Assembly: GCF_902809865.1 (NCBI RefSeq)
Contig: NZ_CADDWH010000001.1
Location: forward strand, 1,054,001 to 1,118,000
DNA: 64,000 nucleotides
Direction of reading: 5' to 3'
Source: Halobacillus sp. Marseille-Q1614
GTDB taxonomy: Bacteria > Bacillota > Bacilli > Bacillales > Halobacillaceae
This document shows positions 1 through 64,000 of this stretch, piece by piece. The first letter of the stretch is position 1. Every line of letters begins with the position of its first letter. The notes under the pieces were generated by a model. The model was not told the DNA's origin, did no database searches, and worked only from the letters and a program-made list of their open reading frames with translations. Both the position numbers and the translations under genes were made by a program.

Positions 1-2
1 AG

Positions 3-632
3 GAATATCGCCAAAAGCCTCTTGTGGGAGCATACTTACGCTGGGTGAGGTTTTTCGCTTTGTTTGTTTCCCTGTTTTTATTACCGTTATATTATCTGTT
101 TTCCATACAGCCTGACCTATTGCCGGTTAACTTATCGTTTTTAGGTCCGGAAGAAGTAGGGAAGATCCCGTTGATGTTACAATTCCTCATTGCTGAAATA
201 GGTATTGATATGCTGAGGATGGCTGCGATTCATACACCGTCTTCCTTAGCTACTGCTTTAGGGCTGGTAGCTGCTATCATGATCGGGCAGGTAGCGGTAG
301 ATGTGGGTATATTTTCTATAGAAGTAGTTTTGTATTTATCGATTGCTGCCATAGGTACTTTTGCAACACCGAGCTATGAAGTCGGCCTGGCTGACCGCAT
401 CACTCGGATCGCTCTGCTGTTAATTACCGGCTTCTTCGGGGTTAAGGGCTATGTGATTGGAATGACTTTTTGGCTTCTTTACCTTACACAGATGCAGACA
501 TTTAAGACACCTTATTTCTGGCCGTTTATGCCTTTTTCTTTAAGAGCCTTTCGGGATATACTGATTCGCTCTCCGATTCCTTTGAAAAATCGAAGGCCGG
601 TGTTTCTGCATCCAAAAGACCCCGACCGATAA
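3..632 (+). CDS. Spore germination protein, GerA/SpoVAF family (C-terminal fragment)
   Basis: The gene is cut by the left window edge. The frame is open from base 3 and adds about seven residues before the first in-window GTG at 24, so that GTG is not the start. The 209 visible residues are very hydrophobic and contain the family signature RWVRFF, then LLPVNLSFLGP, then FLIAEIGIDMLRMAAIHTP and FATPSYEVGLADR, typical of the C-terminal membrane domain of GerA-type A subunits. SpoVAF is the closest match from memory. Such proteins sit in the spore inner membrane and act in nutrient germination. B. subtilis has the rhomboid gene yqgP upstream of yqgQ, so this neighbour is different. The exact paralogue cannot be decided from the fragment. 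Confidence 0.88.
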   Translation, partial: EYRQKPLVGAYLRWVRFFALFVSLFLLPLYYLFSIQPDLLPVNLSFLGPEEVGKIPLMLQFLIAEIGIDMLRMAAIHTPSSLATALGLVAAIMIGQVAVDVGIFSIEVVLYLSIAAIGTFATPSYEVGLADRITRIALLLITGFFGVKGYVIGMTFWLLYLTQMQTFKTPYFWPFMPFSLRAFRDILIRSPIPLKNRRPVFLHPKDPDR

Positions 633-652
633 TTTATCGGCCGGGGATTTTT
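620..652 (+). terminator. Rho-independent terminator after the germination gene
   Basis: A 12-bp stem (620-631 with 635-646, one G-T pair) with a 3-nt loop is followed by a short T-rich tail. It overlaps the last codons of the germination gene and separates it from yqgQ. Confidence 0.8.
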
Positions 653-700
653 ACGTTTTCATTAGAGTGTTCGATTGGTATAATAAAAAAGGTGATTAAA

Positions 701-910
701 ATGAAAACAATCTATGATGTGCAACAACTATTAAAAAAGTTCGGGACATTTATTTATATAGGTGACCGCCTCGCTGAGCTGGAGCTGATGGAGCAGGAGG
801 TTATGGAGCTTTACCAATCGCAATGTCTTTCTAAAGAACAATTCGAAATGGCTATATTACTGCTGAGGTCAGAGATAGCTGTACAAAAAGATAAAGAAAC
901 GGGAGAGTGA
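701..910 (+). CDS. yqgQ: YqgQ family protein (DUF910)
   Basis: A 69-residue soluble protein beginning MKTIYDVQQLLKKFGTFIYI, which matches the short YqgQ/DUF910 family that sits immediately upstream of glucokinase in many Bacillales. The ATG at 701 is chosen because AAGGTGAT lies just upstream at the right spacing; a GTG three codons earlier lies inside that ribosome-binding site. Its stop codon abuts glcK with overlap of possible start codons, so translation is probably coupled. It is a small helical protein and no biochemical role can be read from the sequence. Confidence 0.88.
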   Translation: MKTIYDVQQLLKKFGTFIYIGDRLAELELMEQEVMELYQSQCLSKEQFEMAILLLRSEIAVQKDKETGE

Positions 911-915
911 TGAGG

Positions 916-1869
916 ATGAAAGAATTATACAGTATTGGAGCCGACATCGGAGGAACGACCGTTAAACTGGCGGTTATTTCAGTAGAGGGGAAAATTATAA
1001 AAAAATGGGAAATACCAACCGATACATCGGATAAAGGAAAAAATATAACTTCCGATATTAAAGATGCTATTGAGCAGGCATTAAAAGAACTCGATATACA
1101 TAAATCTTCTATATTAGGAATTGGAGCAGGAGCGCCTGGGTTTGTGGATTCGAGCACAGGCTACATAAATGAAGCCATAAATATTGGGTGGAAAAATTTC
1201 GATTTCGGAAACGAACTCCAAGATCTGACCGGACTGCCTGTCTGGGTAGATAACGATGCAAACTTAGCCGCCCTTGGAGAAAACTGGCTCGGTGCCGGAC
1301 GTGGAGTAGACAACTTAATCGCTGTGACTCTTGGAACAGGCGTCGGCGGCGGGATTATCGCTAATGGAGAAGTAATTAACGGAGCTAATGGGACAGCGGC
1401 AGAAATTGGCCATATGCTCGTCAAAACCTCAGGAGGGGCTCCGTGTAACTGTGGCCGAAGCGGCTGCCTGGAGACAGAAACTTCAGCCACGGCCATCGTG
1501 AGAAAAGCCGGAGAAAAATTGGAAGAATATCCGGACTCGAAACTGTCTAAGATAAATAACATTACGGCTAAAGACGTTTTTCAAGCGGCTGCGCAAGGAG
1601 ATCTAGCTGCTGAAGAGGTGTTAAAAAACGTTACTGACACGTTAGGCCTGGCACTTGCTAACTTAACAGTAGTGACAAATCCAAATAAGATTGTTCTTGG
1701 TGGAGGTGTGTCTGCAGCAGGTGACCAGCTGATAACTCCATTAAAAAAAGCCTATGAATCCTATGTTCTTCCTCGTGCCGGCGAAGCCTGCACCTTTGAA
1801 TTGGCAGAGCTCGGAAATGATGCCGGGGTTATTGGAGGAGCTTTCCTAGTGAAACAGTATCATAAGTAA
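916..1869 (+). CDS. glcK: Glucokinase (ROK family)
   Basis: Cytosolic ATP-dependent glucokinase that phosphorylates glucose to glucose-6-phosphate. The 317-residue product has the N-terminal phosphate loop DIGGTTVKLAV, the catalytic region WVDNDANLAALGE, the GTGVGGGI segment and the ROK zinc motif CNCGRSGC near residue 178. These match B. subtilis GlcK over the whole length. ATG 916 is preferred because it aligns with the B. subtilis start (MKELYSIGADIGG) and has GGGAG upstream; GTG 907 and ATG 910 are alternatives. It follows yqgQ without a gap, as in other Bacillales, and the two are probably one operon. Confidence 0.95.
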   Translation: MKELYSIGADIGGTTVKLAVISVEGKIIKKWEIPTDTSDKGKNITSDIKDAIEQALKELDIHKSSILGIGAGAPGFVDSSTGYINEAINIGWKNFDFGNELQDLTGLPVWVDNDANLAALGENWLGAGRGVDNLIAVTLGTGVGGGIIANGEVINGANGTAAEIGHMLVKTSGGAPCNCGRSGCLETETSATAIVRKAGEKLEEYPDSKLSKINNITAKDVFQAAAQGDLAAEEVLKNVTDTLGLALANLTVVTNPNKIVLGGGVSAAGDQLITPLKKAYESYVLPRAGEACTFELAELGNDAGVIGGAFLVKQYHK

Positions 1870-1947
1870 GAAAGTGTAGGGGTGGTCCTTACGTGAGACG
1901 TCTATGTATCGTCTGCAACGTTTAAAAAGCAGCGAAACTACATTTAA

Positions 1948-1974
1948 TGAAACTTTTGTGGTACGATATTCGTC
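1948..1974 (+). promoter_or_regulatory. ECF-sigma-type promoter (SigM/SigW-like) for the LTA synthase gene
   Basis: TGAAAC at 1948-1953 is separated by 17 bases from CGTC at 1971-1974. This resembles the extracytoplasmic-function sigma consensus (TGAAAC, 16-17 bases, CGTC) of the B. subtilis SigM/SigW regulons. It would give a leader of about 100 bases before the ATG at 2084. A cell-envelope target gene fits such a factor. Predicted from sequence only. Confidence 0.5.
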
Positions 1975-2083
1975 ATAATAAAGGATACGGTTTGAAAAAT
2001 ATCAATCGTGGAATTTAATATAAAGAAACATCTTAGTGACTGCAAATTTGTTTTGGCGTTGCGGGGTGAAGGAGGACAACACC

Positions 2084-3943
2084 ATGCAATTTAATAGATT
2101 GCGAATACCCTTATTTGTAATTGCATCTTTTTTATTTGGACTGAAGACCTATTTTGTCTATAGGTTTATGTTTGACCTGTCCATTGAAAATGCTCTGCAG
2201 GAATTTATATTGTTTTTAAACCCATTAGCAAGTGCTTATCTCGTCTTTGCTATCAGTGTCTGGTTAAAACCTAAAAACCAGTTAAGATACTTACGATGGG
2301 TGATGATCATCGGGACGATTATCTTATATTTAAACCTTGTGTTCTATCGGAATTTTACAGATTTCATAACCATCCCTGTATTATTTCAAGGAAATAACGC
2401 AGCAGATTTGACTTCCAGCATTTTAACTCTCATCCACTTTGAGGATCTATTGCTGATCGTCGATATTATCATTGTCTGGGTATTAAGTAAAAAGCTTGAC
2501 GAACCGGCTGTTATATTCAACCGTCATGCGAAAGTTGCGGCGACGGCGATTACGTTTTTGCTGCTGGCCGGAAATGTTGTAGTAGCGGAAATCGAACGTC
2601 CGATGTTATTCGTTCGTGCTTTTGACAGGGAATATCTAGTGAAAAATATCGGGGTATTCAATTATCATGTGTATGACGCGACGATGCATACGAAAACAAA
2701 AGCTCAGCGGGTTTTCGCCGATGGCAGTGAAGTCAATAGAATCGGTTCCTATATGAAAGAGGAAACAGGATCGAAAGAACCTTCAGAAATGTTTGGAGTA
2801 GCCGAGGGCAAAAATGTGATCTTTGTGAGTGTGGAATCCTTTCAAAATTTCCTCTTCGATACGGAAATCAACGGAACAGAAACCACTCCTTTCTTAAATG
2901 ATCTTAAGGAAAGCAGCGACACGATCTGGTTTAAAAACTTTTACCACCAGACGGCTCAAGGTAAAACTTCGGATTCTGAATTTATTGTAGAAAATTCAAT
3001 GTATCCTTTAGACCGCGGGGCCGTTTATTTTACGCATGCCCAAAATGAATATAATGCCCTGCCGGAGATTTTAGGAAATAACGGTTACTATTCATCTGTG
3101 TTTCATGCGAATAATAAGAGCTTTTGGAACCGTGATGTAATGTATGAAAACATTGGGTATGATCACTTTTATGGGGAAGACTCATTTGAAGAGACACCAG
3201 AAAATACATTTGGCTGGGGATTGGAGGATAAGGAGTTTTTTGAACAATCGATTCCTTATTTAAAAGATCAGGAGCAGCCATTTTACAGTAAATTTATTAC
3301 GTTAACCCACCACTTTCCGTTTGAATTACCAGAAGACAGAGCCAATATCGATATGTATGATTCCGGATCTCAAACGTTAAACCAATATTTTCAGACAGCC
3401 AGATATACGGATGAAGCGATCGAGGAGTTCTTTGCTGATCTGAAAGAAGCGGGAATTTATGAAGATTCAATAATTGTTCTAATGGGCGATCACTACGGCA
3501 TAAGTGAGTTCCACAACAATGCCATGAGTGACTTCCTAGGAAAAGAGATCACGCCTTATGAGCATATCCAGCTTCAGAGAGTGCCCTTTATGATTCATAT
3601 CCCAGGGTATGAAAAAGGGGAAGTCCGTGAAGAAGTCGTCGGGCAAATTGATGTAAAGCCGACGCTGCTCAACCTGCTGGGCATTCAGGATAAAAAGGAT
3701 TTAACTTTCGGATCAGATATGTTTTCAGAAGATCGCAAGAACTTCATAGCCATGCGTGACGGAAGCTTCGTAAGCGATGAATATATTTACACAGATAGTA
3801 TCTGCTACGAACGCGAGTCCGGAATAGAAATACCTCCGGCGGAAGAAGCCTGCCAGCCTATCCAGGAAAAAGTGGATAAAGAACTGCAGTATTCGAATGA
3901 CATCATTTACGGAGACTTATTCAGGTTCTATGATTTCAAATAA
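2084..3943 (+). CDS. yqgS: Lipoteichoic acid synthase-type phosphoglycerol transferase (YqgS/LtaS family)
   Basis: Membrane sulfatase-fold enzyme of the LtaS family, which polymerises glycerolphosphate from phosphatidylglycerol onto lipid-anchored lipoteichoic acid or primes that chain. The 619 residues start with about five transmembrane helices (residues 1-195) and continue with an extracellular sulfatase domain. The catalytic threonine is Thr295 in QGKTSDSEF, and THHFPF and MGDHYGI are further metal/substrate motifs. ATG 2084 is chosen for its GAAGGAGG site; the frame extends upstream to 2036 without one. Its place directly after glcK corresponds to B. subtilis yqgS, so that name is used, but which LtaS paralogue it equals functionally is open. 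It is probably transcribed alone: a promoter-like site lies upstream and a terminator follows. Confidence 0.9.
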   Translation: MQFNRLRIPLFVIASFLFGLKTYFVYRFMFDLSIENALQEFILFLNPLASAYLVFAISVWLKPKNQLRYLRWVMIIGTIILYLNLVFYRNFTDFITIPVLFQGNNAADLTSSILTLIHFEDLLLIVDIIIVWVLSKKLDEPAVIFNRHAKVAATAITFLLLAGNVVVAEIERPMLFVRAFDREYLVKNIGVFNYHVYDATMHTKTKAQRVFADGSEVNRIGSYMKEETGSKEPSEMFGVAEGKNVIFVSVESFQNFLFDTEINGTETTPFLNDLKESSDTIWFKNFYHQTAQGKTSDSEFIVENSMYPLDRGAVYFTHAQNEYNALPEILGNNGYYSSVFHANNKSFWNRDVMYENIGYDHFYGEDSFEETPENTFGWGLEDKEFFEQSIPYLKDQEQPFYSKFITLTHHFPFELPEDRANIDMYDSGSQTLNQYFQTARYTDEAIEEFFADLKEAGIYEDSIIVLMGDHYGISEFHNNAMSDFLGKEITPYEHIQLQRVPFMIHIPGYEKGEVREEVVGQIDVKPTLLNLLGIQDKKDLTFGSDMFSEDRKNFIAMRDGSFVSDEYIYTDSICYERESGIEIPPAEEACQPIQEKVDKELQYSNDIIYGDLFRFYDFK

Positions 3944-3953
3944 GGTATTACAG

Positions 3954-3984
3954 CCGTTATGGGTCCTGCCCATAGCGGTTTTTT
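3954..3984 (+). terminator. Rho-independent terminator after the LTA synthase gene
   Basis: A 10-bp stem (3954-3963 with 3969-3978, one G-T pair), a 5-nt loop and a six-T tail. Confidence 0.9.
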
Positions 3985-4071
3985 GCTTAATGCCTCTTCA
4001 ATTAGGGTAGGTATAAGAACGTGTCATTTAGTAAAAGATTTACATAGACGAAAGGGCGGGAGACGAGCTAT

Positions 4072-4758
4072 ATGTTTAAATTTGAAAGTGTTTCGCATGG
4101 TCCTTTAAAGGATCTGACATTCAATATTGCAAAAAAGGAACGAGTGATATTATTTGGCCCATCCGGTGCCGGAAAGAGTACACTGCTGTTTTTATTTAAT
4201 CGGCTGCACAGTCCTGAATCGGGAACAATTTACTATGAGGACGAAAATATAGATAAGCATCCTGTGTCTGAATTAAGAAAAAAAGTGGGACTGGTTCTTC
4301 AGGAACCCAATCTTTTTCCGGGGACCGTTTTAGAAAATATAAAATACGGACCAAGCTTATTTGGTGAATGGGAAGTAAAGCAGGCAGAAAAGCTGATGGA
4401 ATATGTTCAACTTCCATCAGCTTACTTAGATAGGGACGTAGAACAGCTTTCCGGCGGTGAAAAGCAGCGTGTGTCGCTGGCGAGAACCCTGGCCAATCAG
4501 CCTGAAGTGCTTTTATTAGATGAACCCACTAGTGCGCTTGATTACCGGACAGCTGAGGAAATTGAAGAAGTATTGGATCAGCTGATTGAGCGGAACAATT
4601 TAACGATGATTATGGTCACTCACAATTTAAAGCAGGCGAAAAGACTAGGTAATCGTGGAATTTTTTTAACGGATGGAGCCATAATGGAAGATGGTAAAAT
4701 TCCAGACATGCTCACCCATCCGAAGTCTCAGGAACTCGAGGCTTTTCTTAAGGAGTAG
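4072..4758 (+). CDS. fetA: ABC transporter ATP-binding protein, FetA (YjkB/YbbL) family
   Basis: A 228-residue ABC ATPase. Walker A GPSGAGKST lies near residues 30-38, the signature LSGGEKQR near 125, Walker B VLLLDEPTSALD near 148 and the switch histidine in VTHN. It ends 16 bases before a UPF0014/FetB membrane subunit, and that pairing defines the FetAB family (YjkB-YjkA in B. subtilis). E. coli FetAB is linked to iron export and peroxide resistance; transfer of this substrate to the present pair is inference. No substrate-binding protein is nearby, which fits an exporter. Confidence 0.88.
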   Translation: MFKFESVSHGPLKDLTFNIAKKERVILFGPSGAGKSTLLFLFNRLHSPESGTIYYEDENIDKHPVSELRKKVGLVLQEPNLFPGTVLENIKYGPSLFGEWEVKQAEKLMEYVQLPSAYLDRDVEQLSGGEKQRVSLARTLANQPEVLLLDEPTSALDYRTAEEIEEVLDQLIERNNLTMIMVTHNLKQAKRLGNRGIFLTDGAIMEDGKIPDMLTHPKSQELEAFLKE

Positions 4759-4774
4759 AGGGAGGTAGACGTTT

Positions 4775-5563
4775 ATGGAACCGGAAATTTCAAACCAGTC
4801 ATTATTATTTCTTATTGTTTTTGTATTAATTCCTTTATCGCTGTCATATTTGTATCAGCTTGGGATGAGCAAGGATATCGTTTGGTCTTCCATCAGGGGG
4901 ACGATTCAGCTTTTTGCCATTGGATACTTACTCACTTATTTATTCGATCTGCCCGCACTAGTGGGCATTCCGATTATGATTAGTATTATGATTATCGTGG
5001 CTGCTTTTCACGCGCGAAAAAAGGGGAAAGAACTGCCGAATGTCATATGGTATTTATTATTCGGCCTGATTGTAATTGAAGCTGGGGTACTCAGCATGTG
5101 GCTTTTATTTGATATGGTCCAGTTTGTTCCGTCTGAAGTGATCCCAATGAGCGGTATGGTTATTGGAAACAGTATGGTTGCAATGGGGCTTGCTCTGGAG
5201 CGGATGAAAAATGAGTTCAAAGAAAATAATGGTCGCTTATTAGCTGCTCTTTCCTTAGGAGCCAAACCGAAGAATGCTTCCAAGCTGATCGTCCAAAAGA
5301 CTTTAAATGCCGCACTGATTCCAAATGTCGATCAGTTAAAAACTATTGGGCTTGTTCAGCTGCCGGGTATGATGACCGGCTTAATTTTGGGTGGAGTAGA
5401 ACCCGTGATGGCAATTAAATATCAGCTTGTCATATCATTGAGTATTTTTTCATCTGTTTCAATCAGCGCAATGTTTATTACCCTTGCTATGTATAGATAT
5501 TTCTTTAACGAAAATGAACAGCTGCTTCAAACAGAAGAAGAAATTCAGGCACAATCACATTAA
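4775..5563 (+). CDS. fetB: ABC transporter permease, UPF0014/FetB family
   Basis: A 262-residue membrane protein with about seven transmembrane helices. The family signature is seen in GMVIGNSMVAMGLALERMKNE and in LGAKPKNAS followed by GLVQLPGMMTGLILGG. It is the membrane partner of the ATPase just upstream, with a GGGAGGTAGACG ribosome-binding region in the 16-base gap. Family members have been proposed to export iron or metal ions. A strong bidirectional terminator follows. Confidence 0.88.
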   Translation: MEPEISNQSLLFLIVFVLIPLSLSYLYQLGMSKDIVWSSIRGTIQLFAIGYLLTYLFDLPALVGIPIMISIMIIVAAFHARKKGKELPNVIWYLLFGLIVIEAGVLSMWLLFDMVQFVPSEVIPMSGMVIGNSMVAMGLALERMKNEFKENNGRLLAALSLGAKPKNASKLIVQKTLNAALIPNVDQLKTIGLVQLPGMMTGLILGGVEPVMAIKYQLVISLSIFSSVSISAMFITLAMYRYFFNENEQLLQTEEEIQAQSH

Positions 5564-5565
5564 AA

Positions 5566-5600
5566 AAACCAGCTGCCTTGAAGAGGGCAGCTGGTTTTTT
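5566..5600. terminator. Bidirectional Rho-independent terminator
   Basis: A 12-bp perfect stem (5566-5577 with 5586-5597) is flanked by A and T runs. It serves both the fetAB operon and the minus-strand gene at 5607-5771. Confidence 0.9.
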
Positions 5601-5606
5601 AACGGC

Positions 5607-5771
5607 TTAGCCGAATAAGTTCGCATAAATTGTCATTACGGAGAACCATCCGAAAATAAGAGCTGACAATGCCGCAAAACCTACAGCAAAGAAATTTTTA
5701 GTTTTAATTTCACGAAATACTGCAAACACGCACAGAATCGTAACAAGTAGTAGAAGAATGGCTGTAAACAT
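5607..5771 (-). CDS. yqgW: Small membrane protein, DUF2759 (YqgW-like)
   Basis: A 54-residue protein made almost entirely of two transmembrane helices separated by FREIKTKNFF. Length and position beside yqgX match the DUF2759/YqgW family. The ATG at 5771 is selected because GGGAGGT lies just upstream; the open frame extends another 12 codons without support. Function is unknown. Confidence 0.72.
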   Translation of the reverse strand: MFTAILLLLVTILCVFAVFREIKTKNFFAVGFAALSALIFGWFSVMTIYANLFG

Positions 5772-5933
5772 GCTTATGACCTCCCATACGCTTTTCTTTA
5801 TTATCACCGCAGAGTTATGGATGTTATACTTACTCTATGTAGCGCTTTTATCTCCACTTATTTTATATGAAAAGCGCTGATTTGTCGAGTCTTCTACTGT
5901 GAATTTATTATGTTAAAAAAGAGGTGTCGGTAT

Positions 5934-6557
5934 ATGTTGAAAATTTCCAGGCTTCCTTTAGGGCCATTAGGAACGAATGCTTATATTTTATCAGAACAAG
6001 GCAAAGCCATTATCGTTGATCCTGGCGGAGATTTCAAAAAGCTGAAGCAATGGATTGAGGAAAAAGAGGTGGAGGTGCTGGCGGTCCTACTAACTCATGC
6101 CCACTTTGACCATATTGGTGCAGTTGAGGAAGTGCGGAAAGCCTATAATTCACCTGTTTATCTGCACAAGGCGGAGCATGAATGGCTGACGGACAGTTCC
6201 TTAAATGGTTCCGCGTTTTTCCAAATGGGAGAAATTACAGCTGGCCCCGCTGATTATGACTTACAGCCAGGTCCAATGGAGTTAGGACCATTTACATTTG
6301 AAGTCCGTCATACGCCGGGACATTCACCTGGAAGTGTTTCTTTAGTTTTTAGGAACCAAAGGTTTACAATCGGAGGAGATACCCTTTTTCAGGGCGGCAT
6401 TGGCCGTACAGACCTGCCGGGCGGAAGTCATAAACAGCTGATAGACAGTATTAACAGTCAGCTCCTCAGTTTAAGAAATGATATGAGAATTTATCCCGGA
6501 CACGGAAGCCCGACAACAATAGAGGCAGAAAAAGAAAATAATCCTTTTCTGCGGTAA
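5934..6557 (+). CDS. yqgX: MBL-fold metallohydrolase, glyoxalase II type (YqgX)
   Basis: A 207-residue cytosolic metallo-beta-lactamase fold protein. The zinc motif HAHFDH is at residues 55-60, with further ligands in HTPGHSPGS and the C-terminal YPGHGSPTT. It corresponds to B. subtilis YqgX, often annotated as hydroxyacylglutathione hydrolase. Bacilli lack glutathione, so the natural substrate is probably another thiol ester and remains unknown. ATG 5934 has AAGAGGTG upstream; an ATG at 5910 lies before that site and is rejected. Confidence 0.88.
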   Translation: MLKISRLPLGPLGTNAYILSEQGKAIIVDPGGDFKKLKQWIEEKEVEVLAVLLTHAHFDHIGAVEEVRKAYNSPVYLHKAEHEWLTDSSLNGSAFFQMGEITAGPADYDLQPGPMELGPFTFEVRHTPGHSPGSVSLVFRNQRFTIGGDTLFQGGIGRTDLPGGSHKQLIDSINSQLLSLRNDMRIYPGHGSPTTIEAEKENNPFLR

Positions 6558-6566
6558 TAAAAAAAG

Positions 6567-6599
6567 CCTGTTATCCGAAGGAGGATAACAGGTTTTTTT
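6567..6599. terminator. Bidirectional Rho-independent terminator
   Basis: A 10-bp perfect stem (6567-6576 with 6583-6592), a seven-T tail on the plus strand and A-rich flank on the other side. It separates yqgX from the convergent yqgY. Confidence 0.9.
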
Positions 6600-6843
6600 A
6601 GTGCCCGCCAAATGAAGGTACGAGAATAAAAGATGAGTAGTACGTAAAACCAATCATAAACACTGTCAGGTATGAGAAGAATATGTATACATACATACGT
6701 TCAGACAGCTTTAGAAAGCCAATTGTAAGGAAAAAGGCCGTTTGAGCAAGAGATAAAAATGCTGCTTCCATCATGTCTCCCGTGTAGAACATGACAGCAA
6801 AGATACCCGTCCAAAAAGCCAGCATTCGAAACGTGCGATCCAT
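6598..6843 (-). CDS. yqgY: YqgY family membrane protein (DUF2626)
   Basis: An 81-residue protein with three predicted transmembrane helices and the charged segment KLSERMYVYIFF, matching the DUF2626/YqgY family that lies next to yqgX in Bacillales. An AAGGAGGGGG ribosome-binding site precedes ATG 6843, and a good SigA-type promoter lies at 6891-6919. Function is unknown. Confidence 0.82.
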   Translation of the reverse strand: MDRTFRMLAFWTGIFAVMFYTGDMMEAAFLSLAQTAFFLTIGFLKLSERMYVYIFFSYLTVFMIGFTYYSSFILVPSFGGH

Positions 6844-6890
6844 GCTTTTCCCCCTCCTTTTTCATCTAACATCGTAAAACTATCATTCAT

Positions 6891-6919
6891 ATTATAAACG
6901 ACTGCTCACAGATTGTAAA
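6891..6919 (-). promoter_or_regulatory. SigA-type promoter for yqgY
   Basis: Read on the minus strand: TTTACA (6914-6919), a 17-base spacer and a perfect TATAAT (6891-6896), about 45 bases upstream of the yqgY start. Confidence 0.7.
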
Positions 6920-7139
6920 TAAAACGGGTGAACGAACTTTTAATATGTTTCCTCAATATGATTTTTTTAAACGTTCGTTACCTCTTTTTTATTAGAGCTT
7001 ACTTGTTTCTTCGGGCTTAAATGCCTATTTTACTGAAGGAATCTGGCTGTCCTCCTTGCTTTTTTATCGGGATTATCAACAACTTCGTTCCAAAGAACCA
7101 TACATTTTATAAAAAAATCGAAAAACGTCGAAAAAAGAG
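6920..7139. other. Non-coding region between divergent yqgY and mgsR
   Basis: No convincing open frame. It contains an imperfect inverted repeat, GGTGAACGAAC at 6927-6937 and GTTCGTTACC at 6973-6982, 35 bases apart, and otherwise AT-rich sequence leading into the mgsR promoter. Confidence 0.5.
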
Positions 7140-7164
7140 GTTTAAATAATTGTACAAAGGTTAT
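7140..7164 (+). promoter_or_regulatory. SigB-type general-stress promoter for mgsR
   Basis: GTTTAA (7140-7145) is a perfect SigB -35 element. A 13-base spacer leads to GGTTAT (7159-7164), a 5/6 match to GGGTAT. B. subtilis mgsR is SigB-dependent, so the prediction agrees with the known regulon. The predicted transcript begins around 7171. Confidence 0.7.
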
Positions 7165-7215
7165 ACAATGACTATACAGAGAGCGATCTCGACATTACTT
7201 AAAGGAGCGATCATG

Positions 7216-7599
7216 ATGGAAGGATTAACGTTTTACAGCTACCCTAGTTGCACATCTTGTCGCCGTACGAAAGCTTGGCTAAAGAGCCAGGATATCCCGT
7301 TCAAAGAACAGCATTTGTTTAGAGATACCCCAAACGCCGACGAGCTTAAACGGATTCTTTCCTTAACAACAAATGGAATTGATGAAATTTTAGCGAAGAG
7401 AAGCAAGGAATTTAAAAAACTTAGTATAAATGTAGACGAACTATCCATTAATGAGTTCCTGGAGCTTGTTATCGAGAAGCCTAAGCTGCTGCGACGCCCG
7501 ATTCTTACTGACGGTGAGAAACTGGTTGTCGGCTACAATGTCGAAGGTCTTCGCGGAATTACGAATAAGCGCAGGGAGCTCAGCGAGCAAATATCTTAA
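7216..7599 (+). CDS. mgsR: Spx/MgsR family transcriptional regulator
   Basis: A 127-residue Spx/ArsC-fold regulator of a SigB sub-regulon. The redox motif CTSC is at residues 12-15 and the conserved LLRRPIL is near residue 92, both closely matching B. subtilis MgsR (YqgZ). Such proteins contact the RNA polymerase alpha C-terminal domain, and disulfide formation in CxxC activates them. The start is ATG 7216 (ATG 7213 equally possible) with AAAGGAG upstream. The longer frame to 7150 would overlap the SigB promoter and is rejected. It sits just before the convergent comG operon, as in B. subtilis. Confidence 0.92.
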   Translation: MEGLTFYSYPSCTSCRRTKAWLKSQDIPFKEQHLFRDTPNADELKRILSLTTNGIDEILAKRSKEFKKLSINVDELSINEFLELVIEKPKLLRRPILTDGEKLVVGYNVEGLRGITNKRRELSEQIS

Positions 7600-7619
7600 A
7601 ATGATATCATACGTTTTTT

Positions 7620-7651
7620 CCCCACACTAATTAGGTGTGGGGTATATTTTT
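7620..7651 (+). terminator. Terminator after mgsR
   Basis: An 8-bp GC-rich perfect stem (7620-7627 with 7635-7642) is followed by a moderately T-rich tail on the plus strand. It overlaps the final codons of the convergent comGG. Confidence 0.65.
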
Positions 7652-7995
7652 GTAATTTTCTTTGATTTTCCATTGTCGAGCTCTAGATCATATGCACACT
7701 CAACGGTTTCATTTGAAAGCGTCTCACAGCCTACCATGGCAAAGCCGTTCGGCAATTGATAGGAAGCTGTGACCGGGAATTCTGCCCATTCCTCAGACTG
7801 AAGAAACCGGCTTTGTGCGTAGGTAAATAAATTTTGCAGCTGGGAATAGTTTGTAAGAGACTCTGTTGATAAAATTTGATTTTTATATTGGTGAGCTGTA
7901 AATACCGTAATCATAATCATAATAAATGATGCGATTAAGAACCACGGAAAAATAAATCCCTTCTCATTCCTTGGGAAAGTATACAACTTTTTCAT
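7627..7995 (-). CDS. comGG: Competence pseudopilus protein ComGG
   Basis: Last gene of the comG operon; a 122-residue minor pseudopilin-like membrane protein of the DNA-uptake machinery. A hydrophobic segment, GFIFPWFLIASFIMIMITVF, follows a short basic N terminus. It lacks the canonical GFTLxE cleavage motif, as ComGG proteins do. ATG 7995 is preferred: GGGAGGG lies just upstream, and the longer frame begins with a TTG at 8013 before that site. It overlaps the end of comGF. The identity rests mainly on operon position. Confidence 0.82.
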   Translation of the reverse strand: MKKLYTFPRNEKGFIFPWFLIASFIMIMITVFTAHQYKNQILSTESLTNYSQLQNLFTYAQSRFLQSEEWAEFPVTASYQLPNGFAMVGCETLSNETVECAYDLELDNGKSKKITKIYPTPN

Positions 7996-8407
7996 AAACC
8001 CTCCCTTCTTCAAAACTAAGACGGATAATTAACTGGTTTTCTTCTTTTATAAATGAATGGGAGATAATCTGCTGTAGTAAAAGCTCGTGTCCGGTTCCAT
8101 TAACCTGACGGCGGATGTCCTGATTGTATTTGGAGATTTTAATCAATCGGTTCTCCGGATCAGTAATTAATAATTCTTCATTCTTAACCGTCCAAGCCTT
8201 ACTCGTATTTAACTCGTCTTGGATAAAAGTAAAGTACTGAAAGGCACTCATTTCTTCAGTGTAAGCGGGGCTGTCATATAATTTCAAAATCGGCAGACAA
8301 AAGCTGAGAAGGATGGATAGGACAGTTAACGTCATAATGGTTTCTAATAAAGTAAAGCCATGACTACTGAAGAGGGGAGTACATACATATTTCTTTTTTC
8401 TGATCAC
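7964..8407 (-). CDS. comGF: Competence protein ComGF (minor pseudopilin)
   Basis: A 147-residue protein with prepilin motif GFTLLET about 16 residues in, followed by a hydrophobic helix, matching ComGF. It is a component of the competence pseudopilus assembled in the membrane and wall. GTG 8407 is chosen because GGGAGGG lies five bases upstream; the ATG at 8428 is before that site. It overlaps both comGE and comGG, indicating tightly coupled translation. Confidence 0.82.
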   Translation of the reverse strand: MIRKKKYVCTPLFSSHGFTLLETIMTLTVLSILLSFCLPILKLYDSPAYTEEMSAFQYFTFIQDELNTSKAWTVKNEELLITDPENRLIKISKYNQDIRRQVNGTGHELLLQQIISHSFIKEENQLIIRLSFEEGRVYEKVVYFPKE

Positions 8408-8681
8408 GGTATCCCTCCCATACGGCACATCCTTCTATATAATCGGAAGACAGGAAGAATTCATATTCCACCCGTTCATCCTTAACTGAGAAAGGATAAG
8501 AAGCGTCGGAATTTAACTCGGAAATCTTCTTCTCCAGTTTTAATATTGTGCTTCGCTCGATCGAAAGGTATTTTTGCTCCATTCTCAGCTGACTTAAAGA
8601 AGGCAGTGTAAATAGAATGATAATCATCAGAAGACCGAAAGCACTAATGACTTCAATTAACGTGAATCCTTTATTGTTCAT
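8364..8681 (-). CDS. comGE: Competence protein ComGE (minor pseudopilin)
   Basis: A 105-residue type IV prepilin-like protein whose N terminus, NNKGFTLIEVISAFGLL, gives the ComC peptidase cleavage site (after G) and membrane helix. Its start lies within the 3' end of comGD and its 3' end overlaps comGF. It probably contributes to the initiation complex of the competence pseudopilus. Confidence 0.82.
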   Translation of the reverse strand: MNNKGFTLIEVISAFGLLMIIILFTLPSLSQLRMEQKYLSIERSTILKLEKKISELNSDASYPFSVKDERVEYEFFLSSDYIEGCAVWEGYRDQKKEICMYSPLQ

Positions 8682-9105
8682 CAATCCTCACCCGGCTTTT
8701 TCCAAAAGGAAAAGTAATTTTATAGCTTGTGGAAGAAGTGACAATTTTCATCGTACCCGGCCGTTCGAGAGTACCTGAGGAATTAAAGCGAAGAGGCATA
8801 CTTAAGCTTTGCAGTTCGATCGTCCAGTCTGAAGGGAAAGAGCGGGTAAACAGCGCTTCCTTCTTTTTATAGTCGTATAGATAGTAATCTTGTGAAGCAG
8901 GACGGATCATAATCCAGTAATTGGGGTGGTCCTGCATCGTCAGCTGCTGGGCCAGCAGCAAATCACTCTTCAGCTGATTTAGATGAAGAGACGTTTGCGT
9001 ATTTTTATAGATCTTAACAGGTGTTGGAGCCGCAAGAAGAAGAAGGGTCGTAATCATGGTAAGCACAAGCACGACTTCGCTTAGTGTGTAACCACGGTCA
9101 TTCAT
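8671..9105 (-). CDS. comGD: Competence protein ComGD (minor pseudopilin)
   Basis: A 144-residue prepilin-like protein beginning MNDRGYTLSEVVLVL, i.e. a GYTLSEV variant of the prepilin cleavage motif followed by the hydrophobic helix. The ATG overlaps the comGC stop by four bases. Length and place match ComGD of B. subtilis. Confidence 0.85.
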   Translation of the reverse strand: MNDRGYTLSEVVLVLTMITTLLLLAAPTPVKIYKNTQTSLHLNQLKSDLLLAQQLTMQDHPNYWIMIRPASQDYYLYDYKKKEALFTRSFPSDWTIELQSLSMPLRFNSSGTLERPGTMKIVTSSTSYKITFPFGKSRVRIDEQ

Positions 9106-9392
9106 CCGTTTGGCAGCTGTACTTTTTCTTCTAAGGGATCGCCATTAGGACATTCCGCTGAGTTTAAATATCCTTCAGTTACTAGAGCAGTAATGGATTC
9201 TGGATAATTATCATGATCAATATAATAAGCTTCTATCTGCGCTTCAGCTGTCAGCACTAGAGCTTCGCACCCTTTTTCACGGACACTATCCGTGTTATTC
9301 GTCAGGTTCGGAATGGCAATCATAAGAAGTACCGAAATAATAAGCAGTACGATCAGCATTTCAATAAGAGTGAATCCTTTTTGATTAAACAT
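9102..9392 (-). CDS. comGC: Competence major pseudopilin ComGC
   Basis: The main subunit of the competence pseudopilus, 96 residues. The prepilin motif KGFTLIEM is at residues 5-12, followed by a long hydrophobic helix and the conserved C-terminal part (EAQIEAYYIDHDNYPES). It has two cysteines (in KGCEAL and AECPNG), consistent with the intramolecular disulfide known for ComGC. A strong AAAGGAG precedes ATG 9392, fitting a highly translated major subunit. Confidence 0.92.
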   Translation of the reverse strand: MFNQKGFTLIEMLIVLLIISVLLMIAIPNLTNNTDSVREKGCEALVLTAEAQIEAYYIDHDNYPESITALVTEGYLNSAECPNGDPLEEKVQLPNG

Positions 9393-9406
9393 GAGTCTCT
9401 CTCCTT

Positions 9407-10459
9407 TTATATTTCATTTAGCCATTGATAGAGGGGGAGCATAATTGAAGCGTAGATTAAAACAACGATACAAGCGACTCCTAAAAAGAAAACCGGCTGC
9501 AGGATTAGAATAATTTTCGTCAATTTTTCTTTTAACTGATCAATTAGCAGCTCAGATAATACCTGCAGTTCGCGGCTTAAATTTTGTAAATCTGTTGTGT
9601 GGTGAAAAATAGATGTCATCTCTTCGCGAAGGAATGAACATGACTGCACAGAAGCTCCGAGCAGCTGTCCTTCGTTTAACTGCTTAAGAATGTGATCAGC
9701 ATAATAAGAAATGTAGGGGCTTCGGTTCTGATCTTTGATGAGTTCAAGCGCAGGTTTCAAAGAGAGGCCGGCTTTTAATAAAGAGCTTAAGTGCGTAGCA
9801 AATGAAAAGGTGACCGTAAACATAAGGTAATTTTTTGCTATTGGAATCTTTTCGTAAATATTAAGGAGCTGGCTGGTTGAAAGTCGATGCTTTAAAGCAT
9901 AAAAGCCTGCACAGAAGCATATTAAGGCCACAAAGGTGAAAAAAATGGAGGTTATTAAAATATCGACTGTATCTAATATCATCAGGCTCCACGGCTGTGC
10001 GCTGCTGTCATTAAACAGCGTCTGAAAACTGGGCAGTATCGTATGTTTAATGACTGTAAAAGAAAGAATTAAAAAGATGAATAGAAGCAGGGGGTATCTC
10101 AGGGAATCACTGAGCTTTTTGGAATAATTATATTGGAGTTCCAACAGATCTGCGCACTGCTGAATGATCAGGGGTAAATCTTTATGGATTCTTGCGAAGT
10201 ACAGGAAAGCTACAACACGAGGTGAAAAATTTGCTTTTTTAAAGGCAGTATCAATCGGACTGCCGCTGTTTAGTTCATCCATCAATTGGCTGGATATTTT
10301 ATGAAAAGCAGGGTCCCAGCTTGCCATTTTTAAGGAACCTAAAATTGGATAGCCTTTATTCAGCAGTTTGCTCAGCCGGTTTAAGTAAGTAATCTGTTTT
10401 TTTATGGATAATGATTTACCCTCTCGCAAGCGTCTAAATGGATGTAAAGCCGAGGGCAT
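9407..10459 (-). CDS. comGB: Competence protein ComGB (polytopic membrane platform, GspF family)
   Basis: Inner-membrane platform protein of the competence pseudopilus, 350 residues. It has the repeated T2SF/GspF domain architecture: a cytoplasmic helical domain (residues 15-115), transmembrane helices near 125-145 and 165-190, a second cytoplasmic domain, and a C-terminal helix (LIYASIMLPLYQWLNEI). It overlaps the 3' end of comGA by 26 bases and has AAGGAGG seven bases before its ATG. Confidence 0.9.
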   Translation of the reverse strand: MPSALHPFRRLREGKSLSIKKQITYLNRLSKLLNKGYPILGSLKMASWDPAFHKISSQLMDELNSGSPIDTAFKKANFSPRVVAFLYFARIHKDLPLIIQQCADLLELQYNYSKKLSDSLRYPLLLFIFLILSFTVIKHTILPSFQTLFNDSSAQPWSLMILDTVDILITSIFFTFVALICFCAGFYALKHRLSTSQLLNIYEKIPIAKNYLMFTVTFSFATHLSSLLKAGLSLKPALELIKDQNRSPYISYYADHILKQLNEGQLLGASVQSCSFLREEMTSIFHHTTDLQNLSRELQVLSELLIDQLKEKLTKIILILQPVFFLGVACIVVLIYASIMLPLYQWLNEI

Positions 10460-11432
10460 AGGCTTTCCTCCTTAATGAAGAAAAGGTCTGATAGGAAGGA
10501 TCCTCTGCAGGCGGTTTATTATGAATCGCCTTTTGCAGAGTTTCTTTTTCCAATAGCTCGATGATAGCCGCGCGAGACGGAGTATTTCCCATACTTCTTA
10601 ACGGGACCAGCTGCTGGGCGGCAATCGCAATCAGCGTCTGTTCTAAATCTGCAGGCTGGATCTTCATTTCTTTCAAGCGCTGGATGGTACCATAGGCATC
10701 TTTTGCATGGATGGTACTGATAACAAGATGGCCGCTTAGCGCTGCCCTGAAAGCGAAGTGTGCGGTTTCCTGGTCTCTGATCTCTCCGACCATAAGCAGG
10801 TCAGGGTCATGTCTTAATGCTGCTTTTAAACCCGTATCGTAAGTGACACCGGCTCGTTCATTTACCTGGACTTGAATAATTTCATTTAAATTTTTCTCAA
10901 TCGGGTCTTCGAGTGTGATCGTCTGGAAAGATTGGTTTTTCATGAGGGACTGAAGCAGGGCGTATAGAGTAGTCGTTTTTCCACTTCCTGTGGCCCCTGT
11001 AAAGAGGATCATTCCGCTTTTGTGGGAAAGCCATCGTTTAATCACCTGTAATTGAGAGGGAAAAAGGAATAGCCGCTGGATCTGAAGGTGTTCGTGAGGA
11101 GAGAGAATGCGAATGGCCAGGCTTTCAAAGGCTGTGGTGGGTAATGTGGAAAGGCGGAGGCTGTAAAGGGAATTTTTCGTACGGTGTTCTAATGCACCGT
11201 TTTGTGGTTTTGTCACTTCCCCGATATCCATACCTGAGGTAAACTTAAAGTAGGCAAGCAGTTTCTGGTACGTCAGACTTGGCATGGAAGAGTAGAAGAG
11301 CCGTTCTCCATGAACTCGGAAATAAATGCTAGTCTTCTCTTTATAGGGGGAAAAGTGAATATCTGACGCGGATTGCTTTATGGCTGAAGTAATAATTTCC
11401 TTGGCATTAAGAGCTACTGTACTCACTGGCAT
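10434..11432 (-). CDS. comGA: Competence assembly ATPase ComGA (GspE/PilB family)
   Basis: First gene of the operon and the secretion-type ATPase that powers pseudopilus assembly, 332 residues. Walker A is GATGSGKTTTL near residue 149, followed by the Asp box (ITLEDPIE), Walker B region (DLLMVGEIRDQETA) and His box (GHLVISTIHA). It lacks the long N-terminal domain of PilB, as ComGA does. GAGGTGAT precedes ATG 11432. No clear ComK box (two AAAA-N5-TTTT elements) is visible in the 94-base gap to aroK, so competence regulation is not demonstrated here. Confidence 0.93.
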   Translation of the reverse strand: MPVSTVALNAKEIITSAIKQSASDIHFSPYKEKTSIYFRVHGERLFYSSMPSLTYQKLLAYFKFTSGMDIGEVTKPQNGALEHRTKNSLYSLRLSTLPTTAFESLAIRILSPHEHLQIQRLFLFPSQLQVIKRWLSHKSGMILFTGATGSGKTTTLYALLQSLMKNQSFQTITLEDPIEKNLNEIIQVQVNERAGVTYDTGLKAALRHDPDLLMVGEIRDQETAHFAFRAALSGHLVISTIHAKDAYGTIQRLKEMKIQPADLEQTLIAIAAQQLVPLRSMGNTPSRAAIIELLEKETLQKAIHNKPPAEDPSYQTFSSLRRKAYALGFTSI

Positions 11433-11459
11433 ATATCACCTCATTTTATTTTTTCATAG

Positions 11460-11488
11460 TTGTATTATTCGACATGAAATAGTAAAAT
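11460..11488 (+). promoter_or_regulatory. SigA-type promoter for aroK
   Basis: TTGTAT (11460-11465), a 17-base spacer and TAAAAT (11483-11488), about 40 bases upstream of the aroK ATG. Confidence 0.6.
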
Positions 11489-11526
11489 CCTGCCTTAAAC
11501 GATAAAGATTAAAGGAGGAATGAAAA

Positions 11527-12012
11527 ATGATTTATCTTATCGGTTATATGGGAAGCGGGAAGTCTACCGTTGCCTCTCTGCTGAGTAAGAAATTAAATTA
11601 TGAATACATAGAGATGGATCAGGAAATTGAGCGGAAGGAAGGTATGGAGATTCCACAAATTTTTAAAAATTACGGGGAGGACTACTTTCGAAATGCCGAG
11701 ACGGATTTGCTTAAGTCGATAAGAGGCAAAGTGATTGTTTCAACTGGAGGCGGGGTGATTCTTTCGAAAGAGAATCGTGATTGGCTGATAGATCAAACGG
11801 TCATTTTCCTTGATGCTTCTTTTGATACGATTGATGAGCGGCTTAAAGAGGATACCACTCGTCCGCTTTGGTCCGGGCAGAAAGAGGAAAATAAGCAGCG
11901 CTATCAGGATCGCCTTCCACTCTATCAGTCGGCGGCTACGCACACTATAAAGGTGGATAAAAAAGAACCAGAAGAAATTGCTGAAGAAATACTCTCCTGT
12001 CTAAACATCTAG
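11527..12012 (+). CDS. aroK: Shikimate kinase
   Basis: Phosphorylates shikimate to shikimate-3-phosphate in the aromatic amino-acid pathway; cytosolic, 161 residues. Walker A is GYMGSGKST at residues 6-14, the shikimate-binding DxD-like MDQEIE near 36, the STGGG substrate loop near residue 75, and the lid arginine in RPLW. AAAGGAGG precedes ATG 11527. The same pathway appears again at aroQ (25765). Adjacent yqzE is probably co-transcribed. Confidence 0.93.
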   Translation: MIYLIGYMGSGKSTVASLLSKKLNYEYIEMDQEIERKEGMEIPQIFKNYGEDYFRNAETDLLKSIRGKVIVSTGGGVILSKENRDWLIDQTVIFLDASFDTIDERLKEDTTRPLWSGQKEENKQRYQDRLPLYQSAATHTIKVDKKEPEEIAEEILSCLNI

Positions 12013-12062
12013 CCACCGGGACATAATAAAGACAGATGATGTTAAAAAGGCGGGATGGAATA

Positions 12063-12239
12063 ATGAAGAAAAGCGAGTATGCACAGTTTCTCACTGAAGA
12101 AATGATCAGGCATATGCACATGACCAAGGAAGAGAAAATGGAGAAAAAGCAAGCTAAGCCTTCAAAACGAAGTACATCTTACTGGTTCGGACTTTTGCCT
12201 TTTGCCTTAAAAATGATAAGACGAAAAAACAAAAAGTAG
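12063..12239 (+). CDS. yqzE: YqzE family small protein
   Basis: A 58-residue, strongly basic protein with an N-terminal KKSEYAQFLTEEMIRHM and a C-terminal YWFGLLPFALKMI helix, matching YqzE, which lies at this comG-aroK position in Bacillales. ATG 12063 gives the family length; upstream in-frame ATGs at 12036 and 12039 are less likely. Function is unknown. The last codons form part of the terminator hairpin. Confidence 0.75.
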   Translation: MKKSEYAQFLTEEMIRHMHMTKEEKMEKKQAKPSKRSTSYWFGLLPFALKMIRRKNKK

Positions 12240-12258
12240 CCTTATTGGGCTACTTTTT
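12231..12258. terminator. Bidirectional Rho-independent terminator between yqzE and yqhG
   Basis: An 11-bp perfect stem (12231-12241 with 12248-12258) carrying A and T runs at its base. It overlaps the ends of both convergent genes. Confidence 0.85.
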
Positions 12259-13042
12259 GTCCTGTATAAAGAGAAAGATAGAACAAGCCGCCATTAGCTG
12301 TTGTAAGAGTGATTCTCGGCTTATAGCGGACCTCAAGCTGTTCAGCTTCTTTCATATAGGTTTCCTCTTCCATATCATCTCTTGTATAAAAGTCATCCAG
12401 CAGTCCCTTTTCTGTGTTCAGCTGTTCTTCTGATTCTACCGCCCAAGTGCTGCTCATTTGAGTAATATAGTCTTCCGCATACTGGATAAGCCGGTTATAG
12501 CCGCTTTCTAAACGAATCAGAGGCGTCATAGGAAACGTGAAGTCAGAGACCTTCGGTGTTAGCGGGAGGTCTTTTATTTTTTCCATGGCGTTTGATAATA
12601 CCATCCCGTTTATTAAATTGAGTCCTAGAGACAGGATTTCATTCCGCGTCTGTTTCCCTCTAAAGGTAAGCTGTAAATTGACAAACATCCAGGGCTGCAG
12701 CGGAAGGTGGGTCGACTGGTGAGCGATCGATTCATACAGCCGGGTGAACTTTCCTTTACTAAGGGCAAAATCGTATATCTGGTGAAGTTTCGGTGTCCCG
12801 GCATGGAGGAACACACCATCTTCCTCATCGCCTAAGCTGATATCTTTAAATGACAAGCTCATCGGATCACCCGCCCTGTTCATCTTCTTAATATAATGCC
12901 AGTAAAAGGGACGGTTCATTAGAGCTTCATCCATCTCCTGGGTAAGCTGGACTTTTAAAAACTTGCCGTTTCTCTCTTCCAACGTACAGCCATTTATCGA
13001 AAAGAATTCTTTCGTAAATTCATAATGCGGGTTAGACGTCAA
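12242..13042 (-). CDS. yqhG: YqhG family protein of unknown function
   Basis: A 266-residue soluble protein matching the Bacillales YqhG family in length and position downstream of the SNF2 helicase yqhH. Visible features include the GVFLHAGTPKLHQIYDFALSKG region and an acidic C-terminal half (DDFYTRDDMEEETY). No catalytic motif is evident. Its ATG overlaps the yqhH stop by four bases, implying translational coupling and possibly a joint role with the helicase. Confidence 0.85.
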   Translation of the reverse strand: MTSNPHYEFTKEFFSINGCTLEERNGKFLKVQLTQEMDEALMNRPFYWHYIKKMNRAGDPMSLSFKDISLGDEEDGVFLHAGTPKLHQIYDFALSKGKFTRLYESIAHQSTHLPLQPWMFVNLQLTFRGKQTRNEILSLGLNLINGMVLSNAMEKIKDLPLTPKVSDFTFPMTPLIRLESGYNRLIQYAEDYITQMSSTWAVESEEQLNTEKGLLDDFYTRDDMEEETYMKEAEQLEVRYKPRITLTTANGGLFYLSLYTGQKVAQ

Positions 13043-14676
13043 CTTGATTCCTTCCTTTCGTTTGCGGAGTATTCAACATAGCTTACTAAGTTTTTCATCT
13101 TAATATCGATTTCTCCCTGGGATTCGGATTCCTGAAGAATCGTCTGCACGTGACGTTCAAAGCTTCCGCCAGGTATTTTTTCCAAAATGGCATCAAGGTC
13201 GCCGACCGCATTTTGGAACAGCTGAATCTTTTCATAGAGCAGTGTCATAATGTGGTCTTCGAGCGTGTTTTTAATCGAAAAATTATAAATGTTAACATCA
13301 GATTCCTGACCGAATCGGTGAATCCGCCCGATTCGCTGTTCTAATCTCATAGGGTTCCAAGGCAGGTCATAATTAATCATGTTGTGACAAAACTGCAGGT
13401 TAATTCCTTCAGCTCCCGCTTCAGTAGCTACCATGACCTGAGCTCTTGTTTTAAACAGCTGTTTCATCCAGTCACGCTTACTTTTGTTGAACTTTCCGCT
13501 GAATGGAACTGAAGAGATGCCGCGCTGCTGCAGAAACCACTGCAGGTAAAACTGGCTGGCCCGGTACTCTGTAAAAACGATGAACTTTTCCCCGGATTGT
13601 TCGATTAGATCGGCCATTTTCTCTGCTTTAGTAGGATGAGGCAGAGTCCCCAGTCTTTCCATTAACTGAGTAAGTAATTCTGAAGGCTGCTTATCATTCA
13701 TGGATTTTAGCGACATGTAGCAGGCCTCTCTGGAAGAACAAAGCTCTTTAGCGAGCGTCAGCCAGGTGAAAGATGGATAAGAGGTCCGAATTTCTTCTAA
13801 ATCATTATAAAACTGCTGTTCCTCTTCATTGAAAGCCAGGCTGATGTTTTTAACTTTCCTTTTAGAGGAGTCAAGGCCGGTATCTTTTCTTAAATTTCGG
13901 ATCATCAGCTTGCTTAGCAAGGAATGAATGTGCTGCTGTGTGTCTTGTTCGTCCAGCTGTACATTTTTATATTTCTTCTTAAAGGAAGTTAAATCTCCTA
14001 GATACCCCGGTTTTAAAATCGACACTAAGTTAAACAGATCGCTCAGATGGTTTTGGATCGGCGTAGCTGTTAAGAGAAGGCAGTATGTCTTTTTCAGCTG
14101 CTTAACAAACTGGTAATTTTTCGTTTGATGGTTTTTCAGCTTATGAGCTTCATCGATAATAATCAGGTCATAATCAATTTCTAAAATTTCTTCACGGTGG
14201 TTTTCTCTTTTTGCCATATCAATGGAGGTGACCGTCACGTCCCAGTTTTTCCAATCGGCATGTTTTTTTCTTGGAGCAGCAGCTTGTATATAGAACTTTT
14301 CGCTTAATTCCTGGATCCACTGATTGACGAGAGAAGCGGGTGTTAAGATTAGAACTTTTTTCGCCATGCCGCGGATCATATATTCTTTTAAAATTAACCC
14401 GGCTTCAAGCGTTTTTCCCAGTCCTACTTCATCAGCCAGGATTGCCCGTCCATTCATTTCATGAACGACCGTTTCACAAGCTTTCACCTGATGCTCAAGA
14501 AAATTTATATGGGGAAGCTGTTCAATAGAAAGCAGCCCGTCAAATGAAGGAATGGCCTGCAGCTTCAAGCTTTTATAAGCCAGCTTAAATTCTTCCCAGG
14601 AACATAAGGAATCTGATTGATCCAAACGTGTGTTTAATTCTTTAATAAATGGCTCATCATAATGTATATCAATCAT
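13039..14676 (-). CDS. yqhH: SNF2/RapA-type ATP-dependent helicase (YqhH)
   Basis: A 545-residue superfamily 2 ATPase. Motif I is DEVGLGKTLEAGL near residue 82, motif II DEAHKLKN near 180, motif III LLTATPIQN near 205, and motif VI HRFGQ in the second RecA-like domain, placing it in the SNF2/RapA group. Such proteins translocate on double-stranded nucleic acid and remodel protein complexes, for example recycling RNA polymerase; the target here is unknown. ATG 14676 is preferred for its GGAGGT site; 23 in-frame upstream codons lack one. It forms a two-gene operon with yqhG. Confidence 0.88.
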   Translation of the reverse strand: MIDIHYDEPFIKELNTRLDQSDSLCSWEEFKLAYKSLKLQAIPSFDGLLSIEQLPHINFLEHQVKACETVVHEMNGRAILADEVGLGKTLEAGLILKEYMIRGMAKKVLILTPASLVNQWIQELSEKFYIQAAAPRKKHADWKNWDVTVTSIDMAKRENHREEILEIDYDLIIIDEAHKLKNHQTKNYQFVKQLKKTYCLLLTATPIQNHLSDLFNLVSILKPGYLGDLTSFKKKYKNVQLDEQDTQQHIHSLLSKLMIRNLRKDTGLDSSKRKVKNISLAFNEEEQQFYNDLEEIRTSYPSFTWLTLAKELCSSREACYMSLKSMNDKQPSELLTQLMERLGTLPHPTKAEKMADLIEQSGEKFIVFTEYRASQFYLQWFLQQRGISSVPFSGKFNKSKRDWMKQLFKTRAQVMVATEAGAEGINLQFCHNMINYDLPWNPMRLEQRIGRIHRFGQESDVNIYNFSIKNTLEDHIMTLLYEKIQLFQNAVGDLDAILEKIPGGSFERHVQTILQESESQGEIDIKMKNLVSYVEYSANERKESS

Positions 14677-14754
14677 CTGTATACCTCCTAAAACGCAATC
14701 GTCGTAAGATTTTTTTGAAATTTTAAAATCTGACCTGTACGACAAAGAACGCTA

Positions 14755-14763
14755 TGGTATAAT
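14755..14763 (+). promoter_or_regulatory. Extended -10 promoter for the gcv operon
   Basis: A TGG dinucleotide extension precedes a perfect TATAAT (14758-14763); only a weak -35 (TGTACG at 14736-14741) is seen. It is placed about 80 bases before the glycine aptamers. Confidence 0.6.
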
Positions 14764-14844
14764 GAAGCTGAAATTAAGAGAGTTTTGTCGTAAGCTTTAA
14801 AGGTTAGTATACCCAGATCAATCTAACTAAATACTAAAGCGAAT

Positions 14845-15046
14845 GACTGCAGGGGGAGAGTCTACATAAACGTAGCGCCGAAGGAGCAAGCAAGAAATTG
14901 TGAATCTCTCAGGCAAAGCAGACCTCTGTAGGACGCAGCTCTGGAGAGTGTTTATCAAAGGAATAAACCACCCAAGAAGCAAGCGTTAGGTGCGTAATGG
15001 AACGTATGGACAACGTGAAACTTTCTGGTGAACGGACAGAGACTCC
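14845..15046 (+). promoter_or_regulatory. Tandem glycine riboswitch
   Basis: Two glycine aptamers precede gcvT. The first (about 14848-14950) carries the conserved GGGGGAGAG, GCGCCGAAGGAGCAAG, CTCTCAGGCAAA and CTCTGGAGAG blocks. The second (about 14955-15046) shows CACCCAAGAAGCAAGC, GTGAAACTTTCTGG and the closing GGACAGAGACTCC. The double-aptamer gcvT type is well established: glycine binding turns on glycine-cleavage genes. Here the second aptamer runs directly into a terminator stem, so control is probably at transcription termination. Confidence 0.93.
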
Positions 15047-15071
15047 TGTATAAGCGGTGGAGTCTCTTTTA
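15038..15071 (+). terminator. Riboswitch-controlled intrinsic terminator
   Basis: A 9-bp perfect stem (15038-15046 with 15059-15067) followed by T residues. Its 5' arm overlaps the 3' end of the second glycine aptamer, so ligand binding can be expected to prevent the stem from forming. Confidence 0.85.
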
Positions 15072-15102
15072 TTATGGAAAAAATTGGGCGAGGAGTGAGA
15101 GA

Positions 15103-16203
15103 ATGGCTGACTTAAAACGTACCCCTCTCTTTGATGAATATCAAAAACAAGGGGCCAAAACCATTGATTTTGGCGGATGGGACCTGCCTGTTCAATTCTC
15201 AAGTATAAAGAAAGAACATGAAGCTACACGGAAAAAGGCGGGCCTCTTTGATGTATCTCATATGGGTGAAGTACTGGTAGAAGGAGAAGGAAGTCTTGCT
15301 TTCCTTCAAAAGATGTTAACGAATGATATTTCAAAACTAGAAAAAGGAAAAGCCCAGTACACAATTATGTGCTATGAGGACGGCGGCACAGTTGATGATT
15401 TAATTGTTTACATGCTTGATGAAAACAATTATTTACTAGTAGTGAACGCAGCCAACCGTGAGAAAGATGTGGATTGGCTTAAGTCTCATCAAGAGGAAAA
15501 AGTAACGATTACAGATGTATCGGATGACTATGTCCAATTGGCTCTTCAAGGTCCGCATGCAGAAAAAACTCTTCAGCAGCTGACCAATGAAGATCTTTCT
15601 TCTATTAAATTCTTTCGCTTTCTGCAGGATGTTTCGTTTAAAGGAGTCAAAGACAAAGCGATTGTTTCCCGCACCGGCTATACGGGTGAGGACGGCTTTG
15701 AAATTTACCTTCCGAGTGCTTCAGGACCGGATCTATGGCAAGCCATTCTTGAGGCAGGAGCTGAATATGGAGTCCAGCCCGTCGGACTTGGAGCAAGGGA
15801 CACACTAAGGTTTGAAGCCAATCTGGCTCTCTATGGCCAGGAGCTCAGCGCGGAAATTTCGCCGCTCGAAGCGGGTCTTGGATTTGCTGTTAAGCTTAAG
15901 AAAGAAGAAGATTTTATTGGCAAGGAAGCTTTGAAAAAGCAGAAAGAAGAAGGGTTATCGCGTAAGCTTGTCGGTATTGAAATGATAGATAAAGGAATTC
16001 CGCGCACAGGCTACCAGGTTTTTGACGGGGATAAAGAGGTTGGTTTTGTGACTACAGGGACTCAATCGCCGACACTTGGTAAAAATGTCGGATTAGCCCT
16101 GCTTAATACAAAATATACAGAAGCCGGCACAGAGGTTGAAGTACAAGTTCGAAAGCGCAAATTACGTGCAAAAGTAGTGCCGACTCCATTTTACAAAAGG
16201 TAG
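15103..16203 (+). CDS. gcvT: Glycine cleavage system aminomethyltransferase (T protein)
   Basis: Transfers the aminomethyl carbon from the lipoylated H protein to tetrahydrofolate, yielding 5,10-methylene-THF and ammonia. It has 366 residues with family motifs [11 protein letters not shown] near residue 50, [14 protein letters not shown] near 190 and GLGARDTLR near 232. ATG 15103 has GGAG upstream; the frame continues to 15028, but that part lies in the riboswitch terminator and is not coding. First gene of gcvT-gcvPA-gcvPB; the H protein gene is not in the window. The methylene-THF produced connects to folD downstream. Confidence 0.95.
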
Positions 16204-16224
16204 AGAAAGAGGGAGGGTTTGAAC

Positions 16225-17574
16225 ATGGAATTTCGCTATTTACCGATGACTGAAAAAGATAAAAAAGAAATGCTGGAAACAATCAACGTATCTTCCACAG
16301 ATGAATTATTTGCAGATATCCCGGAAAACATTCGTTATCAGGGTGAACTGAACATTAAGCCGCCTAAAAATGAATACGCCCTGACGAAAGAGTTAACCGA
16401 GCTGGCCGGTCAAAATGTCAACACAAAAAGCCATACCAGCTTTCTAGGGGCCGGGGTTTATGATCACTATATTCCTTCTATTGTAGACCATGTCATTTCG
16501 AGGTCGGAATTTTATACGGCTTACACTCCGTATCAGCCGGAAATCTCTCAAGGAGAGCTGCAGGCGATCTTTGAATTCCAAACAATGATTTGCGAATTAA
16601 CAGGTATGGATGTCGCTAACTCGTCAATGTATGACGGAGGAACTGCTCTTGCCGAAGCTGTAAACCTTTCAGCAGGACAGACGAAGAAGAAAAAAGTGCT
16701 CGTTTCAAAAGCGATTCACCCTGAGTCCCTGGCTGTCATTCACTCTTACGTGAAGGGGCCTAATCTTGAAGTTGTTGAAATCGATCACAAAGATGGTATG
16801 ACAGATTTAGATCATCTGGAAAGAGAGCTCGATGAAGAAACGGCGAGCGTAGTTGTGCAATATCCTAATTTCTTCGGTCAGGTGGAGCCGCTTGATCAAG
16901 TGAAAAAGCTCGTGGACAGCCAGAAAAAAGCGATGCTGATTGCTTCAAGCAACCCATTAGCTCTTGGTTATTTAACACCTCCAGGCGAATTTGGCGCGGA
17001 TATCGTCGTTGGTGACACACAGGTGTTTGGAATTCCTGCCCAATACGGAGGACCTCACTGCGGCTATTTCGCGACAACGAAGAAACTGATGAGAAAAGTA
17101 CCCGGCCGTTTAGTCGGACAGACAAATGATGAAGAAGGCCGCCGCGGTTTTGTATTGACACTTCAGGCGCGAGAGCAGCATATCCGCCGGGATAAAGCGA
17201 CGTCTAATATTTGTTCAAACCAGGCGTTAAACGCTCTAGCCTCTTCAGTTGCACTATCTTCTCTAGGGAAGCAGGGTTTAAAACGAATGTCCTGGATGAA
17301 TATTCAGAAAGCTGCCTATATGAAAAAACAGCTTGAATCAGCCGGTTTTGCAACAGCTTTTAAAGGGGCGTTCTTTAATGAACTCGTTGTCAACGTTAAG
17401 CATGACGTCAGCCAGGTGAATGAGAAGCTTCTTGAAAAAGGAGTCATCGGCGGTTATGACTTAAACCGAGACTTCACAGAATTACAGGGACATATGCTCG
17501 TTGCGGTCACGGAAGTACGTACAAAAAAAGAGATTGATCATTTCGTAAAAGAAATGGGGGATATTTGTGGCTAA
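16225..17574 (+). CDS. gcvPA: Glycine dehydrogenase (decarboxylating) subunit 1
   Basis: N-terminal half of the two-part P protein, which decarboxylates glycine with PLP and passes the aminomethyl group to the H protein. The 449 residues match B. subtilis GcvPA closely, including [39 protein letters not shown] and [20 protein letters not shown] 16225 is preferred over the TTG at 16219; AGGGAGGG lies upstream. It starts 21 bases after gcvT and overlaps gcvPB by eight bases, consistent with a heterotetramer made in equal amounts. Confidence 0.95.
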
Positions 17575-19027
17575 TCAGGACTTTCCATTAATTTTTGAAC
17601 TGAGCCAGGAAAGCCGTACAGGCTTCAGCCTGCCGGAATTCGATGTGCCGGAAACAGATATAGACGAGATGCTGGGAGAAACGTTTGTTAGAAAAGAAGC
17701 GCCTGACCTTCCTGAAGTAAGTGAACTTCAAATTATGAGGCATTATACAGGGCTGTCCACTAGAAATCATGGAGTGGATTCAGGCTTTTACCCGCTGGGA
17801 TCATGTACAATGAAATACAATCCGAAAGTCAATGAAGATATTGCCCGTATAGAAGGATTTAGTCATATTCATCCGCTGCAGCCGGAGGCAACGGTTCAGG
17901 GAGCTTTAGGGCTGATGTACGATCTGCAGGAGTCTTTGACAGAAATTACAGGGATGGATACGGTGACCCTGCAGCCTGCTGCAGGAGCACATGGAGAATG
18001 GACCGGCTTAATGATGATCCGTGCCTATCATGAGGCGAATGGGGATTATAACCGTACGAAGGTCATCGTGCCTGATTCCGCTCACGGAACAAACCCGGCT
18101 TCGGCAACAGTTGCCGGCTTTGAAGCTGTAACAGTAAAATCTGATGAGCGCGGCCTTGTCGATTTAGAGGATTTAAAACGGGTTGTTGATGATCAGACGG
18201 CTGCTTTAATGCTGACAAACCCTAACACGCTTGGACTTTTCGAAGAGAATATTGAAGAAATGGCTTCTATCATCCATGAAGCAGGAGGTAAGCTTTATTA
18301 TGATGGAGCTAACTTAAATGCTATCCTCGGTTATGCGCGCCCGGGAGATATGGGATTTGATGTCGTGCACTTAAACCTTCATAAAACGTTCACAGGCCCT
18401 CACGGCGGCGGTGGACCAGGATCAGGGCCGGTAGGTGTTACTGCTGAGTTTGAACCTTACTTGCCGAAGCCGGTGCTGATTAAGAAAGATGATCAGTTCG
18501 GGTTCGAATATGACCGTCCTAAATCAATCGGCCGGGTGAAGCCGTATTACGGCAACTTCGGCATCAATGTGCGTGCCTATACGTATATCCGTACAATGGG
18601 TGCAGAAGGATTAAAGAAAGTAAGTGAGTATGCGGTATTAAACGCGAACTACATGATGCGCAGGCTGCAGAAGGAATACGAACTTCCTTTCGATCAGCAC
18701 TGTAAGCATGAGTTCATTTTATCTGGAAAGCACCAGAAGAAACTTGGAGTCCGTACACTTGATATCGCCAAACGGCTGCTTGATTTTGGCTATCATCCTC
18801 CTACGATCTACTTCCCTATTAATGTAGAGGAAGCGATTATGGCAGAGCCGACAGAAACAGAATCCAAAGAAACGCTCGATGCATTTATCGATGCTATGCT
18901 TCAAATCGCAGAAGAAGCTAAAGAAAACCCGGAAATCGTACAGGAGGCGCCCCATACGACGATTGTCAGTCGTATGGACGAAACGAAAGCCGCCAGAAAA
19001 CCTGTCTTGCGTTATATGAAAAACTAA
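17567..19027 (+). CDS. gcvPB: Glycine dehydrogenase (decarboxylating) subunit 2
   Basis: C-terminal half of the P protein, 486 residues, carrying the PLP-binding lysine Lys273 in [20 protein letters not shown]. Other conserved blocks are [16 protein letters not shown] and [12 protein letters not shown]. It starts at GTG 17567 inside the end of gcvPA with GGGGGATA as ribosome-binding site. Together with GcvPA, GcvT, GcvH and a lipoamide dehydrogenase it completes glycine breakdown. Confidence 0.95.
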
Positions 19028-19028
19028 A

Positions 19029-19065
19029 AAAAGACGCTGCGTAGCTGCAGCGTCTTTTAATTTTT
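19029..19065. terminator. Bidirectional Rho-independent terminator after gcvPB
   Basis: A 12-bp perfect stem (19029-19040 with 19047-19058) with a six-base loop, A-rich before and T-rich after. It ends the gcv operon and the convergent yqhL. Confidence 0.9.
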
Positions 19066-19437
19066 TGATTTAATTTTGCCGTGCCATTTTTTAAAGCCGC
19101 CTTGCAGCTGGTTTAAATCTTTATACCCTTTTTTATCAAGCATGAGTGCAGCACGTGTGGAACGGGCACCGCTTTGACAATAAAGATAGACAGGCTTGTC
19201 CTTGCGAATTTCAACGAGCCGGTTTCTCATCTGGGACAACGGAATATTTCTAGCTCCTAAAATATGTCCCCCTTCAAATTCCTTAGGCTCACGAACATCG
19301 ATCAGCTGCGCTTTTCTATATCCTTGTCGAAACTCATCTTCTGTTAAGGTTTTCAATACTTTTCTAGTTTTTAAATATCGGAAAATTCCAAAGCCGATTA
19401 AAAAGACGATGGCTCCGATTAAAATCCAAAGTTCCAT
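19057..19437 (-). CDS. yqhL: Membrane-anchored rhodanese-like protein (YqhL)
   Basis: A 126-residue protein with one N-terminal transmembrane helix (residues 3-20) and a rhodanese domain facing the cytosol. The active-site cysteine is Cys87 in LYCQSGARS, preceded by LIDVREPKEFEGGHILGARN. It could transfer sulfane sulfur; the physiological acceptor is unknown. It is convergent with gcvPB and has its own strong promoter. Confidence 0.9.
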   Translation of the reverse strand: MELWILIGAIVFLIGFGIFRYLKTRKVLKTLTEDEFRQGYRKAQLIDVREPKEFEGGHILGARNIPLSQMRNRLVEIRKDKPVYLYCQSGARSTRAALMLDKKGYKDLNQLQGGFKKWHGKIKSKN

Positions 19438-19463
19438 TCTCTCTACCCCCTCTTCCCCTATCT

Positions 19464-19492
19464 ATTATATGAGGGATAGCGGTTGATTTCAA
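19464..19492 (-). promoter_or_regulatory. SigA-type promoter for yqhL
   Basis: On the minus strand TTGAAA (19487-19492), exactly 17 bases, then perfect TATAAT (19464-19469), about 27 bases upstream of the yqhL start. Confidence 0.75.
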
Positions 19493-19657
19493 AGTTTTTA
19501 TTTGAAAAGCTCAGGAGAATGATAATTATTTTTCTTGGACGAAACCCGCTCCATCATTTACAATCATGCAAGTGAGAAAAAATCTAGTGGCAGAGAAATT
19601 GAAGGTATTTTTCTTTCATTATCTCTGTTTCACTTGATTTATTGGAAGTTTTTTAAA

Positions 19658-19686
19658 TTGACAAAGTTCTACAATGTTGTTCAATA
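19658..19686 (+). promoter_or_regulatory. Putative SigA promoter for nrdJ
   Basis: A perfect TTGACA (19658-19663), a 17-base spacer and TTCAAT (19681-19686, 4/6 match). The first NrdR-like box starts at the downstream edge of the -10, the expected position for a repressor site. Confidence 0.5.
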
Positions 19687-19687
19687 A

Positions 19688-19733
19688 CACAATATATGGA
19701 GGTCGAAATATATTTCAGTACAATATATTGATT
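19688..19733 (+). promoter_or_regulatory. Tandem NrdR-type operator boxes
   Basis: Two copies of an AT-rich NrdR-box-like sequence: ACACAATATATGG at 19688-19700 and GTACAATATATTGAT at 19720-19732. The shared CAATATAT cores start at 19691 and 19722, 31 bp apart (about three helical turns), the classical arrangement of NrdR box pairs before ribonucleotide reductase genes. They lie just downstream of the -10. Confidence 0.7.
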
Positions 19734-19828
19734 AAGATTTTGTAAATGTGGTATGTTACTAATAGACTTATAAATATTTGTTTCTACGTGCTTCCTCTAC
19801 GGCAGCATGGAAGAAGGGAGAGGTTTGG

Positions 19829-22405
19829 ATGCAGATAACGCCCACTAGCAGTGACGCTAACTCCAAAATTGATATTGACCGCTTAAATGCAGACATAAGA
19901 CAGTTTGAACAAGTACATGAAATTACACCAGATATGAAGCTGACCCATAGCGGGGTATCTCGCTTAGTTATGCTCGACCGCTATGCTTTTAAAGATACGG
20001 AAAAGATCTCTTTATCTGAAGGGGATTTCGTTGTCCTGACGGTTAAAGACGATCCAAAGTTCCCAGCACGTGGATTTGGGTTCATCCAGAACATTGACTG
20101 GCAGACACACAAAGCAGTGGTAAAAGTTGAACCAGAATTCGTGAATGTGCTCGAAGGGGAAGAGGAGCGGGAAACCGGATTAATCACTCGAAATCTCGAC
20201 ACGATCGATAAACCTCTGGAAGTATATTACGAGCAGATCGCACTGCGGAATGCCACCGGTCTTTCTGCAGTAGAAGTGGATGAACAGAAAAGACAGGAAA
20301 GCTTTGAAAAGTTTTATGAAGAACTATCAAGCTTAAACTTTATTCCTGCCGGACGAGTGCTTTACGGAGCCGGGTCAAATACAGACGTTACGTACTTTAA
20401 TTGTTATGTTATGCCTTACATTCAGGATTCACGGGAAGGAATCTCTGATCACCGCAAACAGGTTATGGAGATTATGTCCCGAGGCGGCGGTGTTGGAACA
20501 AATGGTTCTACTCTTAGACCGCGTAACACACTTGCCCGAGGGGTAAATGGAAAGTCTTCCGGGTCTGTATCCTGGCTTGATGATATCGCCAAGCTGACTC
20601 ACTTAGTAGAGCAGGGAGGTTCAAGACGCGGTGCACAAATGATTATGCTGTCGGACTGGCACCCTGATATTATTGAATTCATCATTTCAAAAATGCAGAA
20701 CCCAAGAATTCTGAGGTATTTGATCGAGAATACCGAAGATGAACAGATTAAAAGCCTGGCGAAGGACAAGCTGAAGTTTACTCCTTTAACTGAAACCGAA
20801 AGAGACCTGTATCAAAGCGTTGTGAACTATAAATCAATGCCTGGTCTTGGCGGTTTTACCGAAGCTGCCATTCGTGAAGCAGAAGAAAAGCTGAGTACTG
20901 GCGGAACTTATACAGTGAATAACCCTGATTTTCTGACAGGAGCCAATATTTCCGTATGTATTACAAAGGAATTTATGGAAGCTGTAGAAAATGAAACCGA
21001 ATATCGATTAAGATTTCCGGATGTAGAATCGTACACACCGGAAGAAATGGCCGTTTATAATGAAGAATGGCAGGAAAGCGGCGATGTACGGGAATGGGAA
21101 GCGCGAGGAATGGGAGTTAAAACCTATCGTACTGTTCAAGCAGCTGAATTATGGAACCTGATCAACATTTGTGCGACATATTCAGCAGAGCCGGGCATTT
21201 TCTTTATTGATAATGCAAATGAAAAAACAAATGCAAATGCATATGGCCAGAAAGTGGTAGCGACTAACCCATGTGGAGAACAGCCTCTTGCTCCATATTC
21301 TGTTTGTAACCTAGCAGCTGTTAACCTTGCATCCGTTGCAGATAAAGAAGCGAAGAAGGTGGACTTTGATAAGCTTAAGAGAACAGTGGCAACAGGCGTA
21401 AGAATGCAGGATAACGTTATCGATGCTACTCCTTACTTCCTAGAAGAAAATAAAAAGCAGGCACTTGGAGAGCGGCGTGTCGGACTTGGGGTAATGGGTC
21501 TTCATGACCTTTTAATTTACTGCGAAACAGAATATGGTTCTGAAAAAGGTAATAAGCTGGTTGATGAAATCTTTGAAGTTATTGCAACAACCGCTTATCG
21601 CGCATCCATTGAACTTGCTGCAGAAAAAGGAAGCTTCCCGTTCTTAGTTGGAAAAACTGATGAAGAAACGAGGCAATTAAGAGAAAACTTCATCCAAACC
21701 GGCTATATGAAAGATATGCCGGAGGATATTAAAGAGGGTGTTTTGAGATATGGAATCCGTAACTCTCACCTTCTGACTGTTGCTCCTACCGGAAGTACCG
21801 GAACAATGGTCGGAGTAAGTACAGGGCTCGAGCCTTACTTCTCCTTCTCTTACTATAGAAGCGGCCGTTTAGGTAAATTTATTGAAGTAAAAGCCGATAT
21901 TGTGAAGGAATATTTGGATAGAAATCCTGATCAGGATCCAGAAAACCTTCCAGATTGGTTTATAACAGCCATGACGATGACACCGGAAGCTCACGCGGAT
22001 ACACAGTGCATTATTCAGCGCTGGGTCGACAGCTCAATTTCTAAAACGGTAAACGCACCAAAAGGCTATTCAGTGGAACAGGTAGAAAAAGTTTATCAGC
22101 GCCTGTATCACGGAGGTGCAAAAGGCGGTACAGTCTATGTAGACGGAAGCCGTGACAGCCAGGTTCTTACTTTAAAGGCAGAAGAAAACGCCTTTGATGG
22201 AGAGCAGACCGAATTTGAATTTGAAGAGGATAAGAAGCCTCGTGTTGTATTAATGGATACTGTCCATGAACTTGAGAAAACAAATGTAACCATTGGATCA
22301 GAGGTGGGAGATACCTGCCCGGTCTGCCGCAAAGGTACGGTTGAAGATATTGGCGGCTGTAATACATGCACCAATTGTAATGCCCAGCTGAAATGTGGAC
22401 TATAA
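19829..22405 (+). CDS. nrdJ: Adenosylcobalamin-dependent (class II) ribonucleoside-diphosphate reductase
   Basis: Reduces ribonucleotides to deoxyribonucleotides using a B12-derived thiyl radical; cytosolic, 858 residues. Seen are PAGRVLYGAGSN, the finger-loop motif NPCGEQPLAPYSVCNLAAVNLA with its catalytic cysteine, the active-site segment TVAPTGSTGTM, and a C-terminal cysteine-rich tail with CPVC, CNTCTNC and a final CGL that probably recycles the active-site disulfide. ATG 19829 has AAGGGAG upstream; the frame extends to 19778 without support. The gene implies a need for cobalamin. It is predicted to be under NrdR control and ends with a strong terminator. Confidence 0.95.
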   Translation: MQITPTSSDANSKIDIDRLNADIRQFEQVHEITPDMKLTHSGVSRLVMLDRYAFKDTEKISLSEGDFVVLTVKDDPKFPARGFGFIQNIDWQTHKAVVKVEPEFVNVLEGEEERETGLITRNLDTIDKPLEVYYEQIALRNATGLSAVEVDEQKRQESFEKFYEELSSLNFIPAGRVLYGAGSNTDVTYFNCYVMPYIQDSREGISDHRKQVMEIMSRGGGVGTNGSTLRPRNTLARGVNGKSSGSVSWLDDIAKLTHLVEQGGSRRGAQMIMLSDWHPDIIEFIISKMQNPRILRYLIENTEDEQIKSLAKDKLKFTPLTETERDLYQSVVNYKSMPGLGGFTEAAIREAEEKLSTGGTYTVNNPDFLTGANISVCITKEFMEAVENETEYRLRFPDVESYTPEEMAVYNEEWQESGDVREWEARGMGVKTYRTVQAAELWNLINICATYSAEPGIFFIDNANEKTNANAYGQKVVATNPCGEQPLAPYSVCNLAAVNLASVADKEAKKVDFDKLKRTVATGVRMQDNVIDATPYFLEENKKQALGERRVGLGVMGLHDLLIYCETEYGSEKGNKLVDEIFEVIATTAYRASIELAAEKGSFPFLVGKTDEETRQLRENFIQTGYMKDMPEDIKEGVLRYGIRNSHLLTVAPTGSTGTMVGVSTGLEPYFSFSYYRSGRLGKFIEVKADIVKEYLDRNPDQDPENLPDWFITAMTMTPEAHADTQCIIQRWVDSSISKTVNAPKGYSVEQVEKVYQRLYHGGAKGGTVYVDGSRDSQVLTLKAEENAFDGEQTEFEFEEDKKPRVVLMDTVHELEKTNVTIGSEVGDTCPVCRKGTVEDIGGCNTCTNCNAQLKCGL

Positions 22406-22430
22406 ACAAATATTAAAAGCAAATAAAACA

Positions 22431-22463
22431 AGCTGTCGAGAAATTCTCGGCAGCTGTTTTTTT
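22431..22463 (+). terminator. Rho-independent terminator after nrdJ
   Basis: A 12-bp stem (22431-22442 with 22444-22455, G-T pairs tolerated) with eight T residues after it. The stem sequence recurs at two other places in the window (23267-23290 and 33265-33284). Confidence 0.85.
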
Positions 22464-22564
22464 GAATTTCTGAAAATGAATGTCAGGTTTGGAAAATAAA
22501 TAGGATAGGCTTTGTTGGTTGAAAGGAATATTGCGTAACTAAGGGAAATATTCGGTTCACAAGG

Positions 22565-22690
22565 AGAAGGGAGCAAAGATGAGAGACACATGATGAAAAA
22601 TGGACGATCCGAGCCGCCGCACCGAGGGTTACTCGTGGAGGCTCGGGCGTGCATCTGCAAATAGCGAGCGATCTGTGTTCCCGGTGCCAG
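22565..22690. repeat. Degenerate intergenic palindromic repeat, copy A
   Basis: A GC-rich patch between nrdJ and mntR with the blocks GATCCGAG, GAGGGTTACTCG and TGGAGGCTCGGG, which align with copy B at 23296-23460. It has no coding potential. It follows the nrdJ terminator hairpin directly. Confidence 0.55.
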
Positions 22691-22735
22691 TATAAGATAG
22701 GATAGGCCAGCCCTTTTATTCGAACGGCCGCTTCC

Positions 22736-22764
22736 TTGTTTTTAAAGGGAATCTAGTGTATCAT
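22736..22764 (+). promoter_or_regulatory. SigA-type promoter for mntR
   Basis: TTGTTT (22736-22741), a 17-base spacer and TATCAT (22759-22764), 40 bases before the mntR ATG. Confidence 0.55.
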
Positions 22765-22804
22765 TTTCATGAAAAGATACCGAAAGCTGTATTGGGGGTT
22801 TACC

Positions 22805-23239
22805 ATGCCGACGCCAAGTATGGAAGATTATATCGAACAAATTTACATATTAATTGAAGATAAAGGGTACGCCCGCGTCTCTGACATAGCAGAGAATCTG
22901 CAAGTTCACCCGTCATCGGTAACGAAAATGGTTCAGAAATTAGACCGGGACAAGTACTTGAACTATGAAAAATACCGCGGGCTGATTCTCACAGCTAAAG
23001 GGAAGAAGATCGGCAAACGCCTCGTATACCGCCATGAATTACTCGAGCAGTTTCTAGAGATTATCGGCGTTGATGCAGATAAGATTTATGAAGATGTAGA
23101 AGGCATTGAGCATCACTTAAGCTGGAATTCAATTGATCGCATCGGAGACTTAGTCCAATATTTCGACGAAAATAATGAACGGCTTAAAGAATTAAGAGAA
23201 GTTCAGCGCAAGAACGAAGAACAGAATAATGAAGATTAA
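22805..23239 (+). CDS. mntR: Manganese-responsive transcriptional regulator MntR
   Basis: DtxR-family repressor that binds Mn(II) and shuts off manganese uptake genes (and activates efflux). The 144 residues closely follow B. subtilis Mnt[15 protein letters not shown], the winged-helix [14 protein letters not shown], and the metal-site residues in RHELLEQFL and EGIEHHLSW, which give the expected Asp, Glu and His ligands. ATG 22805 has GGGGG upstream; the 12 codons before it overlap the promoter. No manganese transporter gene lies in the window. Confidence 0.95.
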
Positions 23240-23266
23240 AAGACGGACTAAAAGTCGTCTTTAGGC

Positions 23267-23296
23267 TGTCGAGAAAGTCTCGATAGCTTTTTTAGG
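23267..23296 (+). terminator. Terminator after mntR (shared hairpin family)
   Basis: A stem GCTGTCGAGA paired with TCTCGATAGC (about 23268-23288) followed by six T residues. The same hairpin sequence recurs after nrdJ and, as half a hairpin in reverse, at 33265-33284. Confidence 0.8.
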
Positions 23297-23462
23297 TGCA
23301 GAAACATCTGCTTGGTGAATACCGCGAGTCTCCTGCAGAATAACGGGTGATCCGAGACTCCGGAGTGAGGGTTTTCGCATGGAGGCTTTGGCGTTCGTCC
23401 GCTCCAAAGCGAAGTGATTTGCTCGTACGTCAGCACAAAGCTTTGCAGAAATAGTGGCGTCT
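23296..23462. repeat. Degenerate intergenic palindromic repeat, copy B
   Basis: Contains GCGAGTCTCCTGCAG, GATCCGAGACTCCGGAG, TGGAGGCTTTGGCGTTCGTCC and CTCCAAAGCG, blocks shared with the other copies in this window. Internal complementary segments could fold. No ribosome-binding site or coding bias is seen. Confidence 0.6.
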
Positions 23463-23526
23463 TTTTTTATCGTGAAGTTCTAGACATTCGCCTTCCCTTC
23501 TATATATAAAACGTGGGGGGATGGGC

Positions 23527-24414
23527 GTGAATGTAGATGGCGTATTCTCAGGTGGCGGTGTAAAAGCCTTAGCGTTTATTGGAGCCCTTGAAGTATTGGA
23601 AGAAAACCATTATAAGTTTCAGCGTCTAGCGGGAACCTCAGCAGGAGCCATTGTGGCCAGCCTGCTCGCTGCCGGTTACAAAGCGAAAGACTTAAAAATT
23701 ATATTGGAAGAACTCTCTTTGGAAAAAGTTATTGATCAGCCGCTCACTGATCGAATTATGCCATTTTCCAAATGGATGTTTCTCTATTACCGGATGGGGC
23801 TCTATAAAGGAAATCGTCTCGAACAGCTGATTGATAAGTGGCTTTCTAAAAAAGGCATTCGGACCTTTGCCCACTTGCCTGAAAACAGTTTGAAAGTCAT
23901 ATGTTCCGATCTTACCTTAGGACGGATGGTCGTGATTCCAGATGATCTACAGGAAGTTTATGGCATAGATCCGCACACCTTTTCTGTAGCCAAAGCTGTA
24001 AGGATCAGTTCAAGCCTTCCATATTTTTTTATGCCGGTAAAACTTCACGGCAAGAAAGGACGCTCGCTCTTAGTCGATGGAGGCGTGCTTAGTAACTTTC
24101 CAATCTGGCTGCTTGAAAATGAACACGGAAGAAGAAAAAGGCCGATTATTGGGATGCAGTTGAGCGATCCTCCTGATCAGCTGCCCGAGCAAAAGATTAA
24201 AAATGCAATCCAGATGTTTCACGCTCTGTTTCGGACGATGAAGCAGGCACATGACGGCCGCTATATATCTGTAACAAAAAGCCGGGATGTGATTTTTATC
24301 CCTGTAACAGGAGTGCAGACGACAGATTTTTGCCTGAGCGAATCTCAGAAACAAGAGCTTCTTGAGATCGGAAAAAATCAAGCTTCGCTTTTTTTAAAGC
24401 GCTGGTCAAGATAA
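23527..24414 (+). CDS. yqhO: Patatin-like phospholipase (YqhO)
   Basis: A 295-residue predicted serine lipid acyl hydrolase. It has the oxyanion glycine loop VFSGGGVKA at residues 6-14, the nucleophile elbow GTSAG at 36-40 (Ser38) and the catalytic Asp184 in VDGGVLSNFP, so the Ser-Asp dyad is intact. GTG 23527 is chosen over ATG 23521: GTGGGGGG would lie only one base before the ATG, and the GTG gives the same N terminus (M-x-x-DGVFSGGG) as B. subtilis YqhO. The substrate is unknown. It is located in the cytosol or at the membrane; no signal peptide is seen. Confidence 0.9.
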   Translation: MNVDGVFSGGGVKALAFIGALEVLEENHYKFQRLAGTSAGAIVASLLAAGYKAKDLKIILEELSLEKVIDQPLTDRIMPFSKWMFLYYRMGLYKGNRLEQLIDKWLSKKGIRTFAHLPENSLKVICSDLTLGRMVVIPDDLQEVYGIDPHTFSVAKAVRISSSLPYFFMPVKLHGKKGRSLLVDGGVLSNFPIWLLENEHGRRKRPIIGMQLSDPPDQLPEQKIKNAIQMFHALFRTMKQAHDGRYISVTKSRDVIFIPVTGVQTTDFCLSESQKQELLEIGKNQASLFLKRWSR

Positions 24415-24460
24415 AAAAGATCGAGCCATTCATTTTAAAATGAGGCTCGATCTTTTCTTT
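24415..24460. terminator. Bidirectional terminator between yqhO and yqhP
   Basis: A 13-bp perfect stem (24415-24427 with 24444-24456), with a smaller AT hairpin in the loop. It serves both convergent genes. Confidence 0.88.
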
Positions 24461-24839
24461 TATTATTTTTCTGTCCTTCAATCACGCGGAGATGGGCAGC
24501 GCTTCTGCGGCGCTGTTTCTTCTTCTGCATTAGAGACGGCTTTACTGGTGACGGCTGTGTTTTCTTAGGTTTCACAGTTGGAGATTTGTATTTTTGCTTG
24601 GACTGCTTAACAGCTTGTTTATATTTTTTCATTTCATTGCGGCTGCCGCCTCCACCTCCGCCTGTACGATGGCGAAGTATGAAAAAATAAAGCGCGCCGT
24701 AAATCAGGACTGCAATACCGATCATCATTATTATAGAAGAGAGAAACGATGATGTGTTCGTGAATAATTGAATCCCTACGTAAAAAATGGCCAGGGCGAT
24801 AAGAGAATAAATCAGTGATGTCATCCAGTTTCTTGACAT
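24435..24839 (-). CDS. yqhP: YqhP family (SA1362-like) membrane protein
   Basis: A 134-residue protein with two transmembrane helices (about residues 7-24 and 31-52), then a glycine run (TGGGGGGSR) and a very basic, proline- and lysine-rich C-terminal tail. This architecture and the position next to yqhO fit YqhP. AAGGAGG precedes ATG 24839; the extra 31 codons upstream have no support. Function is unknown. Confidence 0.8.
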   Translation of the reverse strand: MSRNWMTSLIYSLIALAIFYVGIQLFTNTSSFLSSIIMMIGIAVLIYGALYFFILRHRTGGGGGGSRNEMKKYKQAVKQSKQKYKSPTVKPKKTQPSPVKPSLMQKKKQRRRSAAHLRVIEGQKNNKRKDRASF

Positions 24840-25203
24840 ATATAGAACCTCCTTCATTAAAATCCTGTTTAGAAATACCCCATTAATAGTACCTATACCA
24901 CTATAAGGACGTCTTCTATCATCAAATTGCATATTTTTGAAAGTTTAACCGACTTATTTATAGAAAGTCTATTGAATATGCGAAAAAAGAAGACTATCAT
25001 AAAGAGCTCTTTTCATTTTTACCTATATTTTAAATAATATTCTTTAAAAAATATCGGACTTTCTGTCACTGCAGAATATTTTTTTAATTACTTTATCTAT
25101 ACTTAATATTTTACCGCAAATTTCCGTCATTCACTAGCCTTAAAACGTCTAAGGAGAGCATGAATTTTATGTTTTTGGAAAATATAAGAATGAGGTGATG
25201 AAC
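24840..25203. other. AT-rich non-coding region between divergent yqhP and yqhR
   Basis: About 360 bases without a credible gene. B. subtilis carries yqhQ (DUF1385) near this point, but nothing resembling it is seen in any frame. Near its right end lies a possible forespore-type promoter (25158-25186). Confidence 0.6.
25158..25186 (+). promoter_or_regulatory. Possible SigF/SigG-type promoter before yqhR
   Basis: GCATG (25158-25162), 14 bases, then GGAAAATATA (25177-25186), a partial match to SigF/SigG consensus. Weak evidence. Confidence 0.3.
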
Positions 25204-25695
25204 ATGTCAGATAAACCAAGACAGCAGCAGCAAAAAGAGCCGCCGCAAAGTGTACTTGCTAAGACGCTGACGATCGGATTTATGGCCGGTTTGATCTGGA
25301 GTACACTTGGGAGTGTCTTTTACTACTTTAACTTTACTCAAGTATCGGCCGCGACTTTTATTTTCCGTTCTTTTTGGCAGACTGATTGGACTGGATCTCT
25401 GCTTGCGGAAATCTTAGCGGTTATTATCGTGGGGCTGTTATCAATAGTAGTCGCGCTGGTATACTACTTAGTATTTAAATCGAGAAAAGGGATCTGGCCG
25501 GGACTGATTTATGGTCTTTTGCTTTATGCTATTATTTTTGTAGCTGTAAACCCTGTGTTCTCAGCAGTTCCAAGCTGGTCGGAGATGTCGAGTGATTCTT
25601 ATGTAACAAACATTTGCGTGTTTATTTTATATGGTGTGTTTACAGGTTATTCAATTTCTTATGAGTATCAGGAATACAACCATCAGCCTCAGTGA
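25204..25695 (+). CDS. yqhR: YqhR family membrane protein
   Basis: A 163-residue membrane protein with four predicted helices (about residues 25-45, 65-90, 97-120 and 133-155) after a short glutamine-rich N terminus. Length and position fit YqhR, a conserved spore-former protein of unknown function. ATG 25204 is selected because GAGGTGAT lies eight bases upstream; GTG 25195 and ATG 25198 lie inside that site. Confidence 0.8.
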   Translation: MSDKPRQQQQKEPPQSVLAKTLTIGFMAGLIWSTLGSVFYYFNFTQVSAATFIFRSFWQTDWTGSLLAEILAVIIVGLLSIVVALVYYLVFKSRKGIWPGLIYGLLLYAIIFVAVNPVFSAVPSWSEMSSDSYVTNICVFILYGVFTGYSISYEYQEYNHQPQ

Positions 25696-25712
25696 TGATA
25701 TGAACATAGTAT

Positions 25713-25720
25713 GGTAAAAT
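25713..25720 (+). promoter_or_regulatory. Extended -10 element before aroQ
   Basis: TGG followed by TAAAAT (25715-25720), about 45 bases upstream of aroQ; no good -35 is seen. Confidence 0.4.
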
Positions 25721-25764
25721 AATAGGGATTATTCATATCAAAACAGAGTAAGGATGGTTAATGA

Positions 25765-26220
25765 ATGGGGAAGCGCTTACTTTTGTTAAATGGTCCTAAC
25801 TTAAACATGTTAGGACAAAGAGAACCTGAGACTTATGGCAGTACTACTTTGAAAGATGTAGTGGAAATGGTCAAAGAAGTATGTGACCAGCATGGGTACG
25901 AACTGGAATCCTTTCAGTCCAACCATGAAGGCGACCTGGTGGACCGTCTGCAGAGAGCAAATAAGGAAGCGGCAGGCATCATCTTTAATCCGGCCGCTTA
26001 TACGCATACAAGTATTGCTCTTCGCGATGCGATAGCTGCTATAGAGCCGCCGGTTGTGGAGGTTCATATTTCTAATGTTCATAAGCGGGAAGAATTTCGC
26101 CAACATTCCATGCTGGCCGCCGTCTGCCTGAGCCAGATTGTCGGTTTCGGTGTCGATGGATATTGGCTGGCCGCCATGGGTCTTATTCAAAAGATAGAAA
26201 GTGAAGGGAGAAATTTATGA
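25765..26220 (+). CDS. aroQ: 3-dehydroquinate dehydratase, type II
   Basis: Converts 3-dehydroquinate to 3-dehydroshikimate; forms a dodecamer in the cytosol. The 151 residues contain the signature LLLNGPNLNMLGQREPETYG at the N terminus, with the catalytic Tyr in that segment, then FQSNHEGDLVD, FNPAAYTHTS and the His of VEVHISN. Its stop codon overlaps the papA ATG, so aroQ-papA-efp form an operon as in B. subtilis (yqhS-yqhT-efp). Confidence 0.95.
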   Translation: MGKRLLLLNGPNLNMLGQREPETYGSTTLKDVVEMVKEVCDQHGYELESFQSNHEGDLVDRLQRANKEAAGIIFNPAAYTHTSIALRDAIAAIEPPVVEVHISNVHKREEFRQHSMLAAVCLSQIVGFGVDGYWLAAMGLIQKIESEGRNL

Positions 26221-27281
26221 TGTCCAACCTGAACAAGCTGCGCCAGTCATTAATAGAAAATAATCTGGACGGGCTGCTGGTGATGAGTGCAAAAAATAGA
26301 AGGTATCTTGCTAATTTTACCGGTACGGCAGGTGCTTTGTTAATCAGCCGGGAAAAAGCACTGTTTATAACAGACTTCCGTTACATGGAACAGGCAGCTG
26401 AACAGGCGGAAGGGTTTGAAGTCATCGAACATAAAGTGCCACTTCAAGAAGAAATTACGAAGCTTATCAAGGAGCAGGGGCTAAAAAGAGTAGGTTTTGA
26501 GAAAGATCACTTAACGTACAGCCAGTATGAAAGTCTGCAAAGCGGACTGACAGAAAAATTAGTACCTACCGCTGGGTTAATAGAGAATTTACGCTTGATA
26601 AAGTCGGAAGATGAGCTTAGTATATTAAAGGATGCAGTCAAGATTGCAGACGACGCTTTTGAACATATCTTAAATTACATAAAGCCGGGTATAAAAGAAA
26701 TTGATGTTTCAAATGAATTAGAGTTTTTTATGAGAAAGCAAGGAGCGACATCTTCAAGCTTTGATATTATCGTGGCTTCCGGCTTTCGTTCGGCACTCCC
26801 TCATGGAGTCGCATCTGAAAAGGAAATTCAAAATGGCGAGCTGGTCACTCTAGATTTTGGAGCCCTTTACAACGGGTATTGTTCAGATATCACTCGTACG
26901 GTAGCCGTCGGTGAGATAAGCGATGAGCTTAAAGATATTTATGACACGGTGCTTCAAGCTCAATTAAAAGGGATGGAAGGTTTAAAAGCAGGCATCACAG
27001 GGAAAGAAGCAGATGCACTTACAAGAGATTACATTAAGGAAAAAGGCTATGGGAACTACTTTGGTCATTCTACAGGGCACGGCATTGGTCTTGATGTTCA
27101 TGAAGGCCCGGGATTGTCGTTCCGGTCGGATGTTACGCTCGAGCCGGGAATGGTCGTAACAGTAGAACCAGGCGTTTATGTACCTAATGTTGGCGGCTGC
27201 AGAATTGAAGATGACGCCGTAATCACGGAAAATGGCAATGAAAAATTAAGTTTCGCACCGAAAGAACTTATTACTTTATAA
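26217..27281 (+). CDS. papA: Xaa-Pro aminopeptidase family metallopeptidase
   Basis: An M24-family peptidase removing N-terminal residues before proline, 354 residues. An N-terminal creatinase-like domain (residues 1-125) precedes the pita-bread catalytic domain with all five metal ligands visible: Asp in TLDFGALY, Asp in CSDITRT, His in HSTGHGIG, Glu in VEPGVYV and Glu in RIEDD. It starts inside the aroQ stop (ATG 26217, with a second ATG at 26220) and lies 16 bases before efp. The pairing with EF-P, which deals with polyproline stalls, is conserved across bacilli. Confidence 0.93.
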   Translation: MMSNLNKLRQSLIENNLDGLLVMSAKNRRYLANFTGTAGALLISREKALFITDFRYMEQAAEQAEGFEVIEHKVPLQEEITKLIKEQGLKRVGFEKDHLTYSQYESLQSGLTEKLVPTAGLIENLRLIKSEDELSILKDAVKIADDAFEHILNYIKPGIKEIDVSNELEFFMRKQGATSSSFDIIVASGFRSALPHGVASEKEIQNGELVTLDFGALYNGYCSDITRTVAVGEISDELKDIYDTVLQAQLKGMEGLKAGITGKEADALTRDYIKEKGYGNYFGHSTGHGIGLDVHEGPGLSFRSDVTLEPGMVVTVEPGVYVPNVGGCRIEDDAVITENGNEKLSFAPKELITL

Positions 27282-27296
27282 CAGGAGGCAGGGTAT

Positions 27297-27854
27297 ATGA
27301 TTTCAGTAAACGATTTTAAAACAGGATTGACGATCGAGGTAGACGGAGGGATTTGGCAGGTTATGGAATTTCAGCACGTAAAGCCTGGCAAAGGAGCAGC
27401 GTTTGTTCGTTCTAAGCTGCGTAATTTACGTAACGGTAACATTCAGGAGAAAACCTTCCGTGGCGGGGAGAAGGTAGAGAAAGCTCATATAGAAAATAGA
27501 AAGATGCAGTATCTTTATGCAGCAGGAGATATGCACGCCTTTATGGATACGGATACTTATGAGCAGGTTGAAATTCCAGGAGCTCAGATTTCCGACCAGC
27601 TGAACTATTTGAAAGAAAACATGGAAGTACAGATCATGACGTTCCAGGGAGAGACTCTCGGTGTCGAACTTCCTAAAAATGTTGAGTTAAAAGTAGCAGA
27701 GACAGAGCCTGGTATCAAAGGAGATACGGCGAGCGGCGGAACAAAACCAGCTACTCTTGAAACAGGTTTAACGGTTCAGGTTCCTTTCTTTATTAATGAA
27801 GGAGAAGTCCTGTTAATAAGTACGACGGACGGCAAATACGTTTCAAGAGCCTAA
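27297..27854 (+). CDS. efp: Translation elongation factor P
   Basis: Rescues ribosomes stalled on polyproline by binding between P and E sites. The 185 residues show three beta-barrel domains and end in the typical [10 protein letters not shown]. The modification-site lysine is Lys32 in KPGKGAA, the position that carries 5-aminopentanol in B. subtilis. An ACAGGAGGCAG site precedes ATG 27297, and a strong terminator follows. Confidence 0.96.
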
Positions 27855-27871
27855 GGTAATATAATTAACTG

Positions 27872-27909
27872 AAAGAGCAATCCCATCGATCGGGATTGCT
27901 CTTTTTTTC
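27872..27909 (+). terminator. Rho-independent terminator after efp
   Basis: A 12-13 bp stem (27872-27884 with 27892-27903) with a T-rich tail of eight residues. Confidence 0.9.
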
Positions 27910-27924
27910 GTCTTTTTGTTGAGG

Positions 27925-27953
27925 TCATAATTTAATAGTTTTGGACATACATA
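27925..27953 (+). promoter_or_regulatory. SigE-type mother-cell promoter of the spoIIIA operon
   Basis: TCATAAT (27925-27931), exactly 14 bases, then CATACATA (27946-27953). This matches the SigE consensus (kmATATT, 14 bases, CATACAmT) with one or two deviations. B. subtilis spoIIIA is SigE-controlled, so position and sequence agree. Confidence 0.7.
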
Positions 27954-27987
27954 TAGGATAAAGCATTGACAAAAGGAGCTTTTGATT

Positions 27988-28965
27988 ATGGAGGAAGTCA
28001 TTCGCTTATTTCCAAAAACCTATCATTCTACTCTATCTCAGTACGTAAATTGGAAGACTGTTCAGGAGATAAGACTGAGGGTGTTAAAGCCGATTGAGGT
28101 GGTCAGCGCCGACAGGGTTACCGCAATTCCCTCCTCTAAAATAACGATGATCGACTTGTCATACGTTTTAAATCAGGTCAGTCACTTTTCGCTTTATAAG
28201 TTTAAAGAAGAAGTGAAGGAAGGGTTTATCACGATTCAAGGCGGGCACAGAGTGGGACTGGCTGGCAAAGCCAACCTGGATAATGGGAAGGTAGCCACGT
28301 TAAAGGATATTACTTTTATGAACATTCGTATTGCCCGGTCCTCTCTTCAAGCAGGAAAGAATCTCGTGCCTTATTTATGTGAAGACGGCCAGTGGTTAAA
28401 CACGTTAATCGTCGGTCCGCCGCATTCAGGAAAAACAACGATACTGCGTAACTTAGCAAAGCTGGCTGGTGCAAGGGCCGATCAACCGGGCTCTAAGAAA
28501 GTCGCCATAGTGGACGAGCGCTCAGAAATTGCTGCCTGTCAGGATGGTGTTCCGCAGTTAGATGTCGGGGAAAGGACGGATGTAATGGATGGGTGTCCGA
28601 AAGCATCGGGGCTGATGATGATGATCCGTTCCATGTCTCCTGAAGTCATTATTGTGGATGAAATGGGCGGATTAGCGGATGCTGCAGCCGTACAGGAAGC
28701 TGTTTATTCAGGTGTGCAAGTGATTTGCAGTGTCCACGGTTCGAGTTTTGAATCTGTGGCTAAACGTCCATCTATTCATCACATGATGAAAGAAAAAATT
28801 TTTGACCGCTATGTTATTTTAGAACGTCTCAATATCGATGGAGAAAACAGGGTTCAAATTTTAAATGAATCTGGCAGGGAACTGGCTCTATTAAAAGGGG
28901 AGAGAGGATATGGAATGGATCGGGGCCGTAATCGTTTTAGTCGCTACCACGTGGATCGGGTTTGA
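27988..28965 (+). CDS. spoIIIAA: Stage III sporulation protein AA (SpoIIIA ATPase)
   Basis: Secretion-type ATPase of the SpoIIIA-SpoIIQ channel that joins mother cell and forespore. It has 325 residues, with Walker A GPPHSGKTT near residue 150 and a Walker B-like VIIVDEMGG near 226. ATG 27988 has AAAGGAG; the TTG at 27982 is an alternative. The 3' end overlaps spoIIIAB by 56 bases, more than the usual few, giving a slightly longer C-terminal tail than in B. subtilis. It acts in the mother cell after engulfment. Confidence 0.94.
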   Translation: MEEVIRLFPKTYHSTLSQYVNWKTVQEIRLRVLKPIEVVSADRVTAIPSSKITMIDLSYVLNQVSHFSLYKFKEEVKEGFITIQGGHRVGLAGKANLDNGKVATLKDITFMNIRIARSSLQAGKNLVPYLCEDGQWLNTLIVGPPHSGKTTILRNLAKLAGARADQPGSKKVAIVDERSEIAACQDGVPQLDVGERTDVMDGCPKASGLMMMIRSMSPEVIIVDEMGGLADAAAVQEAVYSGVQVICSVHGSSFESVAKRPSIHHMMKEKIFDRYVILERLNIDGENRVQILNESGRELALLKGERGYGMDRGRNRFSRYHVDRV

Positions 28966-29419
28966 TACTGCTGCTAAATTCAGAAGGAGACCTGGGCAGA
29001 TCAGGCAGTGGAAAAGTGCTTTGCAAATGATAGAAGCTGAAATGGTTTACAGCCAGTCTTCTTTATGGGAAGTCTGTGAAAAGCTGTCTAAAGTACTGCC
29101 TTCTCCAATATGCTATTTCTTTACCGGTCTATTAAGTGAAAAAGGGACTTGTACCGATTTTAGTGCGTTATGGGCTTCCGAGCTGCGGAAACAGTGGTTC
29201 TGGAATTCTATGACGAAAAGTGATTTAGACATTTTAGTCCAATTTGGCAGTACGCTGGGCCAGCATGATTTAGTCCAGCAGCAAAAACAGATTAAACTGA
29301 CATCTCATCACCTCGATTTACAGTTAAACGAAGCCATTGAAGTATCAAGCAAGCATCAGAGACTGGCGAGAGGGGTTGGTGTGTTAAGCGGACTTTTAGT
29401 TGTTTTACTACTCATATGA
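28910..29419 (+). CDS. spoIIIAB: Stage III sporulation protein AB
   Basis: A 169-residue protein with an N-terminal transmembrane helix (WIGAVIVLVATTWIGF) and a C-terminal helix (GVGVLSGLLVVLLLI), resembling GspF-type platform proteins. It is part of the mother-cell side of the SpoIIIA complex. GGGGAGAGAGG lies just before ATG 28910, inside spoIIIAA. Confidence 0.92.
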   Translation: MEWIGAVIVLVATTWIGFDTAAKFRRRPGQIRQWKSALQMIEAEMVYSQSSLWEVCEKLSKVLPSPICYFFTGLLSEKGTCTDFSALWASELRKQWFWNSMTKSDLDILVQFGSTLGQHDLVQQQKQIKLTSHHLDLQLNEAIEVSSKHQRLARGVGVLSGLLVVLLLI

Positions 29420-29437
29420 TAAGGGGGAGGGGACGTT

Positions 29438-29644
29438 GTGCTGCAAGACGCATCCATCCTGTTTCAAATTGCCGGCATAGGTATTATAGTAGCCATGATT
29501 CACAGCATTTTAAAGCAAATGGGTAAAGAAGAAATTGCCCAGATCGTTACATTAACAGGCTTTATTATCGTTCTTTTTATCGTGCTGCACCGTTTAGCGG
29601 ATTTATTTCAGCAAATTAAGTCGGTTTTTCTCTATCAAGGGTAG
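29438..29644 (+). CDS. spoIIIAC: Stage III sporulation protein AC
   Basis: A 68-residue membrane protein with two helices around KQMGKEEIAQ, typical of SpoIIIAC. It begins at GTG 29438 preceded by GGGGGAGGGG. Its sequence resembles the N-terminal part of SpoIIIAD (KEEIAQIVTLTGF). Structural component of the feeding-tube channel. Confidence 0.92.
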   Translation: MLQDASILFQIAGIGIIVAMIHSILKQMGKEEIAQIVTLTGFIIVLFIVLHRLADLFQQIKSVFLYQG

Positions 29645-29650
29645 CGGTCT

Positions 29651-30049
29651 ATGGATATTGTTCAGATTGTCTCTTTAGGACTGGTAGCTACTGTACTGAT
29701 TGTTTTGCTTAAAGAACAAAAATCATCGATCGCTTTTTTACTGCTTATTTTTACAGCGCTGCTCATTTTTATCTCGGTATTAGATCATGTGAAATATATC
29801 TTTACCCTTCTTCACTACATCGCCGAACAGGCGCAGGTAGAAGCTGTTTATTTAAAAACCATCTTAAAAATTATCGGGATCGCTTATATTACCGAATTTG
29901 GAGCTCAATTAATCAGAGATGCCGGGCTGGGGGCTTTAGCATCCAAGGTGGAGCTGGCCGGGAAACTGTTCATCCTGATGCTGGCCATACCGATAATAAC
30001 TGCCCTTATTGAAACAATCTTGGACTTTATACCTGTGGCAGCAGGTTGA
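29651..30049 (+). CDS. spoIIIAD: Stage III sporulation protein AD
   Basis: A 132-residue membrane protein with four hydrophobic segments and the conserved YITEFGAQLIRDAGLGALASKVELAGKLF-type region near residues 75-105. It follows spoIIIAC by six bases and its stop region overlaps the long form of spoIIIAE. Channel component of SpoIIIA. Confidence 0.92.
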   Translation: MDIVQIVSLGLVATVLIVLLKEQKSSIAFLLLIFTALLIFISVLDHVKYIFTLLHYIAEQAQVEAVYLKTILKIIGIAYITEFGAQLIRDAGLGALASKVELAGKLFILMLAIPIITALIETILDFIPVAAG

Positions 30050-30066
30050 GAATAGTGAGGTACGAG

Positions 30067-31224
30067 ATGAAATATTTATTATGTCTAAGCTTCCTGATCA
30101 TTGCCGTTTTCACTAATCCCATGATGAGCCATGCTTCCACATCGGAAGAGAATGTACGTACACTAACTGATTACATTTCCACTGAAGAGCTCGAAAAGAA
30201 TTACGATAAACTCCACGAACAATACGGAGAATACATGCCTTCCATATCATTCGACGATATTTCTGAGTGGAGCGAGCAAGGAAATCCATCTTCAGGGTGG
30301 ATTTCCGGAATTATTAATTTCCTCTTTCATGAGCTTCTTGCAAATGGAAAACTGTTGGGTTCGCTGCTCTTTCTTACAATGTTTAGTGCTTTACTGCAGG
30401 CAATTCAGTCATCGTTTGAAAACACAGTCGTCAGTAAAATCGCCTACATGGTGATCTATCTAGTTCTGATCGGCCTGGCCCTTGAAAGCTTTGGACAAGT
30501 CATACAATATACGACGGCTACGATTGAGCAGATGAGCAGCTTTATGATCGGCCTGCTTCCTCTGCTCTTAGGAATAATGGCTTCCTTTAGCCATTTGATG
30601 TCGATCTCATTTTTCCATCCGATTATCATCGCACTTGTCCAGTCGAGCGGTTTGCTCGTAAAATATTTGCTCATTCCATTATTTACTTCTTCTGCTTTAC
30701 TTATGGTCATCGGTTCTCTAAACAGTGGGTTTAAGGTGGACCAGTTAGCTGAACTGTTGAGAAAAGTGGGGGTGGCAATAATGGGAGCTTATCTAACGCT
30801 GTTTCTTGGAGTGATCTCTGTACAGGGCACCGTAACAGCTGTTCAGGATGGAGTCACTATGAAGACAGCTAGATTTGTAACCGGTAACTTTGTTCCCGTG
30901 GTTGGCCGGCTATTCACCGATGCCACTGATACTATTTTGGGAGCTTCTCTTTTGTTGAAGAATACGGTAGGCCTTGCCGGTGTCGTCATTTTACTTGGGA
31001 TCGCGCTATTTCCGGCACTCAAAATTTTTGCCCTGGCTTTAGTTTATAAGTTTGCAGCCGCCATCCTCCAGCCGATTGGAGATGGACCGGTAGTTACGGC
31101 GATGGTAATCGTCAGCCGCCATATGATGTATATATTTGCTGCGCTGTTAATGGTATCGATGATGTTCTTCTTAGTTATTGTCATTATGGTGGCAGCGAGC
31201 AATATTACGATGATGGTTCGATAA
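30067..31224 (+). CDS. spoIIIAE: Stage III sporulation protein AE
   Basis: A 385-residue membrane protein with an N-terminal signal peptide (cleavage probably after SHA, residue 23), a hydrophilic segment, and about seven transmembrane helices to the C terminus. The start ATG 30067 is preferred: GTGAGGT lies just upstream and the signal peptide is then of normal form; the longer frame begins with TTG 30046. It is a core polytopic component of the SpoIIIA channel in the mother-cell membrane. Confidence 0.92.
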   Translation: MKYLLCLSFLIIAVFTNPMMSHASTSEENVRTLTDYISTEELEKNYDKLHEQYGEYMPSISFDDISEWSEQGNPSSGWISGIINFLFHELLANGKLLGSLLFLTMFSALLQAIQSSFENTVVSKIAYMVIYLVLIGLALESFGQVIQYTTATIEQMSSFMIGLLPLLLGIMASFSHLMSISFFHPIIIALVQSSGLLVKYLLIPLFTSSALLMVIGSLNSGFKVDQLAELLRKVGVAIMGAYLTLFLGVISVQGTVTAVQDGVTMKTARFVTGNFVPVVGRLFTDATDTILGASLLLKNTVGLAGVVILLGIALFPALKIFALALVYKFAAAILQPIGDGPVVTAMVIVSRHMMYIFAALLMVSMMFFLVIVIMVAASNITMMVR

Positions 31225-31234
31225 GGGTGATAAG

Positions 31235-31837
31235 ATGCAGGTTTTTACGCAATGGATAACTGAAATTGTACTCTATTTAGTACTCGCGATACTGGCTGAT
31301 GCTCTTCTGCCTTCTGGATTGATGAAGAAATATGCCCGGCTGGTCTTAGCCATTTTGCTTTTATTGATTATCATAGACCCTCTCCTCCAGTTATTGAAAG
31401 TGAATCCCCATCAGATTGTTCAATCGGTTCACCAGCAGATGAATGCAGGGTTTGAAACCGAACAACTAAAGGCTGAAATAGAAGAAAAGAAAAATGAAAT
31501 AATGCGTGGACAAGATGCATATACATTACAACAGGTGGAGGAGGCAGTTTCCGGCCAGCTGAAAGGCCCTCTTGAAGAAGAGAAGGTATCAATAGAAACG
31601 GCGGATTTTGAGTTCTCTACTGAACCTTACAGCGTTGAATCACTGGACAAGCTGATTCTCACTTTATCGTCTCAAGAAGAAGAAAGTGTGGTGGAAGAAG
31701 TGGTCATTTCTGCAAATGACCAGACCGCATCCGGAACGAATCATCCGAATGAAGCAGACATAAAGAATTTAGTTGCCGGAAAACTTGGGTTAAATGTGCA
31801 GCAAATTGAAATTCGGTGGGAGGAAGATCATGAGTAA
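31235..31837 (+). CDS. spoIIIAF: Stage III sporulation protein AF
   Basis: A 200-residue protein with two N-terminal transmembrane helices (residues 8-55) and a soluble ring-building-like domain in the intermembrane space. The segment YARLVLAILLLLIIIDPLLQLL is typical. It overlaps spoIIIAG by eight bases (ATGAGTAA). Confidence 0.9.
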   Translation: MQVFTQWITEIVLYLVLAILADALLPSGLMKKYARLVLAILLLLIIIDPLLQLLKVNPHQIVQSVHQQMNAGFETEQLKAEIEEKKNEIMRGQDAYTLQQVEEAVSGQLKGPLEEEKVSIETADFEFSTEPYSVESLDKLILTLSSQEEESVVEEVVISANDQTASGTNHPNEADIKNLVAGKLGLNVQQIEIRWEEDHE

Positions 31838-32441
31838 ATGGTGGAATAAACTCTTGAGCCCTTTATCTTCTGGGGAAGGACAAAAAATAAATAAAAGAAA
31901 ATATTTCATCATCATAGGTTTGGTTGGCGTATTTTTTATTTTACTCAGCAACTTGTTCCAGACACCTGATACTACGGTACAGCCTCAGCCGCCTGCCGAT
32001 AAGCAGACATCTGGAAGCGGGCCTGAGGCACCCGTCATGGCGGTAGCTGATTTGGAAAAAGAGTATGAAGCTCAGCTAACGCCACTGCTTGAAAACATCC
32101 AGGGAGTAAGTGAAGTGGATTTGATGGTGAATTTAGCAGCAACAGAAGAAAAAGTATATGACAAAAACTTGATCATTGGAAAGCAGACAACGAATGAAAC
32201 AGATAAGAACGGAGGGGAAAGAGAAATTGAGGATTATTCAAAGGAACAGCAGCTAGTACTTATCCGGCAGGGGGACCGCGAAGTTCCATTACTGACAAAA
32301 ACTAATAAACCGCCTGTCAGTGGAGTGTTTGTCACTGCTAAAGGTGTAGAGAACATGAAGGTAAAGGAATGGGTTGTGGAAGCCGTGTCGCGAGTATTAG
32401 ATGTACCTAGTCATAGGGTTTCAGTGTTGCCTAAAACATAG
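31830..32441 (+). CDS. spoIIIAG: Stage III sporulation protein AG
   Basis: A 203-residue protein with one transmembrane helix (residues 24-43) and an intermembrane ring-building domain. SpoIIIAG of B. subtilis forms a 30-subunit ring. ATG 31830 has GGGAGGAAG upstream, inside the end of spoIIIAF. The conserved VKEWVVEAVSRVLDVPSHRVSVL is at the C terminus. Confidence 0.93.
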   Translation: MSKWWNKLLSPLSSGEGQKINKRKYFIIIGLVGVFFILLSNLFQTPDTTVQPQPPADKQTSGSGPEAPVMAVADLEKEYEAQLTPLLENIQGVSEVDLMVNLAATEEKVYDKNLIIGKQTTNETDKNGGEREIEDYSKEQQLVLIRQGDREVPLLTKTNKPPVSGVFVTAKGVENMKVKEWVVEAVSRVLDVPSHRVSVLPKT

Positions 32442-32453
32442 GGAGGGATTCTC

Positions 32454-32990
32454 TTGGTTAAAAAACAAACGGTTTGGTTGTTAACGATGTTAAGCTTACT
32501 AATTGTGTTAAGCGTGTATTACATGACGTCACCGGATAATGGAGAAATGGCATTTATTCAGGATGATCAGTGGCTTGAGGAAGGAACAGGAGACAGCGAA
32601 GCCACATCAGAAAACGCAGTCACTTCAGATGTATCTACCGAAGAATTATTTGCTTCTATCCGTCTTGAAAAGCAGAATGAGCGTGACCAAAAAACCGAGC
32701 AATTATCCGAGATCGTAGCATCCAGCGATTTTTCTGCGGAAGAGAAAAATGAAGCCATGGAAGAAATGGAATCTATTCAAGCAACAGCTTCCAAAGAGTC
32801 CGTTTTAGAAAATACGATTCGTGCGAGTGTTCCTTATGAGGACGTTTTAGTAAGAGCAGAAGCAGATGTCATTCAAGTAACAATCAAAGCAAACGAGCTC
32901 ACCAAAGCTGAAACGAGAGAGATCATGCAGATGGTTTCTGATGAATTTGGTCAAAAACGAGTCGAAGTGAAATTTCAGCCTGAGAACTAA
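32454..32990 (+). CDS. spoIIIAH: Stage III sporulation protein AH
   Basis: A 178-residue protein, last of the operon. The N terminus KKQTVWLLTMLSLLIVLSVYY, one transmembrane helix, matches B. subtilis SpoIIIAH; its intermembrane domain binds forespore SpoIIQ to link the two membranes. The start is a TTG at 32454, supported by AGGGAGGG just upstream and by alignment to the B. subtilis start. It is somewhat shorter than B. subtilis SpoIIIAH because the acidic linker after the helix is shorter. Confidence 0.93.
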   Translation: MVKKQTVWLLTMLSLLIVLSVYYMTSPDNGEMAFIQDDQWLEEGTGDSEATSENAVTSDVSTEELFASIRLEKQNERDQKTEQLSEIVASSDFSAEEKNEAMEEMESIQATASKESVLENTIRASVPYEDVLVRAEADVIQVTIKANELTKAETREIMQMVSDEFGQKRVEVKFQPEN

Positions 32991-32998
32991 AGCTTAAG

Positions 32999-33026
32999 AC
33001 CCTTAACACAACCGTTAAGGGTTTTT
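32999..33026 (+). terminator. Rho-independent terminator after spoIIIAH
   Basis: A 9-bp perfect stem (32999-33007 with 33014-33022), a 6-nt loop and five T residues. Confidence 0.9.
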
Positions 33027-33044
33027 AGTTTGTAGAAAAAACTC

Positions 33045-33290
33045 ATGCTTTCTGACGACCGACTTTTCTTTCGAAGGGGAGTGCAGCGAGACTCCTTAAG
33101 GGACACGCAAGGCTGGCAAGAAGTCACAGGGCAAAAAGCCCGAGGAGGCTTGCCGTCTTCTCGTAGGAAATCGAGGTGGTTCCCGCGCCATTAGTCTTCT
33201 TTTATGGCCAATGGGATCCTGCCAACCACGTTAGCTTTATCAGGAAATTCTATGGGAAAAAACGGTTGAGACTTTCTCGACAGTCAGACC
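33045..33290. repeat. Degenerate intergenic palindromic repeat, copy C
   Basis: Holds GCAGCGAGACTCCTTAAGGGA, a folded block GGCAAG...GGGCAAAAAGCCC...CTTGCC (33115-33156), and at 33265-33284 the reverse complement of the shared hairpin half (TTGAGACTTTCTCGACAGTC). It occupies most of the 430-base gap between spoIIIAH and accB. No gene is seen in it. Confidence 0.6.
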
Positions 33291-33339
33291 CCATAAGAAA
33301 GATTAAGGGTTTTGGTTATGGGCCAAATTCTCAGGATAG

Positions 33340-33368
33340 TTGAGTAATGTGGAAATGTATCGTAAAAT
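33340..33368 (+). promoter_or_regulatory. SigA-type promoter for accBC
   Basis: TTGAGT (33340-33345), 17 bases, then TAAAAT (33363-33368), about 57 bases upstream of accB. Confidence 0.55.
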
Positions 33369-33424
33369 ATTAAAAGGAGATTTTACTACCTGCTAAGTAT
33401 ATTTACATAAAGGAGTGGACAAGG

Positions 33425-33922
33425 ATGTTAAAAGTCCAGGAAATTCGTGAATTAATTAAGTTAATCGACAAATCGCAAATTGATGAGTTCTCATATGAAT
33501 CAAATGGAACGAAAGTTTGCATGAAGAAGAGCAATGGAGCAGTAGTAACAGAAGCCCCTTTGCAGCAGGAATCAAGCCAGCCTAAACCTGAGCCTGTTCA
33601 GCAGACGGCACCTGAATCAGCAGAGAAACCAGCTCCAAAAGAAGAAAGTGAAGCTGAGCAAAAGCCAGCATCCACAAATTATGATAAAGAAATTACTTCC
33701 CCAATGGTTGGAACCTTCTATCAGTCTCCATCCCCTAATCAAGATGCTTATGTTAAAGTAGGCGATCAAGTCAAACAGGATTCCGTTGTTTGTATAGTAG
33801 AAGCGATGAAACTATTTAACGAAATCGAAGCAGAAGTCTCTGGAGAAATCGTTGAGATTTTAGTTAATGATGGAGAGCTTGTAGAATACGGACAGCCTTT
33901 ATTCAGAGTGAAATCGGCTTAA
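33425..33922 (+). CDS. accB: Acetyl-CoA carboxylase biotin carboxyl carrier protein
   Basis: Carries the carboxybiotin between the biotin carboxylase and the carboxyltransferase in the first step of fatty-acid synthesis. It has 165 residues: a short N-terminal helical part, a proline- and glutamate-rich linker (residues 45-85) and a C-terminal biotinyl domain with the acceptor Lys129 in EAMKLFNE. It forms an operon with accC, only 15 bases downstream. Confidence 0.95.
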
Positions 33923-33937
33923 TTGGGGAGTGAAAAA

Positions 33938-35305
33938 ATGATTAAGAAAGTTTTAATTGCAAACCGGGGCGAAATCGCAGTTCGTATTATCCGTGCCTGC
34001 AAAGAAATGGGGATCGAGACAGTAGCGATTTATTCAGAAGCGGACCGTGAGGCGCTTCACGTGCAAATCGCTGATGAAGCATACTGTGTCGGCCCTACTT
34101 TAAGCAAAGACAGTTACTTAAACTATACGAATATTATGAGTTTGGCGACTTTAACGGAAACTGATGCGATTCACCCGGGATACGGGTTTTTAGCGGAGAA
34201 TGCAGAATTCGCCGAAATGTGTGAAGAGTGCAATATTATCTTTGTCGGTCCTTCTTCTTACGCAATTCAAAAAATGGGTACGAAAGATGTGGCCAGAGAA
34301 ACGATGAGAGAAGCGGGGGTTCCTGTCGTACCAGGTTCAACCGGGATCATTGAAAACATAGAAGCAGGAAAGAAAGTGGCTGAAGAAATCGGCTACCCTG
34401 TAATCATTAAAGCGACGGCAGGCGGTGGAGGTAAAGGAATCCGCGTGGCGAGAACAGAGGAAGAACTTGTAAAAGGTATTAATATGACACAGCAGGAAGC
34501 TGAAACGGCCTTTGGTAATCCAGGCGTCTATATTGAAAAATATATTGAAGATTTCCGCCACGTCGAAATCCAGGTGCTTGCGGATAATCATGGCAATGCC
34601 GTTCATTTAGGCGAGCGTGACTGCTCCATTCAGCGCCGTCTTCAGAAGCTGATTGAAGAAACACCTTCTCCTGCCGTTACACCGGAAATCAGGGAGAAAA
34701 TGGGTGATGCGGCAGTTAAGGCTGCTTTAGCCGTAGATTATTCCGGTGCAGGTACCGTGGAATTTATTTTTGATCAGAATGAACAGAAGTTTTATTTTAT
34801 GGAAATGAATACTCGTATTCAGGTAGAGCATCCTGTAACAGAGATGGTTACAGGCGTCGATTTAATTAAAGAGCAGCTGAAAGTTGCTAATAATGAAAAG
34901 CTTTCCTTTACACAGGAGGAAATCGAGTTTGAAGGCTGGGCCATTGAATGCCGTATCAATGCCGAAGACCCTTTTAAAAATTTCATGCCTTCCGCAGGAA
35001 AAATCGATATGTACCTTCCGCCGGGCGGCTTTGGAATCCGCATTGATTCCGCGGCTTACCCGGGCTATATGATTCCGCCATATTATGATTCAATGGTTGC
35101 CAAATTAATTACTTATGGGCGGGATCGTGAAGAGGCCATTCAAAGGATGAAGCGTGCTTTAGATGAATTTGTTATTGAAGGCGTTCATACCACCATTCCG
35201 TTCCATCAGCGCATGATGGAGCATGAGGTTTTTGTGGGTGGAGACTTTAATACTAAATTCCTTGAGAATTACAGCGTAATGAGTGACGAAACAGGAGAGG
35301 AGTAG
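33938..35305 (+). CDS. accC: Acetyl-CoA carboxylase, biotin carboxylase subunit
   Basis: ATP-grasp enzyme that carboxylates biotin on AccB, 455 residues. The N terminus KVLIANRGEIAVRIIRACKE, the glycine-rich ATP loop ATAGGGGKGIRVA near residue 160, the EMNTRIQVEHPVTE motif near 285 and the catalytic arginine region are all intact. ATG 33938 has GGGGAGTGA upstream; the extended start at 33923 has none. It lies eight bases before yqhY, an arrangement conserved in bacilli. Confidence 0.96.
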   Translation: MIKKVLIANRGEIAVRIIRACKEMGIETVAIYSEADREALHVQIADEAYCVGPTLSKDSYLNYTNIMSLATLTETDAIHPGYGFLAENAEFAEMCEECNIIFVGPSSYAIQKMGTKDVARETMREAGVPVVPGSTGIIENIEAGKKVAEEIGYPVIIKATAGGGGKGIRVARTEEELVKGINMTQQEAETAFGNPGVYIEKYIEDFRHVEIQVLADNHGNAVHLGERDCSIQRRLQKLIEETPSPAVTPEIREKMGDAAVKAALAVDYSGAGTVEFIFDQNEQKFYFMEMNTRIQVEHPVTEMVTGVDLIKEQLKVANNEKLSFTQEEIEFEGWAIECRINAEDPFKNFMPSAGKIDMYLPPGGFGIRIDSAAYPGYMIPPYYDSMVAKLITYGRDREEAIQRMKRALDEFVIEGVHTTIPFHQRMMEHEVFVGGDFNTKFLENYSVMSDETGEE

Positions 35306-35313
35306 TCTATAAA

Positions 35314-35712
35314 ATGGATGAAAAACAATTGTTGAACGTTACAGAAGGTTCTACTTTAGGTAATGTAGAAATTGCACCAGAAGTTATTGAAGTGATCGCA
35401 GGGATTGCGGTTTCTGAAGTGACGGGTGTTGCCTCCATGCGCGGAAATTTCGCTACAGGTGTAGTGGAACGCTTAGGAAAGAAAAGCCACGGCAAAGGTG
35501 TAAAAGTTGAGCTGGAAGCAGAGGGAATCGCTATTGACGCTTATGTCGTACTTGATTACGGTATCTCTATACCTGACACTGCTAAGAAAATCCAGGATAA
35601 TACGAGACAGGCTCTAAAAAACATGACGGCTTTAGAAATTAAAGAAATAAACGTTCACGTAGTCGGTGTCCAGATGGAGACGAAAGAAGACAGTGATACG
35701 GAAGAAGAATAA
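35314..35712 (+). CDS. yqhY: Asp23/Gls24 family protein YqhY
   Basis: A 132-residue alkaline-shock-type protein. Family features are IAPEVIEVIAGIAVSEVTGVASM near the N terminus and INVHVVGVQM near the C terminus, with an acidic tail (EDSDTEEE). In B. subtilis yqhY is linked genetically to acetyl-CoA carboxylase activity, consistent with the accBC-yqhY operon here. It has no membrane segment. Confidence 0.92.
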   Translation: MDEKQLLNVTEGSTLGNVEIAPEVIEVIAGIAVSEVTGVASMRGNFATGVVERLGKKSHGKGVKVELEAEGIAIDAYVVLDYGISIPDTAKKIQDNTRQALKNMTALEIKEINVHVVGVQMETKEDSDTEEE

Positions 35713-35720
35713 AGAGATAA

Positions 35721-35753
35721 AGGCCAGCAGGGGAAACCCTAAGCTGGTCTTTT
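35721..35753 (+). terminator. Terminator after yqhY
   Basis: An 8-bp stem (35721-35728 with 35743-35750, one G-T pair) with a 14-nt loop and four T residues. Confidence 0.7.
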
Positions 35754-35824
35754 GTCGGTTTATAGCATTTTATAAGTGAAAATGTTATGATTCTAACGGA
35801 TATGACCTTAAAGGAGCAAGATAG

Positions 35825-36205
35825 ATGAAACGACGTTTAGCAAGAGAAAAAGCTTTTCAGGCCCTGTTTCAAATGGATTCACATGAAATTACCGAACAGG
35901 AAGCGATTGAACACGTTATTGAAGAAGAACAGGAAGATAAATTTCTAACGGAACTTGTATACGGAGTGATCGAACATAAGGAAGAAATCGATGCTGCCAT
36001 AGAAAAGAACCTGGAGCGGTGGTCTTTCTCCCGCTTAGCAAGAGTAGAAAAGACGCTTCTCCGTATTGCAGCCTACGAACTGCTGCATCAGGACGAAGTG
36101 CCGCCGCAGGTAGCCATTAATGAAGCAGTTGAGCTGGCAAAAGTTTTCGGAGAGGAACAGTCCGGCAAATTCATTAACGGTGTACTGTCTAAAATGGTCA
36201 AGTAA
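35825..36205 (+). CDS. nusB: Transcription antitermination factor NusB
   Basis: A 126-residue all-helical RNA-binding protein which, with NusE (S10), binds boxA in ribosomal RNA leaders to prevent premature termination. Family motifs are RRLAREKAFQALFQMD at the N terminus, RLARVEKTLLRIAAYEL near residue 72 and the C-terminal AINEAVELAKVFG...FINGVL. AAAGGAGCAAG precedes ATG 35825. Confidence 0.95.
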   Translation: MKRRLAREKAFQALFQMDSHEITEQEAIEHVIEEEQEDKFLTELVYGVIEHKEEIDAAIEKNLERWSFSRLARVEKTLLRIAAYELLHQDEVPPQVAINEAVELAKVFGEEQSGKFINGVLSKMVK

Positions 36206-36231
36206 ATTTTAAAAAGAGGGGAAGATGATTT

Positions 36232-37083
36232 ATGAGTGCAGAAGTAATTTATGGTAAGGATTTGGCACAACAGCTGCGTCAGGAAATGAAAGAAGAAGTC
36301 GCTCAATTAGAAGAGCAGGGAATCCATCCAAAGCTGGTTGTGGTAATTGTCGGAGAAGATCCTGCCTCTAAGTCTTATGTTAAAGGAAAGCAGAGGGCTT
36401 CTGAAAATGTAGGAATGAATTCTGATTTACTCGAGCTACCAGAAGATACTACCGAAGAGAAGCTTCTGAACATTATAAACGATTTGAATGAGGATTCTTC
36501 CGTACATGGTATACTCGTTCAGCTTCCGCTTCCTAAGCAGATAGATGAACAAAAGGTAATTGAAGCGATAGATCCAGCCAAAGATGTAGATGGATTTCAT
36601 CCAATCAATGTAGGGAAATTAATGACGGGCCAGGATACTTTTTATCCATGTACTCCGTTTGGCATCCTCGTTATGCTTCAGAGAGCCAATATTTCTATTG
36701 AAGGCAAACACGTAGTGATCATCGGCCGCAGTAATCTTGTTGGTAAACCGGTTGGTCAGCTGCTGTTAAACGAGAATGCAACAGTTACTTACTGTCACTC
36801 TAGAACGAAAAATCTAAGAGAACATACGAAGCAGGCAGACATTTTGATTGTAGCAGCAGGAAAGGCACAGCTTATTACTGGGGAAGACATTTCGGAAGGA
36901 ACAGTCGTCATTGATGTTGGGGTTAATAGAGTGGACGGAAAGCTTACCGGAGACGTCGACTTTGAATCAGCCGCACAGAAAGCTTCCCACATTACACCTG
37001 TACCAAAAGGAGTAGGACCTATGACAATCACGATGCTTCTTCACAATACGATCAAAGCTGCGAAGTGGATTCATAAAAAATAA
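36232..37083 (+). CDS. folD: Bifunctional methylenetetrahydrofolate dehydrogenase / cyclohydrolase
   Basis: Interconverts 5,10-methylene-THF, methenyl-THF and 10-formyl-THF with NADP. The 283 residues contain the catalytic lysine in SKSYVKGKQRA near residue 45, GILVQLPLP near 94, and the NADP site VVIIGRSNLVGKPVGQLL near 160, ending with TPVPKGVGPMTITMLL. It uses the methylene-THF that the upstream glycine cleavage system makes. GAGGGGAAGATG precedes ATG 36232. Confidence 0.95.
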   Translation: MSAEVIYGKDLAQQLRQEMKEEVAQLEEQGIHPKLVVVIVGEDPASKSYVKGKQRASENVGMNSDLLELPEDTTEEKLLNIINDLNEDSSVHGILVQLPLPKQIDEQKVIEAIDPAKDVDGFHPINVGKLMTGQDTFYPCTPFGILVMLQRANISIEGKHVVIIGRSNLVGKPVGQLLLNENATVTYCHSRTKNLREHTKQADILIVAAGKAQLITGEDISEGTVVIDVGVNRVDGKLTGDVDFESAAQKASHITPVPKGVGPMTITMLLHNTIKAAKWIHKK

Positions 37084-37095
37084 GGGGAAATTCAC

Positions 37096-38439
37096 GTGAA
37101 CGATCGATATTTAACGGTGACCGCGTTAACAAAATATATAAAAAGAAAGCTCTCTCACGATCCTCACTTAAAAGAAGTCTGGCTGAGAGGAGAAATTTCT
37201 AACTTTAAGCGCCACAGCCGCGGTCATATGTATTTAACATTAAAAGATGATCAAGCGAGAATTCAAGCGGTTATGTTTGCAGGAAACAACCGCTTCCTGA
37301 AGTTCAGGCCGGAAAATGGCATGAACGTTCTTATCCGCGGGGAAATCAATGTTTATGAGCCGATGGGGAACTATCAGCTCTACATACAGGATATGCAGCC
37401 TGATGGTATCGGCGCTCTTTATTTAGCATTTGAACAGCTGAAAGAAAAATTAGAGAAAGAAGGATTGTTTTCTGCAGAAAGAAAAAAGCCGATTCCTTCT
37501 TTTCCTAAACATATCGGTGTAATCACTTCTCCGACTGGGGCTGCCATTCGTGATATCTTAACGACGATTAAGCGAAGATACCCGATCGTCAAAGTGTCTA
37601 TTTTCCCGGTTGTCGTCCAAGGTAAAAGGGCGGCATCTTCTGTTTCAAAAGCGATTGACTATGTGAACCGCCACATGGACTGTGATGTACTTATTGTTGG
37701 AAGAGGCGGCGGATCCATTGAGGATTTATGGGGATTTAATGAAGAGGCTGTGGCAAGAGCCATAGAACATTCGAACATCCCAGTTATTTCAGCCGTCGGG
37801 CACGAAACGGATACTACGATCAGTGATTTTGCAGCAGATGTTCGGGCGGCTACGCCTACAGGTGCCGCTGAGCTTGCTGTCCCATCCCTCGTAGAAGTGA
37901 AGGAACAGATCAGGAACTTTACGATAAGACTGGACCGCAGTATGAACGTTTTGCAGACCGATGGGAGAAATCGGCTGAACCGTTTAAAAAGATCTTATGC
38001 CTTTAAATATCCTGAACAGCTGATGAAGCAGAAAGAACAGGATCTCGACCGGATGATGGAGCAGTTAAATAATCGGGTCGAACAGGTTCATGAATCTTAT
38101 ACAGAGAAACTAAATTACCTGCATAACCGTTTGCAGCAAAGACACCCTGCGTCAGAAATCGAAACAAATCGAAAATCCGTAGATGATAGAACAAAGCAGC
38201 TTCAATCTCAATTTGAATCTAAATTCTCCGCTAAGAAAGACCAGTTTTATAAGCAGTTGGAGAAGCTCTCATTGTTAAATCCGCTGGATACAATCAAACG
38301 TGGATATGCCATACCGTATACGAATGATGATCAAGTTGTTAATGATGTTCATAAAGTACAGCCTGGAGATCCTTTAAAAGTGACGGTACGAAATGGAACC
38401 ATTTACTGTGACGTAGAAGGAATAGAGGAGGAGAACTGA
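37096..38439 (+). CDS. xseA: Exodeoxyribonuclease VII large subunit
   Basis: Catalytic and DNA-binding subunit of the single-strand exonuclease, 447 residues. An N-terminal OB-fold ([22 protein letters not shown]) is followed by the catalytic domain with [17 protein letters not shown] and [20 protein letters not shown], then a long coiled-coil region (residues 275-400) for binding XseB. It starts at GTG 37096 and overlaps xseB by one base. Confidence 0.95.
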
Positions 38440-38675
38440 TGAGTGAGGAAAAAAACGATATCAGCTTTGAAGAAGCGATGAAGCAGCTGGAAGAGATTGT
38501 ACAGAAGCTGGAAACTGGAGAAGTACCTTTAGAAAAAGCTATTCAGTATTATCAGGAAGGGATGCAGCTCTCCAAATTGTGTAATGAAAAGCTAGGAAGT
38601 GTAGAAAAACAAATGCAGCAGATTTTAAATGAACATGGTGAATTTGAAGCTTTTGACGTTCAGGAGGACGAATAG
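38439..38675 (+). CDS. xseB: Exodeoxyribonuclease VII small subunit
   Basis: A 78-residue helical protein with the family signature [23 protein letters not shown], binding the coiled coil of XseA in a multi-subunit complex. GAGGAGG lies just before ATG 38439. Its stop shares a base with the ispA GTG. Confidence 0.95.
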
Positions 38676-39556
38676 TGGCGTCGTTACAGGCATATGTGGA
38701 AAAGAATAAAGGTTATATTAACGAACAGCTTGAAATGTATGTGCAAGAGTACACGAGAGAAGGACGTTTAAGAGATGCAATGCTTTATTCCATCCGAGCG
38801 GGTGGAAAGCGGCTGAGACCGGTTTTAGTGCTGGCTGCATTAGAAGCATTCGGTTCACCAGTATCGAGAGGAATCAGCACCGCCTGCGCTTTAGAAATGG
38901 TTCACACGTACTCGTTAATCCACGATGATTTGCCCGCTATGGATAACGACGATACGAGAAGAGGCCAGCCGACTAATCATATGAAATTTGATGAGGCAAC
39001 AGCCATTTTAGCGGGTGACGCGCTGCTTACTTTAAGCTTTCAAGTCATTTCAGAAGACGTTCAGCTTTCTGACAGCGAGAAGGTTTTTCTAATTAACGAA
39101 CTATCGAGAGCCAGCGGGCCTATTGGTATGGTGAATGGTCAGATGCTGGATATGCAGAGTGAAGATGAGTCGATCAGCCTCGAAGCACTTGAATACATTC
39201 ATAAAAATAAAACCGGTCAGCTGCTCAGGTTTTCAATTCTTGCGGGCAGCTATTTAAGCGGCGCAGATGAAATAAAGCTGGCTGAAATGCTGAAAATGGC
39301 AGAAGCTCTCGGCATGATTTTCCAAATTCAGGACGATATTTTAGACGTGATCGGTGACGCTGAAGCAATCGGCAAGCCGACGGGCAGTGACGTTTCAAAT
39401 CAAAAAAGCACCTATCCACAGCTGCTTGGCCTAGAAGGGGCTGTCGAGCAGAAGGAACGTTATGTTCAAATCGCCCAGCAGTCTTTAAGAAGGGCGGACG
39501 TGGCAAATACGATGCTGTCTGAATTAATTGACTACTTAAGCCAGCGAAACCACTGA
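38675..39556 (+). CDS. ispA: Farnesyl diphosphate synthase (polyprenyl synthetase)
   Basis: Condenses IPP with DMAPP and GPP to farnesyl diphosphate, the precursor of undecaprenyl phosphate and menaquinone side chains. The 293 residues contain the first aspartate-rich motif DDLPAMDNDDTRRG near residue 85 and the second IQDDILDVIGD near 225. It begins with GTG 38675 (GGAGGACGAA upstream). The OLE RNA begins 60 bases after its stop, and dxs, the first enzyme of the MEP pathway, follows oapA. Confidence 0.95.
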   Translation: MASLQAYVEKNKGYINEQLEMYVQEYTREGRLRDAMLYSIRAGGKRLRPVLVLAALEAFGSPVSRGISTACALEMVHTYSLIHDDLPAMDNDDTRRGQPTNHMKFDEATAILAGDALLTLSFQVISEDVQLSDSEKVFLINELSRASGPIGMVNGQMLDMQSEDESISLEALEYIHKNKTGQLLRFSILAGSYLSGADEIKLAEMLKMAEALGMIFQIQDDILDVIGDAEAIGKPTGSDVSNQKSTYPQLLGLEGAVEQKERYVQIAQQSLRRADVANTMLSELIDYLSQRNH

Positions 39557-39577
39557 TTTATGTGAAAACTTTAATAA

Positions 39578-39607
39578 TTGAGCAACAGAAGTGATTTATG
39601 GTATATT
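39578..39607 (+). promoter_or_regulatory. SigA extended -10 promoter of the OLE RNA
   Basis: TTGAGC (39578-39583), an 18-base spacer and TATATT (39602-39607) with the TGn extension (39599-39601). The predicted start, about 39613-39616, coincides with the 5' pairing end of the RNA. Confidence 0.65.
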
Positions 39608-39615
39608 GTATTTAC

Positions 39616-40224
39616 AAAAGGAATGGTGCAGTATTCTAGTCGGTCCTCCGTTCCTGAAGGCGGGCCTAAAAATCCGCCGAAGGGCACATCGATGAAGTTC
39701 CTTGTGCCGGCTTGAGGCGCCCAGCCTTGGGTCGGTGCTGGGAGTTAAGGTTGCAGGGCGATCCACAAAGGCATGTGGGCGTTGACCCGGCTTCCGCGGA
39801 GGCCCATCTTTGTGAGGGAATCTTGCCAGAGACTCTTATGAAATGGGGTATGAACCTACATTTTATGGATATCATTCTATAAAAGTAGCGTAGCCTGCCT
39901 TGAGTGGTTGCTGAGGGGATTATAGTCATGAACATTCCATTATTCAGATGGCCACTGAACGATGGAGTTGTATACTATATGAAATCAGTACTGCAAAAGA
40001 GGCTAAGGAACGGCTAAAGACTGTCGGGGAAATCCCCTAGACTGTTCAGTGGACATAAATAAGGAATTATAGTGCGGACTAAGTGGCAATCTAGTCCAGC
40101 TTACGGAGACGGAGCTGATTTGGATTTAAAGGGGAACCGCCAGAGTGGTGACGCTCGGTATCCAAATGGGAAAACCTACTAGACCTAAGCCGTAATTTTT
40201 ACTTTATTTATGACCATTCCTTTT
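39616..40224 (+). ncRNA. ole: OLE RNA (ornate, large, extremophilic)
   Basis: A structured non-coding RNA of about 609 nt filling the 700-base gap between ispA and oapA, its established location in extremophilic Firmicutes. The ends are defined by a perfect 12-bp pairing: AAAAGGAATGGT at 39616-39627 with ACCATTCCTTTT at 40213-40224. Inside are many local helices: GGCGG/CCGCC near 39659-39678, CACAAAG/CTTTGTG (39764-39770 with 39808-39814) with a nested pairing, GGGG/CCCC near 40028, and ATTTGGAT/ATCCAAAT (40118-40125 with 40160-40167). No sensible ORF covers it, and it is GC-richer than its surroundings. OLE RNAs associate with OapA at the membrane and are linked in Bacillus halodurans to tolerance of cold, short-chain alcohols and magnesium stress. 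Identity rests on length, folding and gene context. Confidence 0.93.
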
Positions 40225-40258
40225 CTACATACTAAATACTTAACAATTGGGGTTAAGA

Positions 40259-40858
40259 ATGAATAAAAACTTAAAAAGATCAATTAAATTCAGTGTGAGT
40301 ATTGCCGTTATCACTTTTGTGTTAGCGGCTATTTTTTCAATTGTATCTAACTCCGTGATGAGCGGCGTGGCCTGGGGTATAGGGTTAATCATCGTTCTTC
40401 TTATTGTATTGACAGGCGTTGTTTTTGATATGCTAGGAATAGCTGCAACAGCTGCAGACGAGCCGCCGTTTCATTCAATGGCTGCAGAAAAAATTTCCGG
40501 AGCTAAAGAGGCGATAATCATCGTCCGAAACGCAGACAGGTTTGCAAGTTTCTGTAACGATGTGATAGGGGATATATCTGGTATAGTAAGTGGAACGGCC
40601 TCTGCTGTGGTTGTTATTCAGCTTACGAACGTTCTAGGTTCATCTGAGGGTTCCGGCCTTCAATTAACTTTGTCAGTGCTGCTGACAAGTATTGTGGCTG
40701 CAATCACCGTGGGCGGAAAGGCCGTAGGAAAGTTTCTTGCGATTCATTCTTCAACAAAAATTATTTTGTGGGCAGCACGTGTGATTGCGTGGATTGAATC
40801 GAATTTAAAGATAAATATTATATCGGTCTCAACCAAATCCACACGAAAAACACGATAA
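40259..40858 (+). CDS. oapA: OLE-associated protein OapA
   Basis: A 199-residue membrane protein with about four transmembrane helices (residues 10-30, 35-60, and two between 115 and 165), a charged N terminus (KNLKRSIK) and a basic C-terminal tail (STKSTRKTR). The conserved core DMLGIAATAADEPPFHSMAA, with RNADRFASFCNDVIGD, matches the protein encoded directly after OLE RNA. OapA binds OLE and directs it to the membrane. ATG 40259 is chosen (GGGG upstream); a TTG at 40247 is the longer alternative. It lies 35 bases after the OLE 3' end and 18 before dxs, and is probably read from the OLE promoter. Confidence 0.92.
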   Translation: MNKNLKRSIKFSVSIAVITFVLAAIFSIVSNSVMSGVAWGIGLIIVLLIVLTGVVFDMLGIAATAADEPPFHSMAAEKISGAKEAIIIVRNADRFASFCNDVIGDISGIVSGTASAVVVIQLTNVLGSSEGSGLQLTLSVLLTSIVAAITVGGKAVGKFLAIHSSTKIILWAARVIAWIESNLKINIISVSTKSTRKTR

Positions 40859-40876
40859 ATATAAGGAGGTCCATTT

Positions 40877-42766
40877 ATGGATCTGTATAAAATTAAAGAT
40901 CCTTCTTTTATAAAGGGGATGTCAATTGATCAACTTAAAGAATTATCAAGCGAAGTACGAAAGTTTTTAATTGAAAATCTTTCATCGACCGGAGGACACC
41001 TTGGAGCAAACCTTGGAGTAGTTGAGCTGACGCTGGCCCTGCACAAAGTTTATGAAAGCCCGAAAGATCGGTTTCTATTCGATGTGGGACACCAGTCTTA
41101 CATCCATAAGATATTGACAGGCCGGGCAGGAAAGTTCGATACGCTCAGAAAGTATCAGGGGCTTTGCGGCTTTCCTAAACGCAATGAAAGCGAGCACGAT
41201 GTCTGGGAAACGGGTCACAGTTCCACATCTCTTTCAGCAGCCATGGGAATGGCAATCGCAAGGGACTTAAACGGAGAAAAACATTCTATTGTACCGATAA
41301 TCGGAGATGGAGCTCTTACGGGCGGGATGGCATTAGAAGCTTTGAACCATATTGGGGACGAGAAAAAGAATGTAACCGTTATTTTAAATGATAATGAAAT
41401 GTCAATTGCCCGAAATGTAGGAGCTCTTCATGGAGCTCTCGGACGTATGAGAAGTGCAGGTAAGTACAACCGGGCAAAAGATGATTTAGAATGGTTGCTG
41501 AAACGAATTCCAGCTGTCGGAGGAAAACTGGCACAGGCGGCGGAACGGTTAAAGGACAGCATGAAGTATTTCATCGTACCCGGCATGTTTTTTGAAGAAC
41601 TGGGCTTTACTTATTACGGTCCGGTAGACGGCCACGATTACAACGATCTTTTAGAAAACTTGAACTATGCCAAGAAGACAGAGGGCCCTGTAATAGTTCA
41701 CGTGATTACTCAAAAAGGAAAAGGGTATCACCCGGCTGAATCGGATCAAAAAGACAAATGGCATGGTGTTGGACCTTATAAAATTGAATCGGGTGAAAAA
41801 ATTAAAGCTGCTGATGCTCCTCCAGCGTGGAGCGAGGTCATTAGTGAAACGCTTAGAAAAGAAGCCCGTAAAGATAAAAGAATCGTTGCCATTACGCCGG
41901 CGATGGTGCTTGGCTCAAAACTTGAAAAATTTCAAAATGAATTCCCATCACGGCTGTTTGATGTGGGGATTGCCGAGCAGCATGCGACTACACTTTCTGC
42001 AGGGCTTGCCACTCAAGGCATGAAGCCTTTTTTAGCGATTTACTCAACGTTCCTTCAAAGAGGATATGACCAGGTGATTCATGATGTAGCGAGGCAAAAC
42101 CTGAACGTGATGTTTGGAATTGATCGTGCGGGATTGGTAGGAGCTGACGGGGAGACTCACCAGGGAGTGTTTGATGTCGCGTTCCTTCGCTCTATTCCGA
42201 ACATGGTGCTCATGATGCCAAAAGATGAAAACGAAGGCCAGCATATGGTTCATACGGCAGTCCACTATAATGACGGCCCTATCGCTTTGCGTTATCCTCG
42301 CGGAAATGGGATAGGCATTAAAATGGATGAGCAGCTTTCTCCAATTTCAATTGGAAGCTGGGAAGTTCTAAAAGAAGGTTTAGATGCTGTAATTCTAACC
42401 TTTGGCACCACGATTTCATTAGCTTTAAAAGCGAGTGAGCGATTAGGCAAAGAAGGTTATTCAGTCCGAGTAGTCAATGCCCGGTATATTAAACCGATGG
42501 ATGAAGCGATGCTGCATGACATCATGAAAGAGAATTTGCCGATTCTTACTATTGAAGAGGCTGTTCTGCAGGGAGGATTCGGCTCAAGTGTGCTCGAATT
42601 TAAATCTGATTACAGCTACACGTCAGCGGTAAAACGCCTGGGCATTCCTGATCGGTTCATTGAACACGGAAGCGTGGACAAGCTATTAGAAGAAGTCGGC
42701 TTAACGGAAGAAAATGTAATAAATGAAATTAAACATATGACAATGACTAAACAACAGAGGGCTTAA
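40877..42766 (+). CDS. dxs: 1-deoxy-D-xylulose-5-phosphate synthase
   Basis: Thiamine-diphosphate enzyme making DXP from pyruvate and glyceraldehyde-3-phosphate, the first step of the MEP isoprenoid pathway. The 629 residues show the N-terminal [21 protein letters not shown], the ThDP motif [19 protein letters not shown]...NDNEMSI, the second domain [13 protein letters not shown] and the transketolase C domain. A strong ATAAGGAGGTCC precedes the ATG. Together with ispA it brackets the OLE-oapA unit. Confidence 0.96.
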
Positions 42767-42772
42767 GAAGTT

Positions 42773-43591
42773 ATGGGAAAGAAAATTAGACTAGATGTCC
42801 TGCTTGTTGAAAGAGGACTAATTGAAACAAGAGAAAAAGCTAAACGTACGATTATGGCCGGGCTTGTCTTTGAGGAGCAGACACGCCTTGATAAGCCTGG
42901 ACTTAAAGTTGATGAAGATATAGAAGTGAAAATCAAAGGCCGGCCGATTCCTTATGTAAGCCGGGGAGGCCTGAAGCTTGAAAAAGCCCTCCAGGAATTT
43001 TCACTCGATCTTACAGGGAAAATTATGGTGGATATCGGAGCTTCGACAGGCGGATTTACGGATTGTGGACTGCAGAACGGAGTAAGTTTAAGTTATGCCA
43101 TCGATGTAGGGTATAACCAGCTCGATTGGAAATTAAGAAATCATGATCAAGTAATTGTTATGGAGCGCACGAATTTTCGTTACGTAACCGCCGACAACTT
43201 AGTTCATGGGAAGCCTGAATTTGCTTCCATTGATGTATCCTTTATTTCTTTAAAGCTCATCCTGCCTGTACTTTCCGATTTGTTATCTGAAGGCAGTGAC
43301 GTGGTCGCACTGATTAAACCGCAGTTTGAAGCCGGCAGAGAACAGGTTGGAAAAAAAGGAATTGTAAGAGATGCTAAAATTCACCGGCAAGTCGTAGAAG
43401 ACCTGCTTAACTTTTCCATGGAGAAAGGCTATTCAGTGCACGGCTTAACCTACTCACCGATCACTGGAGGCGATGGAAATATTGAATTTTTAGCTCATTT
43501 ACGTTATTCGGGGGAAGATGAAGGGGAAATGCTGCCTCATATTGACATTCGAAGAGTGATTGAGGAAGCACATGCATCACTTAAAAAATGA
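42773..43591 (+). CDS. yqxC: TlyA family S4-domain rRNA methyltransferase (YqxC)
   Basis: A 272-residue protein with an N-terminal S4 RNA-binding domain (RLDVLLVERGLIETREKAKR) and a FtsJ-type methyltransferase domain whose SAM motif VDIGASTGGFTDCGLQNG is near residue 88. The KPQFE motif (Lys of the KDKE tetrad) is also present. Mycobacterial TlyA methylates 16S and 23S rRNA ribose; the target here is inferred. It lies between dxs and ahrC as in B. subtilis. Confidence 0.92.
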   Translation: MGKKIRLDVLLVERGLIETREKAKRTIMAGLVFEEQTRLDKPGLKVDEDIEVKIKGRPIPYVSRGGLKLEKALQEFSLDLTGKIMVDIGASTGGFTDCGLQNGVSLSYAIDVGYNQLDWKLRNHDQVIVMERTNFRYVTADNLVHGKPEFASIDVSFISLKLILPVLSDLLSEGSDVVALIKPQFEAGREQVGKKGIVRDAKIHRQVVEDLLNFSMEKGYSVHGLTYSPITGGDGNIEFLAHLRYSGEDEGEMLPHIDIRRVIEEAHASLKK

Positions 43592-43602
43592 ACAAACTTA
43601 TG

Positions 43603-43636
43603 AATAGGGAGACTAGCTTTTAGTCTCTCTATTGTT
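43603..43636 (+). terminator. Weak terminator-like hairpin after yqxC
   Basis: A 12-bp stem (43603-43614 with 43622-43633, one G-T pair) but only a poor T tail, so attenuation rather than full termination is likely. Confidence 0.5.
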
Positions 43637-43653
43637 TAGTGAGGAGGGTGACC

Positions 43654-44103
43654 ATGAACAAAGGTCAGCGACATATAAAAATACGTGAATTAATAACAAA
43701 CGATGATATAGAAACGCAGGATGAGCTCGTCGACCGTTTAAAAGGAATGGGGTATAACGTGACACAGGCCACGGTATCACGGGATATCAAAGAGCTTCAC
43801 TTAGTTAAGGTACCTATGATGGACGGCCGTTATAAATACAGCCTGCCGGCAGACCAGCGGTTTAATCCTCTTGAAAAATTAAAGCGCCTGATGATGGATG
43901 CATTTGTCAGCATTGACCGCGCCGGACATTTTATTATCTTAAAAACGCTTCCAGGAAACGCAAATGCTGTAGGAGCTTTAATTGATAACCTGGAATGGGA
44001 AGAGATTATGGGAACCATTTGCGGTGACGACACCTGCTTAATTATCTGCCGCAGCCAGGAACAGACAAAAAGCATTAGTGATCAATTATTAAATATGTTA
44101 TAA
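43654..44103 (+). CDS. ahrC: Arginine repressor/activator AhrC (ArgR)
   Basis: Hexameric arginine-responsive regulator that represses biosynthesis and activates catabolism. The 149 residues equal B. subtilis AhrC in length. There is an N-terminal winged helix ([18 protein letters not shown]) and a C-terminal arginine-binding domain with the GDDTCLI motif near residue 127. ATG 43654 has GAGGAGGGTGA upstream; GTG 43639 is before that site. No arginine genes are in the window. Confidence 0.95.
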
Positions 44104-44121
44104 ATCGAGGTGACTCGCTTC

Positions 44122-45855
44122 ATGCTAACAGAATTATCGATTAAAGACTTTGCGATTATTGATGAAGTGTCTATAACATTTAATGAAGGACTAACCGTGC
44201 TGACGGGAGAAACAGGTGCTGGGAAATCCATTATTATTGACGCTATTCAGTTGCTGTCAGGATCTAGAGGCTCTGTTGAATTTGTTCGCCACGGTACAAA
44301 TAAAGCCTCCATTGAAGGGTTATTCTCTATAGAGCCTAACCATCCTGTATATCAAAAGGGTGAAGAGTTTGGCATAGAGATCGAAGAAGATGGAATGGTT
44401 GTTCTTCAGAGAACCATTACCAGTCAGGGGAAAAGCATCTGCCGAATTAACGGCAAGCTGGTAACGCTCGCAATCCTTAAAGAATTTGGACGTTCTCTGA
44501 TCGATATTCACTCTCAGCATGAAACTCAGTCATTAATGGACCCGGACCGTCATATTGAGCTTCTGGACTTATATGCAAGCTCTGAATTAAAACGTACGAA
44601 AGAAGAGTATAATAAAGCATACCAGGAGTTCCTTTCTTTACGTAAGCGATTTAAGGAACTAGGAGAAAATGAACAGGAAATCGCTCAGCGCCTCGATTTA
44701 TTGGAATTTCAGCTGAAAGAGCTGCAGCAGGCGGAGTTAACGCCGTTAGAAGATGAGGAGCTCGAAGACGAACGTAAGAAGCTGATGAACTATGAGAAGG
44801 TGTATCAAGGCATACATGATTCCTATTATTCCCTGTATGGAGAGCAAAGAGGACTGGACTGGCTGAGCCACTCGATGTCGGCTTTAGAGAGTGCGGCTAA
44901 TTATGATGAGCAGACTGCTAAGCTGTCCGAAGAGCTTACGAATGCCTACTACATAATTGAAGAGATCTCTTTTCAATTGAGCACACAGATGTCGGAATTA
45001 GAATTCGATCCAGAGCGGCTGAATCAGATTGAATCGCGGCTCGATGAACTTAATCGATTGAAGAAGAAATACGGAGCCACTGTAGAAGAAATGATGGAAT
45101 ATGCTTCTAAAATTGAAGAAGAAATCGATGAGATTACGAATAAAGATCTTCACCTTAATCGATTGGAAGCAGATATAGAAGAGGCCGGAAAAGACGCGGT
45201 CCTAGAAGCAAAGCAGCTCCATGAGACGCGCACGAAATCGGCGAAGAAGCTTGCAAAGTCAATATTCAGTGAGTTAAAAGATCTCTTTTTAGAAAAAGCC
45301 GCCTTTGAGGTTGATTTTTCCTATAAAGAAGGAAAAGGGCAGGACCCTGAACTGGACGGCCAAAAAATCCAGTTAAATAAAAACGGAATCGACTATATCA
45401 CTTTCTTAATTACTACCAATCCCGGTGAACCCTTAAAAGAAATTCATAAAACCGCTTCAGGCGGAGAGCTTTCGAGGATCATGCTCGCTTTAAAACACAT
45501 TTTTTCCCGCCATCAGGGAGTGACCAGTGTGATTTTTGATGAGGTCGACACGGGTGTAAGCGGACGTGTGGCTCAGGCGATTGCTGAAAAAATACACGGG
45601 ATTTCGGAAGGATCCCAAGTCCTGTGTATTTCCCATCTGCCTCAAGTTGCAGCGATGGCGGATACGCACATAAGAATTGAAAAACAAGTGAAAAATAACC
45701 GTACATCAACAAAAGTTTATGAACTGACGAAAGATGAAAAAGCAGATGAAATATCAAGAATGATCACGGGTGCTGAATTAACGGATACGACGTTAGAGCA
45801 TGCCAGAGAGCTTTTATCACTAGCCGAAAAACATAAATCGAAGTCACCGTCTTAG
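44122..45855 (+). CDS. recN: DNA repair protein RecN
   Basis: SMC-like ATPase that gathers double-strand breaks in the early repair stage, 577 residues. Walker A GETGAGKS is near residue 30, a long coiled coil spans about 160-380, and the ABC signature ASGGELSRIMLALK and Walker B VIFDEVDTGVSG lie near 455 and 475. ATG 44122 has GAGGTGA upstream and fits the B. subtilis start; GTG 44110 is the longer alternative. Confidence 0.95.
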   Translation: MLTELSIKDFAIIDEVSITFNEGLTVLTGETGAGKSIIIDAIQLLSGSRGSVEFVRHGTNKASIEGLFSIEPNHPVYQKGEEFGIEIEEDGMVVLQRTITSQGKSICRINGKLVTLAILKEFGRSLIDIHSQHETQSLMDPDRHIELLDLYASSELKRTKEEYNKAYQEFLSLRKRFKELGENEQEIAQRLDLLEFQLKELQQAELTPLEDEELEDERKKLMNYEKVYQGIHDSYYSLYGEQRGLDWLSHSMSALESAANYDEQTAKLSEELTNAYYIIEEISFQLSTQMSELEFDPERLNQIESRLDELNRLKKKYGATVEEMMEYASKIEEEIDEITNKDLHLNRLEADIEEAGKDAVLEAKQLHETRTKSAKKLAKSIFSELKDLFLEKAAFEVDFSYKEGKGQDPELDGQKIQLNKNGIDYITFLITTNPGEPLKEIHKTASGGELSRIMLALKHIFSRHQGVTSVIFDEVDTGVSGRVAQAIAEKIHGISEGSQVLCISHLPQVAAMADTHIRIEKQVKNNRTSTKVYELTKDEKADEISRMITGAELTDTTLEHARELLSLAEKHKSKSPS

Positions 45856-45886
45856 AAACGCATGAAACTTTCATGCGTTTTTTCTT
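45856..45886 (+). terminator. Rho-independent terminator after recN
   Basis: A 10-bp perfect stem (45856-45865 with 45871-45880), a 5-nt loop and a T-rich tail. Confidence 0.9.
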
Positions 45887-45941
45887 TTGGTGAATGTTTC
45901 AAGGTGAGGGAAAGCATCCTATAATTTCTGTGATTATGCTC

Positions 45942-45973
45942 GTTTAAAAAGCAGTCATCAAGCCAACATTATA
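45942..45973 (+). promoter_or_regulatory. Possible forespore (SigG/SigF) promoter for spoIVB
   Basis: CATTATA at 45967-45973 fits the SigG -10; GTTTA at 45942-45946 resembles the -35, but the 20-base spacing is longer than usual. spoIVB is forespore-controlled in B. subtilis. Confidence 0.35.
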
Positions 45974-46019
45974 AGTAAGCCAATTGTTTGGTTCAGGAGT
46001 AAAAAAGGAGTGTTTAATT

Positions 46020-47261
46020 TTGTTTCAAAAAGAACATCTAAAGTATTTTTGTGGCTCCCTGCTCCTGTTGATGATGCTTGTCATTCCATTCTTGACCCCA
46101 CTTCAAGAGTATATTTCCATTCCAACAGAAGTGAGAGTAACCACTTCTCAGGCAGGTATAGAAAGCAGTTCAGATCCGATACCGGCATTTTCTTCCAAAG
46201 AAATGGACACGGCTGCGGATTCCGTATTCCACGAGTATGCAGGTCTTCCTGTTAAAAAGACACAGATGAAGCCAGTAAAAGACTTACGCCTCGTCCCTGG
46301 CGGACATTCGGTAGGAGTAGAACTGCAGACTAAAGGAGTTCTCGTCGTTGGACACCACCTTGTTAGTGAAAACAATGAAAGACAAACATCACCGGGAGAG
46401 AATGCAGATATTCAAATCGGAGACATTCTTTTAAAAGGGAATGGCAAAGAATTGAATCATATGGAGGATTTATCATCCCTAGTTGATCAGTCAGGTAAAA
46501 ATAATGAAGAAATAACCTTTCAAGTAAAAAGAGGAGAGGAGACGTTCGAAACCTCTATCACCCCTACTATTAATAAGCAGGACAATGAATATCAGATCGG
46601 TTTGTACGTAAGAGATTCGGCAGCAGGTATCGGCACGATGACGTTTTATGATCCTGTAACAAAGAAATATGGCGCTTTAGGCCATGTAATTGCAGATATG
46701 GATACAAAAAGACCAATCGAAATTCATGAAGGAACGATCGTCAATTCCAGGGTCACCTCGATTGAAAAAGGCGGACAGGGAGTACCGGGAGAAAAGAAAG
46801 CCGAGTTTTCCCTTACCGATGACCGTATGGGTACAATTACGAAAAACAGCTCATTTGGAGTATTTGGCTCATTGGAAACCCCGATTTTAAATGAGAAATA
46901 TAAAAAAGGCCTTCCTATCGGGTATGCAGAAGAAATTAAAGAAGGACCTGCAGAAATTTTAACCGTGCTTGAAGGCAGTAAACTGCAGTCCTTTGACGTG
47001 GAAATTGTCCGCAATATGCCGAAAGATTCTCCGGTGACCAAAGGTATGATTGTGAAAATCACCGATCCAGAGCTCCTCAAGAAAACGGGAGGCATTGTTC
47101 AAGGAATGAGCGGAAGTCCGATTGTTCAGGACGGTAAGATAATTGGAGCTGTAACGCACGTGTTTGTAAACGACCCTACTTCGGGATATGGCGTGCACAT
47201 TGAATGGATGCTTGAAGAAGCAGGAATCAATGTATATGAGGAAGAAAAGAAAGTAAGTTAA
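46020..47261 (+). CDS. spoIVB: Stage IV sporulation serine peptidase SpoIVB
   Basis: Forespore-secreted serine protease that cleaves SpoIVFA and so triggers pro-SigK processing in the mother cell. The 413 residues have one N-terminal transmembrane/signal segment (residues 9-27), a PDZ domain (about 100-180) and an S55 peptidase domain with the catalytic His in LGHVI and Ser in GMSGSP (362-367). The start is taken as TTG 46020, the first start codon with AAGGAG at proper distance; the frame before it (from 45984) contains that site. Slightly shorter than B. subtilis SpoIVB. Confidence 0.93.
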   Translation: MFQKEHLKYFCGSLLLLMMLVIPFLTPLQEYISIPTEVRVTTSQAGIESSSDPIPAFSSKEMDTAADSVFHEYAGLPVKKTQMKPVKDLRLVPGGHSVGVELQTKGVLVVGHHLVSENNERQTSPGENADIQIGDILLKGNGKELNHMEDLSSLVDQSGKNNEEITFQVKRGEETFETSITPTINKQDNEYQIGLYVRDSAAGIGTMTFYDPVTKKYGALGHVIADMDTKRPIEIHEGTIVNSRVTSIEKGGQGVPGEKKAEFSLTDDRMGTITKNSSFGVFGSLETPILNEKYKKGLPIGYAEEIKEGPAEILTVLEGSKLQSFDVEIVRNMPKDSPVTKGMIVKITDPELLKKTGGIVQGMSGSPIVQDGKIIGAVTHVFVNDPTSGYGVHIEWMLEEAGINVYEEEKKVS

Positions 47262-47296
47262 ATGAGAGAGCTTCCTAGAGGCTCTCTTTTTTTGTG

Positions 47297-47315
47297 TTCG
47301 ACCAATTTCGACAAA
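47297..47315 (+). promoter_or_regulatory. Tandem 0A boxes upstream of spo0A
   Basis: TTCGACCAA (47297-47305, 8/9) and TTCGACAAA (47307-47315, perfect inverse of TTTGTCGAA) lie 10 bp apart on the same face of the helix. A third weaker site, AATGTCGAA (7/9), is at 47439-47447. These are binding sites for phosphorylated Spo0A, so autoregulation is predicted. Confidence 0.75.
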
Positions 47316-47410
47316 CTAAACAGTCTGGTTGTTGAATTTTATCGAATAACAAAGAAAATAAGAGTATTTAGAAGCATTTAAAAGATAATCTTATTTTTTG
47401 TAAAAATATT

Positions 47411-47419
47411 TGCTATAAT
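47411..47419 (+). promoter_or_regulatory. Vegetative extended -10 promoter of spo0A
   Basis: TGC followed by a perfect TATAAT (47414-47419) about 75 bases before the ATG, with a T-rich -35 region. It corresponds in position to the vegetative promoter of B. subtilis spo0A. Confidence 0.6.
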
Positions 47420-47494
47420 AAAAAGGGTTACAATTGTAAATGTCGAATTAGTTAACTACAGGACAGGATAATTCTGTAAGGAGGAAGGAAATAA

Positions 47495-48268
47495 ATGGAT
47501 AAAATAAAGGTTTGTTTAGCGGATGATAATCGTGAACTGGTGCGGCTGTTAGAGGAGTACTTTACCGATGCGCAGGGAATTGAAGTCATTGGAACAGCAT
47601 ATAACGGAAGAGACTGCTTGGAAATGTTGAATTCGAAGGACCCGGATGTGCTCATCCTTGATATCATTATGCCTCATGTAGATGGACTTGCTGTGCTGCA
47701 GGAGCTTAATGGCAAAAAAGGTTCCCCAGAGGTCATCATGCTGACAGCTTTTGGACAGGAAGAAGTAACGAAAAAGGCAGTAGAACTAGGCGCAGCCTAC
47801 TTCATGATGAAACCATTTGATTTAGATCATTTATGTGAGCAGGTTAGACAAATCAAACATGTCGGAGATCCGATTAATCGTGCAATGGGCAGCAGTTATA
47901 CGAAGTCGAAAAAGCCTGATTTAGATACGAGTATTACTCATATCATTCATGAAGTCGGTGTTCCTGCCCATATTAAAGGCTACCTTTATTTGAGAGAAGC
48001 TATTACAATGGTTTACACTGATATCGATTTGCTCGGTTCGATTACCAAAGTCCTTTATCCTGATATTGCTTCCAAATATAATACGACTGCTTCCCGTGTA
48101 GAAAGAGCTATTCGACATGCAATTGAAGTAGCGTGGAACAGAGGAAACATTGATGCCATTTCATCTTTATTCGGCTATACGATTTCTTCTACAAAAGCGA
48201 AACCGACAAACAGCGAATTTATCGCGATGGTAGCAGACCGTTTACGGCTTGAGCATAAAGCATCTTAA
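47495..48268 (+). CDS. spo0A: Sporulation master response regulator Spo0A
   Basis: Phosphorelay-controlled transcription factor that starts sporulation. The 257 residues have a receiver domain (1-120) with acidic pocket ADDN, phosphorylation site Asp56 in LILDIIMP and Lys in MMKPFD, then a DNA-binding domain (about 145-257) with the recognition region [22 protein letters not shown]. The linker is shorter than in B. subtilis. A strong GGAGGAAGG precedes ATG 47495. It follows spoIVB as in other spore formers. Confidence 0.97.
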
Positions 48269-48273
48269 AATTC

Positions 48274-48302
48274 TCCCCCTCATACACTGAGGGGGATTTT
48301 TA
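48274..48302 (+). terminator. Rho-independent terminator after spo0A
   Basis: A 9-bp GC-rich perfect stem (48274-48282 with 48288-48296), a 5-nt loop and a T tail. Confidence 0.9.
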
Positions 48303-48374
48303 TTTCATCTTCTTGTCGGATTATGATACAATTCTTAATTATTAAACACTTTAGCAAAATAGGGAGTTGTACAT

Positions 48375-49721
48375 ATGAAAGTCGTTAAGTTTGGCGGCAG
48401 CTCAGTTGCCGATGCCAGTCAATTAAGAAAAGTAACAGAAATTATTAAATCTGACGAGGAAAGAAAAGCAATTGTCGTGTCCGCACCTGGTAAGCGGCAC
48501 AGTGATGATACGAAAACAACTGATTTACTTATTGCTCTTGGGGAGTCAGTGCAGGTCAGCGGACAAAACGAAGACCTTTATAATCAGGTGGTCGAAAGGT
48601 TTGCTTCCATCATTAGAGAACTAGAAGTGAGCGAGTCTGTTCTTGAAAAAATTAAACAGAACATCGATCAAGCCTGCGACCTGTTAAAAACTGACAGCAA
48701 AAGAGGTATGGATGCAATAAAATCATGCGGGGAAGATGGAACAGCACGAATTTTAAGTGCCTATTTAAACAAAAGGGAACTAGAATCTTATTATGTAAAC
48801 CCGAAAGAAGCAGGAATTTTAGTCAGTGATGAACCAGGCGGTGCTCTCGTATTAGATGAAAGCTTCGAGCGGCTGTACACCTTAAGAGAAAGGCAGGGTG
48901 TACTCGTCATTCCAGGTTTTTTTGGATACACGCTGCAGGATGAGCTGGTAACTTTTTCACGAGGGGGCTCTGATATAACAGGCTCAATCGTTGCCGCAGG
49001 GATGAAGGCATCTCTATACGAGAACTTCACGGATGTGGATTCAGTCTATTGTGTCAACCCAATGATTGTTGACCAGCCAAAAGAATTGAAGGCATTAACC
49101 TATAGAGAAATGCGTGAGCTTTCCTATGCAGGCTTTTCCGTATTCCATGATGAAGCGCTGATCCCAGCCTTTAAAGAGAAAATTCCTGTATGTATTAAAA
49201 ACACAAATAATCCTGGAGGCGAAGGGACAATGATCGTCTCTGATCTTCCAGAAAGAGAAGGATACGTGGCAGGAATTGCGAGTGACTCCGGTTTTATCAA
49301 TTTATACGTAAGTAAGTATTTAATGAACCGTGAAATTGGATTTGGCCGCAGGCTTCTGCAAATTCTTGAAGAAGAAGGCATTTCGTTTGAACATGCACCT
49401 TCAGGGATCGACGATATGTCCGTTATTATCAGAGAACATCAATTGCCGCTAGAGAAAGAGGAAATTGTTAAGGAAAGAATTATAAACGAGTTAAATGTAG
49501 ATACCATCACAATCGAAAGAGATATGGCGATGATCATGATTGTCGGAGAGGGAATGAACGAAGCAGTCGGTATTGCCAGTAAAGCAGCGACAGCCTTTAG
49601 AGACGCTAATATTAATATTGACATGATTAACCAGGGATCTTCTGAAGTTTCGATGATGTTTGGAATCAATTCTGCAGACTTAGAAGAAGCGGTCCGCTCG
49701 TTATACCGAGCATTCTTTTAA
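48375..49721 (+). CDS. thrD: Aspartate kinase (type III, ThrD/YclM-like)
   Basis: Phosphorylates aspartate in the first step of the lysine, threonine and methionine pathway. The 448 residues begin KVVKFGGSSVADASQL, contain the aspartate/ATP region SRGGSDITGSIVAAG near residue 200, and end with two ACT domains (residues 300-445) for feedback by amino acids. The N terminus is close to B. subtilis YclM/ThrD. This gene is not beside spo0A in B. subtilis; it starts a lineage-specific insertion of three genes (48.4-52.6 kb). A GGGAG precedes the ATG. Confidence 0.9.
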   Translation: MKVVKFGGSSVADASQLRKVTEIIKSDEERKAIVVSAPGKRHSDDTKTTDLLIALGESVQVSGQNEDLYNQVVERFASIIRELEVSESVLEKIKQNIDQACDLLKTDSKRGMDAIKSCGEDGTARILSAYLNKRELESYYVNPKEAGILVSDEPGGALVLDESFERLYTLRERQGVLVIPGFFGYTLQDELVTFSRGGSDITGSIVAAGMKASLYENFTDVDSVYCVNPMIVDQPKELKALTYREMRELSYAGFSVFHDEALIPAFKEKIPVCIKNTNNPGGEGTMIVSDLPEREGYVAGIASDSGFINLYVSKYLMNREIGFGRRLLQILEEEGISFEHAPSGIDDMSVIIREHQLPLEKEEIVKERIINELNVDTITIERDMAMIMIVGEGMNEAVGIASKAATAFRDANINIDMINQGSSEVSMMFGINSADLEEAVRSLYRAFF

Positions 49722-49769
49722 AAAAATTCCTCCTATAGCTGAGATAAATAAATTTCCTCTTTAATTTTT

Positions 49770-49885
49770 TAGGTAGCGAATGCTGCGAGACTCCAGTCGG
49801 AAAACGAGCGATCGAGAACCCCGCAGTGTGGATAAATGGCTATGGCGTTCGTCCTGGCGTATCCGCTCTCAGGGAGAAAAATAAT
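49770..49885. repeat. Degenerate intergenic palindromic repeat, copy D
   Basis: Contains TGCGAGACTCC, GAACCCCGCAGTG and ATGGCGTTCGTCC, blocks shared with copies B and C. It fills the gap between thrD and the convergent exonuclease gene; no coding potential is evident. Confidence 0.55.
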
Positions 49886-49894
49886 ATTAAAAGG

Positions 49895-49930
49895 AAAGTG
49901 AGAAGCCAATTAAGGCTTCTCACTTTTTTT
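49895..49930. terminator. Bidirectional terminator before the exonuclease gene
   Basis: A 13-bp perfect stem (49895-49907 with 49914-49926) followed by T residues in both directions. Ends thrD and the minus-strand exonuclease gene. Confidence 0.88.
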
Positions 49931-50657
49931 GTTCTATATTGGATAACGTGTCATTTAACTCATTAAATGTAAGGATATTCTTTTTCATTATTGTCGTCAG
50001 CAGTTCTCTGAACAGCTCGGCTGTCATAATGGAGTCGTTTAGGGCGTGATGACGCTCTAGCTTCGGAATAGAAAACTTTCTAAGCAACGGATCAAGCTGA
50101 TAATGCTTTCTTTCAGGGAAGAGCCATTTAGCCATTAACTGCGAATCAATAACAGGAGGAGAGTAATCAGGTAGTTTCCAGCGTTTGAGCATCGCCTTCA
50201 TAAACCTCATGTCAAACTTTGCGGGATAGGCAACGAGTACGGAACCTCGGCTGAACTCAAGAAACCTGTCAAAGGCTTCTAAGAAGGACGGTGCCTTATC
50301 GATCTGCTCCCTGCTTAAACCAGTCAATTTAAGAGTATGATTTCTTACTGGACGAATCGGTTTAACCACTTGATGGAAGGTTTCATGATGGTACGTATCG
50401 AGTCCCTCCATACGTACAGCTCCAATTGATATAATTTCATGACCAATTTCAGGAAGAAATCCTGTCGTTTCGAGGTCAAATACTGTATAAGTAATATTAG
50501 TTAAAGGCTGATTCCCCGGCGTTCCGTGTACCTCCTGGGAAAGCTTTTCCCTTAGGTCTAAATAATTGCCCGTTGTTAAATAAGGGCGGATTTTATAAGC
50601 ATAAATGGGCTTTTCAAAAAAGAAATACTTTAATATTTGTAAATCGATTGGCAGCAC
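49920..50657 (-). CDS. DEDDh 3'-5' exonuclease (DnaQ/PolC epsilon-like)
   Basis: A 245-residue exonuclease. The fold is marked by the Exo I motif VFDLETTGF near residue 60 (Asp and Glu), Exo II region VAYPAKFDMRFM, and Exo III HHALNDSIMTAELF with the His and Asp of the DEDDh class. An extra N-terminal 45 residues precede it. It begins at GTG 50657 only two bases after the upstream DUF294 gene, forming an operon. Pairs of a DUF294/CBS protein and an epsilon-like exonuclease recur in diverse bacteria; the joint role is unknown. Confidence 0.85.
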   Translation of the reverse strand: MLPIDLQILKYFFFEKPIYAYKIRPYLTTGNYLDLREKLSQEVHGTPGNQPLTNITYTVFDLETTGFLPEIGHEIISIGAVRMEGLDTYHHETFHQVVKPIRPVRNHTLKLTGLSREQIDKAPSFLEAFDRFLEFSRGSVLVAYPAKFDMRFMKAMLKRWKLPDYSPPVIDSQLMAKWLFPERKHYQLDPLLRKFSIPKLERHHALNDSIMTAELFRELLTTIMKKNILTFNELNDTLSNIEQKK

Positions 50658-50659
50658 TG

Positions 50660-52576
50660 CTACACCACCCGATTTCGGTTATAGCTTAATTCCAGCACTT
50701 GCTGCAGGCGTTTAGCTATATTTAAAGCTTCTCTAAGGGAGCGTCTTTCTTCCTTATTTAACTGGGTTAACCGGAGCTCATTAGTAAGAGGTTCGTCATT
50801 CTCCAGCTGTCGCAGGTTCTCTTTTAATCGAAAAGCCATGAGTTTATGAAGAGCCAATTTAGTATTTTCAGCGTCTCGCGGGTGGAAACGTTCTTGCTCT
50901 GCCATTATATCTAAACGACTGATCGTATTTATGTTTTCTATTCCATATTTCATGCTGTAAATGCGTATCGTATTTACAATTTGCATAATCGCTGATTTTT
51001 TTAAGTTCAAGGTCTTTCTTTTGCCGACTCCTGTAATGCGTCCAAAGGGCTGAACAGGGACCCGGAATCGTAAAGTGTCTTTCATCAGCAGCTGGTGAAG
51101 GCCCAGCGAATTCTGTATGCGGCGGGTTACATATTTCTTTAAATCATATGCCAGTGAGAAATCACCGAATATCGGGCGGAAGTCCATAAATATCGTGAAA
51201 TCCCTGATTTCTTCGGCATCCATCTTTTTAATCCAGCGATCAATGCTCGCATACCAATGGGTCTTCGTCTGCCTCCACTTTTCCTCACGTGCCATAATAT
51301 TTCCGGAACAATAAGGAAAGCCGCAGGCATTAAGCATGTCATTAATCTTTTCTGCGAAAATTTTAAAATAATGATCGATCTGTTCTTTGTGTAAGGAATG
51401 TTCAAAATCGGCCAGGATCATACCATTATCCTGATCCGTGGAGAAGGCCTGTTCTTTACGTCCTTCACTTCCCATGACAATAAAACAGTAATTTATCGGT
51501 GGAGCACCGTATCCTTCTGCGATCATTTCATCTTCAGCTATTTGAATAATTTGCTTATGAATCCGGTCATTGTAATTAGTCATTAATTCTGCAATATCAT
51601 AAGCAAGCATATGGTCATCCATTAAACTTTTGACGAAGCTTTGAAAACGCGAATTATAGACGGGTGACAGCGGCTTTATCTCTTCCGCCGTCAACGCATT
51701 TGAAATCCTGTAAGTAAGGTCAAAATAAATCGAGTTTTTGATCGTAAAAAAGGAGGACTGCCTTAGGATCCCGACTATTTTATCTTTATGATGGACAGGG
51801 ATGATTTCAGTCGGATGGTGTTTTAAGTAGCTGAGTGCATCATAGATGAATTCCTGGTCGCTGATAAAATAGGGTTCTTCGGTCATATGAAGATAGACAG
51901 GGTCGGTATGATTATTTTCAAAGTATGCCTTTAGAAGTTCTCCGTACCCGATCATGCCTAAAAGGGTCTGTCGATCTTCGCTCACAAGCAAGGCTTCGAC
52001 TTTTTCCTGCTGCAGCAGTCGCGCTGCTTTTTCAATCGAATCCTGCGGATGAATGAATGTCGGGGTTTCCATGTAAGCGCCTGCGCGCTTTTTGTACAGC
52101 TCGCGGTCATCTGCTTCATCCGTGGTAGAACTCTTATATTTCACTTCGTCATATAGACTTTTCATTAAATGGCTGATGCTGTCCATAACGACTTTTGAAA
52201 ACTGGGTATTCTCTGACATCACTTTAAGGAAAGTTTCCCTGTCAAATTTCAAAGTTTTCAACGGTTCTAGAGCTTGTACAGAAAATCTCATTTCTCCGCT
52301 CGTCAGCAGGATCATAACTCCGATTAAATCACCAGGGTAATAAAATCTTACAGAAAGCTGGCGGCCGTTGGAACGGTGCATAATATTTTTCGCTAACCCG
52401 GTAACGAGAAAATGTATATCGATGGAATCATCATTCTGATCTTCGTGAATAATAAATTCATTCTCACTGTATTCTTTTTCTTCTGCAAAACTGAAAATTT
52501 GACTGAATTGATCTTCAGTCAGCAGATCAAAAGGGTATTGATTTTTATAAAAGTGGGTAAGGTCTGGGCTTGTCAT
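50660..52576 (-). CDS. cNMP-binding/CBS/DUF294 nucleotidyltransferase-like protein
   Basis: A 638-residue multi-domain protein: an N-terminal cyclic-nucleotide-binding-like domain (about residues 20-130), two CBS domains (about 165-285), a DUF294 putative nucleotidyltransferase domain with GSEGRKEQAFSTDQDNGMI near residue 375, and a C-terminal helical DUF294 domain. The GSEGRKEQ motif resembles GlnD-type uridylyltransferases. It probably senses nucleotides and modifies a partner; neither is known. AAAGGAG precedes ATG 52576, and the exonuclease gene follows directly. Confidence 0.85.
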   Translation of the reverse strand: MTSPDLTHFYKNQYPFDLLTEDQFSQIFSFAEEKEYSENEFIIHEDQNDDSIDIHFLVTGLAKNIMHRSNGRQLSVRFYYPGDLIGVMILLTSGEMRFSVQALEPLKTLKFDRETFLKVMSENTQFSKVVMDSISHLMKSLYDEVKYKSSTTDEADDRELYKKRAGAYMETPTFIHPQDSIEKAARLLQQEKVEALLVSEDRQTLLGMIGYGELLKAYFENNHTDPVYLHMTEEPYFISDQEFIYDALSYLKHHPTEIIPVHHKDKIVGILRQSSFFTIKNSIYFDLTYRISNALTAEEIKPLSPVYNSRFQSFVKSLMDDHMLAYDIAELMTNYNDRIHKQIIQIAEDEMIAEGYGAPPINYCFIVMGSEGRKEQAFSTDQDNGMILADFEHSLHKEQIDHYFKIFAEKINDMLNACGFPYCSGNIMAREEKWRQTKTHWYASIDRWIKKMDAEEIRDFTIFMDFRPIFGDFSLAYDLKKYVTRRIQNSLGLHQLLMKDTLRFRVPVQPFGRITGVGKRKTLNLKKSAIMQIVNTIRIYSMKYGIENINTISRLDIMAEQERFHPRDAENTKLALHKLMAFRLKENLRQLENDEPLTNELRLTQLNKEERRSLREALNIAKRLQQVLELSYNRNRVV

Positions 52577-52631
52577 TTTTCAAAACTCCTTTAAATACGC
52601 TTATCGCTGAAAAAAGCAGAGCGGGAATACT

Positions 52632-52865
52632 CTACTTTTTCTTGAAACGGCCTTTTGTTAGATTTCGCTTTCGGTCACGGTGAAGGATAAAGCCTCCGAT
52701 AAAGGCAACGCCTCCCACAACAAACAGCAGCCCGACGATCCCTTGAATGGCCACGTGAAAAAAGACTGGGTGAAAGACGTTAAACAGTGCGTCACGTATT
52801 AATTTTATCCCAATAACAGCAATAATACCCGGGGTTACAAGCATTAGTAATGCAATTAATCGCAT
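52632..52865 (-). CDS. yqzF: YqzF family membrane protein (DUF2627)
   Basis: A 77-residue protein with two transmembrane helices (residues 3-25 and 38-62) and a basic C-terminal tail (HRDRKRNLTKGRFKKK). It lies divergent to bkdR exactly as yqzF does in B. subtilis. AAAGGAGAACG precedes the ATG. Function is unknown. Confidence 0.85.
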   Translation of the reverse strand: MRLIALLMLVTPGIIAVIGIKLIRDALFNVFHPVFFHVAIQGIVGLLFVVGGVAFIGGFILHRDRKRNLTKGRFKKK

Positions 52866-52938
52866 AAGTCGTTCTCCTTTATTCTAAATCCTTCCCTAGT
52901 ATACCAAAACAGGCATCAGCTGAAAACAAAGCAGACTA

Positions 52939-52967
52939 TTGCCAATTCATGCAGAATAATGTACGAT
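52939..52967 (+). promoter_or_regulatory. Putative SigA promoter for bkdR and the bkd operon
   Basis: TTGCCA (52939-52944), 17 bases, then TACGAT (52962-52967, 4/6), 34 bases before the bkdR ATG. It is the best candidate in the gap to yqzF. Confidence 0.45.
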
Positions 52968-53001
52968 GAAATTACGCAAAATATTGCAGGGTGTGATCAT
53001 T

Positions 53002-55068
53002 ATGAAGCGGGTGTTAATTGTTGGAGCTGGCAAAGGCGGGTCAGCTTTATTGAAAATCTTGCACGATAGTGATCAGCTTACCGTCGCAGCGGTAATTGAT
53101 CACAACCCCGGGGCAGAAGGTTTACAGATCGCTGAACGATTAGGGATTGAGACAGGCAGCGAATGGCTGGACTATATACATAAACAAATAGACATCGTCA
53201 TTGAAGCGACAGGTTCTGAACTCGTGTTCGAGCAGATAAGAGAGGCTCGGCCGGCAGAAACCGTCGTTATCCCTGGATCTGTTGCCTATATCACTTCAGA
53301 ACTGCTCGAGGAAAAAGAAAATTTATTAAGTAAGCTTAAAGATCAGACGAACAATCAAAACCTTATTTTAAACAGTATTCATGACGGCATGGTGGTTATT
53401 GACAGAAACGCTAATATCACCTTTCTTAATCAGAGCGGAGAAAAGATTCTTGCGAAAAAGCGGAAAGATGTGGTTGGAAAACATGTTCATTCTGTTATTC
53501 CGGCTTCAGGACTTCCGCTGCTTTTAACTACAAAGACGAAGGAAGTCAATAAAAAGCTTGTTCTTGAAAATGGAAGGAAAGTTATTACAACGCGGATTCC
53601 GCTCATTGGATCAGACAATACCCTTATCGGTGCCTATGCAGTTTTTAAAGATATTACGGAAATCGTAGGTCTGGCTGAAGAAATCACCGACCTTAAAGAA
53701 GTGAAAACAATGCTTGAAGCGATCATCCACTCATCGGATGAAGCTATCTCTGTTGTAGATGAAAATGGAAACGGTTTAATGATAAACCCTGCATACACAC
53801 GAATTACGGGCTTAAAGGAAAGCGATATCGTAGGAAAACCGGCGACAGTGGATATTTCTGAAGGGGAGAGTATGCACCTTAAAGTGTTACAGACGAGGCG
53901 GGCGGTCCGCGGTGTAAGAATGAAAGTCGGACCGTTAAAGAAAGAGGTTCTCGTTAATGTTGCTCCTGTAATCGTTGATGGAAAGCTGAAAGGGAGTGTC
54001 GGCGTACTGCACGATGTCAGTGAAATCCAGTTATTGACCACTGAGCTTAAGAGGGCACGCCAGATTATCAGGAACCTTGAAGCAAAGTACACATTTGCCG
54101 ATATTACCGGCGATTCTCAGGAGCTGACACTTGCTTTAGAGCAGGCAAGAGTTGGAGCTAAGACGCCGGCCACCGTACTTTTAAGAGGGGAATCAGGCAC
54201 GGGAAAAGAATTATTTGCCCATGCTATCCATAATGAGAGCAATCGGAGGCATAATAAGTTTATACGGGTAAATTGTGCGGCCATTGCAGAATCGCAGCTT
54301 GAGAGTGAGCTGTTTGGGTACGAGGACGGGGCTTTCGTTGGTGCGAAGCAAGGCGGGAAAAAAGGATACTTTGAAGAAGCTCATAACGGCAGTATCTTTT
54401 TAGATGAAATCGGCGACTTGACACTGCCTATGCAGGCCAAACTGCTAAGAGTTCTTCAGGAGAAAGAAATTGTAAGAATTGGCGGCACGAAGCCGGTTAT
54501 CGTTGATGTAAGGGTAATCGCAGCAACCAATGTTAATTTAGAAAAGGCTATAATGCAGAAGACATTTAGAGAAGACTTGTACTATCGACTGAATCGCCTT
54601 CCCATCTACATCCCGCCATTAAGAGAGAGAAAAGGGGATCTTGTGCCGTTAACGAACCATTTAATTCAAAAATTAAACGAGGATTACGGCCGAAACGTAA
54701 GATCTATTGATGAGGAAGCCTTCTTAAAGCTTCAGGATTATGACTGGCCGGGAAATGTACGGGAGCTCGAAAATGTGATCGGCAGGGCAATGATATTTAT
54801 GGAGCATCAGGAAGAGGTTATTAAAAAATCTCACCTTCCTGCCTTAACCACCCTTTATGATCAACAGAAAGAAGAGGCCATATGGTTAGGCGGCTCTCTC
54901 CAGGAAGCAGTAGATGAATATGAAAAAGGGCTGCTTGCAGATGCTTTTAAAACCCACGATTTTAATAAAACACAGACGGCTAAAGCACTCGGGATCTCGA
55001 TACGGAATCTGTATTATAAGCTTGATAAATATAATTTGAATAAAGAAAACTTGCAAGGATATTCATAG
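53002..55068 (+). CDS. bkdR: Sigma54-type activator BkdR with altered GAFTGA loop
   Basis: Regulator of branched-chain keto-acid catabolism, 688 residues. An N-terminal nucleotide-binding-like domain ([15 protein letters not shown]) is followed by two PAS domains (about 115-340), an AAA+ domain (about 365-600) and a Fis-type helix-turn-helix ([20 protein letters not shown]). Walker A GESGTGKE, Walker B FLDEIGD and the arginine-finger [10 protein letters not shown] are intact. The loop that normally reads GAFTGA reads GAFVGA (443-448, codon GTT at 54337). ATG 53002 is preferred; the frame extends to 52966. Only 18 bases separate it from ptb, and no -24/-12 site is seen there. Its target sigma factor usage is therefore doubtful. 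Confidence 0.9.
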
Positions 55069-55086
55069 GGTTCAGGAGTTGAAGGT

Positions 55087-55989
55087 ATGAAAAAATTACA
55101 AGAATTAATTGATCGATTACAAGGACAGCCGCCAAAGCGGGTGGCGATTGCTCAAGCTGCAGACGAAGAAGTCCTTAAAGCAGTTAAAAAAGCTTCCGAT
55201 ATAGGAATGGCGACATTCTTACTTACCGGAGATGTGGAAAGCATTAAACAAGCGGCACATAAAGCGGAGTTGGACCTTACCCAGCCCGCAATTACTATTG
55301 AAGGCTGCGAGGCTGCTGAAGCTTCATCAAAAGCCGTAAAAGCCGTTAAGTCCGGAGATGCACAAGTCGTCATGAAGGGCAAAGTGGATACGAAATCATT
55401 GCTGAAAGCTGTACTGAATAAAGAGAATGGGTTAAGAGGCAGAGGGGTACTGTCACATGTGGCATTATTTGAAATCCCTCACCAGGAGCGGTTGATTTTC
55501 TTAACTGATTCAGCGATGAACATTGCTCCCACTCTTGAGGAAAAGGTGCAGATTGTAAAAAACGCAGTGGGAGTAGCCGTAGAATGCGGCTGGAAAATGC
55601 CGAAAGTTGCGCCGCTTGCTGCAGTGGAAGTAATTAATCCCGCAATGCCGGCGACGTTAGATGCGGCGGCACTGACGCAGATGAACAGAAGGGGACAAAT
55701 TACGAACTGTATAATTGACGGTCCTCTAGCTTTTGATAACGCCGTCAGTAAAGAAGCTGCCAGCCAAAAAAGCATTTCTTCAGAAGCAGCAGGGGCTGCT
55801 GACATACTTATGGTTCATTCGATTGAAGCAGCCAACGCCTTATATAAATCTTTTATTTACTTTGCCCAGGCAAAAGTGGCTGCCGTAATTAGCGGAGCGG
55901 AGGCCCCGATTGTGCTGACTTCAAGATCAGATTCGGCCGAAAGTAAATTATATTCTTTAGCATTAGCCTTAAATTACAGTACAAAATAG
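55087..55989 (+). CDS. ptb: Phosphate butyryltransferase
   Basis: Converts branched acyl-CoA or butyryl-CoA and phosphate to the acyl phosphate, 300 residues. Motifs VVMKGKVDTKSLLKAVLNKE near residue 95 and GPLAFDNAVSKEAA near 215 are typical. It is the first enzyme gene after bkdR with a GGAGTTGAAGG ribosome-binding region. With Buk it yields ATP from acyl-CoA in keto-acid breakdown. Confidence 0.93.
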   Translation: MKKLQELIDRLQGQPPKRVAIAQAADEEVLKAVKKASDIGMATFLLTGDVESIKQAAHKAELDLTQPAITIEGCEAAEASSKAVKAVKSGDAQVVMKGKVDTKSLLKAVLNKENGLRGRGVLSHVALFEIPHQERLIFLTDSAMNIAPTLEEKVQIVKNAVGVAVECGWKMPKVAPLAAVEVINPAMPATLDAAALTQMNRRGQITNCIIDGPLAFDNAVSKEAASQKSISSEAAGAADILMVHSIEAANALYKSFIYFAQAKVAAVISGAEAPIVLTSRSDSAESKLYSLALALNYSTK

Positions 55990-56001
55990 GAGGAACTACT
56001 G

Positions 56002-57096
56002 ATGGAAATTTTTGAGTACATGAGCAAATACGATTATGAGCAGCTAGTAATGTGTCACGATAAAGCCTCTGGTTTAAAAGCGATTATTGCGATTCATGAT
56101 ACAACGCTTGGACCGGCCCTTGGCGGAACAAGAATGTGGACATACGCTTCAGAGGAAGCAGCGATTGAGGATGCTTTACGGCTTGCTAAAGGGATGACCT
56201 ATAAAAACGCGGCAGCCGGCTTAAACTTAGGCGGAGGAAAAACCGTTATTATCGGAAACCCTAAAGAAGATAAAAATGAAGCAATGTTCAGAGCTTTCGG
56301 CCGGTACATTCAAGGGTTAAACGGCCGCTATATTACAGCGGAAGATGTAGGAACTACAGAACAGGATATGGATCTCATTCATGAAGAAACGGATTATGTA
56401 ACAGGGATCTCACCTGCTTTTGGGTCTTCAGGAAACCCATCCCCGGTTACAGCCTATGGAGTATACCGAGGAATGAAAGCTGCGGCTAAAGAAGGCTTCG
56501 GCACTGATTCATTAGAAGGTAAGACCGTTGCTGTCCAGGGTGTAGGAAATGTAGCGTTTAGTCTATGCCGTCATTTACATGAAGAAGGTGCCCGCCTGAT
56601 CGTAACAGACATCAACAAAGAAGCGGTTAACCGCGCAGTAGAAGAGTTCGGAGCTACAGCTGTAGAGCCTGATGAAATCTACGGAGTGGACTGTGATATA
56701 TATGCGCCGTGTGCGCTTGGAGCTACGATTAACGATGAAACGCTCCAGCAGCTGAAGGCGAAAGTAATTGCCGGGGCAGCGAACAACCAGCTGAAAGAAA
56801 CTAAACATGGAGACATTCTTCATGAAAGAGGCATCGTTTATACGCCTGATTATGTCATTAATGCAGGCGGGGTAATCAATGTTGCCGATGAGCTTAACGG
56901 CTACAATAAAGAAAGAGCAATGAAACGGGTAGAAACTATTTATGATAATGTAACCCGTGTGTTTGAAATTTCACGGCGCGACAATATTCCAACATATAAA
57001 GCTGCTGACCGAATGGCTGAAGAGCGAATTGAACAAATGCGTCATTCCCGCAGCCAATTCCTGCAGAACAGCCATCATATTTTAAGCAGAAGATAA
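56002..57096 (+). CDS. bcd: Leucine dehydrogenase (branched-chain amino acid dehydrogenase)
   Basis: NAD-dependent oxidative deamination of leucine, valine and isoleucine to the keto acids used by the Bkd complex. The 364 residues contain the catalytic lysine in [15 protein letters not shown] near residue 80, [12 protein letters not shown] near 115 and the Rossmann motif [17 protein letters not shown] near 178. It is in the B. subtilis order (yqiT). Confidence 0.95.
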
Positions 57097-57112
57097 GCGG
57101 AGGATAGTTATA

Positions 57113-58198
57113 GTGCAATTACACCGAATTCTTGTTATAAACCCTGGCTCGACATCGACGAAGATTGGAGTCTTTGAAAACGACCAGGAAGTATTTGAAA
57201 GAACGATTCGTCATACGGCAGATGAGATAAATCAATTTAATCACATTATCGATCAGTATGAATTTAGGAAAAATGTTATTTTATCTGAGCTCGACAAAGA
57301 AGGAATTAACATCAGCAAATTAAGTGCTGTCTGCGGGCGCGGTGGTCTGCTGCGTCCGATTGAAGGGGGCACTTACGAAGTCAATGAGGCAATGCTTGAA
57401 GATTTGAAAAATGGATACAATGGCGAGCATGCTTCTAATCTTGGCGGAATCATTGCCCATGAGATTGCCAAGGGACTGAACATTGGAGCCTTTATCGTTG
57501 ACCCAGTTGTCGTAGATGAACTTCAGGATTTAGCGAGAATATCAGGAGTTCCGGAGATACCGAGAAAGAGTATATTTCATGCCTTAAACCAAAAAGCGGT
57601 GGCTCGGAGAACGGCTTCAGATTTAGGAGTTTCCTATAAAGAGGCTCGTTTGATTGTTGTTCATATGGGCGGAGGAATTACTGTCGGCGCTCATAGAGAC
57701 GGCCGCGTAATTGATGTAAACAATGGTCTCCACGGAGACGGTCCATTTTCTCCTGAAAGAGCCGGTACTGTGCCTGCAGGAGACTTGATTTCTATGTGTT
57801 ATTCCGGTCAATACTACCGTGGGGAAATGATGAAAAAGCTCGTAGGACAGGGCGGACTCATGGCTTACCTTGATACGAATGATGCGGTAGAAGTTGAGAA
57901 AATGATTGAGCACGGTGATCAAAAAGCAAAAATTGTTTATGAGGCGATGGCCTATCAGATTGCTAAAGAGATCGGCAGCATGAGTGCGGTGCTGGAGGGG
58001 CGGATTGATGCGGTCTCCTTAACCGGAGGATTAGCTTATGGTAAAGATTTTGTTGAACATATCAAAAGACGGGTCAGCTGGATTGCCGATGTGCTAGTTT
58101 ACCCAGGTGAAAATGAGCTCGAAGCTCTGAATGAAGGAACATTGAGAGTCTTAAATAAAGAGGAACTGCCGAAGCAATATCCTAATTTTGCAGAATAA
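57113..58198 (+). CDS. buk: Butyrate kinase (branched-chain fatty acid kinase)
   Basis: Acetokinase-family enzyme that forms ATP and carboxylic acid from acyl phosphate, 361 residues. Motifs [13 protein letters not shown] at the N terminus, [23 protein letters not shown] near residue 185, and SLTGGLAYG near 305. The start is GTG 57113, preceded by GCGGAGGA. Confidence 0.95.
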
Positions 58199-58212
58199 AG
58201 GAGTCGAAAACG

Positions 58213-59634
58213 ATGGCTGAGGAATATGATTTAGTCGTACTGGGCGGAGGAACTGGCGGATATGTAGCAGCCATCCGCGCGTCAAAGCTGGGGTTGAAAG
58301 TGGCTATTGTTGAAAAAAGAGAAATGGGAGGAACGTGCCTCCATAGAGGATGCATTCCTTCTAAAGCACTGTTAAGGAGTGCGGAAGTGTTTCGTCAGAC
58401 GAAAGAAGCAGAGGCTTTTGGTGTAACTGCACAGGAGCCTGTGCTGGACTTTGCCAAAGTGCAGGAGCGGAAGCAATCGATCGTGGACACGTTACATAAA
58501 GGTGTGCAAGGGTTGATGAAAAAAGGGAAGATTGATGTATTTGAGGGCTTTGGACGGATATTAGGCCCTTCGATTTTTTCCCCGACGGCTGGTACGATTT
58601 CTGTTGAATTAAACAATGGGGAAGAAAATGAAATGATCGTTCCTAAAAACGTTTTAATCGCAACAGGATCGAGCCCTAAGTCGCTTCCGGGTCTTGAGGT
58701 TGACGGCGAGTATGTCATGACGTCTGATGAAGCCCTGCAAATGCAGGAGCTTCCAAAATCGATCCTCATTGTCGGCGGCGGCGTCATTGGGATTGAGTGG
58801 GCATCCATGTTATCTGATTTTGGTGTGGAAGTCACAGTACTTGAGTATCTGCCGGGTATCCTGCCGACAGAAGACGATGAGGTTGCCAAGGAAATGCAGA
58901 AACAAATGAATAAAAAAGGTGTCAACATCGTTACCGATGCGAAAGTTCTCGCAGATACCCTTCAAAAAGATGGCCAGGTGTCCATCGATGCTGAAGTAAA
59001 CGGAGAAACTGTTACTTACCAGGCTGAACGTATGCTGGTCTCTGTAGGGCGTTCAGCAAATGTTACAAATATAGGTCTTGAAAACACTGAAATAGAAGTA
59101 GAAAATGGAGTTATTAAGACCAACCAATATTACCAGACCAAAGAATCTCATATTTACGCGATTGGAGACGTCATCGGAGGCATGCAACTGGCTCACGTCG
59201 CTTCACATGAAGGGATTACAGCGGTAGAACATATAGCTGATAAAAAACCTCATCCTCTTAATTATGACCAGGTACCAACGTGTATCTATTCAAGCCCTGA
59301 AGTTGCTAGTGTCGGTTTAACAGAAAAACAGGCAAAAGAGCAGGGCTTCGAGATCAAAGTGGGCAAGTTCCCATTTAAAGCGATTGGTAAAGCGTTAGTT
59401 TATGGGGAAACGGACGGCTTTGTGAAGATAGTGGCTGATAAGAACAGCGACGATCTTTTAGGCGTCCATATGGTAGGTCCTCATGTAACAGACATGATTT
59501 CAGAAGCAGGACTGGCTAAAGTATTAGACGCGACTCCTTGGGAGATCGCGGAAAGTATTCATCCGCACCCTACTCTGGCAGAAGCTATTGGTGAAGCAGC
59601 TATGGCTGTAGACGGCAATCAAATACATGGTTAA
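58213..59634 (+). CDS. lpdV: Dihydrolipoyl dehydrogenase (E3) of the branched-chain complex
   Basis: Reoxidises the lipoyl group of E2 with NAD, 473 residues. The FAD motif VVLGGGTGGYVAAIRASKLG is at the N terminus, the redox-active disulfide GGTCLHRGCIPSKALL near residue 40, the NAD motif VGGGVIGIEWASML near 180, and the C-terminal HPHPTLAEAIGEA with the catalytic His-Glu pair. It lies between buk and bkdAA, as in B. subtilis. Confidence 0.95.
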   Translation: MAEEYDLVVLGGGTGGYVAAIRASKLGLKVAIVEKREMGGTCLHRGCIPSKALLRSAEVFRQTKEAEAFGVTAQEPVLDFAKVQERKQSIVDTLHKGVQGLMKKGKIDVFEGFGRILGPSIFSPTAGTISVELNNGEENEMIVPKNVLIATGSSPKSLPGLEVDGEYVMTSDEALQMQELPKSILIVGGGVIGIEWASMLSDFGVEVTVLEYLPGILPTEDDEVAKEMQKQMNKKGVNIVTDAKVLADTLQKDGQVSIDAEVNGETVTYQAERMLVSVGRSANVTNIGLENTEIEVENGVIKTNQYYQTKESHIYAIGDVIGGMQLAHVASHEGITAVEHIADKKPHPLNYDQVPTCIYSSPEVASVGLTEKQAKEQGFEIKVGKFPFKAIGKALVYGETDGFVKIVADKNSDDLLGVHMVGPHVTDMISEAGLAKVLDATPWEIAESIHPHPTLAEAIGEAAMAVDGNQIHG

Positions 59635-59654
59635 TTAATAAAGGAGGGATTCCT

Positions 59655-60647
59655 GTGGCTGAAAATCGCCATGAATCATTAGGGTTAAGTGATGAGAAAG
59701 TTTTAGAGATGTTTCGTACAATGCTGCTTGCAAGAAAGATAGATGAACGCATGTGGCTGTTAAACCGTGCGGGGAAAATTCCGTTTGTTATCTCCTGTCA
59801 GGGCCAGGAAGCAGCACAAGTTGGAGCTGCCTTTGCATTAGACCGTGAGAAAGACTATGCGCTTCCGTACTATCGTGATATGGGAGTAGTCCTTGCGTTT
59901 GGCATGACAGCCAAAGACTTGATGCTCTCAGGGTTTGCGAAAGCAGAAGATCCTAACTCAGGCGGACGGCAGATGCCTGGTCACTTTGGCCAGAAAAAGA
60001 ACCGCATTGTTACCGGATCCTCACCTGTAACCACCCAAGTTCCTCATGCTGTAGGAATTGCGCTGGCAGGTAAGATGGAAAAGAAAGACTTTGTATCTTT
60101 TGTAACCTTTGGTGAAGGTTCTTCCAACCAGGGAGATTTTCACGAAGGTGCAAATTTTGCAGGCGTTCATAAGCTGCCGGTCATTTTTATGGTAGAGAAT
60201 AACAAGTACGCCATCTCGGTTCCGGTATCCAAACAACTGGCTTGTGAAAAAGTGTCCGACCGCGCTATTGGTTATGGTATGCCTGGACACACGGTGGATG
60301 GAAATGATCCATTAGCTGTGTACGAAGTCGTAAAAGATGCGGCTGACCGCGGCCGCCGAGGCGAAGGGCCAACTTTAATTGAAGCCGTTTCTTATCGTCT
60401 TACACCGCACTCCAGTGATGATGATGATCGCACATATCGTGAACGTGATGAAGTTGCGGAAGCTAAGAAAAAAGATTCAATTGTAACCTTTGCCAACTAT
60501 TTAAGAGAGCAAAATATTTTAACAGAAGAGAAAGAAACAGAACTCAATAAAGAATTGGACGACTTAGTCAATGAGGCGACAGAATATGCGGAAAACGCAG
60601 CATACGCTGAAGCTGAATCTGCATTGAACTTTGTCTATGAAGAGTAA
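59655..60647 (+). CDS. bkdAA: Branched-chain 2-oxoacid dehydrogenase E1 alpha
   Basis: Thiamine-diphosphate E1 component alpha chain, 330 residues. Seen are RDMGVVLAFGMTAKDLM, PLATQ-like region QVPHAVGIALAGKM, the ThDP motif FGEGSSNQGDFHEGANFAGVH...VENNKYAISV and the phosphorylation-loop region RLTPHSSDDDDRTYR. The start is GTG 59655 with AAGGAGGG upstream. It combines with BkdAB as an alpha2beta2 E1. Confidence 0.95.
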   Translation: MAENRHESLGLSDEKVLEMFRTMLLARKIDERMWLLNRAGKIPFVISCQGQEAAQVGAAFALDREKDYALPYYRDMGVVLAFGMTAKDLMLSGFAKAEDPNSGGRQMPGHFGQKKNRIVTGSSPVTTQVPHAVGIALAGKMEKKDFVSFVTFGEGSSNQGDFHEGANFAGVHKLPVIFMVENNKYAISVPVSKQLACEKVSDRAIGYGMPGHTVDGNDPLAVYEVVKDAADRGRRGEGPTLIEAVSYRLTPHSSDDDDRTYRERDEVAEAKKKDSIVTFANYLREQNILTEEKETELNKELDDLVNEATEYAENAAYAEAESALNFVYEE

Positions 60648-60661
60648 GGAGGGGAATCAAC

Positions 60662-61645
60662 ATGGCAGTAATCTCTTATATTCAAGCTGTAACTCAAGCG
60701 TTAAAAGAAGAAATGGAGCGGGATGAAAAAGTTTTCGTTCTAGGAGAAGACGTTGGAAAAAGAGGCGGCGTTTTCCGTGCGACGGATGGTCTTTATGATC
60801 AGTTTGGCGAGGACCGCGTATTAGATACGCCTCTGGCTGAATCAGCAATCGCCGGTGTAGGAATCGGAGCCGCTATGTATGGAATGCGTCCGGTTGCTGA
60901 AATGCAGTTTGCCGACTTTATTATGCCTGCGGTTAACCAGATCATTTCTGAAGCTGCAAAGACAAGATATCGTTCGAACAATGACTGGTCTGTGCCAATG
61001 ACGATTCGCGCCCCATATGGAGGAGGCGTTCACGGCGCCCTTTATCATTCTCAGTCTGTCGAAGCAGTGTTCGCCAATCAGCCTGGTTTGAAAATTGTGA
61101 TGCCGTCTACTCCTTATGATGTAAAAGGATTGCTTAAAGCATCCATTCGAGACAATGACCCTGTTTTATTCTTTGAACATAAGCGTGCTTATCGTCTCAT
61201 TAAAGCCGAAGTTCCTGATGAGGATTACACTCTGCCTTTAGGAAAAGCGGACGTTAAACGGGAAGGATCGGATATTACGGTAATTACTTACGGGCTTTGT
61301 GTCCACTTTGCCCTTCAGGCTGCCGAAAAGCTTGCGGAGGAAGGCATAGATGCTCATATCTTAGACTTGAGAACGGTATACCCTCTTGATCAGGAAGCCA
61401 TCATCGAGGCGGCTAAAAAAACAGGAAAAGTTCTGCTGGTAACAGAGGATAATAAAGAGGGCGGCATTATTTCTGAAGTGTCTGCTATCATCAGCGAAAA
61501 CTGCCTGTTCGATCTTGACGCTCCAGTTAAGCGTCTTGCAGGGCCGGACATACCTGCCATGCCTTATGCTCCGACAATGGAAAAATATTTCATGATGAAT
61601 CCTGATAAAGTAGAAAAAGCTATGCGGGAACTAGCGGAATTTTAA
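60662..61645 (+). CDS. bkdAB: Branched-chain 2-oxoacid dehydrogenase E1 beta
   Basis: Beta chain of the E1 component, 327 residues. The transketolase pyrimidine domain has LGEDVGKRGGVFRATDGL, DTPLAESAIAGVGIGAAMYGMRPVAEMQF and the APYGGGVHG motif. AAGGAGGGG precedes the ATG. Confidence 0.95.
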   Translation: MAVISYIQAVTQALKEEMERDEKVFVLGEDVGKRGGVFRATDGLYDQFGEDRVLDTPLAESAIAGVGIGAAMYGMRPVAEMQFADFIMPAVNQIISEAAKTRYRSNNDWSVPMTIRAPYGGGVHGALYHSQSVEAVFANQPGLKIVMPSTPYDVKGLLKASIRDNDPVLFFEHKRAYRLIKAEVPDEDYTLPLGKADVKREGSDITVITYGLCVHFALQAAEKLAEEGIDAHILDLRTVYPLDQEAIIEAAKKTGKVLLVTEDNKEGGIISEVSAIISENCLFDLDAPVKRLAGPDIPAMPYAPTMEKYFMMNPDKVEKAMRELAEF

Positions 61646-61662
61646 TAAAGGAGGAGCTGCCC

Positions 61663-62964
61663 GTGGGATTAGAAAAGATTAACATGCCTCAGCTTGGTGA
61701 AAGCGTAACGGAAGGAACGATCAGTTCCTGGCTCGTTGAGCCAGGCGATCAAGTGAAGAAATACGATCCGATTGCTGAGGTTATGACGGATAAAGTAAAC
61801 GCAGAGGTCCCTTCTTCATTTACCGGTACGATTAAGGAAATTGTCGCAAAAGAAGATGAAACGATCGCTGTTGGCGAATTGATGTGCTATATCGAAGTAG
61901 AAGGTGCTAAAACGGCTGATCAGGCAGATGAAGCAGAATCCAAAGCAGAACCAGTGACCGAAGATCCTGTTTCCCCGCCGAAGGAAGAGCAGAAACAAAT
62001 CCAGCCTGAAAAACCTGCAGCAGATAAAGGGAATAAGAAGAGATATTCTCCTGCTGTTATGACGCTGGCCCAGGAACATGATATCGACCTAAATCATGTG
62101 GAAGGTTCAGGACGCGGCGGAAGAATTACGAGAAAAGATATCGAGAAGATTATTGCAAGCGGTGAGATTCCAGCTTCGGCCTCTCAGCCTGCTGAACCGA
62201 AGCAGGAAAAAAGCAAAGCTGCTGCTAAATCTCAAGCTCCGTCTCCTGCCGTTCAGACAGCAGAAGGAGATATCGAAATACCGGTGACGGGTGTACGTAA
62301 AGCGATCGCTCAAAACATGGTGAGGTCTACGACCGAAATTCCGCATGCTTGGATGATGGTAGAAGTGGACGTTACAGGTCTTGTTGAGCTTCGTAACTCG
62401 GTGAAAAGTGGATTTAAACAAAAAGAAGGATTCAGTTTAACATTTTTTGCCTTCTTCGTAAAAGCTGTATCTCAGGCATTAAAAGAGTACCCGCAGCTCA
62501 ATAGTACGTGGGCGGGAGATAAGATCATCCAGCGTAAAGCTATAAACTTAAATATCGCTGTTGCCAAGGATGATGAATTATTTGTTCCTGTCATCAAAGA
62601 TGCAGATGAAAAGAGCATTAAAGGGATTGCTAAAGATATTACCGATTTAGCAGGTAAGGCCCGCCAAGGAAAGCTGACTTCAAAAGATATGGAAGGCGGA
62701 ACTTTTACAGTAAACAACACAGGCTCCTTTGGTTCCATCCAGTCAATGGGAGTCATCAACCATCCTCAGGCAGCCATTCTGCAGGTGGAGTCCATCGTGA
62801 AGAAGCCGGTATACCAGGACGGCATGTTTGGTGCACGAGATATGGTAAATCTATGCCTGTCTTTAGATCACCGTGTGCTTGATGGATTAGTCGCTGGGAA
62901 CTTCCTGGCGCGTGTTAAAGAGATTTTAGAGAATATGAATAAAGACAATACATCTGTATATTAA
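61663..62964 (+). CDS. bkdB: Branched-chain 2-oxoacid dehydrogenase E2 (dihydrolipoyl acyltransferase)
   Basis: Core acyltransferase of the complex, 433 residues. A lipoyl domain with Lys44 in EVMTDKVNAEV is followed by an acidic, proline-rich linker, an E3-binding domain (YSPAVMTLAQEHDIDLNHVEGSGRGGRITRKDI, about 127-160) and the catalytic domain, ending with LSLDHRVLDGLVAGNFL, which carries the catalytic His and Asp. The start is GTG 61663. Its products are isobutyryl-, isovaleryl- and 2-methylbutyryl-CoA, primers for branched-chain fatty acids. Confidence 0.95.
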   Translation: MGLEKINMPQLGESVTEGTISSWLVEPGDQVKKYDPIAEVMTDKVNAEVPSSFTGTIKEIVAKEDETIAVGELMCYIEVEGAKTADQADEAESKAEPVTEDPVSPPKEEQKQIQPEKPAADKGNKKRYSPAVMTLAQEHDIDLNHVEGSGRGGRITRKDIEKIIASGEIPASASQPAEPKQEKSKAAAKSQAPSPAVQTAEGDIEIPVTGVRKAIAQNMVRSTTEIPHAWMMVEVDVTGLVELRNSVKSGFKQKEGFSLTFFAFFVKAVSQALKEYPQLNSTWAGDKIIQRKAINLNIAVAKDDELFVPVIKDADEKSIKGIAKDITDLAGKARQGKLTSKDMEGGTFTVNNTGSFGSIQSMGVINHPQAAILQVESIVKKPVYQDGMFGARDMVNLCLSLDHRVLDGLVAGNFLARVKEILENMNKDNTSVY

Positions 62965-62994
62965 GAGACAGGGAGCTGTTCCAAAAGTCTAAAG

Positions 62995-63020
62995 AGGGCT
63001 AATGGGAGCAGCCCTTTTTC
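62995..63020 (+). terminator. Terminator after the bkd operon
   Basis: A 6-bp stem (62995-63000 with 63010-63015) followed by T residues; an upstream GGGAGCTGTTCC segment could extend or compete. Confidence 0.7.
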
Positions 63021-63131
63021 TATCCTTTTATTTGATTATTTAGTGTTAAGTAAATTGTCGCTACTAGTTCGTAGAAGAATTTAAGAGTGTCTTTAATCTT
63101 ACAACTTATTTAAAATCTCTGGCGACTTAAA

Positions 63132-63160
63132 TTGAAAGCCTTTAAAAATCTTGGTAAACT
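63132..63160 (+). promoter_or_regulatory. Promoter for brxB
   Basis: TTGAAA (63132-63137), 17 bases, then TAAACT (63155-63160) with a TGn extension, 33 bases before the ATG. Confidence 0.55.
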
Positions 63161-63192
63161 GTGGATAGTACTTAAGAAAAGGGGCCATTTAC

Positions 63193-63624
63193 ATGGATTT
63201 CAATATTTATATGAATGATGTTGTCAGTAAAGCTAGAGAAGAAATTACACAGGCGGGTTATCAGGAATTAACAACACCTGAACAAGTAGATGAAGCTTTA
63301 AATAAAAAAGGGACAACTCTTGTAATGATTAATTCTGTATGCGGCTGTGCCGGAGGAATTGCACGTCCTGCAGCAGCTCATGCGATCCATTATGATAAGC
63401 GCCCGGACCAGCTTGTTACAGTTTTTGCAGGCCAGGACAGAGAGGCCACTGAAAAGGCGCGCGAATACTTTGAAGGCTATCCGCCATCCTCGCCGTCATT
63501 TGCACTATTAAAAGACGGAAAGATTCAAACAATGGTCGAAAGACATGATATTGAAGGTTTCGAACCGATGGAAGTTATTGGAAAGCTGCAGCGCAGCTTC
63601 GAAGAATACTGTGAAGAAGTGTAA
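63193..63624 (+). CDS. brxB: Bacilliredoxin BrxB (YqiW)
   Basis: DUF1094 thioredoxin-fold protein that removes bacillithiol from protein mixed disulfides. The 143 residues have the characteristic CGC motif (Cys50-Gly-Cys52) in [10 protein letters not shown] and end with [11 protein letters not shown]. It lies directly after the bkd operon, as yqiW does in B. subtilis. AAAGGGGCC precedes the ATG. Confidence 0.95.
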
Positions 63625-63640
63625 GAAATATTTAAAAGAT

Positions 63641-63675
63641 GGGGATCTTTGTTTTACACAAAGGTCCTCTTTTAT
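63641..63675 (+). terminator. Terminator after brxB
   Basis: A 12-bp stem with two mismatches or wobbles (63641-63652 with 63658-63669) and a T-rich tail. Confidence 0.65.
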
Positions 63676-63700
63676 TTCGCAGATGAGGTGACACGATTCA

Positions 63701-64000
63701 TTGAAAATAGGTTATAGAACAATTAAGACGGCTATTGGCACTCCTCTAGCCATATGGATAGCTACCTTGCTAGAACTAGAGAACTTTGCTTCAGCCGGTA
63801 TTTTAACGATACTGTGCATTCAAATTACGAGGAAACGCTCATTTCTTTCAGCCTGGCACCGGTTTGCTGCCTGTATGGTAGCTATTATTTACTCATTTTT
63901 ATTTTTTGAACTGCTAGGTTATCACCCTTTATCAATCGGGCTTATGCTGTTTCTATTTATTCCGACGACCGTCTGGCTGAAAGTGACACCGGGTATTGTA
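63701..64000 (+). CDS. yqjA: YqjA-like membrane protein (aromatic acid exporter family, 5' part)
   Basis: A partial gene cut at the right edge; its frame is open for all 100 codons to base 64000. It starts with TTG 63701, ten bases after GAGGTGA. The translation begins KIGYRTIKTAIGTPLAIWIA and contains at least three or four hydrophobic segments, with CIQITRKRSF between. This matches the N terminus of the DUF939/YqjA family, the gene next to yqiW in B. subtilis. The substrate is unknown. Confidence 0.8.
   Translation, partial: MKIGYRTIKTAIGTPLAIWIATLLELENFASAGILTILCIQITRKRSFLSAWHRFAACMVAIIYSFLFFELLGYHPLSIGLMLFLFIPTTVWLKVTPGIV

Follow-up and report, generated by a model that had tools for sequence, protein, structure and literature searches.

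What occupies the gap between the ispA-type gene and oapA of Halobacillus sp. Marseille-Q1614, and, if it is an OLE RNA, where does that RNA lie with respect to the cell membrane? We addressed this in a stretch of 64,000 nucleotides of the genome (hereafter the window), for which a preliminary description made from the letters alone had proposed an OLE RNA between ispA and oapA, of a length matching the roughly 610 nt of the family. A cmscan search of Rfam matched RF01071 (OLE) to positions 39607-40233 of the plus strand with 505.4 bits (E 2.6e-145), covering the model from 1 to 616 of 616 without truncation, so that the covariance-model check proposed in that description was passed far above the gathering score of 50 bits. 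The RNA measures 609 nt from one end of P1 to the other, with a family length of about 600 nt, and the gene order (ispA-type synthase, OLE, oapA, dxs and then a tlyA-type gene) is the neighbourhood described for OLE. We are practically certain that 39616-40224 is an OLE RNA, and both its placement and its length were borne out. It is the single copy in the whole genome, and an ordinary, typical full-length member of a family known since 2006 (PMC12265935, section 3). Its biochemical action, called unclear in the preliminary description, is still so according to the passages of the OLE literature used here. The features of the locus are collected in the table.

Features of the OLE locus in the window (positions are those of the window)
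Feature	Position	Strand	Basis or remark
ispA-type farnesyl diphosphate synthase (polyprenyl synthase)	38675..39556	+	upstream neighbour
Predicted promoter	39578..39607	+	-35 TTGAGC 39578-39583; 18-nt spacer; -10 TATATT 39602-39607 preceded by TG
OLE RNA bounded by terminal helix P1	39616..40224	+	RF01071 full-length match; ends from P1 pairing
P1 5' strand, AAAAGGAAUGGU	39616..39627	+	pairs with 40213-40224
P2 5' strand	39628..39639	+	GCAGU 39628-39632 and palindrome CUAG 39636-39639; pairs with 40037-40045
P3.1 and P3 5' strand	39641..39655	+	39641-39645 and 39648-39655; link of domains 1 and 2
P4 hairpin, A-rich loop	39659..39678	+	20 nt in 251 of 251 sequences
Palindrome CAUCGAUG	39687..39694	+	window sequence
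P9 arm	39897..40003	+	self-complementary GGCC loop at 39950-39953; Rfam match, window sequence
P3 and P3.1 3' strand	40006..40023	+	40006-40013 and 40019-40023
P2 3' strand	40037..40045	+	pairing comparison
P1 3' strand, ACCAUUCCUUUU	40213..40224	+	pairs with 39616-39627
oapA	40259..40858	+	199 aa; four TM helices (our reading); CNNM-like fold; DxxxD at D101/D105
dxs	40877..42766	+	downstream neighbour

The comparison began from 272 OLE sequences (271 loci and the window), of which 7 were without an anchor match and 6 without the 5' anchor; removal of 8 exact duplicates from the remaining 259 left 251 aligned sequences. Pairing was scored on an alignment of 80, namely the first 80 of the 149 most diverse sequences. 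Since the best-scoring loci were taken first, variant OLE RNAs are under-represented in these sets.

The two ends of the RNA, AAAAGGAAUGGU and ACCAUUCCUUUU, are exact complements over 12 bp, and this pairing, to which the preliminary description had drawn attention, has conserved counterparts in relatives. Native ends formed a median of 10 pairs among the 251 distinct sequences, while 5' and 3' ends combined from different sequences formed 6, a number reached because the inner P1 bases are conserved. Both-sided changes were observed at 11 of 12 P1 pairs, 5 of 5 P3.1 pairs and 7 of 8 P3 pairs in the alignment of 80, and the helices P1, P2, P3.1 and P3 together had 89.9% of cells paired; shuffling lowered this to 75.1% and sliding to 48.5% or less. 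In 50 of 79 sequences the outermost P1 pair was not formed, and therefore the full 12 bp are the window species' own, with a shared part of about 8-11 bp; the two outer P3 pairs were unpaired in 32 of 78 and 36 of 64. Judged by these compensatory changes, the end pairing of P1 is real and conserved in the family, the outermost pair excepted. Since the published OLE model already names P1 and P3 (PMC12265935, section 4), our result confirms them and is no discovery. The structure line of RF01071 omits P1, P2 and P3 and leaves both ends unpaired; all of these covaried or were fully conserved here, and the naming of the omitted helices as the published P2 and P3 is our own assignment.

The same boundary is marked on the DNA by a predicted promoter. 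Its extended -10 (TG-G-TATATT) spans 39599-39607, and the predicted start at about 39614-39616 falls at the outer end of P1, as the preliminary description had also predicted. Promoter-like sites in the window alone were not above chance (4 vs 3.2 expected); the position-conserved copies in relatives are. An extended -10 was observed at -27 to -20 before GGTGCAGT in 69 of 69 loci, these being the window and 68 close loci found through OapA, which are mutually related and thus not independent, and in 86 of 178 other loci (247 of the 251 sequences were used). Five control intervals of equal width gave 0-2 of 69 and 4-18 of 178. The promoter-related passages of PMC9723947, PMC12054373 and PMC10898510 do not describe a promoter of ole. 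The OLE cluster of H. halodurans is transcribed as one polycistronic RNA (PMC12265935, section 3), which a dedicated ole promoter does not contradict.

Four terminator-like sites were found in the window (vs 1.4), none of them between OLE and oapA. Because OapA had led to 80 of the 271 loci, adjacency to oapA was assessed on 183 others, in 178 of which oapA directly followed OLE. Both observations would suit a cis-acting leader that controls oapA expression without being a separate RNA, but 7 of 69 genomes (G503, G510, G522, G614, G625, G645, G655) have their oapA elsewhere, either on a different contig or at a distance of over 3 kb, and in these OLE was retained with promoter and terminator. 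The RNA itself also binds OapA and localises to the membrane (PMC12265935, section 4). A cis-regulatory leader should always lie in cis, and we rejected it on these seven unlinked genomes as highly improbable.

All seven unlinked copies kept the extended -10, and each has a hairpin with a T run, beginning about 16-46 nt downstream of the start of the P1 3' strand (both read by eye), the T run of L267 being interrupted. A terminator script found a site in 4 of 5 unlinked loci, vs 16 of 246 linked loci; it missed L252, although inspection clearly shows a hairpin and a T run there, and L348 and L349 were read by eye only. Because unlinked OLE retains its promoter and a terminator after P1, this sequence evidence points to a free-standing RNA gene as its best description. 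That OLE persists when oapA is far away shows that their partnership does not simply follow from linkage. The unlinked loci define an ole gene without its usual operon, a state that is not described in the parts of the OLE literature considered here.

The partnership was also evident in a single draw of 299 genomes belonging to the class: 69 had an OLE match over the cut-off, 70 an OapA match (E up to 1e-8) and 69 both; the OLE and OapA searches were taken to cover the same 299 genomes on the basis of the listed ones, 209 matchless genomes being unlisted in both. An OLE match below the cut-off in G587 (22.9 bits) was left out of these numbers, and an OapA fragment at a contig end in G561 was counted. 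The lone OapA without OLE, among 230 genomes without an over-cut-off OLE, was that of G733, whose match ends 116 nt from the contig end. Near-complete mutual inclusion of OLE and OapA has already been reported (PMC11332333, section 8).

The OapA proteins of the seven unlinked genomes (L282-L288) have lost the near-invariant F56 and C99 and kept D57, D101, D105, K154 and K158. An OLE-independent OapA paralogue, suspected for these divergent proteins, was rejected as a candidate, G733 with its match near a contig end being the only case among the OLE-less genomes. A gene for a tandem-CBS protein was observed upstream of oapA on the same strand in five of the seven (G614, G645, G522, G625, G655; L284-L288), with gaps of about 130 to 830 nt and an opposite-strand ORF between the two in L288. 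In MpfA/CorC such a CBS pair is part of the same, fused protein as the CNNM domain, and the proximity may reflect shared descent, because four of the five genomes are from one family. The unlinked oapA of G503 (L283 701-1369) is, as a single case, convergent with a gene of the TerC family (PF03741), to which YkoY presumably belongs. Overexpression of ykoY is reported to restore growth of ole-oapA deletion cells (PMC10898510).

The interior of the RNA carries the sequences expected of a dimer that binds OapA. P2 pairing was observed in 99.5% and 100% of cells, with its CUAG invariant among the 80 sequences. OapA sites have been placed on P2 and P4a (PMC12265935, section 6); the P2 5' strand is probably one of these two sites and the palindrome CAUCGAUG is probably that in P4a, both helix assignments having been made here. 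In the cryo-EM papers the A-rich loop of P4 is a dimer contact (PMC12265935, section 4; PMC12286853) and the GGCC palindrome of P9 is the kissing loop of the dimer (PMC12286853), and both loop sequences are present in the window copy. These contacts, together with the protein sites, account for part of the conservation that would otherwise speak for a ribozyme with a reaction still to be identified, an idea put forward by the discoverers of OLE (PMC11332333) and in keeping with its large size and with 128 invariant columns among the 80 diverse sequences. The OLE literature, in the parts cited here, names no reaction, and we consider a ribozyme improbable.

In OapA, the protein partner of this RNA, D101 and D105 were invariant in 50 aligned OapA proteins (50 of the 98 listed references, from 246 in all), the AlphaFold2 model consists of long helices with a pLDDT of 90.6, and residues 37-193 fit the CNNM fold, while the PF01595 match was weak and below the curated cut-off. 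The best relatives are OapA proteins of Halobacillus, the top one from H. massiliensis with 91% identity. A contig titled Roseburia sp. 1XD42-34 (L151) carries an OapA 70% identical to that of the window, among Bacillaceae matches, and this record is probably mislabelled. All 246 adjacent OapA proteins were positive-inside with a minimum charge bias of 9, never near zero, as counted on proteins read from the first in-frame start codon, some having an overlong N-terminus (up to 378 aa) and one being cut short (137 aa). When only 15 residues ahead of helix 1 were counted and the C-tail was left out, the inner-minus-outer charge never fell below 3 in the 246 proteins; for the inner loop alone it never fell below 1. 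This uniform pattern implies a single orientation of OapA.

The genome also encodes OapB, with 7k9b (OLE-associated protein B) as the best PDB match (E 8.2e-32), and a YbxF-type L7Ae protein of the OapC type, whose gene adjoins an ORF that we take to be rpsL-like. YbxF has been identified as OapC (PMC9723947). OapB matches were obtained in 40 of 40 genomes, although those in distant genomes were weak (E up to 2.3e-5), and the 40 may therefore include other KOW proteins; OapB has been reported in about 60% (PMC11332333, section 8). No secretion signal was seen on OapB by a hydropathy window, which is not a dedicated signal-peptide predictor, applied to 30 of the 40 genomes. One OapB (L300) reached 2.27 in this check, in a stretch that we read as inside the fold, and the starts of OapB in L317 and L318 are uncertain.

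These proteins bear on a 2025 proposal, drawn from cryo-EM geometry, in which OLE is an integral membrane RNA whose P3/P3.1 crosses the bilayer, with domain 1 in the cytoplasm, domain 2 outside and OapA inserted both ways; if true, OLE would be a natural membrane-spanning RNA (PMC12265935). We observed 14.2 +/- 1.1 pairs in P3.1 and P3 (range 11-16 in 251 sequences), close to the approximately 14 bp needed for a crossing according to section 4 of that paper. In 248 of 251 cases the 5' strand was 15-16 nt long, although it came in 185 different sequences, yet the 3' strand ranged from 15 to 21 nt, and P2, P4, P10 and P11 were more strictly fixed than P3. For both reasons the length of P3 does not discriminate, and we rejected it as a test of membrane crossing; P3 fits a rigid spacer, membrane-crossing or other, alike. 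The mean energy of P3.1 and P3 was -17.1 kcal/mol for native and -8.3 kcal/mol for swapped strands, and the arms taken for P7, P8 and P9 varied widely in length (sd 5.9, 5.4 and 10.9 nt). Against a crossing stands the charge bias of OapA, unlike that of dual-topology proteins, which is near zero. OapB, for which the literature gives domain 2 as the binding site, lacks a visible secretion signal, and its gene sits here between ORFs that we take to be map-like and infA-like. A one-way OapA and an OapB without a signal speak against domain 2 lying outside and against OapA inserting both ways, and we regard the membrane-crossing arrangement as rather unlikely.

We propose instead that OLE stays inside the cell, against the inner face of the membrane. 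A dedicated promoter would start the RNA at the outer base of P1, which would close it, and OLE accompanies OapA also in genomes where the two genes lie apart, all three points being supported by the comparisons above; that OLE dimerises and that OapA brings it to the membrane has been shown by others. If OapA has one orientation, its lysine- and arginine-rich loop and its tail would be cytoplasmic and may hold the P2 and P4a palindromes that flank P3, which would bring the RNA dimer to rest on the inner face. There OLE could serve as the regulatory part of OapA, a putative CNNM-type metal-ion transporter without the usual CBS and CorC domains, and relay magnesium, manganese, cold or alcohol stress. 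We favour this explanation as a whole with somewhat better than even confidence. We see the balance as about even for the more specific claim that OLE is not transmembrane, that OapA is one-way throughout the Bacillota with both of its sites at the cytoplasmic face, that OapB binds domain 2 in the cytoplasm, and that the dimer lies flat under the membrane and replaces CBS/CorC in trans. The charge pattern of OapA, an OapB without a signal and the unlinked genomes provide simple tests of the membrane placement of OLE.

Two further observations concern the surrounding genome. The window contains a tandem glycine riboswitch at 14843-15041 (two RF00504 matches, 66.0 and 38.1 bits), directly upstream of ORFs that we take to be gcvT-like and, in two cases, glycine-dehydrogenase-like. 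The genome further encodes two CNNM proteins, with 447 and 415 aa (L350 C1:1833013, L351 C1:2163027), that are presumably full CNNM-CBS-CorC proteins, their CBS and CorC parts being assigned by our reading of the sequence. OLE-bearing species typically have at most one MpfA-type protein (PMC11332333, section 8).

Compared with full-length OLE (RF01071), studied in Halalkalibacterium halodurans, the window copy has in common the whole model, the ispA, oapA and dxs neighbours, the helices P1, P2 and P3, the A-rich loop of P4, the GGCC loop of P9 and the genes for OapA, OapB and OapC (YbxF-type); at the level of these features, only ordinary sequence variation from this type was seen. OLE variants 1 and 2 of the TANB77 and RF39 clades have many conserved bases in common with it, but P7/P8 are short or missing in them (PMC11332333, section 5) and present here, if the arms at 39803-39847 and 39856-39888 are taken for P7 and P8. 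ROOL and GOLLD are, as OLE is, large ornate homo-oligomeric RNAs (PMC12286853), with structures that differ from that of OLE, and neither was reported in the window by the Rfam scan. Among proteins, the CNNM/CorC/MpfA transporters have a fold like that of OapA residues 37-193, in line with the weak PF01595 score, whereas OapA differs from them in its extra first TM helix, the absence of a CBS or CorC domain, its DxxxD motif and its RNA partner.
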